From NCBI GenBank assembly GCA_943737045.1, contig CALSFV010000221.1, positions 1,116,001 to 1,180,000 of the forward strand: a DNA stretch of 64,000 nt, given 5' to 3'. The position numbers and the translations under genes are program-made. The stretch's first letter is position 1, and each line of letters begins with the position of its first letter. Positions 1 to 64,000 of the stretch are shown here, one piece after another. The notes beneath the pieces are model-generated. The model made no database searches and was not told the DNA's origin. It saw nothing but the letters and a program-made list of their open reading frames with translations. This stretch comes from Parapristionchus giblindavisi (lineage: Eukaryota; Nematoda; Chromadorea; Rhabditida; Diplogasteridae).

Positions 1-730
1 GTTCCTATTCCTGTTAATTTCATTTACGGTTTTCAATTTTCTAGCGCACCTTCATGCTGTCCCGTTTCAAGTTGATCTTTGGTCTTTACCCCTTCTCTCT
101 ATCCCATCTGCTCTCGCAATCATTCGAATTCTTTATAGATCAAACAGCCTTTCTGACATGGTAGGATTCCGAAGAAGCGAGGGGTGACGAGTGATGGACT
201 TGCGCCTCTTACGAATGAGGAGAGTTTCATAGTAGTTTTGGACATTCATTCAATTCATATCAAGCACATTTCAGAGCCTGGTATCGTGGGACCTCGGGCG
301 TCGTCGAAGATGGCGCATTTCAATCACCAAGGCTACTACTTTCCAAGGTACTTAGTGGTCTTAGTCAAAAAGCCGGATAGTTGAATCCATTGTAACTTCA
401 CATTCAACAACAGGTCAAATCATCTTTTCTCGCTCGATGACGTCATCAGAAGGTCGTTATCATCGTGGATCATCAGCTCCACGGACCTCCGAAGAACGGA
501 GGTCGCCGGAGTTTCTCGGAAGATGGATCTTCTGTCGGTCTTCATTCTAGAATTGATAAAGATTTTTGATTGTGTTCTCGTTAGCACGCGGTGTCCAAGC
601 CCGCGAAGTTAAATGGGCGGACTCAAAATCGGTATATATTTACGTAGGGTCCTACAGAAATGGGCGGAGCCATACATCGTTACATATGTAAAAGTTCAAC
701 TGAGTATAAGCAGACCCTTTGACTTTTCAT
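1..730 (+). repeat. Dispersed repeat, copy 1
   Basis: Positions about 180-720 match two other places in the window: about 55,330-56,120 on the same strand, and about 51,115-52,000 on the opposite strand. Shared landmarks are GACGTCATCAGAAGG, the segment around TTCTCGGAAGAT, GAATTGATAAAGATTTT and the GTTAAATGGGCGGA block near 610. No ends or target duplication could be fixed because the copy runs off the window. The short open frames here are not conserved as protein and are not called as genes. Confidence 0.7.
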
Positions 731-1965
731 ATAACATGGACCTAGAGGATGAGATATATGTTAACAAATCTAAGCAAAACGAATTAATAATCGATGATTC
801 AAAATCAATAAATATGAAAATCAATAAATCTCAATTTACAATTACAGTACCTATCATACATTATTCAAGGGGCATCAACAAGTTGAATGCTGGCTTGCAC
901 CAAAAAAATGCTAATATGACGAACGAAATGACAGTAACTTATTGAACAAACATTTAATACTGTATCGTCGGGCGAAAAATACGGTAATTTTCTTGTATAA
1001 TTCATAAAAAAAAGTTTATTTAATTTCTAGTTTTTAATTTGTCTTATTGCGCTGTAGGCAGTGTTTTGTTCAATGAGATTTAATATTTATTCATAGAATT
1101 AGAAAAACAATAATTTTTTTAAAATGGATAAACTTCAATAATTCTATTATTTGTTCCACAAATAAATCATTCTGAAAAAGTATTAATTTGTCGGTGCTCG
1201 ATAAGTAATAATTAATTGTTATTTCTTTGCTACCTAAGTTGTGGCATTGTATTTTACGTAATTTATCACGAAATAAATTGTTCACTATATCTAAGTTATC
1301 CTTGTAACGCATACGATTATTATTATTATGATTTTTCTGAGGTAGTGTCGTCCGTGCCAAGTGATTTATTAAAGTCATTTAGCCGGTTATCATAAGTATT
1401 AGTTTGAGCTTCCTGCTCAACTTTATCAACTAAATATATTTTTAGCCGCCAGAGAAGATTCATCTTTTCTTTCGCAGATATTTCAACTGTTTATACGAAA
1501 TCTGTTCCAATAAAATTATTAAAGCCGTTTAGAATCTCTAATTAATGAAAATTATTATTTTTTAGATTTTAATTTTTTCAGTGAAGTTATCCCCGCCCGT
1601 CACCCGTCTCAATAGTGGTGCTAAATCAAGTTCAGTGCGCGCGCGATGACTCTCTGCGTCTCTGCCCATCGATCTCGTCTGATCATCTGGCCACTCTATC
1701 ACTGATCTAGCAATGAAACGGAGCCACTTCCTATCTTGTAATCAATACTATAGCACTTCTGCAGACATAAAGGCAATTAACCTAACTTATCATATCAAAC
1801 TACTTTCTAACTTCTTCATCATCATCATAAAGTAGGTTTTGACCATTGTTTGAACAATTGTGGACAAAGATCAAAGGGCAATATACAAAGATCAAAGACT
1901 AAACTTCAGCAATAGTGACACAAAAACCTTTGCGAACATCTCAAACAAATTTAGGAGCTTTGAAA
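731..1965. other. AT-rich stretch, no gene recognised
   Basis: No exon chain with matched splice phase was found on either strand. Between about 1,860 and 1,960 there is sequence resembling the Tc1-like palindrome family seen at 46,993-48,427 (the 'GACAAAGATCAAAG' and 'caaaccttttgtgaa' blocks), so the hAT-like element that follows has inserted into older repeat DNA. Confidence 0.5.
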
Positions 1966-2955
1966 CAGGGCTGTTCGGAATAAAAAAAAATTTTTTTCGG
2001 AAAATCGGAAAATCGGAAATTTCCGAAAATAATTTCGGAAAATTTGGAAAAATCGGAAAATTTTCGGAAAATATTTTTTTAAAGTTGTTATTGTTCTGGA
2101 AATACCAAAAACGGTATTATTTAGCAACAAGTTTATTTTGAAACTCAGAACATAAAAATATTACAGCCTCTTTGGAACTATTGAGTCCGTTTTGGTAATT
2201 TTGGGAATGAATAACTGCTCAATATTATCATGGTCGAGAGAGAGAGAGAGAACGTTCTTTGTCAGAAAAAATACAAAATAAGAGCAATGACACATAAACG
2301 TGGAGACCCGCGATTGTTTTTGAAAATCCCTCACATCTCGAAATGACGAGTGATATACGAGAAGTCAACCACTCATCTATCCCATACCGCAGTGGTAAAC
2401 GATCAGAGTCTTTACCCATATGTCGCAGGGGGGGGGCTGATGGTTCATTCATGTTTCTAGCGATCAATAAACTAAATCATTATAAAATAAATAGTGTACG
2501 GTATGTAGAATAACTTTCGCTACCTTTCTGTATTCACAGTTTCTTTACGAAAATATTCAATATTCGAGGGACTCTACCTTTATGAGGAAGGCGAGAGCTA
2601 GAAAGCACTGCTGATTTCGTAATACCATTAGATCAAGGGGTGCGAATCTGGTTGGGAAAGATCTGTCACCTATCTGGATTGATGGTAATTTCGACTACAG
2701 TACACTTTGGCCAGCATACAACAAAATTGTAATGACAAAAAAAGAATTTATTGCTGATTTTTTTTTTGTATATTTTCATGAGAAAAATATTTTATTCAAT
2801 GAATTTTAGTCACTAGAAATTTTTTTATGTATATTTTGATGAGAAAAATATTTTATTCAATGACTTTTAGTTACTAGAAATTTACCGAATTTTCCGAAAA
2901 ATTTTCGGAAAATCGGAAAATTCGGAAAATCGGAAAAACGGAAATACCAGCCCTG
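1966..2955. mobile_element. Non-autonomous hAT-like element with 8-bp target duplication
   Basis: The ends are inverted: CAGGGCTG at the left and CAGCCCTG at the right, each followed inward by many reiterations of a CGGAAAATCGGAAA-type motif. The element is flanked by a perfect 8-bp direct repeat CTTTGAAA at 1,958-1,965 and 2,956-2,963. Eight-base target duplications and CAGGG-type ends are typical of hAT elements. The interior has a GA-repeat (about 2,233-2,250) and no transposase coding, so it would need a helper transposase. Confidence 0.85.
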
Positions 2956-2963
2956 CTTTGAAA

Positions 2964-3850
2964 GTAAGAGAGTTCATCCAAAGAGGGGCAGCGACGAGAG
3001 ATGTGAGAGAGAAAGGATAAGTGTTAAAAGCGTACGCGCTGAAACCGAGCATAACGTTTGCTGCATGTCTGAGAGGAATCAGAACTAAACCAAAATAAGT
3101 TCTTCATCATCAAATCTTTGTTTTAAATGTCTTTCAACCAAAAAAAACAAGTGAAATTCAGACAAAGAAAAACTGCCGAAAATCTTTATTTTCTCCTATT
3201 GTTAAAAATTGTAGACAAAGATCATAATTCAGCAATATAGTACAAACTTTTGTGAAGATCTCTAAGAGATTTCATGAAAAGAGTTGCATGGACGAGAGCA
3301 GTGAGAGAGGGATAGCGGAAGATTAAGGCTACGCGTTGAAAGCGAGTAGACCTTACAATTAGCAGAACGCTTGAAGCATGTCTGAAATGAATCAGAACTA
3401 AACCAAAATAAGGGGAATAAATTTTTGATACATTGCAAAGCCTGCGGAGGAACCATAATTTTAGAAGACAAGCCCTCTGAACGGTAGGGTCTCAAAATAA
3501 GACCTTCCAAAAAATGCCCTGAGGGCGAATGAAGAGCCATTCCGTATTTGCCTATGTAGCCCTAGGAGACGTCTTCAATCTCACATTGTTTCAGAAGAAC
3601 GGGACCTTTCACTAAATAAATGTAAATTTTCAAAAAAATATTTGCTATCGCACCTGTCACGGGTGTATCAAATAAATTTTAAAAAATAAAAAATATATAT
3701 ATAGTATATATACTTCTGTTGCGTCATCACTACGTATCAGTGAACTAATTTAGTTACACCAACACCTTTCCTTCCTCTGAAAATTCTGTACACTCAAAAG
3801 ATCAGCTTGATTGCTTCTGGATCGACTATAGATCGACCAATACTGTACGT
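2964..3850. repeat. Degenerate remnants of a Tc1-like palindromic element
   Basis: The stretch about 3,240-3,840 matches the right arm of the 46,993-48,427 element. It shares the CCTGAGGGCGAATGAAGA block, the TAGGGTCTCAAAAT block, GCGTCATCACTACG and AAAGATCAGCTTGATTGC. The outer end is mutated (…GACCAATACTGTACG), so this copy is decayed. The part 2,964-3,240 carries a second, partly overlapping decayed copy of the same blocks. Confidence 0.65.
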
Positions 3851-4228
3851 CAAGATATAGTACTATTCGCCGGAATTCCGAGGTGAAACACAAGACCAAA
3901 GATCAAAGAACAAATGATTGGTTTATCCAGATGCACTCTCACATAAAAATACAATCAAATACAGAGAAGGGTCTCTCAGCATACAACCACGAGTCCCAGA
4001 CAGAAAACAATACAACGAAAAATCAATTAATTTTGCTGAAAAAACGTACATTCATAAAATCAAACAACATAAGTTAGAATGTTCAAAACTGTGCTCGTTT
4101 ATCAAAAGACATTACAGAATAGACTGTATAATTTATAAACAAATTATTTAAGGAAGCATACAAATTAAAATTCCTCATTCAAAACCTTTACAGAGAATCT
4201 TCAATAATTGAAACCACATGATTACATG

Positions 4229-4959
4229 CTAGTTACATACATTTCGTCGGTTTCCACGAGGGATATTTTGACGAACAACTTGAAACTGCTGTCTGGCAGG
4301 AGCAGCACGAACGACTTGAACACGTTGTTGAGGAGCACGACGATATACGACCTAAAATAACCGCCAATGAGAATAAATCACGCGGAATTTAGAAACCTGC
4401 TGTTGAAGGACCCGTTGGTCGATGGGTGCTTGACGGCGCTGCTGCTGGGGAATCATCCTCTGTGTAGTTTGCTGTCGAATGACACGACCACCAGCTACAC
4501 GTGCGATTGCAGGTCGCTCCTGTACGATGACATTGCGAGCACCGAACTGAAATGAGATATTTTAAAGAATATTATCTAAAATTCATTTTCTCAATCTACG
4601 AAACGGAATAGTCATAAAAACCAGGCCGGGATACCGAGAGAGGTTGATCTAGCGTAGCTCAATAAAACCTTTCAACATACGAAAAGTCATGTTATTAAGA
4701 TACGCCTTCCAATAACAAATTTGAGACGCACCTTTCGCATACGAACTACTCTCTCCACGACCTGCAAAACTTGTGGAGCTTGAACTGGTTGTCGAATAAC
4801 GCGTACGGGTGGGGCTTCAACCCATACATATAAGTATATTACCTGAAGTGAGATATCGTGGCCATAGGGGATGTGTACAACTAGAGAATGCAATACGATA
4901 AAGTCAAACAACGTTCGATAACTGATTATCAGACTATATTTAAAAAGGGAGAAGAACAT
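4229..4959 (-). CDS. Q/R/V-rich protein of unknown function, three exons
   Basis: The minus-strand exons are 4959-4732, 4546-4397 and 4351-4229 (stop TAG). All junctions are phase 0, with donors GTGCGT and GTTTCT and acceptors TTTCAG and TTTTAG. The 166-residue product starts with about 39 hydrophobic or mixed residues, then has repeated short motifs built on V-R-V-I-R-Q and V-Q-V-V-R with runs of Gln (MIPQQQRRQ, RVLQQQ). It is strongly basic and low in complexity, and resembles nucleic-acid-binding or scaffold-like proteins only in composition. No family was recognised. The start is uncertain: an acceptor (CACTTCAG) lies exactly before codon 40 at 4,842, so the first 39 codons may be an intron or UTR and the real first exon may lie further upstream. 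The reading-frame continuity over three spliced exons makes a real gene likely. Confidence 0.55.
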
Positions 4960-5289
4960 TCCATCTTACTGTTTAATAGTTGTCTATGGTCTGATCTACC
5001 TTTTATTGATTCGTATCGGAGAGCGGGAGCCCCTTCCATAAACTCTTTCCGTCTATTCCTTCCCCAATGAATTTACACAGAACCTAATCAATCAATACTT
5101 ACAGCGAATTTATGCAATTTGAATGGTAGAACACTGCAAAACTGGTGTACTGTAGAGAATTCTACCGTATATTGTCTGTATAAAATACTTGCGTAATTGA
5201 CTTGCTTTACTTGCGTAATTGACTTGCTACTGGCTTGTAAAACGATGAAGTATTCTATCGATTAACCCTCTTTCCCTCCCTTCCTTCCT

Positions 5290-6958
5290 CGCACTCTCTC
5301 TGATCTACGTGCTATTTCGCTTGGACTCGGTCTCTAAACATATAAATTCATTGTGGCTGTTGCTGGCTACTCTCGTACCAAATAAACATGTTTATTTTAT
5401 ACTGGTAATGCCATTGTTACAAAATAGCGTTCATATCGATTTATTTTATTTTATTTCCATATGTCTATCCATCTGCAAACAATGGAGAGCTTCCTGAAAA
5501 GATCAAAGATCAATTAATACCAAAAACAAATATCAAAGATCAATTAATACCAAAATCAAAGATCAATTAATACCAAAATCAAAGATCAAAGATCAATTAA
5601 TACCAACATCAAAGATCAAACATCAATTAATACCAAAATCAAAGATCAATTAATACCAAAATCAAAGATCAACCACATTTCATTTGTCCTCATCAGCTCA
5701 TACTATAGATTTATATTTATAGAATCCTTAGTCGATCACAAATGAAATCATAGTCGATCACAAATCAGAATCCAGTATGAACATGGTAGAAGTAACCCAT
5801 GAAGATATGTATCTCACTACTTCGGCCTGATCTAAAACAAATATATAGTCATATTCGAAGACGAGGGAGATATCATTTCCTTTACTTTTCATTTTTTCAT
5901 CTCTTCTCTCTATCGGTTATTTGATCATATCATTACACTAGTTAACCTATTTCCCCATCCATCTCATATCTCATATGATCAATCGATTTTACAACGATTT
6001 TATACAAAAGTGCATTAAATCTTGATAAAAACTTATTGAAAAATATAATTTCTCTGATATTCTGCAATACGGTCATGTCTCTCTTTCTCTCTCTCTCTCT
6101 CTCATTCTCAATACTTTCTCATATTGTGGTGATAGAGAAGAAAAAGAGAGGGAGGGGAGATATTGAGAGGTCAAGGGCCAGACATGGTTGTAAGAGGCAG
6201 GCGGGAGCTAGAGAGAGAGTGAGACTCTCGATCAATACCCTTTAGACGTCCTTCCTAGTGACGTCATAAGGTTGGTGCATTTTTGCTGACGCATGTCTTC
6301 CATGTACATACATCAATGGTCACCTTATATCAGCTTATGAAATAGCGGGGCAGAAATATTTTCTTTTCTGTGTTTTCCAAGTTGCCAGAGCTGTATGTTA
6401 TTTTCCGGACGGTTGTACTTTTGTGCAACTAAATTTTGTTTACTTACTATTCTCATTTTTGAAGTGTCCTCATTCCCATTTAGATATTATTCTACGGACA
6501 CTAAGCTTTCTTCTGATACTACGCTTGATGCTTTATCGCTTGTCGGAATTGCGCTGCATGCTGCTAAACACTATCGATTTCATTGTTTTCACTAAATTTC
6601 TTTATTTACGTTCGAATTTTCCTAATTTTTGAAATTTCCTCATTTCCTCGAATGATGTGTAAATCGTAATGAGAACATTTCAAACATTAATGAATATTCG
6701 ATCGTAAGTAAGCAATTTCGTTAACAATAATATAATGCTATCCGTAATATCAATACTGCTAAGCGAACTTGTCAAAACATAGAAACGCCACACGATCCGG
6801 TACCTATGCATAGTACAGCATATAAATGACACTTTGTCAGACGGGCTTCATTTGATTAGTGGAAAACAGGAGGGTCTCAAAAACACTCCAAAATTGCTTT
6901 CCTTTATTATAGTAAACTATTATAGATTAGAATCGTCGAATTCTCACATTGAATCAAA
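5290..6958 (+). repeat. Shared upstream block of the membrane-protein family, copy F
   Basis: This region carries the same upstream blocks as the other family copies. They are a piece with GTACCAAAT around 5,370-5,390, a CT-rich tract with GTCATGTCTCTC (6,073 onward) leading into a GA-rich tract, the mariner-like end AGGTTGGTGCATTT near 6,271, and the AATCGTCGAATTCTCACATTGAATCAAAATG leader just before the start codon. It is best read as the 5' flank and promoter region of the gene at 6,959, duplicated together with the gene. The short open frames in it are not supported. Confidence 0.6.
5505..5672. repeat. Minisatellite of GATCAA-type units
   Basis: Six or more tandem copies of a roughly 23-26 bp unit combine ATCAAAGATCAA with TTAATACCAAAA. 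Very short GATCAAA tracts of the same kind occur near 52,430, 57,305, 63,585-63,625 and 63,910-63,940, so this heptamer is a locally favoured simple repeat. Confidence 0.8.
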
Positions 6959-7739
6959 ATGAGTCTCTTATGGAAGATCATAGAAATACTTCTTACGGCG
7001 ATATTAAATTTTATCAAAGTTGTACTTTTTCTAGCAGGTATGGAAGTTTATTCGCATTTTATATGTTTGAAAATCAATTGCAGGATGTTTTGGTGTTCTC
7101 GTGAATTTATTTGCCATTGGATATACATGGTATGAATACAACACGAATCCGATGGATAATGACTGGGTTGGTGTAAAAGGAGAACTCATGTTTCTTAGTT
7201 TTGAAACATACTCTTTATTAACTCAACCGGAGTTGGATATGGCTATTCGGGTTGCGGGATGCGGGCCCGCAAGCCGAATAGCCATAGCCAACTCCAATAG
7301 TAATACTGTATCGAAATCAAATGCAAATATTCAAATTTATTGCAAAACAAGCATTTCGAAAGGAAAATCAAATCATTCTCGTCAAAAGAAAATATAAAAA
7401 AAACAAAATGAAAATTTAATTTTCACCTATTAAATAATTATGATTTATTTTATGCTCCGGCATTTTGTGGTAGTTATTTTATCACCCAACGCACGAATAA
7501 ACGGCTTTTTCCCACATTTTTGCAAATAAATTAGCTAATTCTTATTCTGTTTATAAAATGGCAGTTTTGAGATTGCTCACCCCTTTACAACCATTACTAA
7601 GAATAAGAATTCTACAAAATGATTTCAGGATGGTACTGTTAGCAGGACTGGCATCTATGCCTTTGCTTTGATGAAATGGGCGAGTATTGCTCTAAGTGCT
7701 GTGGTCTTGCACTTGAAAATGTTAAGCAGTGACGATTAG
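6959..7739 (+). CDS. Small membrane protein, family copy F
   Basis: Exons are 6959-7037, 7084-7166 and 7629-7739 (TAG). They join in phases 1 and 0 and give 90 residues. Exon 2 is almost identical in protein to the tandem-array genes further right (an FAIGYTWYEYNTNPMDNDW stretch). Exon 1 is a hydrophobic segment (about residues 6-36 form one or two membrane spans). Exon 3 has another hydrophobic run (SIALSAVVLHL). The donor after exon 2 is GTTGGT rather than GTATGT, which weakens splicing. If it is not used, the frame runs on to about 7,397. The copy ends earlier than its relatives, and the homologous downstream coding (around 7,745-7,830) is shifted out of frame by a stop. Function is unknown. 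It could be a functional short paralogue or an early-stage pseudogene. Confidence 0.55.
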
Positions 7740-9669
7740 AGAAATTTCGATGTAAGAGACTTTAAAATAAACTATTATAGTTCACTCTTTTATTTCTCAG
7801 ATTCTCAGACATTGCCAGGATTGTGAGGAAGTGAGTTCTTCAAATTCATTAATCCATAAGAAGAATAACGCCATGTATGTAGTAACTATGGCTTCACTAT
7901 CTATTCTCGATTAATAAGAAACCAGACGCAATATCCCGTCTATTAATAATTATATCATTGATAATATTTAACACATTACTTTCTATTTGCTGAATCTATT
8001 CCAACACCCGTTGATTTGTTAAATGAGAATTTAGAGTAAAAAGATCCCCAGGAACTCCAAGGATACTGTACACATGCAATTGTTGTTTGCAATTGTAATT
8101 GTTTAGCATTTTACTCTTCCTCCATCCATCCGTTGAGACATAACAAAACAAATTTACATGCCTACTGCATGGCCTACTGCATGATTTTCACTGCCTTCCT
8201 TTAAAATAATTTGACGATTTTCAGTAAAGTACTGGCTTGTTTTGCAGATCCCATTAACTTACCTTGCTGTTGTATTTTTTTTTCTAAAAAAATGCTCAAA
8301 AGCATTTTATCGAATATATGTTCGATTTTTTCCAATTTACAGTTTTTGCAATAATATCCATCGTAGCCCTACCTCGCAACTTTTTTTCTTCAATTTTGCA
8401 ATTATACCCGAAATTTATCCAATGAAATTCTACCTCTCAACTTTGAACATATCTCTACAACTCCTTTACTTTCCCACGAACCGATTCATTACTTTCTGCT
8501 GATATCCTTCACAAAACATATATATAAGTATAAGTTTAAAAAAAAAACATATCAGTTTGATCTTGCCCATAATTTCCGAACATTACTTTGTACTTGATGA
8601 AACACCCTTGTGGTGCACGATAAATAAAATAAATTAACTATTTAGCCGATTGTGATAAGTATTCGCAGTATGTAGAACAATTATAATTTTTTAATAACAA
8701 GATTCATTCATTATCGCAATGGTAGTCACAATAACAATCAGAATATTAAACATTACTTGATAATGTGATGAAGAATAGTTATCGTGCATCGACAAACCAT
8801 TGGATGATGATTCGATTGAACCATTCTGAGTGGGGGATTATAGACTTCCTTATAATGTCTTCTAAGACGCTACAGTATAATTATGTGATATAAATCGATT
8901 TATAGCTCAGTGGATATGAGAAATGATGGGATTTTCTACACAATGGAGCCAATCATCGGTGATTATGCCCGAAAGAGGCATTTTTGTTCTTTTTCTTTCT
9001 TCTCATAGTTTTTCTTTCCCTCTAATCTGCTCAGTCCGAGAGAATCATGCCAAGATATTGCGTTTTCATAAAATCATGTTGATTCGTAAACAAATAAATC
9101 GTTACGAATATTTCAAATTCTGATGCACTATTTCCCGGTATGGCGTTCAGCAATGTGTTTCCTTTGAAATATATTTCAACTCAAGTTTGCGAAAACGTAA
9201 TATTTTGGCAATATCTTGAGGTTGGAAAAACCTGAATTTTTTCCGGTAGGAATTTTTTCCGCGCAACCCTGCTAGATACAGAGTGGAAATCTGACAATTC
9301 ATCGTTTACTCCAACTTGGATGGTTCTTAGTAAAAGGTAGTAAGTAATCCAGTGGGTATTTTTATAAGCCTTATTGTGGTGTATTGGGCTATAAGTTTGA
9401 GATGTGATACTTTATTAAAGGCTTTTACAAAACTACATCGACCATTACAAACTGAACCAGAGAAGTGTTCAAGAATGAGATTTTCTAGACAAGTGTAACA
9501 AAAGAGTGTTTCCACTGTAAGGGAATGAAGCTTGAGGCCGTATGCACAGCAAAAAAAGAAATGCAAGCTAAACATTTGAATAATGACTATATTATTATGA
9601 TATTTGGCTCGATAAACCGATAAAGAATAATAAAACAAAGGGTAAATGAAAACAATTAATGGAATGGAT
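7740..9669. other. Downstream flank of copy F, no further gene supported
   Basis: Positions about 7,800-8,500 match the 3' flanks of the family copies at about 19,910-20,640 and at 46,320-46,720 plus 48,430-48,680, so this is duplicated flank. From about 8,500 to 9,669 the DNA is AT-rich. A minus-strand open frame at 9,327-9,677 overlaps the last SPCS2 exon in another frame and is not supported. Confidence 0.5.
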
Positions 9670-10510
9670 TTAATCATCTTTGTTGGCCAGTCTCTGGTAG
9701 AAAGAGATTACTTCACTATTCAGTTTCTCGCGCATAACCTGAAAATAAAGCGTGGTTTGATCGCTCTTGAAACTAATTATGATTATTCGGTTACGTGTAA
9801 TATTTTAAATACATATAATAGGTGAGATTTAATTATCTTATTTATTAATTTATTTACCTCTCCATCTTCGTTTATGAAGTTGGCAACATTCTTAGTGATT
9901 GATCCCTTTTCAGAACGTCCATCCGAAGTGTATCCAGCAGTGATAGTGTACTTATCATATCTAAACAAATGATAAATTTTAGATAAATTTTAAAATATTA
10001 AACATACGATGGGAGATCAGAGCGCCAAGTCCAAGTACGCTTCTGATTGTCATTCACGAATTCATAAGCCTGAATTATACAAGAATGAATAATAAATTTC
10101 TACCAGTTTAAAATGGAAATCTGACCTGATAGAAGACATTTCTCTTTATGTACCACTGATACAATTGTACGAAGAAATATGATAGAGAGCCGACAGCAAG
10201 AACCTTGAAAAATTAGAATTGGTTAAAGTAGTCTGATTTGAGAAACAAACGATCTTGATTTCGGGGAAAGGGAACTTGTAATCATAGAAGATAGCCAAAC
10301 CAGAGAATGCAACAGCTATGAATGAGATGATTAGACGCCAGTTCATCAAACTATGGATTTCAGTCCAACCCGAACGATCATTGAGAACCTAATACAAATA
10401 AAATAGTTAGAATATCAAATAATGAAACTGACTTTACGAATTGCATCGTCCAAAGTGTTCTTCGCCGTGAGGCCGTCCCACTTGTTCATTTTTGGGGTCT
10501 TCTCATCCAT
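9670..10510 (-). CDS. spcs-2: Signal peptidase complex subunit 2
   Basis: SPCS2 (SPC25) is an ER membrane subunit of signal peptidase, which removes signal peptides from secreted proteins. Minus-strand exons are 10510-10433, 10388-10251, 10203-10126, 10069-10008, 9960-9858 and 9738-9670 (TAA). All have GT-AG introns of 44-119 bp and consistent phase, giving 175 residues, the usual family length. Visible features are an N-terminal KMNKWDG…LDDAIRK segment, a first membrane span in exon 2 (LIISFIAVAFSGLAIF), the conserved YDYKFPFPE linker, a second span at the start of exon 3 (VLAVGSLSYFFVQLY), and a cytosolic C-terminal domain ending NKDD. The exon containing the start begins at a TTTACAG acceptor 18 nt before the ATG (10,529), as expected for spliced-leader trans-splicing. 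A PSMD14-like pseudogene ends about 240 bp upstream on the same strand, an operon-like spacing. The gene symbol follows the family name and is not a confirmed locus name. Confidence 0.93.
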
Positions 10511-10768
10511 TCGTGCAGCCGTAATGAACTGTAAATACAATCTCTTCATCGTGAAAGCTTGAACCAAGAAACTCGATATAAATTAATTCAATTCGCAGCT
10601 TTAACTTGAGGCCTATTGCCACACTGTCAAACCCTCTACATAGATATAGAGACATGTTGAACCATCTTATTACTATTACTATTATTGATAGTTCCCCTAG
10701 TTATATTACTATCATGTCCTTCCTATTAATATCATAATATATCTAAAGACTACAGTACTCTACCGTAC

Positions 10769-12565
10769 CTTCTGTTCGAGTTCATTGTACTTGTATGCGA
10801 CGGGGATCGAGTAGTAGTGTTTGTTCAGTCCGTGTTTGAGATCCTAAAACAGAGATCAAAGATCACAGTTTACATGACTACCGTATACCTGAATACTGGG
10901 TTTCTGTTCATGTCCCAGATTGGATGGAGTTTGTCTCGTTTCTTGATCCTGCTTCGAGGCCGTCGCTTGGGGTTTGATCGTACGGAAGGCATCGATCACT
11001 ACCTATAATCAATCAATAATCATTGATTTAACGATTTCAAAATTGGGTGCGTCTGTTTTCTAATCAATAAAAACAGTATTACTGTACCTTTCCCTTGACG
11101 GATTGAATGGGATCGAATACTACAGCGACCGCTCGCTTATAGATAGCTTCGTACGATCGTTGTGTGTCAACGTCCTCAGCGGACAGCCAACAACCCGAAC
11201 CAGGTTTAGGATGGTACCTACAATAATAATATTATACCTTTCTCGAGTCGAGATAAATATCGAAAAATATAGATGATCGTACTTCTAACATTTACATTAT
11301 AATATGTATCGTAAGAATAGTCAACCACAGAAATATCGAACTAAAAATAATTAACTGACCATCCTACTATCAATTTATCAAGTCCGGCTCCACAGCGTTC
11401 TCATGACTTCCAAAGCAAGAACGACCGCTCAACATACAAACTCTCTCGAATACAATGGTCTCTCCTTTGTCTTGCTTTCGAAGAAAAATGGCTTGGACCA
11501 GAATACTGTGGCTCGTACGACTAAATCAACCATTTGTAAATTGGGATCGAGTACGACTCCTGGCACGCCCTAAATACAATCCAATTAATCATTAAATTAA
11601 TCCAATATTTTCATAATTATGAAAATAATATAATAAATATATGTGTTGATTGTAGCACTATTCTGGGTTATTTCTCACTCCGCGAAAATTAAAATCTGTC
11701 GGGTTGCCCTTCCTTATGTTAGTTAAGAGATTTCACAACTACTATTTTTATTATTGAGTTATTTTAAATAAAATGAATAAACGAACAGCTCCATATTTAT
11801 CCATGGCGATAACGTCAGTGACGTCGACCGTATATGCGTCGACAAACTTTCCGATCATCAGACCCCTTACCTATAAGACATTCATGCTATGATGCCATGC
11901 ATAATCAAGCATGTTCCCTTATTTCTCCCTGTTCACAGAGCTTAAAGAAAGAGACCCTTGAGTTTCCATGACTGACTCCCGCAACGATTAACACGGGGAA
12001 TAATGTTTATATTGTATGGTAATTGGCGTGAGGGACAATGGGAAATTGAGAGAGCCAAGTATGCAAATCGGATAGGCACACTCTACATGCCTTAAAAGTT
12101 GAACTTTCAATGCGCATAACCGGCTTCAAACATGTCATCAAGCAATATTAAATGTGTCTTTCAGTTCGTGTGCTGAATCTCTATAATTCTACCTAACAGT
12201 CTTATTACGAAAAAACACGAGGGCCTCCATCTTTAAGTAATCGCTAAAACGATTTAGAGCCTTCTGAGAAAGAAATAATATATTACCGGAATAAGCGAAC
12301 CAGATCTTCCATGCTCGAGCATCTTCAGTAGTGCTAGAGTAGAGATGTACACTGTCTCCGACATATCAACCTGATTCGAATCAGAAGGTTGACCTCCGCC
12401 GAACTGAATAATGATATTATTGAACTATCCAATGGTGATAACCTCTTTTCTGAATAGAATTATCTGTTCTGTATTAATGCTCTTTTATTTTTATCCTCAT
12501 TGTTTTTTTGTTTTCGTGTTTTGGATATTACTAGTGATACTCACAAATCGCAGGAATCGCTCCAT
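10769..12565 (-). pseudogene. Decayed paralogue of proteasome lid deubiquitinase PSMD14/RPN11
   Basis: PSMD14 is the JAMM metalloprotease that strips ubiquitin from substrates at the 26S proteasome. Minus-strand exons are 12565-12545 (MERFLRF), 12403-12287, 11870-11787, 11569-11360, 11217-11088, 11002-10889 and 10843-10769. The order and phase follow the family through the MPN domain, with clear landmarks [15 protein letters not shown], the GLMIGKFVDAYTV segment, [16 protein letters not shown] and NELEQK. Three kinds of damage are seen. The zinc motif reads [15 protein letters not shown] where the family has H-S-H-P-G, so the second histidine is gone. The catalytic glutamate before GLMLG appears lost. 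A 119-bp MITE with a 5-bp duplication frameshifts exon 4. The C-terminal third is missing, with a stop two codons past exon 7. A TTTTAG acceptor precedes the ATG, suggesting former trans-splicing. Confidence 0.88.
11391..11509. mobile_element. 119-bp MITE inside the PSMD14-like exon
   Basis: The inverted ends are CACAGCGTTCT at the left and the complement of CACAGTATTCT at the right. They are flanked by the direct repeat GGCTC at 11,386-11,390 and 11,510-11,514. Taking out the element plus one GGCTC makes the two coding halves meet in frame, with exactly the residue spacing expected for PSMD14 between its FQ…LD and GWYH landmarks. The insertion adds 124 bp, which is not a multiple of three. 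Confidence 0.85.
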
Positions 12566-13730
12566 TAGTCGTCAGTTACGGTCTAGGATGTTCTAAAAAA
12601 GATTCTCATTAAAACAACAATTGTTAATTAAATTAATAATGTTAATAAATGTACAAGTATAGGATTGCATGCACTTTAAATTCAAATTTTAAAAATATAT
12701 ATGTTAGCTAATAATGTATCCTTTTTAACACAGAAAACAAGTTTCAAGTCTCTAACTAGTCAGGGAACCGAAATATTTGCTTTTACAGTGCTTTTTTACA
12801 AGAGTGCAAAATTAACATCCTTTTGCTTTTTCCGAGTGTTTTTTTTTCCGGAAAATTAACTCCACCTTATTGAAAATTGAGGAAACACAAAAATATGAAA
12901 ATGGGCTGAAAAAAAAGTCAGCAAAAATGCACCAACCTAATAAAACACGAAGAACATCTAATGGTCAATAGATTGATGGTCTCACTCTCATTCTATATCT
13001 CTACTCCCATCGATCTCTCACAACCTCGTTGGCATCTCTCCTCTGACCTCTCCATGTCTCCCCTCTCCTCTTCTTTTGCTTCTCTATCGTCATAATATGA
13101 TGTAGTATTGAGAATGAGAGAGTACAGAGAAAGAGAGGCATGATGGTATGGTAGAATATCCGAAAAAGAACATGTGACGTTGATTTTTCGAAAAGATTTT
13201 TTCAAGATTTTGATGCACTTTTCAAAGCTTTGTAAGTTCGATTTTGATATGAAATAGATAATGAGATAGGTTAACTAGTATAACGATATGAAGAAAAAAA
13301 CTGAAATAAGAGTAGAAAAAAAAACTGAAAAATAAAGTAAATCATATCTCCCTCATCTTCATATCTCGAAATTCAAATATATCTACAAGATATTTTGGAG
13401 TTACAAAGCCTTTGTAGAATGTTGTTTAATAATCGTATGAACGATATTTTTACATTACAAGCATATTAAAATGCAAGAATTGTTAAATTATTCGATGATC
13501 ACGACAGAGTGATATATGTCGTGACACAGCGCATGACCCAATTCAACTCTAGGCATACGGTAGATTTCAGGACATGAACGAGTTTAAATGAAGCGCAGTT
13601 TTCTATTGTTATATTTCATTTCGTGATATTTCTTGTTTACCATTAGAATCGGCATAATCGATAACGTTGAAAAATAATAAAAAATATAATTTTACTGCAC
13701 GTTCGTAATTTTCGTACTGCGGTCCCTACA
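12566..13730. other. Repeat-derived spacer with inverted CT-rich block
   Basis: Positions about 12,900-13,210 are an inverted copy of the CT-rich upstream block of the membrane-protein family, including the mariner-like end (GTGCACCAACCTAATA read on the complement near 12,930). No gene was recognised in the rest. Confidence 0.55.
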
Positions 13731-14273
13731 CAGTACAGCCCGATCTCCTTTTGTACACGAGTAACACTGCGGCGCGCAGAGGCGCTCATTTGCGCTCATC
13801 ATTTATTTCTGCGGGGACTGAATACTTTTCGATTCTCAAAGTCTTACTCATGAATTTCCGTTATGAAAAGTTATTTTAATGACTAAAGAAACTGAAACAA
13901 AATTTGTATTAATGAGAAAAAGCAATTAAAAGACAAATCACACTGGTCCGAAAACGATGGGTAATTATTTACTGGAAAGGTATACTGTAATATCACGAAT
14001 CGATCGCACGATCGCCGTAAGACATTTTTCGAAATTTACAGTACCCACCATTTTCGGACTAGTGTGATTTGCCTTTTAATTGTTTTTTCTCATTAATAGA
14101 AATTTTGTTTCAGTTTTTTTAGTCATTAAAACAACTTTTCATAACGAAAACTCATGATTAAGACTTTGAGCATCGAAAAGTATTCAGTCCCCGCAGAAAT
14201 AAATGATTGCGCAAATGAGCGCCTCTGCGCGCCGCAGTGTTTCTCGTGTACAAAAGGAGATCGGGCTGTACTG
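13731..14273. mobile_element. Palindromic MITE, copy 1
   Basis: The ends are CAGTACAGCCCGATCTCC at the left and its complement at the right, with arms of about 240 bp that are near-perfect inverted repeats around a centre near 14,005. Flanks are TACA on both sides, consistent with a 4-bp duplication. A second copy lies at 37,920-38,464. There is no coding. The whole element could fold into one long hairpin. Confidence 0.85.
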
Positions 14274-14766
14274 TACAAAGGACTTGCAAGTCTACTTCAA
14301 GTTAGACGTGAGCCTACTTCAAATGTAGTGAATATGTTACAAAGCTACAAAAAGCGCATCAAAATATTGAAAAAAAATTAAAAGCTTAACGAAAAATGAA
14401 ATTCGCCTATCCTTCCTCTCATATTTTACCGTTCAGTTAATTTAGTAAGTAAATCAATGTACATGAGTGATGTATATGCATGCACGTATTTAAAATAATT
14501 GTAACAATAAAGCTATTAAGTAATAATGTGCTTCATGGTGTTTTCGGCCGCTACGTCTAGACCATAGAGCTTTGCCCAGTCATATCTCTCTTTCTCTATG
14601 CTCTCTCATTCTCAATGCTTTCTCATATTAGGGGCATAGAGAAACAAAAGAAGGAGGAGACACTGGGAGGTCAAGGGAGAGATGGTCACGAAGGGTGGAT
14701 GATGCTGAGAGATAGAGCGAGAGTGAGACCATCTAAAAATGTCCATTACATGTTCCTCGTGTATTA

Positions 14767-15115
14767 TTAGGTTGGTGCATTTTCTGACCTTTTCGGCCCA
14801 TTTTAAAATTTTTTGTGTTCCTTGAAAAGACAATAACCAGAACAAATTCTTTGTGCACATCTATGGCCACGTTAGTTCAACCTCTGCAATAGCGGGGTAA
14901 TCCCTATACAGAAGTGTTGGGGGTACCGAAATTTTTTACCTATCTATGCCAACCATACTCTTACGTAAACGGCCTCTTATTAGAGAACAGTCGGTGCTTG
15001 CAACATCGTGTTCATCATATCTATGTTATCAGACGGTTTTCATGTGATGAGTGGAAACTGAAGAGTTGAAGCTTGTTAGTCGGAAAAACAGTCAGAAAGT
15101 AGTGTACCAACCTAA
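14767..15115. mobile_element. Mariner-like MITE upstream of copy G
   Basis: The ends TTAGGTTGGTGCA and the complement of TTAGGTTGGTACA are the classic mariner-type terminal sequence. They are flanked by TA on each side (14,765-14,766 and 15,116-15,117). The inside is about 320 bp without coding. Relatives of the same element sit at the same relative place upstream of the other family genes, for example about 45,296-45,685, so the insertion is older than the gene duplications. Confidence 0.75.
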
Positions 15116-15243
15116 TATATTATTGTTCGATTTATCTTTACACTCGATTTTATAGTCAATATTCATCAACTTATTTTCCATTAAAGTTTACTGTTCTTTA
15201 GTGAGAATCTATGAGAATCGTCGAATTATCATATTGAATCAAA

Positions 15244-18200
15244 ATGGATCCCAATAAGGAGAAGCTATTGCGTATAATAGAGTCATTTCGTCTCCGCAGA
15301 TTTGTATGTTGTCTACTAGGTATAGAAGTTTATTCGACTTTATTCGTATTTTCGATATTTGAAAATCAATTGCAGCATGCATTGTGGTCCTCGTGAATTT
15401 GCTCGCCATTGGTCATAGATGGTATCTATACAACACAAATCCGATTGAACATAGCTGGGTATGTGTGAAAGAAAAACTGGCACTTCTTTGATTTCTGGCC
15501 CAGATCATAATATAGATTAATTCTAGTCATTTCTCATTCCGCACCACTCATTAGTCATTTCGCGCAGTAACCTACCCTTTTCTCGGTTGTGGTAAAACCA
15601 ACCGCATCATGATTGATAGAATGATGAAATGAGAGTTTTGTCTCCTCTTTTCCCATACTCTCACATCCTAATCCAATTTCATTTCCATATCACCCCATTC
15701 CCCAATAAAAGCATTCGATTCCTTTTCTCCGGTTCAGTCCAGAGCTCTCCCATCTTGAGGAGAGCTCGGGGAGCATTTCGCCCCCGTGGACATCGTCCTC
15801 CCAGTGAGGAGGACGACCCCTCCATTCGATCGAAAAGATCGAAATGGGGAGGGGGGGGGGTGGGCCAGAAATCAAAGAAGTTCCGAAAAGCTTATATGAG
15901 GCCGTTTGCGTAAGACTCGACTAAGTGCCGGCACAGTAAAAAAATCAAATTTTGGGGATCAGGGTTCTCAAGGGTGCTCATGACGATGGTCACGTTCATT
16001 TTGCACCTAGAGCCACCGTTGAGGCCAGACGACGTCGCGTTGAAATCGCGTTTTTAGTCATTTCTCGTCACACGATGATGCTAAAAATTGCACAATATGC
16101 CCTCAGGGGCAGAATTTGATGGCGATCACGCCTGTCTAATTCATTTTTCATGGAAAAATTTCAGAAATTTTTAAAATTGGAAATTCAGTCGATGGAAAAA
16201 GTCCGTTTTGCGAGATACATAGATCGGACCGGAATGGCATCAGGATTCCCTAGAAAAAATTTCAGCCAATTTGCGCCCGAGTCATTCGAGATAATCAACT
16301 TTTAGTGTAGTCATTTTGGCGTTGAAGAGTATTAAAGATACTCGAGAGTATGGAATTGTGAGAGAGCAGAGAAGGTTGAAGGGAAGGGCATCCCGTCCAC
16401 TCCCCTTCATTCCCATCCTGATCGTCTCACCTGCCTCTTTGCTCTCTCGCCCCAGCACACTCTCTCGTCTCTTTCCTCCGCATCAACGGTAAAATGACTA
16501 CACTAAAAGTTGATTATCTCGAATGACTCGGGCGCAAATTGGCTGAAATTTTTTCTGTGGAATCCTGATGCCATTCCGGTCCGATCTATGTATCTCGCAA
16601 AACGGACTTTTCCCATCTACTGAATATCCAATTTTGAAATTTTCTGAAATTTTTCCATGAGAAATGAATTAGACAGGCGTGATCGCCATCTAATTCTGCC
16701 CCTGAGGGTATATTTTGCAATTTTTAGCATTATCGGATCAAGAGAAATGACGAAAAACGCGATTTCAACGCGACGTCGTCTGGCCTCAACGGTGTATCTA
16801 GGTGCAAAATCAACGTGACCATCATCATAAGCACCCTTGAGAACCTCGATCTCCAAAATTTGATTTTTTTACTGTGCCAAATTTTATTTCTTTTAGTCGA
16901 TTCTTACGCAAACGGCCTCATATTTCTTCGTTTTCAAATCTAATACAAAATGTATTTTATTTACTCAACCGCGATGACAGTCAAAAGAGAATATTTCGAA
17001 CGATTATATGTAATACTGTAGCGAAATCAAATGCAAATATTCAAATTTATTACGTGGTGTTACATTTTCAAAACGGGCGCACGGCGTGCGCACGTTTCGA
17101 AATGTAACACCGTATAGAAAACACACGTGTACGTGCGCACGGCGTGCATTTCAAAACGTTCGCACGCCGTGCGCACGTTTTGAAAATGTAACACCACATT
17201 ACAATAAAAAGCATTTCAATGAAAATAGGCCTTATTTGAAAATCAAATCATTTGCCGCCGCTCCTCTTCAAATGGAACTTCAAATTGCAATTTATTTGTT
17301 TACTATTTTTTAAATTATTATTTTACTAAAATATTTGTTCACTAATCTCATAAAATTACTAGCTCTATTCCATTTCATTCTCATTATTCTTGAAATCTAT
17401 TGTCTGCCTTTCCTATTATTTATAGGAAAGGATTTTCAAATACTTTTGTTTCGAGCACGGTCTTATGGCTCGTTAAAAAATAGTGGAAAACCGAAATCGG
17501 CGACTTTCCACCCGTTAAAAAAGTATTATAGAATTACAAAAGTTTTGCATACATCGCGCAAATGCCGAATATAGTAAACTTCTCCACCGTTGAGAAAAAC
17601 GCACTCCAAAATTTTCGCCTAATTTCGGGAGGTTTTTCCGAACGTTTTGTAAATGCATATAATTTTATTTTTGCCGAAGGCCCAATTAAATGACGAGAAG
17701 ACGCCATAAAAATCGATGAAATAAGAGAAAATGGTATGTCGCGCGAAGAAGTGGGCGGAGTCTGAGTATTGCGCGGCAAATAGCGGAATTTGTATTGTTC
17801 GGACAGTTTTAATTCTGTAATACCCGGAAAGTCGAAAATGGAAACACGAAATTTGAATTCGCGCGCGAGCAAAGAGGTGCGGGAATTCAAATTCCGACTT
17901 TCCGTCATCGATTTTTAGCAGTTAAAATGGAAATTCAATTTCCTGCTCGCTAAAATTTTGAATTTCGCTGACGGAAAGTCGGAATTTGAATTCCCGCGCC
18001 TCTTTGTGCGCGCGCGAATTCAAAATTCGTGTTTCCATTTTCGACTTTCCGGGTACTTTTTTAACGGGTGGAAAGTCGCCGATTTCGGTTTTCCACTATT
18101 TTTTAACGAGCCATTAGATTAGAGGCTGAAAGCGTAGACCGTGTAGTGAGGTTAGTATTATAGAATTACAAAAGTTTTGCACACAATGTCGAATTTAGTA

Positions 18201-19918
18201 AACTTCTCAACCGTTGAGAAAAACGCATTCCAAATTTTCGGAAGGTTTTTTCGAACGTTTTTTCAATGCATATAATTTTATTTTTATTGAAAGCCCTGTG
18301 AAATGATGAGGAAACGCCATAAAATTCGATAAAATAAGAGAAAAAGGTATGTCGTGCGAAGAAGTGGGCGGAGTCTGAGTATTGCGCGGCAAAGAGCGGA
18401 ATTTGTATTGTACGGACAGTTTTTATTCTATAATATCCTGCGCGTATAACAGTGCGATAAAGATAGAAAATTTCAAGTGGGTTCGGTTCTTTTATTTGCA
18501 ATTTTCTATATCAAATACGAAAATTCGCGCCTTTTTCTGCAGCAATGAACTTTCACCTCGGATTGCGGTATTCCGTGTCATCTATAATTTTAGAGAAAAT
18601 TGGGTCAGTTCAGTGACGAGAAGATCCAAAAATTCCGAATCGAAATGCTTGATTTTATGTTGTTCAGCTTTAAAACCTTCTTTAAAATACGTATTTGAAA
18701 TCTTAAAATAACGCTCCGATGTGCCGATTTTGGGACTACTTCAGAATAGGGTACCAGTCCAAAATAATAGTATAATTGCCTAATATAAGCATCCTTTCCT
18801 TTGTGTAATTTCATTGTTTTCATGTCCTTTTGGACTCGTCTTCTGGTCCCTTGTTCTGAAGTAGTGCCAAGATTTTTATGCTTGTTTCAATAGTATACCG
18901 ATACTTCCTAAATAGAGTATACTAAATCAGTTGAAAACTAAAAAAACACATTTTGGTGGTCCAATCTTCATTACACATTGCGAATAAAGTCAAAATATCT
19001 CATTTCATTAGGGAAAACTTCAATCGATTTTATATATTTAACAACAATCATCTCTTGCATTTTTCTCATAAATATTACCAAGTTTCATCAAAATAAAATA
19101 TAAATTTAAAAAATTGATGTGGTTCCTCTTATATGAGGCCGTTTGCGTAAGAATCGACTAACATAAGTGCCGGAGATGGGTCCCCCCGTGTAGACCGCTC
19201 ACAAGGGGGAGATCATGCCAGAATGATCTCCCCTCATTCCATTTGTATCGTCATTCCTCATGACCATTCCCCTATATAAACCTCCTTCTATAATGATAAA
19301 GTTAGTCTCGAGTGAGTTTGTCGTCTACTCTTCCAAAATTGGTGGATCGGGGTTCTTAAGGGTGCTGATGACGATAATCAATTCTGCCTCGGAGAGCATA
19401 GCGTGCTAATTTTAGCACTATCGGGTATCGAGAAATGACTAAAAACTCAATTTCAACGCGATGTCATCTGGCCTCAACGGCGGCTTTAGGTGAAAAATGA
19501 ACATGGCCATCGTCATCAGCCTCCATGAGAACCCCGATCTCAAAAAAAATGTCAATTTTTGAGTGTGTCAGGTACTTTGTGGTAGTATTAAATCGCGCAC
19601 GATTAAAAGTTTTTTTTAAACCTCATTTTGGCTAACAGCTCATTTTTATTTTGTTGATAAAGTAGCAGTTTGGAGAATATTTAATTCTTTCCTCACTCCG
19701 TTTCAATCATTACAAATAATTCTACAAAATATTTTCAGGATGAGTTTGTCTACAGGGCTCGTAACCACGCCCTTGCATCGACGCACTTTATAGACCCTCT
19801 TATATTCGCTTCGATGTACCACGTTACACTGTTAAGGATGAGGAAGGATTATCAGACATTTTACGGTGTAAGAGACTTTAAACTAGATCATAATTTTATT
19901 TCTCAGATTCTCAAATAA
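15244..19918 (+). CDS. Small membrane protein, family copy G, with a 4.3-kb intron
   Basis: Exons are 15244-15319, 15376-15458 and 19739-19918 (TAA). Phases 1 and 0 match the tandem-array genes exactly, giving 112 residues. Exon 1 is charged at its N-terminus, then hydrophobic. Exon 2 keeps the V-V-L-V-N-L-L-A-I-G-H-R-W-Y core and ends in SW. Exon 3 has one hydrophobic run and a GVRDFKLDHNF motif that is shared, in the same place, with copy E (VRDVTLDHNF) and with the read-through forms of the array genes. The second intron (15,459-19,738) keeps a GTATGT donor and TTTTCAG acceptor but is filled with at least five transposon-derived palindromes. The open frame is intact, so the gene may still be expressed if the long intron is spliced. 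Function is unknown. Confidence 0.6.
15894..16924. mobile_element. Foldback element with arms of about 430 bp
   Basis: The left arm about 15,894-16,315 and the right arm about 16,497-16,924 are inverted copies. Matching landmarks are TATGAGGCCGTTTGCGTAAG, GAGGCCAGACGACGTCGCG, GACAGGCGTGATCGCCAT and TTTAGTGTAGTCATTTT. The centre (16,316-16,496) is unique. The end motif TATGAGGCCGTTTGCGTAAG is found again alone at about 19,133, and degenerate at about 14,955, marking solo ends or relics of the same family. A protein-coding gene is not present. Confidence 0.85.
17054..17197. mobile_element. 144-bp GC-rich palindromic MITE
   Basis: Ends GTGGTGTTACATTTTCAAAA are inverted. The interior is built from GCGCACGGCGTGCGCAC palindromes. 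The flanking direct repeat is ATTAC at 17,049-17,053 and 17,198-17,202 (5 bp). Confidence 0.85.
17465..18114. mobile_element. Palindromic element, interrupted in its left arm
   Basis: The arms start with ATGGCTCGTTAAAAAATAG and include GACTTTCCACCCGTTAAAAA and the CCCGGAAAGTCGAAAATGG blocks. The right arm (about 17,965-18,114) is continuous. The left arm is split by the 295-bp TA element at 17,526-17,820. Without the insert the element would be about 355 bp. Confidence 0.85.
17526..17820. mobile_element. TA-inserting MITE nested in the palindrome
   Basis: Ends are TTATAGAATTACAA and the complement of TTACAGAATTAAAA. It has a TA duplication at 17,524-17,525 and 17,821-17,822. The uninterrupted opposite arm of the host palindrome shows the empty site (…AAAAAGTACCCGG…), which proves the boundaries. 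This places it with Tc1/mariner-class elements. Confidence 0.92.
18158..18433. mobile_element. TA-inserting MITE, second copy
   Basis: This is the same family as 17,526-17,820, with ends TTATAGAATTAC and its complement and TA at 18,156-18,157 and 18,434-18,435. The body is alignable throughout, including the GAAGTGGGCGGAGTCTGAG and ATTGCGCGGCAAA blocks. It is 276 bp against 295 bp. Confidence 0.9.
18732..18868. mobile_element. Short MITE with ACTACTTCAGAA ends
   Basis: The left end GGGACTACTTCAGAATAGG and the complement of GGCACTACTTCAGAACAAG at the right form imperfect inverted repeats of about 35 bp around a short core. No target duplication is clear. Confidence 0.65.
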
Positions 19919-20950
19919 TGTTGGGATTTTCAGGAAGTGAGTACTTCAAATTCATCAATCGAAAAGAAGAATAATGTTGGCACAAACACATTTATTGTTT
20001 AGTATTTTCAGTCTTCCTCCATCCATCCGTAGAGACATAACAAAACAAATTTACATGATTTATGCAAATGCACTATGTCTCTACTCTACTGCCTAAAATG
20101 CATCCAATATAATAAAATTTTCAAAATTAAAGAAATTACGATTTTGGCTATGCATACTCAAACAAACATTTTGGTTACTATGGCATATTGTAGCCTCTCA
20201 ACCAGATGAGCGATCGCTAATACTCTTAGAGCAAACTTACCTGGCAAATCGTTACCCCGATACACTTTCCTGGCAAACGATTACCCCAAATGTTGAATTC
20301 AGCGAAAGGAATTCAAGGGCTGAATTCACCGTTTGGGGTAATCGTTAGGAAAGTGTATCGGGGTAACGATTTGCCAGGAAAGTTTGCTCTCAGTGTATTG
20401 CCATAATTTTTAACTCTTCATTCATTGGGAAAATTTGGCGAGGTGCTGCGTTATGCCGCCTGGAGCCTTTCTAAAAGGCTCACGTGCACCACTGTAACCA
20501 TTATGTCTACCTCACAACTTTTTTCAATTATGTCCGTAATTTATCCAATGAAACTCTGCCTCTCAACTTTGAACATAACCCTACTAACTCTTGATTCCCC
20601 ACGAACCGATTCCCCACTTGTATCGTTTCATTTCTATGCTTTTCGCGGCATTTGAACACGTAAAAATATGATGCACCTAAGAAGATACCATTGACTGAGG
20701 TTTGATTTTATTTGATCTTGTGACTATTATGATTTATTCACTGATTTAATTATTGCTTAATAAAGTAAATTGATATTTAAATGCAATCAATCGTTACGAA
20801 ACCCGATGGTGAAATGGCGAACACACTTGTCCACTCCAATTAATAAGTGTCTGCAAATAATGAATAAATATTATACTACAATATCCATTATCTATGATAT
20901 TCTATTTCGACAATATCTGCTTCTTACCGTATACCATTTCTACAGTATTC
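19919..20950. other. 3' flank of copy G with a palindrome
   Basis: The segments 19,910-20,100 and 20,430-20,650 match the 3' flanks of the other family copies. At 20,228-20,392 lies a palindromic MITE (ends GAGCAAACTT and complement; arms contain GCAAATCGTTACCCCGATAC and ACGATTACCCCAAA). No gene is seen. Confidence 0.65.
20228..20392. mobile_element. 165-bp palindromic MITE
   Basis: The two halves are inverted repeats of about 75 bp around a core near 20,305-20,318 (GAATTCAGC…GAATTC). The host sequence is split from its relatives at 8,100-8,250. There is no coding. Confidence 0.75.
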
Positions 20951-21102
20951 ATTAGTTACAGTATGCCGATCTATCTGACACGATGAACGGTTATCTGCGC
21001 ACTCGTTTCCCTCCGTACTATCTCGCTCATTATCAAACACGGTCATACATTTTCGGCGCCTTCACCAGATTTTTTGGGTGGATCCTGAAAATGAGCCATA
21101 TA

Positions 21103-22378
21103 CAGGGTGCGCCAAAATTACCCGAACTGATTTCACCATTATGATTCCCAGGCCCCCAATGCAAATGCGCAACCCCTATTGCAGCATCATGACGAGGGAT
21201 CATTGACCACTCCCTATTCAAGGTTTCAAGTCAGTTAGTCAAGTCATCTAGTAATGGGGAAGTCAAGTCGACTGCGACCCCTCATTCTCAAGTGTACAAG
21301 GTAGATTGTCATAGTTCATCAGCTCGGCTTTCACGAGTCGGCTGTATCCGATACCGGTATTGTGTACCAAGATCTTGGTACTGACAAGGAACGTCCGGGC
21401 AGAGGTAGACCGATTTCAGTTTCCGCCGCTACGAACCGAGATCCCATCCGAAAGATGGTGTTTCGAAATCACAAGTTTACGATCTGGAGACTCGATATCT
21501 CGAACACTTCCATTCTTCGTCTCCTCAGGTCTCAGCTGACTTTTCTCCCTTACAAGTACAGTAAACTGTTAGAACCGAATGATCGACAGATCAAGCTCCG
21601 CTGAGAACGGTGACCTCAACTTTTTATGCGTTGTGCCAGGTCCGCGCACTTCAGCACGATGTTGAGCGAAGATAATATCTCACCTTCAAAGACAACCTGA
21701 ATATCGAGAACAACAGAATCATTGCCTCTGATCTTAAAGAATCCTACAAGACGGCTGGGGTCATGGGTCATATCAGTCTTCCACAATACGCCAAGGTTAT
21801 AGCTGCTGTTTGCCCAACTGGAAAGTCCATTCTTGTTTTGCCACTTCATGCGTCTAGATCAATAAGGCATATTATACCAAGTACATCATCGAAGATGCGC
21901 TTCTACTCCGATACCATACCCACTTCGGTCAGGACCACTAGACCTTTCGGCAAGATTCTGTCGTCAATGACATGATAAAGTTGACCCAGTCGTGGTTTTT
22001 CACCCATGATCTCGACAAAATCCATCACACTGAATTACTTCCGAACTCCCCCAATCTCAACCTCCTCGACTGCAGTGCTTGGAGGTGTTGTAGGCCAAGA
22101 TGTCCTCTATCAAGCACCAGACCCTCGACTCCCTCAGTGCTCCCCTTCTCAAGGCATGGGTCGAACTCGATGACAATTACTTGCGGGAATCGGCAGTCGC
22201 ATATGAGAAGAGACTCAAGGCTTGTGTCAGAGCTAAAAGAGACGACGGCGAGATTCGCTAGTACACTACTGCTGCCCATATTCTTGATAAGCTTTACCAT
22301 GAATCATATCACTCATGTCACATTCCCAAGGGGAGAATCATATGGAGACAACAGTTCGGGTAATTATGGCGCACCCTG
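21103..22378 (+). mobile_element. Tc1/mariner-superfamily element with decayed transposase
   Basis: Inverted ends begin CAGGGTGCGCCAAAATTACC. A TA duplication lies at 21,101-21,102 and 22,379-22,380. The empty site (CATATACAGTGG) is preserved in units 2-4 at about 27,178, 31,545 and 36,155. The interior (about 21,250-22,270) holds a broken transposase reading rightward. A PNSPNLNLLDCSAW stretch near 22,040 matches the family's PxSPDLNPxDxxxW signature around the last catalytic Asp, with the Asp of the signature changed to Asn. Several frameshifts and stops prevent any full-length product. Confidence 0.9.
21250..22270 (+). pseudogene. Broken Tc1/mariner-type transposase
   Basis: Transposase fragments occur in at least three frames: a helix-turn-helix-like N-terminal piece near 21,360-21,600, a middle piece near 21,760-21,960 and the catalytic C-terminal piece near 21,975-22,270. 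Stops and frameshifts separate them. It is closer to the mariner/IS630 type with the WPP-like 'LPNSPNLN' signature than to Tc1 itself, but the subfamily is uncertain. Confidence 0.75.
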
Positions 22379-23057
22379 TACAGTGGGTCGTGAGGGTATG
22401 AAAATGTATGAACACGGCTGAAGTTCGCCTTACTGATTTTATATTTCGCAATAGTTTGTCTTTTCATTAAAAAAAAGAAAACATAGTCAAGACATTGTAG
22501 CAACTCTCATACCAAATAGACAAGTGTTTTTTACGGGCAATACATAAGTGCAAAGCTTCTTGATTAATGATATCTTCGATAGGCTTGATAAAGCCTATCG
22601 AAAATATCATTTATCTCATAATCTGCATACCGTCATGTCTCTCTTTCTCTCTTATTCTCCCATATTGTGATGATAGAGAAATAGGAGGGACCTCCCCAGA
22701 GACATGGTCAATGGGAGATGCTAGGTTGTGAGAAGCAGACGGGAGCAAAGAGAAAGAGTGAGAGAAAGAGAGTGAGGCAATCGAATAATACCCTTTAGAT
22801 GTCCATCCTAGTGTATTAATAGGTTGATGCATTTTCTGACTTTATTAAGCTCATTTGTCAATCGGCAATTGTTGTGCGTGGAAAGGAACCTGGCACATAA
22901 GTCTCTGACCATCTTTCCAATTAGCTATCCATGTATTTCCCCATGTTATCCTATGTTTCCTTGTAGTAAGCTGTATATTATTTAACCGAACAGCCTATTA
23001 TCCGTTCAGTTACGATTTTAGTAAATTGCACGATCACCCTACTTAAGTAACATTTCA

Positions 23058-23714
23058 CTAGATATCATTATTTTCTGGGATGAACTGACTCTCTTCTCTG
23101 GTGTCCCTTTCATCAGATTGACCAGACTGCCTAGATATGAAAAGAAATTGATTGCCACATATCTTCATATTCGCGATCCATTGCGCCAAATCAACTCGAC
23201 ACAACGGAGTTCCACGAAGGTGGATGGGTATTCTCTTTTCACGCGTTGCGGTTGTAGGCGCGTTGCGGTTTTCAGCCGTATCCGAGAAAAGGCGTCCATA
23301 TTCCATTTCAATTATGCATGGATAAATCTTTGAATAGAACTTTTGCCCACTTGAACAGAACTTTTATATAGACGCACTACCACCTAAACTAATAAAAAAT
23401 TAGGAACACCGATTAAAATTGTTGAAATAGATTTTTAAGGGCTTGAAACTGAAATTTTTTCAACATAGAAATTAAAAAAAAACATCACATTATATTTGTT
23501 GTACTATTTTATTCCCATCACGGTTTTCGGATACTCATGTTGGCTTTTGGTAGATTCAATACTCGCTCTTGTTATAAAAAATGAAAAAGACCCTATGTGG
23601 GGCGATGAAACCGAAAACCTAAGGGATACAAAAACACTGCACAAAAAGGCAGAAATTTTCGTATCAACCAATATCCATTTCATTACCAATATTCACCAAC
23701 GTATTTTCCATTAA
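23058..23714. other. Conserved open block upstream of each array gene
   Basis: A block of about 280 bp (23,058-23,333; copies at 27,857-28,117, 32,295-32,570 and a shortened copy at 36,929-37,222) is open in two directions. A second open stretch at 23,496-23,714 (copies 28,279, 32,732 and 37,324) reads as a hydrophobic run followed by charged residues (…ILALV.KNEKDPMWGD…). Copy 4 has a 49-bp deletion and other indels but partly keeps the frames. Neither has a convincing start or splice context, so it is unclear whether they are exons of a second gene or of the 5' region. Confidence 0.35.
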
Positions 23715-23782
23715 AACTTACAGTTCTTTAGCATGAGAATCTATTTTAGATTGGAATCGTCGAAATCTCACATTGAATCAAA

Positions 23783-26573
<2,791 letters not shown>

Positions 26574-28564
26574 CTGATAACTTCTGTACTGTTCAACAGT
26601 TGAGAAAATAAAAGAAAAAAAACGATAAACTCCTCATTTTGACATCCACCCTACTTTCTCGTTTCATTTCTTTTCATTCTTTTTCTTTTCTGGACTTTTG
26701 AACACTACATGAAAATATCTTATTCCTGAAATGAAGATACTATTGACTGAGGTTGCATTGATTTGTATAATAATTTTTTTATTTGATCTCGATATAATTT
26801 CGATTTGTTCAATTTCCTTTGTCGCACTATTGATTAATAAAGTAAATTGATATTTAAATAAGCCAATCGTTACGAACCCCAATTGTTAAATTGCATACTC
26901 TTCTAATCGACACCCTAATCAAAAAATTTCGGGAAATAATGAATAAATATTATACTACAATGTCCATTAGCTATAGCATTCTATTTCTACAGTATCTGAT
27001 TCTTACTGTAAACTATTTTTACTGTATTGATTAGTTACAGTATGCCGATCTATCTGACACGATGAACGGTTATCTGCGCACTCGTTTCCCTCCGTACTAT
27101 CTCGCTCATTATCAAACACTGTCATACATTTTCGGCGCCTTCACCAGATTTTTTGGGTGGATCCTGAAAATGAGCCATATACAGTGGCTCGTGAGGGTAT
27201 GAAAATGTATGAACAAGGCTGAAGTTCGCCTTACTGATTTTATATTTCGCAATAGTTTGCCTTTTCATTTAGAAAAAAAAAGAAAACATAGTCAAGACAT
27301 TGTAGCAACTCTCATACCAAATTGACAAGTGTTTTTACGGGCAATACATAAGTGCAAAAACTTCTTGATAATGCCTATCGAAAATATCATTTATCTCATA
27401 ATCTGCATACCGTCATGTCTCTCTTTCTCTCTTATTCTCTCATATTGTGATGATAGAGAAATAGGAGGGACCTCCCCAGAGACATGGTCAATGGGAGATG
27501 CCCTCTAGGTTGTGAGAAGCAGACGGGAGCAAAGAGAAAGAGTGAGAGAAAGAGAGTGAGGCAATCGAATAATACCCTTTAGATGTCCATCCTAGTGTAT
27601 TAATAGGTTGATGCATTTTCTGACTTTATTAAGCTCATTTGTCAATCGGCAATTGTTGTGCGTGGAAAGGAACCTGGCACATAAGTCTCTGACCATCTTT
27701 CCAATTAGCTATCCATGTATTTCCCCATGTTATCCTATGTTTCCTTGTTGTAAGCTGTATATCATTTAACCGAACAGCCTATTATCCGTTCAGTTACGAT
27801 TTTAGTAAATTGCACGATCACCCTACTTAAGTAACATTTCACTAGATATCATTATTTTATGGGAGGAACTGACTCTCTTCTCTGGTGTCCCTTTCATCAG
27901 ATTGACCAGACTGCCTAGATATGAAAAGAAATTGATTGCCACATATCTTCATATTCGCGATCCATTGCGCCAAATCAACTCGACACAACGGAGTTCCACG
28001 AAGGTGGATGGGTATTCTCTTTTCACGCGTTGCGGTTGTAGGCGCGTTGCGGTTTTCAGCCGTATCCGAGAAAAGGCGTCCATATTCCATTTCAATTATG
28101 CATGGATAAATCTTTGAATAGAACTTTTGCCCACTTGAACAGAACTTTTATATAGACGCACTACCACCTAAACTAATAAAAAATTAGGAACACCGATTAA
28201 AATTGTTGAAATAGATTTTTAAGGGCTTGAAACTGAAATTTTTTCAACATAGAAATTAAAAAAAACATCACATTATATTTGTTGTACTATTTTATTCCCA
28301 TCACGGTTTTCGGATACTCATGTTGGCTTTTGGTAGATTCAATACTCGCTCTTGTTAAAAAAAATGAAAAAGACCCTATGTGGGGCGATGAAACCGAAAA
28401 CCTAAGGGATACAAAAACACTGCACAAAAGGCAGAAATTTTCGTATCAACCAATATCCATTTCATTACCAATATTCACCAACGTATTTTCCATTAAAACT
28501 TACAGTTCTTTAGCATGAGAATCTATTTTAGATTGGAATCGTCGAAATCTCACATTGAATCAAA

Positions 28565-30751
28565 ATGGATCTACATAAGATCAGCCTAATATTTTTATTG
28601 GCGTTATTATATCTTCTCAGATTTGTATTTGTTGCGATAGGTATAGAAGTTTCTTCGACTTCGTACTTTTGATATTTCAAAACCAATTTCAGGATGCGTG
28701 GGAGTTCCCGTGAGTTTATTCGCCATTGGATATACATGGTACGAATACAACACGAATCCGATGGATAATGATTGGGTATGTGTTAGAGGAGAACTCATGT
28801 TTCTTCTTTAAAAAATGCGTTTAAAAATTGTTTCCATATTTTTTAATGAACATATTTATCAAGAGTGCACTCTGATTTTCATATTATAATTAGAAAAAAA
28901 TTCTACCAACTCGTGTTTTCCACTCATTCTCGTTCATTTTCATTGGACTTGTGGTTAAAAAAACACAACCAACACAATGCTTGAAAGCATGAAAATGAAG
29001 CCCTAATGATCGACTTTTAGCGAAAAAAATTAATTAAACTCGAGCAGAACGAAAGGATACACAAGCATTTTTTTGAATTTTCCGTTATACGGCGCTCCTC
29101 GGGGTAATGAATTATCTAATGTTCACTAATAAAATAATCACCCCGAAAAATCGGAGTGATGGTAGGATCAGAAATATATATTTGGTAGGGAATTATAAAG
29201 TATAATACATTGAGGTTAGTAGGATAAACAATCTGTTCATGGTAAAGATATCTTTATAACAAAAACATCATTTAATTCTTATACCTCTTCAATCATTACT
29301 AATAATTTAAAAAAATACTTTCAGGATATGGAAGTCGACAAGACTTGTATCTACGTACTAGCTTCGATTGGGTCGTTGTTTGCTCTTGCAGCAGCTTTGG
29401 GCATCCATATCTACCTTTTAAAGACAATGGACCGTTATGAGAAATATATTGGTGTAAGAGACGTTATGCTAGATAATATTTTTCCTCAGTTTTCCGAAGA
29501 TTACTAGCATTGCCAGATTGTCGGTGCTTAAAATTCATTAATCGATAAGAAGGATCCCACTATCGTTGTTCCTATCCACTTCTCTGTTTTTTTGGCCCGA
29601 GAAAAATTTGCATTGCCCTTCTCCCCCTGAAGAGCTAATATTCATTATTCATAGTGCAAAAAATCGAGTGGGCAGAGGGGACAAGACACCAGGGGAACCG
29701 CAGATCAATGAGTGGATTCTGCAATATTGTATATTATTATTTGAGAAGTTTGGATAATTTTGAAGCATTTTATTGGGAAGAGATGAAAAGTGTGACGGAC
29801 AGACAGACACGCACATACAGACAGACGTGTTTTATAATTTTATAGAGTAAAGTAATTGTTGCAGAATCTCGGTCCAAGTCAAGTGGACGCATTCTACGCG
29901 AGCTACGGTCACGTTTTCCCGCAACTTTTGACGAAATTGAAGAGTCCACTTGTCAATTTGTTAAAGTACGGCGGCTTTAGCTTATTGTGCGGTTGTTGGT
30001 CAGCATACAGTAGTTGTATTATAAATCAGGCGTTTTTGGTTAAATAATATAATTATTTATTTCAGGGATTTGGAATACTTCCGTAAGGTTGCTAAAGCGA
30101 GGAAACAGTGGCGCGAAGCAGTGGACAGTGATAATAGGTGCACTTTGCAATAGTTATATATGGTGTAGCTGAACTACTGTAGCCGATCTTTGAGCGGAGC
30201 ACTGTAGCTTTAGGACATTTTACTATTGTTGGCCAGCATATGTAATTGTCAAACAGTCATTTTTTGTTGAATAATAGGATTATTAATTTCAGGGATTCAG
30301 AGTACATCCGTCAGGTTGTTAAAGCTCTGAAAGAGTGTGACGATGCTGTTAAAGAAACTGATAAGAGGTTAATACATTTGACAATTGTTACAGTATACAC
30401 TGTAGCTGAACTACGGTAGCCAATCTTTCAGCTACGGTCACCTCGCGCAGCGTGACTCAACAGAGAAGGCGAGGTATAGTAGCTTCAGGATAAGGTACTA
30501 TTGTTAGGACTGTGGGGCATGAGTATATTTTCGCCATACGGAATAACATTCACACAAATATTCAATAAATGAATAACGGCATATGCCTATTCTTTCGGCA
30601 TATTTAGGCATGAAAATGGCATATTCTGCCTTACCGGCATCTCTATGCCGGTAAGGCAGAATATGCCATTTTCACAGCCCTCGTCAGCATACCGTAGTTG
30701 TCAAAGAGGTCTATTGGACCAGCAACTTGGACTATTCTAACCAATCTCAAA

Positions 30752-30821
<70 letters not shown>

Positions 30822-30942
30822 TTATTATCATCATCATCATCATCATTATTTTTTATATTTCAGCTATGAAAGGACGTCTTCTGCCAAGAGCGGTCATCAA
30901 AAATCACATTTAATCTTTTTTCAGTCTCCTGGTCGTCGCTAA
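28565..30942 (+). CDS. Array gene, unit 2: predicted 215-residue membrane protein
   Basis: Exons are 28565-28640, 28693-28775, 29325-29453, 29865-29998, 30066-30137, 30293-30367 and 30864-30942 (TAA). Every splice site and phase is as in unit 1, and the coding sequence is essentially identical. It lacks the TTAA element, so intron 3 is about 410 bp. This is the cleanest copy in the array and the best reference for the family. The alternative short form would stop at about 29,506. Confidence 0.6.
30751..30846. repeat. TTA/ATC microsatellite, unit 2
   Basis: A shorter version of the unit 1 tract (about 26 triplets plus ATC triplets) in the same intron position, showing repeat contraction or expansion among otherwise near-identical units. 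Confidence 0.95.
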
Positions 30943-33017
30943 CTGATAACTTCTGTACTGTTCAACAGTTGAGAAAATAAAAGAAAAAAACGATAAACTC
31001 CTCATTTTGACATCCACCCTACTTTCTCGTTTCATTTCTTTTCATTCTTTTTCTTTTCTGGACTTTTGAACACTACATGAAAATATCTTATTCCTGAAAT
31101 GAAGATACTATTGACTGAGGTTGCATTGATTTGTATAATAATTTTTTTATTTGATCTCGATATAATTTCGATTTGCTCAATTTCCTTTGTCGCACTATTG
31201 ATTAATAAAGTAAATTGATATTTAAATAAGCCAATCGTTACGAACCCCAATTGTTAAATTGCATACTCTTCTAATCGACACCCTAATCAAAAAATTTCGG
31301 GAAATAATGAATAAATATTATACTACAATATCCATTATCTATGAAATTCTATTTCGACAATATCTGTTTCTTACCGTATACCAATTCTACAGTATTCATT
31401 AGTTACAGTATGCCGATCTATCTGACACGATGAACGGTTATCTGCGCACTCGTTTCCCTCCGTACTATCTCGCTCATTATCAAACACTGTCATACATTTT
31501 CGGCGCCTTCACCAGATTTTTTGGGTGGATCCTGAAAATGAGCCATATACAGTGGGTCGTGAGGGTATGAAAATGTATGAACACGGCTGAAGTTCGCCTT
31601 TCTGATTTTATATTTCGCAATAGTTTGCCTTTTCATTTAGAAAAAAAAAAACATTGTCAAGACATTGTAGCAACTCTCATACCAAATAGACAAGTGTTTT
31701 TACGGGCAATACATAAGTGCAAAAACTTCTTGATAAAGCCTATCGAAAATATCATTTATCTCATAATCTACCATTCCGTCATGTCTCTCTTTCTCTCTCA
31801 TTCTCTCATATTGTGGTGATAGAGAGATAGGAGGGGAGATGAGACATGGTCAATGACCAGATGGCCACTAGGTTCTGAGAAGCAGACGGGAGCAGAGAGA
31901 AAGAGAGAGTGAGGCCCTCGATTATAAATATCCTTGTGCAATTAGCCATCCTTGCATTTCCCCACGTCCTCCTATGTCTCCTTGTAGTAAGGCTGTACTA
32001 ATCTGTATATTATTTAACAGAACAGCCTATTATCCGTTCAGTTACGCTTTTAGTAAATTGCACAAACACCATACTTTAATGACATTTCTCCTCAACATCT
32101 CTGTTATTTTCATTTTGTCCGACCTATTTACATTTCTCTCACATTTTGAAATGACGTGTGATACCTAAAGAATACATACGTTGCATGTATATGGGTTCTT
32201 ATCTCCATGACTCGTTTATTTTGTCAATTTTCATTAAACCCTATTCAACATTGCACCTCTGCTCCCTTATGCGTAGAACTCAATCCACAAGTACTTGATA
32301 TCATTATTTGTCAGGGAGGAACTGACTCTCTTCTCTAGTATCCCTTTTAGCAGATTGACAAGACTGCCTAGATATGAAAAGAAATTGATTGCCACATATC
32401 TTCATATTCGCGATCCATTGCGCCAAATCAACTCGACACAACGGAGTTCCACGAAGGTGGATGGGTATTCTCTTTTCGCGCGTTGCGGTTGTAGGCGCGT
32501 TGCGGTTTTCAGCCGTATCCGAGTAAAGGCGTCCATATTCCATTTCAATTATGCATGGATAAATCTTTGAATAGAACTTTTGCCCACTTGAACAGAACTT
32601 TTATATAGACGCACTACCACCTAAACTAATAAAAAATTAGGAACACCGATTAAAATTGTTGAAATAGATTTTTAAGGGCTTGAAACTGAAATTTTTTCAA
32701 CATAGAAATTAAAAAAAACATCACATTATATTTGTTGTACTATTTTATTCCCATCACGGTTTTCGGATACTCATGTTGGCTTTTGGTAGATTCAATACTC
32801 GCTCTTGTTAAAAAAAATGAAAAAGACCCTATGTGGGGCGATGAAACCGAAAACCTAAGGGATACAAAAACACTGCACAAAAAGGCAGAAATTTTCGTAC
32901 CAACCAATATCCATTTCATTGCCAGTATTCAGCAACGTATTTCCATTAAAAATTACAGTTCTTTAGCATGAGAATCTATTTTAGATTGGAATCGTCGAAA
33001 TCTCACATTGAATCAAA

Positions 33018-35549
<2,532 letters not shown>

Positions 35550-37919
35550 CTGATAACTTCTTTACTGTTCAACAGTTGAGAAAATAAAAGAAAAAAACGA
35601 TAAACTCCTCATTTTGACATCCACCCTACTTTCTCGTTTCATTTCTTTTCATTCTTTTTCTTTTCTGGACTTTTGAACACTACATGAAAATATCTTATTC
35701 CTGAAATGAAGATACTATTGACTGAGGTTGCATTGATTTGTATAATAATTTTTTTATTTGATCTCGATATAATTTCGATTTGTTCAATTTCCTTTGTCGC
35801 ACTATTGATTAATAAAGTAAATTGATATTTAAATAAGCCAATCGTTACGAACCCCAATTGTTAAATTGCATACTCTTCTAATCGACACCCTAATCAAAAA
35901 ATTTCGGGAAATAATGAATAAATATTATACTACAATATCCATTATCTATGATATTCTATTTCGACAGTATCTGATTCTTACCGTATACCATTTCTACAGT
36001 ATTCATTAGTTACAGTATGCCGATCTATCTGACACGATGAACGGTTATCTGCGCACTCGTTTCCCTCCGTACTATCTCGCTCATTATCAAACACGGTCAT
36101 ACATTTTCGGCGCCTTCAGCAGATTTTTTGGGTGGATCCTGAAAATGAGCCATATACAGTGGCTCGTGAGGGTATGAAAATGTATGAACAAGGCTGAAGT
36201 TCGCCTTACTGATTTTATATTTCGCAATAGTTTGCCTTTTCATTTAGAAAAAAAAGAAAACATAGTCAAGAGATTGTAGCAACTCTCATACCAAATTGAC
36301 AAGTGTTTTTTACGGGCAATACATAAGTGCAAAAACTTCTTGATTAATGATATCTTCGATAGGCTTGATAAAGCCTATCGAAAATATCATTTATCTCATA
36401 ATCTACCATTCCGTCATGTCTCTCTTTCTCTCTCATTCTCTCATATTGTGATCATAGAGAAATAGGAGGGGAGATGAGACATGGTCAATGACCAGATGGC
36501 CACTAGGTTCTGAGAAGCAGACGGGAGCAGAGAGAAAGAGAGAGTGAGGCCCTCGATTATAAATATCCTTGTGCAATTAGCCATCCTTGCATTTCCCCAC
36601 GTCCTCCTATGTCTCCTTGTAGTAAGGCTGTACTAATCTGTATATTATTTAACAGAACACCCTATTATCCGTTCAGTTACGCTTTTAGTAAATTGCACAA
36701 ACACCATACTTTAATGACATTTCTCCTCAACATCTCTGTTATTTTCATTTTGTCCGACCTATTTACATTTCTCTCACATTTTGAAATGACGTGTGATACC
36801 TAAAGAATACATACGTTGTATGTATATGGGTTCATATCTCCATGACTCGTTTATTTTGTCAATTTTCATTAAACCCTATTCAACATTGAACCTCTGCTCC
36901 CTTATGCGTAAAGCGCAATCCACAAGCACTAGATATCATTATTTTCTGGGAGGAACTGACTCTCTTCTCTAGTGTCCCTTTCATCAGATTGACAAAACTG
37001 CCTAGAAATGAGAAGAAATTGATTGCCACCTATCCGCATATTCGCGATCCACTGATAGTGAGCCTTTTCACGCGTTGCGGTTGTAGGCGCGTTGCGGTTT
37101 TCAGCCGCATCCGAGAAAAGGCGTCCATACTCCATTTCCATTATGCAATGATAAATCTTTGGACAGAACTTTTGCCCTTTTTTACATTTTCGCGAAATTG
37201 GTTTATATACCACCTAAACTAATAAAAAAAATAGGAACACTGATTAAAATTGTTGAAATAGAATTTTAAGGGCTTGAAACCGAAATTTTTCAACATAGAA
37301 ATTAAAAAAAAAACATTACATATTTGTTGTTCTTTTTATTCCCCATTGGTTTTCGGATGCTCATGTTGGCGCTTTTGGTAGATTCAATACTCGCTCTTGT
37401 TGAAAAAATGAAAATGGTCCTACGTGAGGCGATGAAACCGAAAACGAGTTTATATATTTTAAAAAAGGATACAAAAACACTGCACAAAAAGGCAGAAATT
37501 TTCGTACCAACCAATTCATTTCATTACCAATATTCACCAACGTATTTTCCATTAAAAATTACAATTCTTTAGTATGAGATTATATTTTAGATTGGAGTCG
37601 GCGTAATCTCACATTGAATCAAAATGGATCTGGATAAGATCAAGCTAATACTTCTACTGGCTTTATTACATCTTCTCAGATTTGTATTTGTTGCGATAGG
37701 TATAGAAGATTATTCGACTTTATTCGTATTTTTGATGTTTCAAAACCAATTTCAGGATGTGTGGGAGTTCCCTTGAGTTTATTCGCCATTGGATATACAT
37801 GGTACGAATACAACACGAATCCGATGGATAATGATTGGGTATGTGTTAGAGGAGAACTCATGTTTCTTCTTTAAAAAATGCGTTTAAAAATTGCTTCCAT
37901 ATTTTTTAATGAACATATA

Positions 37920-38464
37920 CAGTACAGCCCGATCTCCTTTTGTACACGAGTAACACTGCGGCGCGCAGAGGCGCTCATTTGCGCTCATCATTTATTTCTG
38001 CGGGTACTGAATACTTTTCGATTCTCAAAGTCTTAATCATGAGTTTCCGTTATGAAAAGTTATTTTAATGACTAAAGAAACTGAAACAAAATTTGTATTA
38101 ATGAGAAAAAGCAATTAAAAGACAAATCACACTGGTCCGAAAACGATGGGTAATTATTTACTGGAACGGTATACTGTAATATCACGAATCGATCGCACGA
38201 TCGCCTTAAGACATTTTTCGAAATTTACAGTACCCATCATTTTCGGACTAGTGTGATTTGCCTTTTTATTGTTTTTTTTTCATTAATAGAAATTTTGTTT
38301 CAGTTTTTTTAGTCATTAAAACAACTTTTCATAACGGAAACTCATGATTAAGACTTTGAGAATCGAAAAGTATTCAGTACCCGCAGAAATAAATGATGAG
38401 CGCAAATGAGCGCCTCTGCGCGCCGCAGTGTTACTCGTGTACAAAAGGAGATCGGGCTGTACTG
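37920..38464. mobile_element. Palindromic MITE, copy 2
   Basis: This is the same element as 13,731-14,273 (CAGTACAGCCCG ends), about 545 bp. Flanks are TATA on both sides. The array units lacking it read AACATATTTATCAAG at this place, so it inserted in intron 2 of unit 4 after duplication. Confidence 0.9.
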
Positions 38465-38982
38465 TATATCAAGAGTCTAATTTCCATATTATAATTGGAA
38501 AAAATTCTGCCAACTGGTGTTTTCGGCTCATTTCGCTCATTTTCATTGGAATTGTGGTTTAAAAAACACAACCAACACAAGGCTGGAAAACATGAAAATG
38601 AAGCCCTAATGAACGACTTTTAGCGACAAAAATGAATTTAACTCGAGCAGAACTAACGGATACAATCATTTATTGGTTATTGAGCGTCTGTTCATGACAA
38701 AGATATTTTTATAACAAAAAGATCATTTAATTCTTACCTTTTCAATCTTTACTAATAATTTAAAAAAAAATACTTTCAGGATATGCAAGTCAACAAGACT
38801 CGTGTCTGCGTCCTAGCTTTGATAGGGTCGTTGTTTGCTTTTGGAGCGGCTTTGGGCATCCACATCTGCCTTTTAAAAACAATGGACCGTTATCAGAAAT
38901 ATACTGGTGTAAGACACGTTATATTATATAATATTTTTCCTCAGTTTTCCAAAGATCATTGTCAGATTGTCGGTGCTTAAAA

Positions 38983-41240
38983 CGCACACTCCCTAACAGC
39001 GGAGGGGTAGAGACAGGGGGAGGGCACAAAGTTTCAAAATCATTCTAGACCATTCATATTTTATGGTTAGAGTCCCTAGGGGTGGGATACACTTCATCCA
39101 ATAAATTGGCCAGAATTATCGATTTTTGATCTACCAAAAGTGAAAAAATCAAATTGATTTTTTCCAATCGTGTCATATATCTTTCGAAAGGGCGTTGAAA
39201 GTTACATAAAACTGACAAGATTCAGAAGATTTCATTCATTGGTTTTTGAGAAAAATCCGATTTTACGAAAAAAATGCCAGATTTTCTTCCTTTCGTTAAA
39301 TAGCAGACAACTTTCCAGAAATCTCTTATTTCTGCCCCAGTTGATATCTTGTGTAAAAATAGGTGGGCTATCCGAATAACACAGTCATTTCAAAAATCTG
39401 CGTTCCGGAACATGCCATATTGACAAAAAACTAGCGTATTTTAGCGTTACAATCGTCGACGCGGGTTCGATTCCGGACAGGGGACAAAATTTTTGCAAAC
39501 TTTTTTTAGTTCCGTTTTAGATTCTAATCATCTTTTTTCGATGTTTAGGACTATTTTAATTGGTTTTCAGATCGCTCAATATCTAAAATGCAATGTTCTG
39601 AAAGTCGCAGTTTCTATTTTTCAGCATGTTTATCAAATGATATATTTGGGACATTAAGCACATACATCGTCATTTGATTACATCTTTATCAACAGAATTA
39701 AAATTGATTAGTTCTCCAATTCAATTGTTTCGTCCATGTTGAATATTTCGTTTATGTTGTTTCTGTTTGAAGTGACCATTAGATCTTCATCAGATATCAA
39801 CACCTCATCATCAATTGCATTAGCTTCGTGCTTGTCCAATTCGTTCTACAAATTCCTCCATTCTGTATCGAAATGCAGTTTATCGCTATCCACATCGATT
39901 GTAGAACGTTTCTCTCTAATTCCACTTTGCTTTCTTTTTTTTGTCAATGTTAACGGATGCCGTGGCTCTTGCAGTCTTTATGCGACTATAATACGAACTG
40001 ATTTGGCGAGCACTTAATCTTTCCTCCGGTGAAAATATCCTCGATCCATTAGGGTTTAGCGCTTCTCGCATTCTTTTCTCGCCATCTTCAGGACACTTTG
40101 GTTCCCTTATTGATTTCCTCATCGAATAATATGATAACAAAATTCTTTGCTTTTTCTGTGTATCGATTTGCCAATTTCTTCGTCTTGAGCGCATATCCTT
40201 GTACAACAATCTCGGAGACATGTTCATCTGCTTCATTCACTTCGGCGAATGCATCTTCTTATTATTTACGATGTTACAAAACAAAAAAAGTCTCGGTTGC
40301 AAGCGGTTCAACTCTCGTTCGTCTCTTCTTCTCTCACCAAATTAACATCAATAAATTAAAGGATACCCTCCTAGAAGGCTATAGGCAAGTCAGGAGTTGT
40401 AATAGTTCCATCAAGCAATTGCTGACGAAGTATTGAGCGAGGACTTCGTGGGTTATCCCTATTGTTTTCTGAATTCTGTTTCATGATTCACTATTGGAAA
40501 AGGATCAATCTTTGACTCTGAAGAACGTCTTCAATAGCTGATCAGATGAAAATGAACGAAGAATTGTTCAAGATCAAAGTACCCCGTGTATGGGTCCTCA
40601 GCACGCCCACAATGTAATTTAGTGGCAACCGGAAAAACAACAACTGAAATAACTATAAATCATGTGACTTATTATTAAAACCAATTAAAATAGTCCTAAA
40701 CATCGAAAAAAGATGATTAGAAGCTAAAACGGAACTAAAAAAGTTTGCAAAAATTTTGTCCCCTGGCCGGAATCGAACCAGCATCGACGATTGTAACGCT
40801 AAAATATGCTAGTTTTTTGTCAATATGTCATGTTCCGGAACGCAGATTTTTAAAATGACTGTGTTATTCGAATAGCCCATCTATTCTTACACAAGATATC
40901 AACTGAGGCAGGAATAAGAGATTTCTGGAAAGTGGACTGCTATTTAACGAAAGGAAGAAAATCTGGCATTTTTTCGTAAAATCGGATTTTTCTCAAAAAT
41001 CAATGAATGAAATCTTCTGAATCTTGTCAGTTTTATGTAACTTTCAACGCCCTTTCGAAAGATATATGACACGATTGGAAAAAAACAATTTGATTTTTTC
41101 ACTTTTGGTAGATCAAAAATCGATAATTCTGGCCAATTTATTGGATGAAGTGTATCCCACCCCTAGGGACTCTAACCATAAAATATGAATGGTCTAGAAT
41201 GATTTTGAAACTTTGTGCCCTCCCCCCTCCGCCCTTACAG
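38983..41240. mobile_element. 2.2-kb element with long inverted repeats and a decayed ORF
   Basis: Arms of about 600 bp (about 38,999-39,610 and 40,640-41,240) are inverted copies; GGGAGGGCACAAAG, TCCCTAGGGGTGGGATAC and CGAAAGGGCGTTGAAAG occur in both. Each arm contains a B-box-like GGTTCGATTCC (39,463 on plus; about 40,772 on minus, with one change). The centre carries a minus-strand coding relic. No target duplication could be fixed because a PLE fragment adjoins the right end. Confidence 0.8.
39708..40290 (-). pseudogene. Unrecognised protein relic inside the long-TIR element
   Basis: Read on the minus strand from about 40,290, a coherent charged protein can be followed through two frameshifts (near 40,095 and 39,925) and one in-frame stop (near 39,850) to a TAA at 39,708. 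Landmarks are KTKKLANRYTEKAKNFVIIL, a PEDGEKRMREALNPNGSRIF segment, ERLSARQISSYYSRIK and an acidic tail (DDEVLISDEDLMV). The basic central part with Tyr-rich helix is plausible for DNA binding. I do not recognise the family. It is likely a former element-encoded protein, or a captured host gene. Confidence 0.55.
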
Positions 41241-41658
41241 AAAGCCCGTTTTAACATTCATTAATTTATCTCTAGAACGAACTAACAATCAAGACGATAA
41301 TTGTGCTTTTCTTGATCTACAAATCGATATAATTTATAGCGGTCAAGTAAAAACCTCACTTTATAACAAAACAGATGATTATGAATTCAACGTAATTCGA
41401 TATCCCCATTACCAATCAAATTCACCTCTTAATATTGGTCTAAATACACTGCATGGTGAAACTATTCGCATATACAGGAATTGTTCTGAATATAAAGACT
41501 TCGTTAGCAGAATGAAATCATTGACAAAGTACTTTGTATCGATTGACTACCCTATATACTTAGTGCATAAAAGAATATTCAGAACATTGAATACTAATCC
41601 ATCAATATCCATTAAATATGCAACTAGTAATAGCGATATTTGCATGCGTTGTCTGTGA
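41236..41658 (+). pseudogene. C-terminal fragment of a second Penelope-like element
   Basis: About 135 codons are homologous to the end of the PLE ORF at 57,897: LYNKTDDYEFNVIRYP, PLNIGLNTLHGE, RIYRNCSEYKDF and NPSISIKYATSNSDIC line up with the full-length element, at clearly lower identity than a recent copy would show. The 5' part is missing; the fragment begins at the right end of the long-TIR element. The 3' flank to about 42,300 is the element's own tail and holds a hammerhead-like motif. Confidence 0.9.
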
Positions 41659-42140
41659 TAAACGTGCTTTGGTATAGGCAATGTTTCCAATAAGAGGCAG
41701 AGGTAGAGAGACCACTTCCCAGACGATCGATAACACCTGCGCAACCTAGTGATCTACCTGAACAGAGACACACATGCGCGCCTCTCTCACTCTATCCATT
41801 CTTCACTTCCTCTTAGTTAGTCGACTCTCGTCAATCGATATATGAGGAGGACCTACTTAGGGATTAAGGACGCAATCAATTCGACTTAAGGATACGTAAG
41901 CACTTATTATTGTACACATACTAGTGTTATTTTGCTAAAAGATATATGCATGAATTTTGGTAATATTAGACTAATACGAATATATTCATATAGTTTTTAA
42001 GTGTATAGTTTTCATGTATATGTTCACATTTTTCATGTATATGTTCACGTTATTGTATTATTACTAACCATAGAAATGAGATTTTGCATGCTTTAGCTAT
42101 AGAAACTATCATAATAAACCCTTTTGTAAACTAACTCAAT

Positions 42141-42215
42141 GGGGGTTCTACTGAAGATGGCCAACCCCATTGGGTAGAGGTTCACTGTCTAGAACCTAAT
42201 GGCCGAAACAGTGAA
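42141..42215 (+). ncRNA. Hammerhead-like core with permuted strand order, PLE fragment
   Basis: Segments in order are GGTTCTA-CTGAAGA (42,144-42,157); stem II strand GGCCA (42,159-42,163); a linker with an ACCC/GGGT hairpin; TTCACTG-TC-TAGAACC (42,181-42,196); TGGCC-GAAA-CAGTGAA (42,200-42,215). Stem I (GGTTCTA/TAGAACC), stem II (GGCCA/TGGCC) and stem III (TTCACTG/CAGTGAA) are perfectly complementary. The catalytic-core strings CUGANGA, GAAA and GUC are all present. Canonical order would put the GAAA strand second, not last. Cleavage would be expected after 42,189. The location is 483 bases 3' of the ORF stop. Confidence 0.6.
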
Positions 42216-43526
42216 TCTCGCCTCTACTAATAACTACTTTAGATTCATTAATCTCTAATTTTATGAGTACATTTGCATGTTTAACTATTACATATTTCGC
42301 TTATAATTAATCGATAAGAAGGATCCCACTATCGTTGTTCCTATCCACTTCTCTGTTTCTTTTGTCCCGGGAAAAAATTGTATTGCCCTTCTTCCTCTGA
42401 AGAGCTAATATTCACTATTCATAGCGTAAAAAATCGAGTGGGCAAAGGGGAAAAGACACCCAGGGAACCGCAGATCAATGATTGGATTATGCAGTATAGT
42501 ATATTATTATTTGAAAAGTTTAGATAATTTTGAAGCGGTTTATTGGGAAAAGATGAAAAGTGTGACGGACAGACAGACACGCACAAACAGACAGACGTGT
42601 TTTATAATTTTATAGAGTAAAGTAATTGTTGCAGAATCCAGGTCCAAGTCAAGTGGACGCATTCTTCGCGAGCTATGGTCACTTTTTCCCGCAACTTTTG
42701 ACGAAATTGAAGAGTCCACTTGTCAATTTGTTAAAGTACGGCGGCTTTAGCTTATTGTGCGGTTGTTTTTCAGCATACAGTAGTTGTAAAACAGGAGTTT
42801 TTGGTTAAATTTTAAAAATAATATAATTATTAATTTCAGGGATTTGGAGTACTTCAATCAGGTTGCTAAAGCGCGGAAACAGTGGCGCGAAGCAGTGGAC
42901 ACTGATAATAGGTGCACTTCGCAATAGTTATATATGGTGTAGCTGAACTACGGTTGCCGATCTTTGAGCGGGGAACTGTAGGACATTTTACTATTGTTGG
43001 TCAACATATGTATGTACAGTAGTTGTCAAACAGTAATTTTTGGTTTAATAATAGGATTATTAATTTCAGGGATTCAGAGTACATCCGTCAGGTTGTTAAA
43101 GCTCTGAAAGAGTGTGATGAAGCTGTTAAAGAAACTGATAAGAGGTTGGTTCACGTGATAATTATTACAGTATACACTGTAACTGAACTACGGTAGTCAA
43201 TCTTTCAGCTACGGTCACCTCGCGCAGCGTAACACGACAAAGAAGGCGAGGTATGGTAGCTTCAGGATATTGTACTATTGTTAGGACTGTGGGGCATGAG
43301 TATATTTTCGCCAAACGGAATAACATTCACACAAATATTCAATAAATGAATAACGGCATATGCCTATTCTTTCGGCATATTTAGGCATGAAAATGGCATA
43401 TTCTGCCTTACCGGCATCTCTATGCCGGTAAGGCAGAATATGCCATTTTCACAGCCCTCGTCAGCATACCGTAGTTGTCAAAGAGGTCTATTGGACCAGC
43501 AACTTGGACTATTCTAACCAAGCTCA

Positions 43527-43528
43527 AA

Positions 43529-43617
<89 letters not shown>

Positions 43618-43637
43618 CATCATCATCGTCATCATTA
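43527..43637. repeat. TTA/ATC microsatellite, unit 4
   Basis: About 30 ATT triplets plus ATC and GTC triplets, in the same intron position as in the other units. Confidence 0.95.
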
Positions 43638-43740
43638 TTTTTTATATTTCAGCTATGAAAGGACGTCTTCTGCCAAGAGCGGTCATCAAAAATCACATTT
43701 AATCTTTTTTCAGTCTCCTGATAACTTTGATTATCGATAA

Positions 43741-45295
43741 CTGAGAACTTATGTACTATTCAAAAGTTGAGAAAAGAAAAGATAAACCGAGAAAACTCTT
43801 CATTTTGATATCCTCTCATCACTTTCTCGTTTCATTTTTTTTCTTTTCGATACTTTTGAACACCACATAAAAATATCACGTTCCCGAAATCAAGAAAAAT
43901 TGACTGAGGTTCTTTGATTTGTAATTTTTTTTATTTGATCTCGATATAATTTCGATTTGTTAAATTTCATTTATCGCACTGTTGATTAATAAAGTAAATT
44001 GATATTTAAATACATCCATGAACCCCAATTGTTAAATTTCATACTCTACTTGTCGACACCCTAATTTAAAATTTCTGGAAATAATCAATAAATATTATAC
44101 TACAATGTCCATTAGCTATGGTATTCTATTTCGACAGTATCTGATTCTTACTGTATACTATTTCTACAGTATTGATTAGTTACAGTATGCCGTTCCATCT
44201 GACAGAGTGAACTGCTCACACGACAATCGTCCGTAACATCCTGATTGTGAGTGACGGGCGTCTGGTCAGTCAGCAAATGAACGAATCGTGATCTTGATCT
44301 TTACAATATATTCAAATCTCGTCAAAGTTCTTTCAAACAATTTTTGGACTAATTGTGGATCAATAATCATTAGTACACTGTAACTTTCCGTTCAGAACAT
44401 CAAAGGAGTGAATTCCGTCCGCTGTAATTAAAAACATTTGTAAGATTCGTTGATGTCTACGTTTATTGAATTTATCCTTTTTTGTGCAAACCAAGATACA
44501 TATATGTGCTGCAAAATTCAATCGAAAAATCAATAGATCATTGTTTCCAAAAATCAATACATCAGTGAAAAATCAATAAGTTTGTGTTTTGAAAATCAAG
44601 AAATCGGTGTTTAAAAATAAATTCAATAAATTCCGACCAATTTACGATTAAGGTTAACCGTGTCCCACGTGGAATAAAAAAACCTTGAAACTGTTCGGTG
44701 CGCACGTCCCATCTAGCATTCAAGCGATGAATGTAATGAACGATGTGAATGAGCGAGCGAGCTGTATGTGTGAGAGTACTACAACGATGGTTGATTACGT
44801 TAACGACGTACTTACATTGTTCTAACCATACAGAAATATTCGATGAGCGATACATACCCAAGCCTCTTTGCATCTTCGCGCTCTCCGTACTATCTCACTC
44901 GTTACCAAACCCGTCTGAAGTTCGCCCAACTAATTTTATGTTTCGTAATAATTCGCCAATTCTTTAGAAAGACGAAAATACATACAAGGCATTGTGGCTG
45001 CTCTCGTACCAAGTTTTTATACGGTTAATACAAAAGTGCATTAAAATCTCGGTAAAAGCCGGTCGAAAAATATCATTAATCTCTTATTCTACCATACAGA
45101 CACGTCTACTTACTCTATACACTCGCATTCTCAATACTTCCTCATATTGTGGAGATAGGGAAGAAAACGAGAGGGAGGGGAGATACTGATGGCCAGGTGG
45201 TAACTACTAGTTACTAACTAGGATGTGAGAAGCAGACGGGAGTAGAGAGAAAGAGTAAGACCCTCGATCAATCTAGTGTCGATCTAGTGTATTAT
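43741..45295. other. Unit 4 to copy E spacer
   Basis: Positions 43,741-44,180 are the unit 3' flank, diverged. About 44,215-44,850 is unique AT-rich DNA without recognisable genes. From about 44,865 (CTCCGTACTATCTC…) the sequence resembles the 5' flank of the array units again, including the CT-rich/GA-rich block at 45,100-45,270. Confidence 0.55.
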
Positions 45296-45685
45296 AAGGT
45301 TGATGTATTTTTGCTGACTAAATGAAAAATAACCTTAATGCGCATCGACGTTAGTTCAGCCTCTGTAATAGTATGGCAGCAATGGAAAATTCGGCACATG
45401 TTTTGCGTGAAGGCGAAGATTGAGGCAGCTTGTCATTTTGCTATCCATGCTTTACCCTACTTTATCCGATTATTTCTTGTAGTAAGGCTGCACTAATTTG
45501 AATATTATTAAACTGCACAGCCTATTATCCGTTCCAATACGATTTTAGAAAATTGCACGCACATCATACTTTTAGGGACTCTTCAGAATCTCTGTTTTTT
45601 CATGTTTTCCGACATATTCACATCTCTATCGCAACTAGCGTGTGCTACCTTGCGTATTTGTATTAGTATAGTATCTCCAACCTAA
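45296..45685. mobile_element. Mariner-like MITE upstream of copy E, degenerate
   Basis: The left end AAGGTTGATGTATTT and right end CCAACCTAA (45,677-45,685) are mutated versions of the 14,767-15,115 element, at the same distance upstream of the gene. Confidence 0.55.
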
Positions 45686-45820
45686 TATATTATTCTTCGA
45701 TTTGTCTTCCCACTCCATTTCATTGTCAATATTCATCAACGTATTTTCCATTAAGAATCGCTGATCTTTATTATGAGTCTTTTTTAGATTGGAATATTCG
45801 GATCATCACATTGAATCAAA

Positions 45821-46422
45821 GTGGATTCCTATAAGATCAAGCTATTGGTTCAATAACGTGTTTACACATTCTAAGATTTGTATGTGGTTCAGTAGGTATA
45901 GAACTTTATTCGACTTTATTCGTATTTTCGATGTTTCAAAATCAATTACAGGAGTCTTTGGGGCTCTCGGGAATTTAAGAGTCGTTATTGAGAAATGGTA
46001 TCAATACATCACAGATCCGACGAAAAATGACTGGGTATGTGTAAAATGGAAACTCATGTTTCTTCGTTTTTCAATATTTTTTTTATTGGCTCAATGTCAC
46101 CGCTCGTTATGGCCTTCAATAAAGAATTACTAATAATTTTATAAAATGGTTTCAGGATGAGCTCATCAGCAGTACTCGTCACTACGGCCGTCAATCGTTC
46201 CTATGGACGAGCCTTGTCGTAGGTGCTTTGCTAGTCCACGATACACTGTTAAGGTTTAACGAGGAATATCAGAGATATGTCAGTGTCAGAGACGTCACAC
46301 TAGATCATAATTTTGTTTCTCAGATTCTCAACCATTGTAAGGATGATAAGGAAGTGAGTGCTTCAAATTCATTAAGAAGAATAACGCCATGCAGTAACTG
46401 TGGCAGCAGAAACTGTTCTTGA
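45821..46422 (+). pseudogene. Membrane-protein family copy E, start lost
   Basis: Homologous exons are 45821-45895, 45952-46034 and 46156-46422 (TGA). The expected ATG is GTG, exon 1 is one base short (75 instead of 76) and has an in-frame TAA after 11 codons. Exons 2 and 3 remain open with good splice sites (GTATGT; TTTCAG). Exon 3 codes for 88 residues: a hydrophobic segment (SFLWTSLVVGALLV), RYVSVRDVTLDHNFVSQIL and a Cys-rich end (CSNCGSRNCS). This long exon 3 shows that the VRD…LD…F segment was coding in the ancestor. It may survive through another start, but as it stands the gene is most likely dead. Confidence 0.7.
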
Positions 46423-46992
46423 TGAATAAGAAGCCTGAAGCAATATCCCGTTTATTAATATTTATATCATTGATAATATTTATCATATTTTTTTATTTAT
46501 TGAATCTATTCCAACACCCATTGATTTGAAAAATGACGATTTAGATTAAAAAGATGCATCTATTGTTTACTATTTTCACTCTTCCTCCATCCATCTGTTG
46601 ACACATAGCAAAACATATTTACATGATTGACTCTATGCGAATTCACTTTCTATCTACTGAACTGCCTATTCCATGATTTTCAGTACTATCAAATTCAATG
46701 GCATGACATAACATTATTTATCAGGGGGTCGCATATTTTCGCTGATCATGCTTTAGGTTGATCATTCCTCATCCGTTATAATTAAGCTTCACCAATGTTG
46801 TCCCATTCTCTTCGTAATCTCGTTTCTCCATCTCTCCAGCGGTCTACATTGTCCTCTGCTGTGTATTCGATCAATATAATGTATCCAAACTATTAGTCTC
46901 CTTGTCCATTGATTATCGTACATATTCTTTTTGGCCCAGTTAAGTTATTTTCGTTGTTTCATCAACCCAGCCCATCTCTCCTGTTTCTCATA
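46423..46992. other. 3' flank of copy E
   Basis: About 46,430-46,680 matches the flanks at 7,900-8,180 and 20,010-20,080. No gene is seen in 46,680-46,990. Confidence 0.5.
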
Positions 46993-48427
46993 CAGTATCG
47001 GCCAAAAGTCTCCGGACACTTTTTCATTTTTTATAACTTTTGATCCAGGAAAGCAATCAAGCTGATCTTTTCAGCCAATGTACGGAATTTATCAAGGAAT
47101 ACAACCATGATGTGTTGAGCTTACTAAATCAGTTCACTGTTGCGTAATGATGATGCAATCGAAATACACTATTTTGAAAATTTACAATTTTTTAGTGATA
47201 TGTCGTTTTCTTCTGAAGCACTGTGAGAGTGGAGAACTACACTAGGGCCGCACAGTGAAAAAATCCGAAATGGCTCCGACTCCGATTTCGAGCGGTAGCT
47301 TTGTAGAAAATTTGACCTCCAAAATTTGAAACTCAGCTTCTAGGCGTGCTAACGACCCGTTCTAAGTGCCAACATGATGCTAGTGAGGAGTGATGTTACG
47401 CCCCAGATTATGGTTGTCATATCTCTTCATTCGCCCTCAGGGCATGAAAAATAAATTTTTTGGAAGGGCTGATTTAGAGACCCAACCGTTCAGAGGGTAG
47501 GTTTCCTAAAATTATGGTTCCACCGCATGCAGCTTTACAATGTATCATATATTTATTTCCCTTGTTTTGGTTTAGTTCCGATTCGTTTCAGACCAGCAGC
47601 AAAAGTTATGCTGAGGTCAACTCGGTGCGCGCTCTTGCGCTTTCTCTCTTACTGCTTTCGCCCCTGGCCCTCTATTGATGAAATCTCTTAGTTTCAAATT
47701 ACCAATGCATGTTAGAGATGTTCACAAAAGTTTTTACACTATTTCTGAACTTTGATCTTTGATCTTTGTATTTTGATCTTTACTCGCTACAACCGAGTCG
47801 ACCTCAGCAGAGCGTTTTCTGCGGGTCTTAAAGGAATCGGAACTTAACCAAAATAAGGGAAATAAATATATGATACATTGCAAAGCTGCTTGGGTAGGAA
47901 CCATAATTTTAGAAGACAAGCCCTCTGAACGGTAGGGTCTCAAAATCAGTCCTTCCGAAAAAATTGATTTTCATGCCCTGAGGGCGAATGAAGAACTGTG
48001 ACTACCATAATCTGGGAATAAACATCGCTTACCACTAGCATCATGTTGGCACATAGAACGGGTCGTTAGCACGTCTAGAAGCTGAGTTTCAAATTTTGAA
48101 GGTCAAATTTTCAACAAAGCTGCAGCTCGAAATCGTAGTCGGAGCCATTCCGGATTTTTTTCACTGTGCAGCCCTAGTGTGGTTCTACACTCTCACAGTG
48201 TTTCAGAAGAAAACGACATATCACTAAAAAATTGTAAATTTTCAAAATAGTGTATTTCGATTGCGTCATCACTACGCAACAGTGAACTGATTTAGTAACT
48301 CCAACACATCATGGTATTATTCCTTGATAAATTCTGTACATTGGCTGAAAAGATCAGCTTGATTGCCTTCCTGGATCAAAAGTTATAAAAAAATGAAAAA
48401 GTGTCCGGAGACTTTTGGCCGATACTG
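46993..48427. mobile_element. 1.4-kb Tc1-like palindromic element
   Basis: Ends CAGTATCGGCCAAAAGTCTC and complement (Tc1-type CAGT…GGCCAAAA) are flanked by TA at 46,991-46,992 and 48,428-48,429. The arms of about 600 bp pair almost throughout, for example GCATCATCACTACGCAA…, ACCCGTTCTAAGTGCCA and TCGCCCTCAGGGCATGAAAA. The middle (about 47,610-47,820) is unique. There is no transposase. It sits in the duplicated 3' flank of copy E, since matching resumes at 48,430 (compare 8,220 onward). Confidence 0.9.
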
Positions 48428-48689
48428 TATACAATAGTATGATGAGTTTCAGTGAAGTATTCGCTTGTTTTGCGGATTCTAAAAATCATTGGACTTCTTT
48501 TGTCGTACTTTTTCTTCTAAAAATTTTTGCTAAAAAGCGTTTTGTATGAATATACGTTCAAATTTCTTTCCAATTTATAAATTTAACAATAATATCCATC
48601 GTATCACTTATTCCCACTTCACCTTTTTTTCAATTTGCAATTATATCCGTAATTTGCCCAATGGACCCAGGTCCACAATGACTTGGACC

Positions 48690-48972
48690 CATTGTGGACT
48701 TGGACCCTCGCTCATTGTTTCTTTTTCCAATACAATTACCCGTACTCGTGGTCATAATATGAAACTTAGAACGTATCGATCATCTAGATACTTCTCACTA
48801 TCTCTCATTTAATAGTAATCGTATTGTACCATTATGGAATTTCTTCGAAAATAGTATTGTAAATCAACCCAACCCAACCATGTTTTGTTCTTTCGTACGA
48901 AAAATGTCGCTGTGATCAAGTAATTGCAGTGCATACTACATTTCTTTATATTTGATTTCACGCTCAAATCTC
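48690..48972 (+). repeat. Fragment of repeat A, left piece
   Basis: This matches about 56,640-56,868 inside the 1.07-kb repeat at 56,338 (blocks ACTCGTGG.CATAATATGAA, CAACCCAACCATGTTTTG and CGCTGTGATCAAG). It is cut by the long-TIR element that follows and continues at 50,636. Confidence 0.8.
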
Positions 48973-48989
48973 TCTATTTATCCGCACCA

Positions 48990-50624
48990 TAACACGGGTC
49001 ACCGGTAAATGTGTAGCAACGCCTGCCACTATGAAAAAAATTTTGTCTCCGATTTCGATGAAAGTCGGTCAGTGGGTGTGGTTGGAGGTCATGAGAAGGC
49101 CTAGCCACTTGATTTGACCAAAATTGCAAATTATCGATTTTTGTGATCTACCTTGAAAATGATCATAACTCGGTTCATTTTCATCGTACAGCGAGAGGAC
49201 AGGTGTCTTTCGAACCGTATTCTAATTCTCTCCAAAAAAGTTGTGAATGACCCGTTCGCTGCTAAGTCTTCTTCAGGGCGAAAAACGCGAAAAACGAATT
49301 TCTTGAACAAAAAGATTACCTGTTCTCGAAAATATTCTCCTTAACCCTTCGGTATTATTGCAGAAAACAATTTGTCAGATGACGTACAAACTCGGTATGT
49401 TGTTCATTTACCGTATCTCTGTCTCCTCAATACCGTTTAATAGAGTAAACGGGACTTAGCCATTTTTAACGCCTCTGAAGTTTTTTTATCGTATCTGTCT
49501 TTAAAATAGTCCAATCGACTATCTTAAAAATGGAAAATGATGCTCTCGGAAAGGCGAATAGCTATGACAACCCATCTTCGAGTTATTCGAATAAAACATC
49601 ATTAACACCGATTTTGTCGGCTGTTTCATGCCAGTTATGGAAACACTGTTGCAGAAATTATTTATTTCATTTACTGGTCTGATCATCTATTACACTTTAG
49701 TGTCTCCTTTCCTCTTTTCTTCCCCTTTTCGCCTCATCAATTTACAAAGCGAGAGAGAAATAACAACTGGATGAAAACCGAGATGAACATACTGTTTACG
49801 GATGAGGCCTCTGACTTGTCTACATCCCTCGTTTTCGATCAGTGATTTTGATAATTGCATATTGATTGCTTACTTTTATAACAGTGTCTTATGTATAATG
49901 AAAAATAAGTCGATTGGATGGTTTTTAGCAGCACAATGAATTTCCGTTCATTCTTCGAAATCGATGAAAAAGGAGAAAGTGTAGTGATTTTCCTCGAATA
50001 ACTCGAAAATGGGTTCTCATAGCTATTCGATCATGGTGGAACTTTTTATTCGCCTTTCCGAGAGCATCATTTTTTTCTTTTTTAAGATAGTCGATTGGAC
50101 CAGTTTGAAGGCTGGAAAAACTGTTCAGGCGAGAAAAAAAAGACTAAGTCCCGAGTACTCTATTAAACGGTATTGAGGGGACAGGGATACGGTAAATGAA
50201 CAACATACCGACTTTGAACGTCATCTGACAAATTGTTTTCTGCAATAATACCGAAGGGTTCAAGAGAAAATTTTCGAGAACAGGTCTCCTTTTTGTTCAA
50301 GAAATTCGTTTTTCGAGTTTTTCGCCCTGAAGACGACTTAGCAGCGAACGGGTCATTCACAACTTTTTTGGAGAGAATTAGAATACGGTTCGAAAGACAC
50401 CTGTCCTCTCGCTGTACGATGAAAATGAACCGAGTTATGATCATTTTCAAGGTAGATCACAAAAAATCGATAATTTGCAATTTTGGCCAAATCAAGTGGC
50501 TATGCCTTCTCATGACCTCCAACCACACCCACTAACCGACTTTCATCGAAATCGGAGACAAAATTTTTTTCCTAGTGTCAGAACCGACCGTTTTTGCTAC
50601 ACTGTTACAGGAGACCCGTGATAA
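48990..50624. mobile_element. 1.6-kb foldback element with arms of about 450 bp
   Basis: The left arm begins AACACGGGTCACC (48,991); the right ends GGAGACCCGTGAT (50,611-50,622). Inner blocks are GTCTCCGATTTCGATGAAAG, GTCATGAGAAGGC, GAAAATGATCATAACTCGG and AACGAATTTCTTGAAC, present in both arms. The two 63- and 95-codon open frames in the arms are the same sequence in inverted copies and are not evidence of a gene. It interrupts repeat A between CACGCTCA and GAAATGATAAAT. A clean target duplication was not found. Confidence 0.85.
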
Positions 50625-50635
50625 GTAACCTCTCT

Positions 50636-50710
50636 GTAAGAAATGATAAATATGATTATTATTATCTTTGTGATTCATGGTGCGGCCGGTACGTCTAATG
50701 TTAGATACAA
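50636..50710 (+). repeat. Fragment of repeat A, right piece
   Basis: GAAATGATAAATATgATTATTATT… and GCGGCCGGTACGTCTAATG match 56,861-56,922, continuing the piece broken at 48,972. Confidence 0.8.
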
Positions 50711-51034
50711 AATTATCACACTTCAAATATTAAGTTTAAAATTGCCGAATTATCTTGTTTCGGTAATTAACGATATTACCGCTTGCCACCCACATCTGAT
50801 ACGTACTACTCATGCCATGAATAAATGTACAAAGTTGTTGAAAGTGTCGAAAGAAAGCACATTGAATACAAAGTGCTATGCCTTTTTTTTAAATATGTAT
50901 GGCAATTTTGAGGAAAATAAGTTAGTTCACGATCATTCTAAGGGATCAGTCGCACAATATACATTTGCATAGAGAGAGCAGGAATAAAAATAGCAAGAAG
51001 AGATGAGCGCAATTGGAGGTTGTTATCTTTTGCT

Positions 51035-51117
51035 AATCCTCTTCCGGGAATCGAACTTTCTTGCCGACCAACCGGACTGTTTGATTGGCCGAGCTCTTAT
51101 CCACTAGGCCATGGGTC
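51035..51117 (-). other. tRNA-like sequence
   Basis: On the minus strand GGACCCATGGCCTAGTGGAT… carries the A-box TGGCCTAGTGG and, about 50 bases on, the B-box GTTCGATTCCC. The spacing allows a long variable arm, but the acceptor strands do not pair, so this is more likely a tRNA relic or SINE head than a working tRNA. Confidence 0.55.
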
Positions 51118-52000
51118 CCTATTACGCGAAACGGCAAAGGATCTGCATATACTCACTTGAACGTCCACATATGTACCGATGTATGGCTCCGCCCCCTTCT
51201 CGTGGACACCACGTATATACCGATTTTGACTCCGCCTATTTAACTTCGCGGGGTTGGACACCAGATGCCAATGTGAACACACCCAAAAATCTTTATCAAT
51301 TCTAGCGAGAAGACTGCCAGATAACCGATCTTCAGAGAAATTTCTGCGGCCTCCGATGCTGTTGCTGTAGATGATCCATGATGGAAGAGATCAATGAACT
51401 TCTGATGACGTCATCAATGACCAGTTCGAAAAGAGGATTCAACCTGTTGAATATGAAGTTAGAATGGATTCAATTATTTGGACTTTCCACTAAAACAGCA
51501 AGTACCTTGAAGTGTAGCAGCAAACTGTTTATCGATAGATGACATCTTGGACGATATCCCGAAAACGTACGACAACGATCTGAAATAGATTTGAAATAAA
51601 GTAATCGAATGTCCTACTATGAAACTCTCCTCATCAATTCAAGATAGAATACTGCCAAATGACGCATCTAAAGAGAGCTTCCTTTTCTCAGTTCTTCAGA
51701 AGATCCGTGATGGTAGCTACATCCTTCTGATCACGTCATCAACTACGAGTAAGAAATGATGATTCAACCTTTTGAATATGAAGTTACGATGGATTCAACG
51801 ATTCGGTCTTTTGACTAAGACCACTGAATACCTTACAGCACATCAGTGATTGATACACGACCTCGTCGACGACGCGAGAAGTACATGACTCTGAAATGGA
51901 TTTCAAATGAAGTAAACGAATGTCCAAAATACTAAGAAACTCTCCTCATCCGTCCGATTCGTTAGGGGCATCTTGAGTCATCAGTCACACCTTCAGAATC
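51115..52000 (-). repeat. Dispersed repeat, copy 2 (inverted)
   Basis: This is an inverted match to 55,330-56,120: GTTAAATAGGCGGAG near 51,235, the GAATTGATAAAGATTTTTGGGTG block, GATGACGTCATCAGAAG and GTCGTCGACGAGG. Inside it, a block of about 300 bp (GAATCCATTCTAACTTCATATTCAA … GACGTCATCA) is itself repeated twice. Confidence 0.75.
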
Positions 52001-52600
52001 TCCTATGTAGTAGGTGATTATCTTCTTCAGATTGTTGTTGAACATGATGAGTCGACCTTTAAATAGGATAAGAGATTAAAATAGATTCAATGATTAGACT
52101 TTTTCCAATTGTTCTCATCACTTTGTACACTTTCTGATCTCTTCCAATGAGAAGCAATGAATGCAATTTTCGAACACGGAATAGTTGGATAATGCGAAAC
52201 GACACAGAAATAAGCTAAATATAAGATGCGTACCAGTCACAGAGGAATAATTTCCACAACCATCAGTCCAAATCCCTGGGTTCTGCGCTACAGAAGTCGT
52301 CCTTCACTTGAGGTGGTCCGATTGACCTTCGTAGACATCATCTACTAAGGTTGATGGTTCTGAAAAGGATTTGATTAGTTTTGAGAAACGAGAGAGGGAA
52401 AATGAACGAGGAACGACATTGTAAAGATCAAAGATCAAATTGCGAAAAAAGGACAATACTTGAAACTAGAAGAAAGAAGACGACCGAAAACCGAAATTGA
52501 AATGAACAAGAATAGAAATACGTAGTCTACATATGATAATGAATCATATAATGAATATTTAATAATGAATCATCAGCAAATTGAAATATAATGGATGAAT
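52001..52600. other. Spacer, no gene recognised
   Basis: AT-rich sequence with a GATCAAAGATCAA tract at about 52,428. No exon chain was found. Confidence 0.4.
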
Positions 52601-52639
52601 GGCTAGACAAATAACATCGCAAAGAAGGAAGAAGGAGAG

Positions 52640-52975
52640 GGAGGGATATAGAAATGAAAGAAGGAGAGGAAGGGATATAGCAAATGACAGAAGGAATAAC
52701 AGAAGGAGATGGAGGGATATGGTAAATGACAAAATGAATGTCAGAAGGAGAGTGAGAGATATAGTAAATGACAAAAGGAATGACAGAAGGAGAGGAAGGG
52801 ATATAGCAAATGACAAAAGTAATGACAGAAGGAGAGGAAGGGATATAGCAAATGACAGAAGGAATAACAGAAGGAGAGGGAGGGATGTAGCAAATGACAA
52901 AAGGAATGACAGAAGAAGAATTAGGGAAATAGCAAATGACAAAAGGAAGGACAGAGGGAGAGGAAGAGATATAGC
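52640..52975 (+). repeat. 42-bp minisatellite, open in frame
   Basis: About eight tandem units of AAGGAGAGGAAGGGATATAG…AATGACA-type sequence occur. Because the period is 42 bp, all units stay in one frame and the open frame 52,599-52,997 reads repeated 14-residue blocks of the form RRRGRDIANDKRND. The opposite strand is also open (Leu/Ser-rich). No start context, splice sites or family support a gene. Confidence 0.85.
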
Positions 52976-52999
52976 GAAATTACGAAACCAAGCATAGCA

Positions 53000-54870
53000 A
53001 CACGTACTTCAAATGAAATTGGCGGGAAGAATGAATAGAGAACAGCTATTCATAATCAATATCTGAGGAAGATCAGGTTAACGCGCCATCCTTCCTTCCT
53101 TGTACTCTCTCAATTATCCATACTCTCTCACTCTGTCTCTATCTCTGTCTGTACTCTCTTCTGTCTGGACACTCTCTCCTCTGATTAAACAATCATCGGA
53201 TAACAATGGTATGATCCTTTGATCAGAGTGATCTACTGTCGATAGTGTTTATCTATCATGGGTTTTCTCCTCTCTCTCACAACGATCTGATTTGGCTTGG
53301 AAGTGACTATAGTGCATTTGGGAAAAGGCGCCTGGTGTGAGCACTCACTTGAATTTCTCCATTTTGGAGTTTCCTATTTTTGCTATTTTAATGATGTTAT
53401 TGCGTGATTTCGATGTTATTTCTTATCATAGTTATCGCGTTCAGTCTCATAGATTGTGGAATTAGCACGATTTTGCCGGAATTTAGCAGAAAATCACCTT
53501 TTTCTTCGAATTTAAACTTTGTTTCAAATTTTCTTCCTTATTCTGCTAAAATCGATATTTCTGATGCTTCCAATAGAAAGATCATTGCATTATCTATCGA
53601 ATGGTGTACACCTTGCCCGCTGAATTTTCCTATTTCGCGATATATCGGAAGTTGAAGTTTGATTTCTAGCTGAGGGTTACGGTATCAATCGTAGTGGACG
53701 TTTTCTGACCCTTGTTTCGCCTATTATAATGTAAGCAAGACATCAGCTGACAGCACTGACTCCTTATCTACACAAGAACTATCGCCACTTTCTGAAATCT
53801 GTAGATTTAATTCATAATTATTGCAATTTCGTGCTGTAAACACTGCATGATATTTTCTTAATTTATTCGTTCTTTTTGCAGGTGTGAAAGAAAGAAATGT
53901 GCGATATCTGGCGCAACCGGCTCATAAGGCATTCTCACAGATTAAAGAAATCTCAAAAATTAGAAGAGGTTGTTTTCTGCTTCATTTATTATTGTTTCCA
54001 TATATGAATGTTTTGTCGTCTTTTCATTTGACTTTGGCAAATCTGTATGATAAACATTTCTTTCCGTCTCTCCCACAACAGAAAGTATAAGATATAAATG
54101 ATTGAATCAAAATTTTGATACACACTTTGACACACTTTGATATCCGCATCCGTGATATAGGTATATCAGAAAAGACAGAATCGTTAACTGCACTCATTAC
54201 ACTACAATTTTACACAATAATTCAATCAGATCGCTGTGTCTCTGGCATTTTCCCGTCAGATTCAACAGGGGCATGTGTCGCATTGCGTGATATTTCGATC
54301 AATATTAGTTCAGTTTTTTTTATATCCATCCCTCTACCTCTCGGTCCCATTTCATCTCTCCCTCTGCATCTCTCTCCCTCTCTATCCTTCTACATCGCTA
54401 TCCCTCTATAGATGTATACCTCTCTCTCTCCTTGTCTCTCCCAATCATTGTTTTCTCTATCCTATTTACATACAATGTCGCTATTCTTGTCTATCCATTC
54501 ATCCATTTTATTCCAATTTGCATATTAATCATTAGTATTCTTGTTCATTTCATTTGCAGCTTTCGATCGTCTTTCCTCTCGTTTTCCGGATTTTCCCTTT
54601 TTTCTAAGTTCACCCCGTCGTTTCTCGATCCCCATATTTATCACGAAATCATGCAAATCAATTTCAGAGGGAGTAGCTCAACGTGAGCGGTGGTGCCAGC
54701 GAAGGTTCGACAATGATGAAAGAGGTCACGTCGAATTTGGACCTAGGACTGTGATCTTTACGGACGCTGCTCTTCTCACTCTTATCAATGGTACTTATAT
54801 CTAATGTTTATGCATCGTTACATCTGTTTTCCGTATCCAATGTAAAATGTACTCTGTCGTGTCGATGTTT
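53000..54870. other. Long spacer, no gene recognised
   Basis: CT-rich simple tracts (53,100-53,180; 54,330-54,440) and AT-rich DNA. Short open frames exist, but none has consistent splice phase or family landmarks. This is the interior of the large inverted repeat 51,115-52,000 / 55,330-56,120. Confidence 0.4.
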
Positions 54871-54877
54871 CGTAGTG

Positions 54878-55018
54878 TTGGATCTCAAGTGGAAAACCAT
54901 TAGCATTAGGTTACTGGTAGTAGGTATCGTAACCGTCGATTGGTATCGATCGATCGATGGTTGGCTACCACAACCTACAGTATTCGTTGTTGCTCTCTTT
55001 TTTCCACTTGAGATCCAA
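54878..55018. mobile_element. 141-bp MITE
   Basis: Perfect inverted ends TTGGATCTCAAGTGGAAAA and complement surround a core with a GATCGATCGATC palindrome. No clear target duplication was found. Confidence 0.75.
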
Positions 55019-55329
55019 TATCCTTCGAACTCCAGAGGCGACTCCTTAGAATAGAAACCTTTACATTCATTTTACATTTCTTTTGAACATACTGTAATAT
55101 TTCTGAATGAACTCGAACATGAACCTTTCCCTACGTTCTCTTTACCATTCAATACTTCTCATTGGAAAAGATCAACGTGTACAAAGTGATGAGAACATTG
55201 GAAAAGTTCTAAACATTGAATTTATTCTAACCTCTTGTTCATTTAATAGGCCGATTCATCATGTTCAACGACGGTCGTCTGAAGGTCATCATCGACGTCG
55301 TTGGTTGGACTCTGAAGAAGCGAGGGATA

Positions 55330-56125
55330 ATTCGGAAGCCCTAACGACTCGGACTCATGAGGGGAGTTTCATAGTAGCCTGGACATTCGATTACTTTATT
55401 TCAAATCAATTTCAGATCGTTGTCATACTTCTTCGGGATATCGTCGAAGATGGCATCTATCGATGAAAAATTTGCTGCTACACTTGCTATTTTAGCGGAA
55501 AGTTCAAATAGTTGAATCCATTCTAACTTCATATTCAACAGGTTTATGACGTCATCAGAAGGCCATGATTGCTTCCATCAACGGATTGTGCGAGGGATGA
55601 CTCAAGATGTCCCTAACGAATCGGACTCATGAGGAGAGTTTCTTAGTAATTTGAACATTCGTTAACTTCATTTGAAACCCATTTCAGACCCATGGTATTC
55701 TGGCGTCGTCGACGAGGAAATATATCAATCATCGATCTGCTGCTACACTTCACTTCATTTCACGCTAAAGGAAAGTGTAAATATTTGAATGCATTCTAAC
55801 TTCATATTCAACAGGTCGAATCGTCTTTTCGATGTGGTCGTTGATGACGTCTTCAGAAGGTCGTTGATCGCTTCAATCATGGATCATCTACGACATCGGA
55901 AGAACGGAGGACGCAGGAATTTCTCTTAAGATCGGTCATCTGGCAGTCTTCTCGCTAGAATTGATAAACATTTTTGGGTGTGTTCACATTGGCATCTGGT
56001 GTCCAACCCGGCGAAGTTAAATGGGCGGAGTCAAAATCGGTATATACTTAGGGTCCACGAGAAAGGGGCGGAGCTGCACATCGGTACATATGTGGTGATT
56101 CAAGTGAGTATATGCAGATCCTTTG
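55330..56125 (+). repeat. Dispersed repeat, copy 3
   Basis: This is the same family as 1-730 and 51,115-52,000, and contains two or three internal copies of the TTCATATTCAACAGG…GACGTC.TCAGAAGG block. With copy 2 it forms a large inverted repeat. Confidence 0.75.
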
Positions 56126-56337
56126 AATTTTAGAGTATGAGACCCAAGACCCAGTAGGTGAGCGTTCGGACAACAAATCCGAACTGTTGGTTAGCATGAA
56201 AGTACAATCCCTGGGCAATTTTACAGTAACATTTAGGAAAAATAGAGTTTTTTGTTCTTTGGCTTCAGAAGTGGGTAGAACAAAAATACAATACTGTAAT
56301 ACTAATAATACCAAAAGAAGAATATTTCATTTCAAAG

Positions 56338-57409
56338 CAAAATGAAGTAATATTCGATAATTCTCATAAAACTCAATAAATATCTACAATTACATAATTA
56401 TCATTTTATAGTATCCAGAGGGTATCATCAAATTGCTTGCGAGCTTGCCTAAAAATGCTACATAACGAACGTAATGAGAGTAACTTATCTAAGAAATGTT
56501 TAAAAAAAATCTTATGTACTGCTCAAAATTAAATACAATCCCGTATGGTAATCCCCACCCGCCACCCCTCTCAACAAATACAATCCCGTAAGGTACAATC
56601 TCGGAGGATGCATCCTGGTCTACCACGTCGTAAATCCTTCTGCTTCGTCCAAGTACTCGTGGCCATAATATGAATCTTAGTATCGATCATCCACTTCTCA
56701 CTTTCTCTCATTTATTAGTATTGTACCATTATGGAAAATCGAAAATAGTAATGTAAGTCAACCCAACCCAACCATGTTTTGTTCTTTCGTACGAAAACTC
56801 TCGCTGTGATCAAGAAATTGCAGTGTATATAACATTTCTTCATATCTGATTTCACGCTCAGAAATGATAAATATTATTATTATTATCTTTGTGATTCATG
56901 TTGCGGCCGGTACGTCTAATGTCTTTGTGTATCACATTCACACTGGTCTTACATAGATATTAATCATCTATCAACAAAATGATTTCATTAATGATCGATA
57001 ATCTCTGCACTTGTTATTGAGTTGTGTGCGGTCAACAAAATACCGATGATACTCGCAGAATTTATTGTACTGAAGATAAACATGGGTAGTGGTATTCGAA
57101 TATGATAGCTGTGATGAAAAAGGCACAGTACGAACTGATCAAAGATTGATTAGATAAGGTACTGTAGAAATATTAATCGATCAGGCAGCTGCGACACAAA
57201 GTCCTTGGTCCTTGCTGCATGTAACGCCGGAGGGACACGCTGAGCAAGCAGCACCCTCGAGGTAGATCGGACTGTCTAGCCAGTTACCTATGTAAGATAA
57301 TTGATCTTTGATCTCTAAACTATAAGATGATTGCTTACTTGGCTTGATATTGGCATGCAACTAGCGCTTCTAGATTGTTCTGAAAAAGAGCAACACCGCA
57401 AAGATCAAA
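56338..57409 (+). repeat. 1.07-kb direct repeat A, left of the PLE
   Basis: Nearly identical to 62,515-63,586 (a handful of differences, for example near 56,805 and 57,365). It directly abuts the 3' end of the PLE at GATCAAA. The outer flanks of the two copies are unrelated to each other, as expected for a long target duplication. No gene was recognised inside, and part of it is dispersed repeat (see 48,690-48,972). Confidence 0.92.
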
Positions 57410-57484
57410 TATTCAATAATTCAAATTTGTTAAATTATTATTAAGATAGTCTAATAGTTTTGTAAAAGCCTAGATAAACGTGAT

Positions 57485-57550
57485 CGGTGTTTCGGCCCTT
57501 GGTCTAGACACCGACCACTCCCCTGGGGGTGGGCCTCGTCAGTAGACAAG
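57485..57550 (-). ncRNA. Hammerhead-like core with permuted strand order, full PLE
   Basis: Minus-strand order from 57,550: CTTGTCTA-CTGACGA; GGCCC; linker with CCCC…GGGG; CGGTG-TC-TAGACCAA; GGGCC-GAAA-CACCG. Stem I pairs GTCTA with TAGAC plus two further pairs across a bulge. Stem II pairs GGCCC/GGGCC. Stem III pairs CGGTG/CACCG, with the last A of GAAA opposite the U of GUC. Same order of parts and different stem sequences compared with 42,141-42,215. Expected cleavage is after the C at 57,507. Confidence 0.62.
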
Positions 57551-57896
57551 CCCCAGGAGAACAATTATTTGAGTAATGTTTAAAAAAGGAAATAACGCGC
57601 AAGTATCCTAGAACAACACGCAAAGATCCTATGAGAGAGATCAGAGAGGGAAAGAAAACCAAGTGGTAACTCATAAATAAAGATAATGAGACATTAGAGA
57701 ATGGTTGAGTGATAAAAGAGGAGAAGGGAAGGGATGGGTTGTGATGTGAGAGGAGTGTACATGGGAATCGCAAAATCGATTAGTGATCTACCCATCCTCT
57801 GTCTCGTCTGCTGTCTGAGTGTAATATTGATCTTATGTTTTAGTCACCTCTAATCAATAAGTCAGACCATAAAAGAGAGCAGATAAGATATTTCAT

Positions 57897-60851
57897 TTAA
57901 TTTCTAAGAACAATTGTGCAAATTTCAGCATTGGGAATACCATACTTGATGGACATTGAGGGATTCTTTCTTAGTGTCTTAAAAATTGTCGAACAAATGA
58001 CATGTTTTGGATATCCTATATTAGTAAAATACTGTGTGAGCGAGACTATTCTTTCCAAGAAATCATCTTTGTGTGAACAGTTTCGAAAGATTCTAACTAC
58101 TTCTCCATAGAAGGTATTCAATCCTATCTTCAAAGGAACATTGGATTCAAAATTCGGATATCTTATCACATTAAAAGTGTAATCATCAGTTTTGTTGTAG
58201 AGCGAAATCTTTGGTGTACCCTGCCTTAACTCGATATTGAGATCTAGAAAAGAGGAGGAAGTCATCGAATGATTTGTTTGTTCTAATGTCAATGAATGAT
58301 GATACATTTCTTTGGTTATTTTTACAAATTCTTCAGTTTTGGTTGAAACATGTAATAGATCATCAATGTAACGGAATGTTCTATTTAGGTGATAGGCAAG
58401 TGGGTGATTATGCTTAACCTTCTCTTTAATATATTGAAATTCCATTACGGCTAACGTAAGATCTGCTATTTGTGGTGAGGCATTGTTTCCCTGAGGAATT
58501 CCTTTTTTCTGTTTGTAGTATGTACCTCCATAGAATGCATAACTGTTATTCAAAATGTAGTCGATGATTAGTTTCACATCATTACTATGGAAGGACAGAC
58601 CGCTCCTTGAACTATTATTTTGGTCGTAATGAATACGGTTTCCTTTGACAACAATGTAGTCAGATTCTGCATTTTTAAAAAGAAGATCGATTAAATAGAA
58701 TAGTTTTTCTTTGACAACTTTGTGTGGCAAGTTTGTAAAAAGAGATGAAAAGTCTGCGCAAAATACTTTCGTATTTTTATCTTTGATTGTTTGAATGTTG
58801 TGAATAACTTTGAAAGTATTCTGAACTGAGAAATAATGTTTTGTTTTTGAAAGACTTGTTGTATTACTGCAATAATTGCGGAAGTGATTTTGTAAGAAAA
58901 TCAAAATTTTTTGTAAATATATCGATATCGGTTTCAAGCTACTATTATGAGCTCCTGTTATGAATCTAAATTTAACCGGATTTTTATGCATTTTTGGAAT
59001 ACCGTAAATTCGTGGCAGAGAACAGTTTTCTAATGCTTCAATATTGAAACTTTTTGTGAGTTTTTCATGATCTTTGATCTTCTGGATAGGGTCGAAATTT
59101 TCCACAGGCTCGTATGTTCTTTCTCCGTCATCATTAGTGTTCATTTCTCTTTCCATAAACTCCAAGTATAGTTTTTTGCAAGTTATTGCGTAATTTCCGG
59201 ATGCTTTGTCAACCATTGTGACAACGAAATGTTTGTGTAGGAACTTTATTGCTGGAGAATTTCGATCAATCGTATCTGCATTTTTATTTGCATATTTTGT
59301 GTTGAAGTTAATTTTTCTTTCAATGAACTTAAAGAGAGTATTTTTCTCATTTTCTGTATTTTGATTTTGTTTACTACGACTGGCTATTCTATCGATTAAT
59401 TGTGAACAGGACAGTTTTAATGCGTCTAAAAATTCTTCCCTACTGACAAACGACTGCAATCGGAATTTCGTTCCTCTATCCAAAATCTTTTTGAGCTTTA
59501 CGTCTTTTATGAATGAGGTACTTCCTGTACAAATGTGTCCTAGCGACTGATCCACAAACTCTTTAAAATTACTACAAATGCAAGAGGATGTCGAGAGTAC
59601 ATTGTCAATTATCGATCTGTCGAGGTGTTTCAAGAAGGACCCATAGTTACATAAAATAGTTGAAGTAGGGCTTGAAAGAGAGTAAGTAAGTGCAATTCGA
59701 GGACACTCTTTATCCACACCAAGTATACTCCGGTATAGGTCCTTTGCATATGTTGAATTTAGATATTTAACGAGTGGTAACCTTTCCATAAAATTGCCAT
59801 AAAACTCGATTGAGAATCTTTCTTCATTTCGAATGACTCGTTTTTCTTCTTTGTAATGCCTCCAATGGTGATTGCAGACAATAGAGAATATTTTGTATCT
59901 GTCTACATGAGGCAATGATTGAAAATCACTTGTTGCCGCGAAAAATTCGAGTTTTCTGAGATTATGATGTGACAGGGATCTACCGTATATAAATAGTTCA
60001 CGAGTGTCTAACAGACTTATTTTGGAGATTAAATCCTCAACTGATTCAGTGCATCTTGATGCTGTTTTTCTTCTACGCTTTTGTCTGTTTCCTCTTTTAC
60101 GATAGTTTCCACCAGTGTATGGAAGAGTGTAGTAAGGGTGTGTTCGTTTTTCAAGTGGATTAATCTCATCACTGATATTTCCAAAATGTTTTATCGAATC
60201 GTTCAAACCAAGTGGATATGCTGTGTTCAGAGCTTTAATCCACAATAACTCTTTCTCACGTAATTGGTTATCTGTTTTTGCATGATCAAGAATATCTATT
60301 CTAAAACTTTCACTATCGTGACCATGCTCCTTGAAGTGTTTGCTCAAGTATGTTTTGCAACGAGCTCCCAGTTCGGTTTTAGTACTGAATGATTGTCTAT
60401 GTTTCGAGAAGCGCAGCTTTAGTGTCTGCGTTGTTTCGCCAACATACTGAAGTCCACAAATATCACAAGTGATAAGGTAAACTATAAATCTACTTTCGCA
60501 GTTGTCTCGTTCGCTTTTGTTTGTCAAGAATGTACAGTTTGTGATAGTGCTTGTAGCACCGGCTCTGAAGTTAATTTTAGGACAAATCTTACATTTTTTA
60601 TTTTTTTTATTGCTGCACTTCACTCCGATGTGATCGGTGAAATCTCCGATCTTTACAAGAATATGGTTTTCCTCCCTCCGCATGAAAGTAGCTTTCGTAC
60701 AAGAGGAGGGGGGTTTGGGACACGCGGTTTTCTCGGTTTTTGCGAGCAGATTTAAGGGGCGCTCTACCCCGTAAGCTTGTAGGCCGGTCGTGTGGACGAC
60801 TGAGTGGGTCTGCCACTCGCGGTGTGACATCCCACGAGGGGGATACCGCAT
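57897..60851 (-). CDS. GIY-YIG endonuclease / reverse transcriptase of a Penelope-like element
   Basis: A 984-residue uninterrupted polyprotein that primes and copies element RNA at a nicked target. Residues about 75-135 hold Cys pairs (CKIC 87-90, CDIC 129-132) likely to bind zinc. Residues about 121-217 form a GIY-YIG nuclease domain (VYLIT at 124-128, YVGET at 136-140, RFSKH ending 151, a Glu near 201, YPLGLN 212-217). The reverse transcriptase follows: RIYGIPKMHK near 615, the first catalytic Asp in FCADFSSLF near 700, GIPQGNNASP near 780 and RYIDD near 830. Having the nuclease before the RT is the reverse of canonical Penelope and is the published Chlamys/Naiad layout. The ORF is intact, so the copy may be active. 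The start could lie slightly up- or downstream, as no initiation context decides it. Confidence 0.93.
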   Translation of the reverse strand: MRYPPRGMSHREWQTHSVVHTTGLQAYGVERPLNLLAKTEKTACPKPPSSCTKATFMRREENHILVKIGDFTDHIGVKCSNKKNKKCKICPKINFRAGATSTITNCTFLTNKSERDNCESRFIVYLITCDICGLQYVGETTQTLKLRFSKHRQSFSTKTELGARCKTYLSKHFKEHGHDSESFRIDILDHAKTDNQLREKELLWIKALNTAYPLGLNDSIKHFGNISDEINPLEKRTHPYYTLPYTGGNYRKRGNRQKRRRKTASRCTESVEDLISKISLLDTRELFIYGRSLSHHNLRKLEFFAATSDFQSLPHVDRYKIFSIVCNHHWRHYKEEKRVIRNEERFSIEFYGNFMERLPLVKYLNSTYAKDLYRSILGVDKECPRIALTYSLSSPTSTILCNYGSFLKHLDRSIIDNVLSTSSCICSNFKEFVDQSLGHICTGSTSFIKDVKLKKILDRGTKFRLQSFVSREEFLDALKLSCSQLIDRIASRSKQNQNTENEKNTLFKFIERKINFNTKYANKNADTIDRNSPAIKFLHKHFVVTMVDKASGNYAITCKKLYLEFMEREMNTNDDGERTYEPVENFDPIQKIKDHEKLTKSFNIEALENCSLPRIYGIPKMHKNPVKFRFITGAHNSSLKPISIYLQKILIFLQNHFRNYCSNTTSLSKTKHYFSVQNTFKVIHNIQTIKDKNTKVFCADFSSLFTNLPHKVVKEKLFYLIDLLFKNAESDYIVVKGNRIHYDQNNSSRSGLSFHSNDVKLIIDYILNNSYAFYGGTYYKQKKGIPQGNNASPQIADLTLAVMEFQYIKEKVKHNHPLAYHLNRTFRYIDDLLHVSTKTEEFVKITKEMYHHSLTLEQTNHSMTSSSFLDLNIELRQGTPKISLYNKTDDYTFNVIRYPNFESNVPLKIGLNTFYGEVVRIFRNCSHKDDFLERIVSLTQYFTNIGYPKHVICSTIFKTLRKNPSMSIKYGIPNAEICTIVLRN

Positions 60852-61692
60852 AAACAGGCTGGACCGCGTTACACCTACTACCTCTCCACACGACCTATTG
60901 TCACGGGGTTCGGTGGTCGCAGCAGTCCTTTTGTTCTGAAGAAATGTAATTTAGAAATTTGATTAGTCAAGGCCAGTGTTTGAAAGAGAATGGCTTAATT
61001 TGGCCTAATAAGTTTGATATTATAATTGTAACAAATGAGCATAGGTCGAAAAAGCGACAAAAGAGGGGTAATCTGATTCAGGTGCGGCGCAGCATTGTGC
61101 TGCATAAAGACAAAAATAGAGGTTTACCTCTAGAAATGTAGGGAGGGAGCGTGTCATTTGGATTGTACAATATGTAGTAAAGATGTGAGGAAGTTTTTGA
61201 GACTTGAAAATTATAGAAGTGATACCTTTTATTTGTAGTTAGTTTTGATTTTGGATGTTGCACTGCGAAATACAATTAAATTGTTTTTGACAAAAATCTT
61301 TGTTATTTTAGATAAATTAATTTCATGACTGAAAAAGGTTTATTCTGTGTGTTGTTCGGACATAGTCCGATACCCACTACTGCCGCGGGCGACGTGGTCG
61401 GTCTAGCCAACCCGTCTAGAAATGCGGACAGCAAGGGTTTAATAACTGGGTGGCGGGTTGGAACGTCCATTCGGACACCGCCGTATCCACAAGGGATATA
61501 ACAAACGATAAAGAAAGACAAATGATAGGCTAAGAAATAAACAAATTGAGGTGTCTGACTATCAGGCAGACGGTTGGAGAAGTTCCGAAGAATCAATAAA
61601 TGTAGAATGAGAAAAGTAAAAGAGTATAGATAGAGAAACCCTTCATACCACGGAGCGGAGCAAGCTCTCACGTCACGTAATAACGAAGGGGA
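60852..61692 (-). other. 5' UTR of the full-length PLE unit
   Basis: Between the truncated upstream unit and the ORF. A 131-codon minus-strand open frame (61,698-61,303) exists with hydrophobic content; it is not recognised and has no family support. No third hammerhead-like motif was seen here. Confidence 0.5.
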
Positions 61693-61774
61693 GATCAAAT
61701 ATTCAATAATTCAAATTTGTTAAATTATTATTAAGATAGTCTAATAGTTTTGTAAAAGCCTAGATAAACGTGAT

Positions 61775-61840
61775 CGGTGTTTCGGCCCTTGGTCTAGACA
61801 CCGACCACTCCCCTGGGGGTGGGCCTCGTCAGTAGACAAG
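61775..61840 (-). ncRNA. Hammerhead-like core with permuted strand order, truncated PLE unit
   Basis: Identical copy of 57,485-57,550, offset by 4,290 bp. A transcript starting at or above this unit would contain two motifs, which would release one unit-length RNA if both cleave. Confidence 0.62.
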
Positions 61841-62186
61841 CCCCAGGAGAACAATTATTTGAGTAATGTTTAAAAAAGGAAATAACGCGCAAGTATCCTA
61901 GAACAACACGCAAAGATCCTATGAGAGAGATCAGAGAGGGAAAGAAAACCAAGTGGTAACTCATAAATAAAGATAATGAGACATTAGAGAATGGTTGAGT
62001 GATAAAAGAGGAGAAGGGAAGGGATGGGTTGTGATGTGAGAGGAGTGTACATGGGAATCGCAAAATCGATTAGTGATCTACCCATCCTCTGTCTCGTCTG
62101 CTGTCTGAGTGTAATATTGATCTTATGTTTTAGTCACCTCTAATCAATAAGTCAGACCATAAAAGAGAGCAGATAAGATATTTCAT

Positions 62187-62515
62187 TTAATTTCTAAGAA
62201 CAATTGTGCAAATTTCAGCATTGGGAATACCATACTTGATGGACATTGAGGGATTCTTTCTTAGTGTCTTAAAAATTGTCGAACAAATGACATGTTTTGG
62301 ATATCCTATATTAGTAAAATACTGTGTGAGCGAGACTATTCTTTCCAAGAAATCATCTTTGTGTGAACAGTTTCGAAAGATTCTAACTACTTCTCCATAG
62401 AAGGTATTCAATCCTATCTTCAAAGGAACATTGGATTCAAAATTCGGATATCTTATCACATTAAAAGTGTAATCATCAGTTTTGTTGTAGAGCGAAATCT
62501 TTGGTGTACCCTGCC
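62187..62515 (-). pseudogene. Truncated C-terminal end of PLE ORF (upstream partial unit)
   Basis: The last 110 or so codons of the PLE ORF, identical to the full copy, beginning at the truncation point GGCAGGGTACACC (62,515) where repeat A' starts. It is a 5'-truncated tandem unit, not an independent gene. Confidence 0.92.
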
Positions 62516-63586
62516 AAAATGAAGTAATATTCGATAATTCTCATAAAACTCAATAAATATCTACAATTACATAATTATCATTTTATAGTATCCAGAGGGT
62601 ATCATCAAATTGCTTGCGAGCTTGCCTAAAAATGCTACATAACGAACGTAATGAGAGTAACTTATCTAAGAAATGTTTAAAAAAAATCTTATGTACTGCT
62701 CAAAATTAAATACAATCCCGTATGGTAATCCCCACCCGCCACCCCTCTCAACAAATACAATCCCGTAAGGTACAATCTCGGAGGATGCATCCTGGTCTAC
62801 CACGTCGTAAATCCTTCTGCTTCGTCCAAGTACTCGTGGCCATAATATGAATCTTAGTATCGATCATCCACTTCTCACTTTCTCTCATTTATTAGTATTG
62901 TACCATTATGGAAAATCGAAAATAGTAATGTAAGTCAACCCAACCCAACCATGTTTTGTTCTTTCGTACGAAAAATCTCGCTGTGATCAAGAAATTGCAG
63001 TGTATATAACATTTCTTCATATCTGATTTCACGCTCAGAAATGATAAATATTATTATTATTATCTTTGTGATTCATGTTGCGGCCGGTACGTCTAATGTC
63101 TTTGTGTATCACATTCACACTGGTCTTACATAGATATTAATCATCTATCAACAAAATGATTTCATTAATGATCGATAATCTCTGCACTTGTTATTGAGTT
63201 GTGTGCGGTCAACAAAATACCGATGATACTCGCAGAATTTATTGTACTGAAGATAAACATGGGTAGTGGTATTCGAATATGATAGCTGTGATGAAAAAGG
63301 CACAGTACGAACTGATCAAAGATTGATTAGATAAGGTACTGTAGAAATATTAATCGATCAGGCAGCTGCGACACAAAGTCCTTGGTCCTTGCTGCATGTA
63401 ACGCCGGAGGGACACGCTGAGCAAGCAGCACCCTCGAGGTAGATCGGACTGTCTAGCCAGTTACCTATGTAAGATAATTGATCTTTGATCTCTAAACTAT
63501 AAGATGATTGCTTACTTGGCTTGATATTGGCATGCAACTAGAGCTTCTAGATTGTTCTGAAAAAGAGCAACACCGCAAAGATCAAA
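62515..63586 (+). repeat. 1.07-kb direct repeat A', right of the PLE
   Basis: Same orientation and full length of repeat A (offset 6,177 bp). It joins the truncated PLE end at CTGCC|AAAATGAAG and continues on its right into unrelated DNA after CAAAGATCAAA. Confidence 0.92.
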
Positions 63587-63688
63587 GATCAACGATTATA
63601 CGTTATATTCTGACAAAGATCAAAGATCAAGATGAAAGACCTGGGTAGCGTGTCCGATTCCACAGTAAGAGTGGTACTGTTCAGACCA

Positions 63689-63830
63689 GTGGCCGTATGC
63701 AAGAACCGTTTTCCGGGAAAATGTGACGTCATTAGCGTAGGCGGAGGCGTTTTCCAAAAATCCTCCGCCTACGCTAATGACGTCACATTTTCCCGGAAAA
63801 CGGTTTTCCGTTGTTCTTGCATACGGCCAC
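63689..63830. mobile_element. 142-bp palindromic MITE
   Basis: Arms GTGGCCGTATGCAAGAAC … GTGACGTCATTAGCGTAGGC are near-perfect inverted repeats around a short GTTTTCCAAAAA core. The right arm has about ten extra bases. The two open frames across it are consequences of the palindrome. Confidence 0.8.
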
Positions 63831-64000
63831 AGACTGTTGAAACTCATTTGACCTTGAGTCACATGCACGTTGAGGGACGAACGAGACATTAATCTAGAGA
63901 CCGGAACAAACCAAAGATCAAAGATCAAAGATCAAATACCGCCGTCCAACTCTGGTAGTAGTATAGGTTCTCGCCCGAGGTTTTGCTATTCGAGTGCTGG

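Follow-up and report, generated by a model that had tools for sequence, protein, structure and literature searches.

Probable type-CSG hammerhead ribozymes in Penelope-like elements with an N-terminal GIY-YIG domain in the nematode Parapristionchus giblindavisi

Introduction

The hammerhead ribozyme was divided into blocks C, G, and S in PMC10085705, and natural RNAs were found in which these blocks stand in non-circular orders. One of these orders was named type CSG in 2023 and was based on two similar metagenome sequences found in DNA (CSG-1 and CSG-2). Both have a helix joining stems I and II, and two constructs of 77 and 78 nt were cleaved in vitro at the expected site. However, the covariation was described as 'modest', and the authors graded the evidence for biological relevance as weaker because of the few covariation events. 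The main text of PMC10085705 does not name a host or an element for type CSG, and Penelope-like elements appear there only in the title of a reference. The same study described the type-SGC ribozyme HRIMA-1, which resembles the motif reported below in being a non-circular permutation with two pseudoknots, a helix between stems I and II, and a linker of few nucleotides (typically three) between their strands; it differs in its S-G-C order and in its origin from metatranscriptomes. In the parts of the literature covered by our search, no other use of the term type-CSG together with hammerhead ribozyme was found; hammerheads and non-circular permutation both come up in two subsequent papers about RNA superposition.

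An initial annotation of the window, the whole 64,000-nucleotide stretch of the genome of P. giblindavisi that was analysed here, had proposed a new hammerhead topology. This topology is that of type CSG, and the proposal of novelty is ruled out by the publication of PMC10085705. The motifs share with CSG-1 and CSG-2 the C-S-G order, the core letters, the helix between stems I and II, and their discovery in DNA, a comparison made with the published description and not letter by letter. They are approximately 80–91 nt long versus 77 and 78 nt for the published constructs. Whereas the published type rests on two metagenome sequences with modest covariation and no element, the motifs described here form seven families with strong covariation in Penelope-like elements. 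The novel finding is the natural home of type CSG, namely, a fixed place in Penelope-like elements with an N-terminal GIY-YIG domain. These elements resemble those of the Naiad/Chlamys type, with which they share a GIY-YIG domain preceding the reverse transcriptase, a single frame of approximately 890–980 amino acids, and tandem copies. A CSG hammerhead in such elements is unreported in the titles and abstract openings of the literature searched.

Results

The motif, referred to as family 1, occupies positions 42137–42227 on the forward strand and was delimited by direct reading, a covariance match, and its fold score. From 5' to 3', it comprises the 5' strand of a bridging helix (CAATGGGG, 42137–42144), the 5' strand of stem I (GGTTCTA, 42144–42150), the block C core CUGAAGA (CTGAAGA in DNA, 42151–42157), an extra U (42158), the 5' strand of stem II (GGCCA, 42159–42163), and the 3' strand of the bridging helix (CCCCATTG, 42165–42172). 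These are followed by the 3' strand of stem III (42175–42187), the GUC cleavage triplet (42187–42189), the 3' strand of stem I (TAGAACC, 42190–42196), UAA, the 3' strand of stem II (TGGCC, 42200–42204), the block G core GAAA (42205–42208), and the 5' strand of stem III (CAGTGAA, 42209–42215). The core strings and the perfect stems I (7 bp), II (5 bp), and III (7 bp) are as the initial annotation had given them. Stem III pairs TTCACTG (42181–42187) with CAGTGAA, has an additional A15.1-U16.1 pair, and continues across a bulge into an outer part, TAGAGG (42175–42180) with CCTCTA (42221–42226), which had not been recognized. The initial annotation had also overlooked the bridging helix, by which the distal ends of stems I and II are held together. 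It is 8 bp long, or 10–11 bp when extended outward with one G-U pair, and shares G42144 with the outermost pair of stem I. The extra U between A9 and stem II is the one deviation from the hammerhead core at this site.

The stem coordinates show that all three stems cross, and the description of the motif as a pseudoknotted hammerhead was correct. Its best nested fold consists of two strong hairpins with a minimum free energy of -35 kcal/mol and a z-score of -3.51. The loops of these two hairpins are complementary to each other over 7 bp (with one base common with the bridging helix) and 5 bp, and these loop-loop pairings are stems I and II.

We scanned the window for blocks C, G, and S in every order, requiring stems of 4 bp or more and no block farther than 120 nt from block C. 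This six-order scan found three places, 42151(+), 57542(-), and 61832(-), which represented two families on both strands. All were in the order C-S-G, while the other five orders gave zero matches in the window; the sequence CUGANGA, GUC, GAAA, which is non-circular relative to the canonical order, is the sole order that was matched, as previously claimed for this site. The chance level was assessed with a first-order Markov sequence made from the window, which keeps its dinucleotide make-up. In 917 Mb of this sequence, 117 CSG matches were obtained, corresponding to 0.008 per 64 kb versus the three observed, and the earlier statement that the chance is small holds. Over 82.8 Mb of Markov sequence, a looser CSG-only scanner with a longer span and more offsets gave 34 matches when each stem had 4 bp or more (0.026 per 64 kb), 1 match with stems of at least 5, 5, and 5 bp, and 0 matches with stems of at least 5, 5, and 7 bp or 7, 5, and 7 bp. 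Viral contigs were used as a natural chance control. One of two motif patterns gave no match there, and the other gave four chance matches, all without stems. Nine stretches in the protein alignment scan of viral contigs matched the pattern, with zero relatives among them.

No family in Rfam 15 reached its cut-off on the motif, and the weak match to the type III hammerhead (14.5 bits versus a cut-off of 48.5) covered part of the family 2 motif. The canonical cyclic order CUGANGA, GAAA, NUH is not present at the site; the strand-order scan and the Rfam scores below the cut-off rule out a canonical hammerhead at 42137–42227. A looser scan that ignored stem III found canonical-like downstream S sites in family 2, which form no stem III, and none in family 1. 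A second S site of canonical appearance past the family 2 motif was discounted, since its C15.2 would lie opposite A and it forms no stem III. A Hammerhead_1 search gave no match in the genome of P. giblindavisi or in the control genomes; this search misses minimal hammerheads such as those at loci L135 and L136 described below and is therefore uninformative on canonical hammerheads in this genome.

The location of the motif in a Penelope-like element, also part of the initial annotation, is supported by a 5'-truncated remnant at 41215–41658(+). This remnant encodes the C-terminal 130 or so codons of the family 1 frame, with 125 of 130 amino acids (96%) identical to the intact 887-amino-acid protein at locus L088, and the motif lies approximately 480 nt downstream of its end. 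The two other motifs belong to family 2, whose sequence is unlike that of family 1 and whose protein is 54% identical to it. They flank an intact frame of 984 amino acids (57897–60851, minus strand) with GIY-YIG at residues 123–210 and a reverse transcriptase at 623–850; this protein gave no sequence match to solved structures. One copy lies downstream of the frame (57480–57559, minus strand; predicted cut 3' of 57507) and the other, with the same core, upstream (61770–61849, minus strand; predicted cut 3' of 61797), 4290 bp apart. Two full family 1 units (L088 and L089) similarly have a ribozyme motif on both sides of an intact frame, 4416 bp apart, and the frame of a third (L090) contains a stop. 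A tandem arrangement with a repeat on either side of the frame was encountered in both families, with units of 4290 bp in family 2 and 4416 bp in family 1.

Other repeats were observed in the window. A stretch of approximately 1.1 kb occurs in four copies on the forward strand (25126–26212, 29537–30623, 33990–35076, and 42306–43400); the first three, spaced approximately 4.4 kb apart, are 91–92% identical to the last, which starts near where the Penelope-like insertion ends. Each copy is followed at a short distance by a long ATT array (26341, 30752, 35216, and 43529). A 42-bp minisatellite with eight copies (52653–52987) lies within the open frame 52599–52997. GATCTTT/AAAGATC runs (57400, 63580–63640, 63912–63936, and 5498–5672) were present close to the ends of the family 2 element as well as in other parts of the window; they are possibly a tail or target signature of the element.

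The genome of P. giblindavisi (251 Mb, 703 contigs) contained 137 GIY-YIG matches at E 0.01 or better among 139 candidates scored. From outside family 2, we hand-picked 28 elements with a view to variety and frame length and read 551-nt stretches at the expected place of the ribozyme. The motif was detected in 8 of the 20 elements read upstream and in 18 of the 20 read downstream (the 12 elements without an upstream motif and 8 further elements). Thus, 26 of the 28 elements carry a CSG hammerhead, always on the sense strand of the element. These 26 sites fall into five families (families 1 and 3–6), or six with family 2, and the addition of locus L087, described below, gives seven families from two sources. 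The extra U is present in families 1, 5, and 6 and is missing from families 2, 3, and 4 and L087.

A covariance model was then built from family 2 alone; it included the two nested helices and left out stems I and II. This model detected family 1 at 42136–42219 (E = 1.8e-7) and recovered the same 26 sites as the scanner (E 3.1e-13 to 3.2e-6). Over 41 loci, it found the same 27 full-length sites as the scanner and one further partial match. CUGANGA, GAAA, and GUH were unchanged in 27 of the 27 full-length sites, even though the model does not require them. The partial match, at L112:372–423(-), scored 24 bits upstream of a family 3 type element and is perhaps a decayed ribozyme copy. At L078 (C202:1700400–1700900), a family 2 ribozyme stands head to head with an inverted copy and the junction lies within the motif, as in an inverted tandem insertion.

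GIY-YIG is N-terminal to the reverse transcriptase, in a single frame, in families 1–5. Both domains scored above the Pfam cut-offs in families 2 and 4; GIY-YIG scored above and the reverse transcriptase below in families 1, 3, and 5. GIY-YIG was matched in family 6, which is 50% identical to family 1, and the reverse transcriptase was not. In a tree of families 1–6, L087, and six further proteins, families 1 and 5 were sisters, as were families 3 and 4. L087 was placed outside a group of the P. giblindavisi families plus P0002, although the placing of L087 and of the other long branches is unsure.

L087 came from genome contigs of bacteria and archaea that were scanned by protein alignment; 32 stretches matched a pattern, and this one was confirmed. 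It is a 5.3-kb contig binned as a Flavobacteriaceae MAG, and is most simply explained as eukaryotic DNA misbinned into a bacterial MAG. The contig closes on itself through a 119-bp end overlap (unit 5217 bp), a closure that a tandem may have produced during assembly. Its protein is 36% identical to that of family 1 over 887 aligned positions, and neither a GIY-YIG nor a reverse transcriptase domain was matched in it. The CSG hammerhead lies approximately 300 nt past the end of the frame, has the cut triplet GUA, and was found by the family 2 covariance model (E 1.7e-5); its bridging helix and stem III have little sequence in common with the other families. The DNA of this motif gave no match in the genome of P. 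giblindavisi in a search that had no positive control.

We examined the covariation of the stems in 10 representatives; the scanner from which they came requires the core letters and a minimum of 3 bp per stem. Among 170 stem cells, 166 were standard pairs (0.976), and both sides were changed in 11 of the 17 pairs. The four unpaired cells were the outermost counted pair of stem I in f3 and f3b and two outer counted pairs of stem III in f1b. When the 3' strands were re-dealt among the representatives, the mean paired fraction was 0.80 versus 0.976, and none of 2000 trials was as high; the observed value was reached in 1, 0, and 0 of 2000 trials for stems I, II, and III, respectively, counts that are not strict probabilities because the rows are related. 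The stem II offset (0 or 1) and the cut site were chosen partly by pairing. Since the covariance model, which makes no demand on stems I and II, found the same 27 sites, none had been dropped for want of these stems. Pairs were counted by structural parsing in a script because MAFFT (families 1 and 2) and model-fitted alignments misregistered a stem II strand by one base. The bridging helix, for which the best register was searched and the L087 strands were entered by hand, was 7–12 bp long in all 10 representatives. Its sequence differs between families, and one pair changes from A-U to G-C between f3 and f3b. The absence of conserved stems in related elements, which had been named as grounds for rejecting the motif, was not what we found; the stems are kept, with covariation.

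The strand before CUGANGA can alternatively pair with the core GANGAG in f2, f3, f3b, f4, and L087 and form a hairpin of 5–6 bp, located at 57535–57550(-) in family 2 and at L087:538–553. This pairing is only 2–3 bp in f1, f5, and f6. The variable N7 letter follows the pairing change in the alternative hairpin. The hairpin may represent an off-state that masks the core, or it may be a side effect of base composition.

Hammerheads of ordinary order are also present in this genome. In the group with weak matches to the GIY-YIG profile, two loci were read, L135 (C258) and L136 (C122), and both have the usual protein order with the reverse transcriptase before GIY-YIG. The Pfam matches in L136 (reverse transcriptase 210–336, GIY-YIG 524–597) are both slightly below the cut-offs; L135 is an inverted pair in which GIY-YIG was matched twice, and its order was read by eye from two frames that overlap. 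Approximately 210–240 nt past the frame, both loci carry minimal hammerheads in C-G-S order with hardly any stem III (L135:3518(+); base 2303 of L136, minus strand), in inverted pairs that place the motif on both strands. The minimal type I (CGS) hammerheads found in Penelope-like elements resemble the present motifs in their core letters and in their position in the 3' flank of the element. In contrast, they have the ordinary order and almost no stem III and, at these two loci, accompany a C-terminal GIY-YIG. One genome, therefore, holds both ribozyme designs.

Discussion

The initial annotation was right in reading the motif as a pseudoknotted, non-circular hammerhead in a Penelope-like element, and its claim of a novel topology does not stand. 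We consider it very likely that 42137–42227(+) is a type-CSG hammerhead, with a predicted cut after C42189, and that it belongs to the terminal repeat of a Penelope-like element whose GIY-YIG domain is N-terminal. The cut position, which had been predicted previously, is accepted here by analogy with the constructs described in PMC10085705. The bridging-helix hairpin would form early and present the stem I 5' strand, CUGANGA, and the stem II 5' strand in its loop. The stem III hairpin would also form early, with the cleavage site and the 3' strands of stems I and II in its loop. The two loops may then pair as stems I and II and produce a normal hammerhead core, in which, by homology to the published type-CSG RNAs, the RNA would be cut after C42189 and, on the minus strand, 3' of 57507 and 61797. 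In families 1 and 2, the frame of the tandem elements is flanked by ribozymes, so that cleavage would give unit-length RNA with a ribozyme cut site at its start and its end. Most likely, tandem transcripts are cut in this manner, and a read-through transcript would be trimmed to 4290 nt in family 2 and 4416 nt in family 1.

Several observations count against a ribozyme. Cleavage of the published CSG RNAs is slow, at 0.004 and 0.026 per min (PMC10085705). In f2 and L087, the hairpin that hides the core is part of the best nested fold, and stem I of family 3 is short, with 4 bp before a mismatch. No motif was found within the 551-nt stretches read in 2 of the 28 hand-picked elements. Among the 86 genome loci examined earlier, in which 8 sites were represented twice, nine had a broken or incomplete motif; these failures were substitutions in the core or stems, L077 was without the 5' part, and some decayed copies have lost core letters.

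A core that is active only between tandem copies, with blocks C and G from one copy and block S from the next in the canonical order, had also been proposed. The elements do stand in tandem, and small Penelope-like hammerheads have been reported to cleave as dimers (Lunse 2017, by its title as cited in PMC10085705). However, the partner S block would be 4.3–4.4 kb away versus approximately 30 nt for the local one, and the bridging helix, present in every family, is meaningful only locally. Furthermore, the 77- and 78-nt CSG constructs cleave alone as single short molecules (PMC10085705), and stem III is long here (8 bp and more) versus minimal in L135 and L136. We rejected tandem-copy assembly as the main mode on account of the local helix, these constructs, and the distance between copies, and regard it as improbable overall. 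It is similarly improbable that the structure no longer cleaves and has been kept as a binding or initiation site for the reverse transcriptase or nuclease of the element. Two stable hairpins were present in the three motifs folded, adjoining the end of the element, and PMC11167929 reports that PAc, another Penelope-like element, inserts in vitro with a mutated hammerhead. Since PAc insertion was unaffected by this mutation, transposition may not depend on cleavage. However, CUGANGA, GAAA, and GUH are constant in all of the full-length sites while the helices change freely, and this makes a mere binding site unlikely because such a site would not need the catalytic letters. PMC11167929 also suggests that the PAc ribozyme is protein-assisted, which would fit the alternative hairpin as a possible off-state.

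The remaining alternative is that the motif resembles a hammerhead by chance or is the S-G portion of an ordinary one. The lack of an Rfam match above the cut-off and the weak type III score in part of the family 2 motif are in its favour. However, it is set against the expected chance rate in the window, the stemless matches in the viral contigs, and the like position of the motif across many element families, and is already refuted by the covariation in every stem. We regard it as having almost no likelihood.

We hold a broader proposal to be evenly balanced between true and false. Type CSG would be ancestral and clade-wide in the elements with an N-terminal endonuclease and the canonical minimal hammerhead would accompany a C-terminal one, such that the rearrangement of the ribozyme tracks that of the protein. 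The metagenome CSG sequences would be fragments of these elements, and the alternative hairpin would, in several families, keep the ribozyme off until a protein or a change in fold releases it. Since only two C-terminal loci were read, a correspondence between the order of the protein and that of the ribozyme is a lead and not a rule.

Type CSG formerly relied on two sequences; it now comprises seven families that covary strongly and occupy a fixed place in a defined mobile element. Its biological role is now directly testable, and both hammerhead designs may be compared within one host. The families also offer several natural sequences with which structural studies may address how the same active site is rebuilt from strands in a scrambled order. 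Moreover, the origin of a non-circular permutation gains a concrete lineage.
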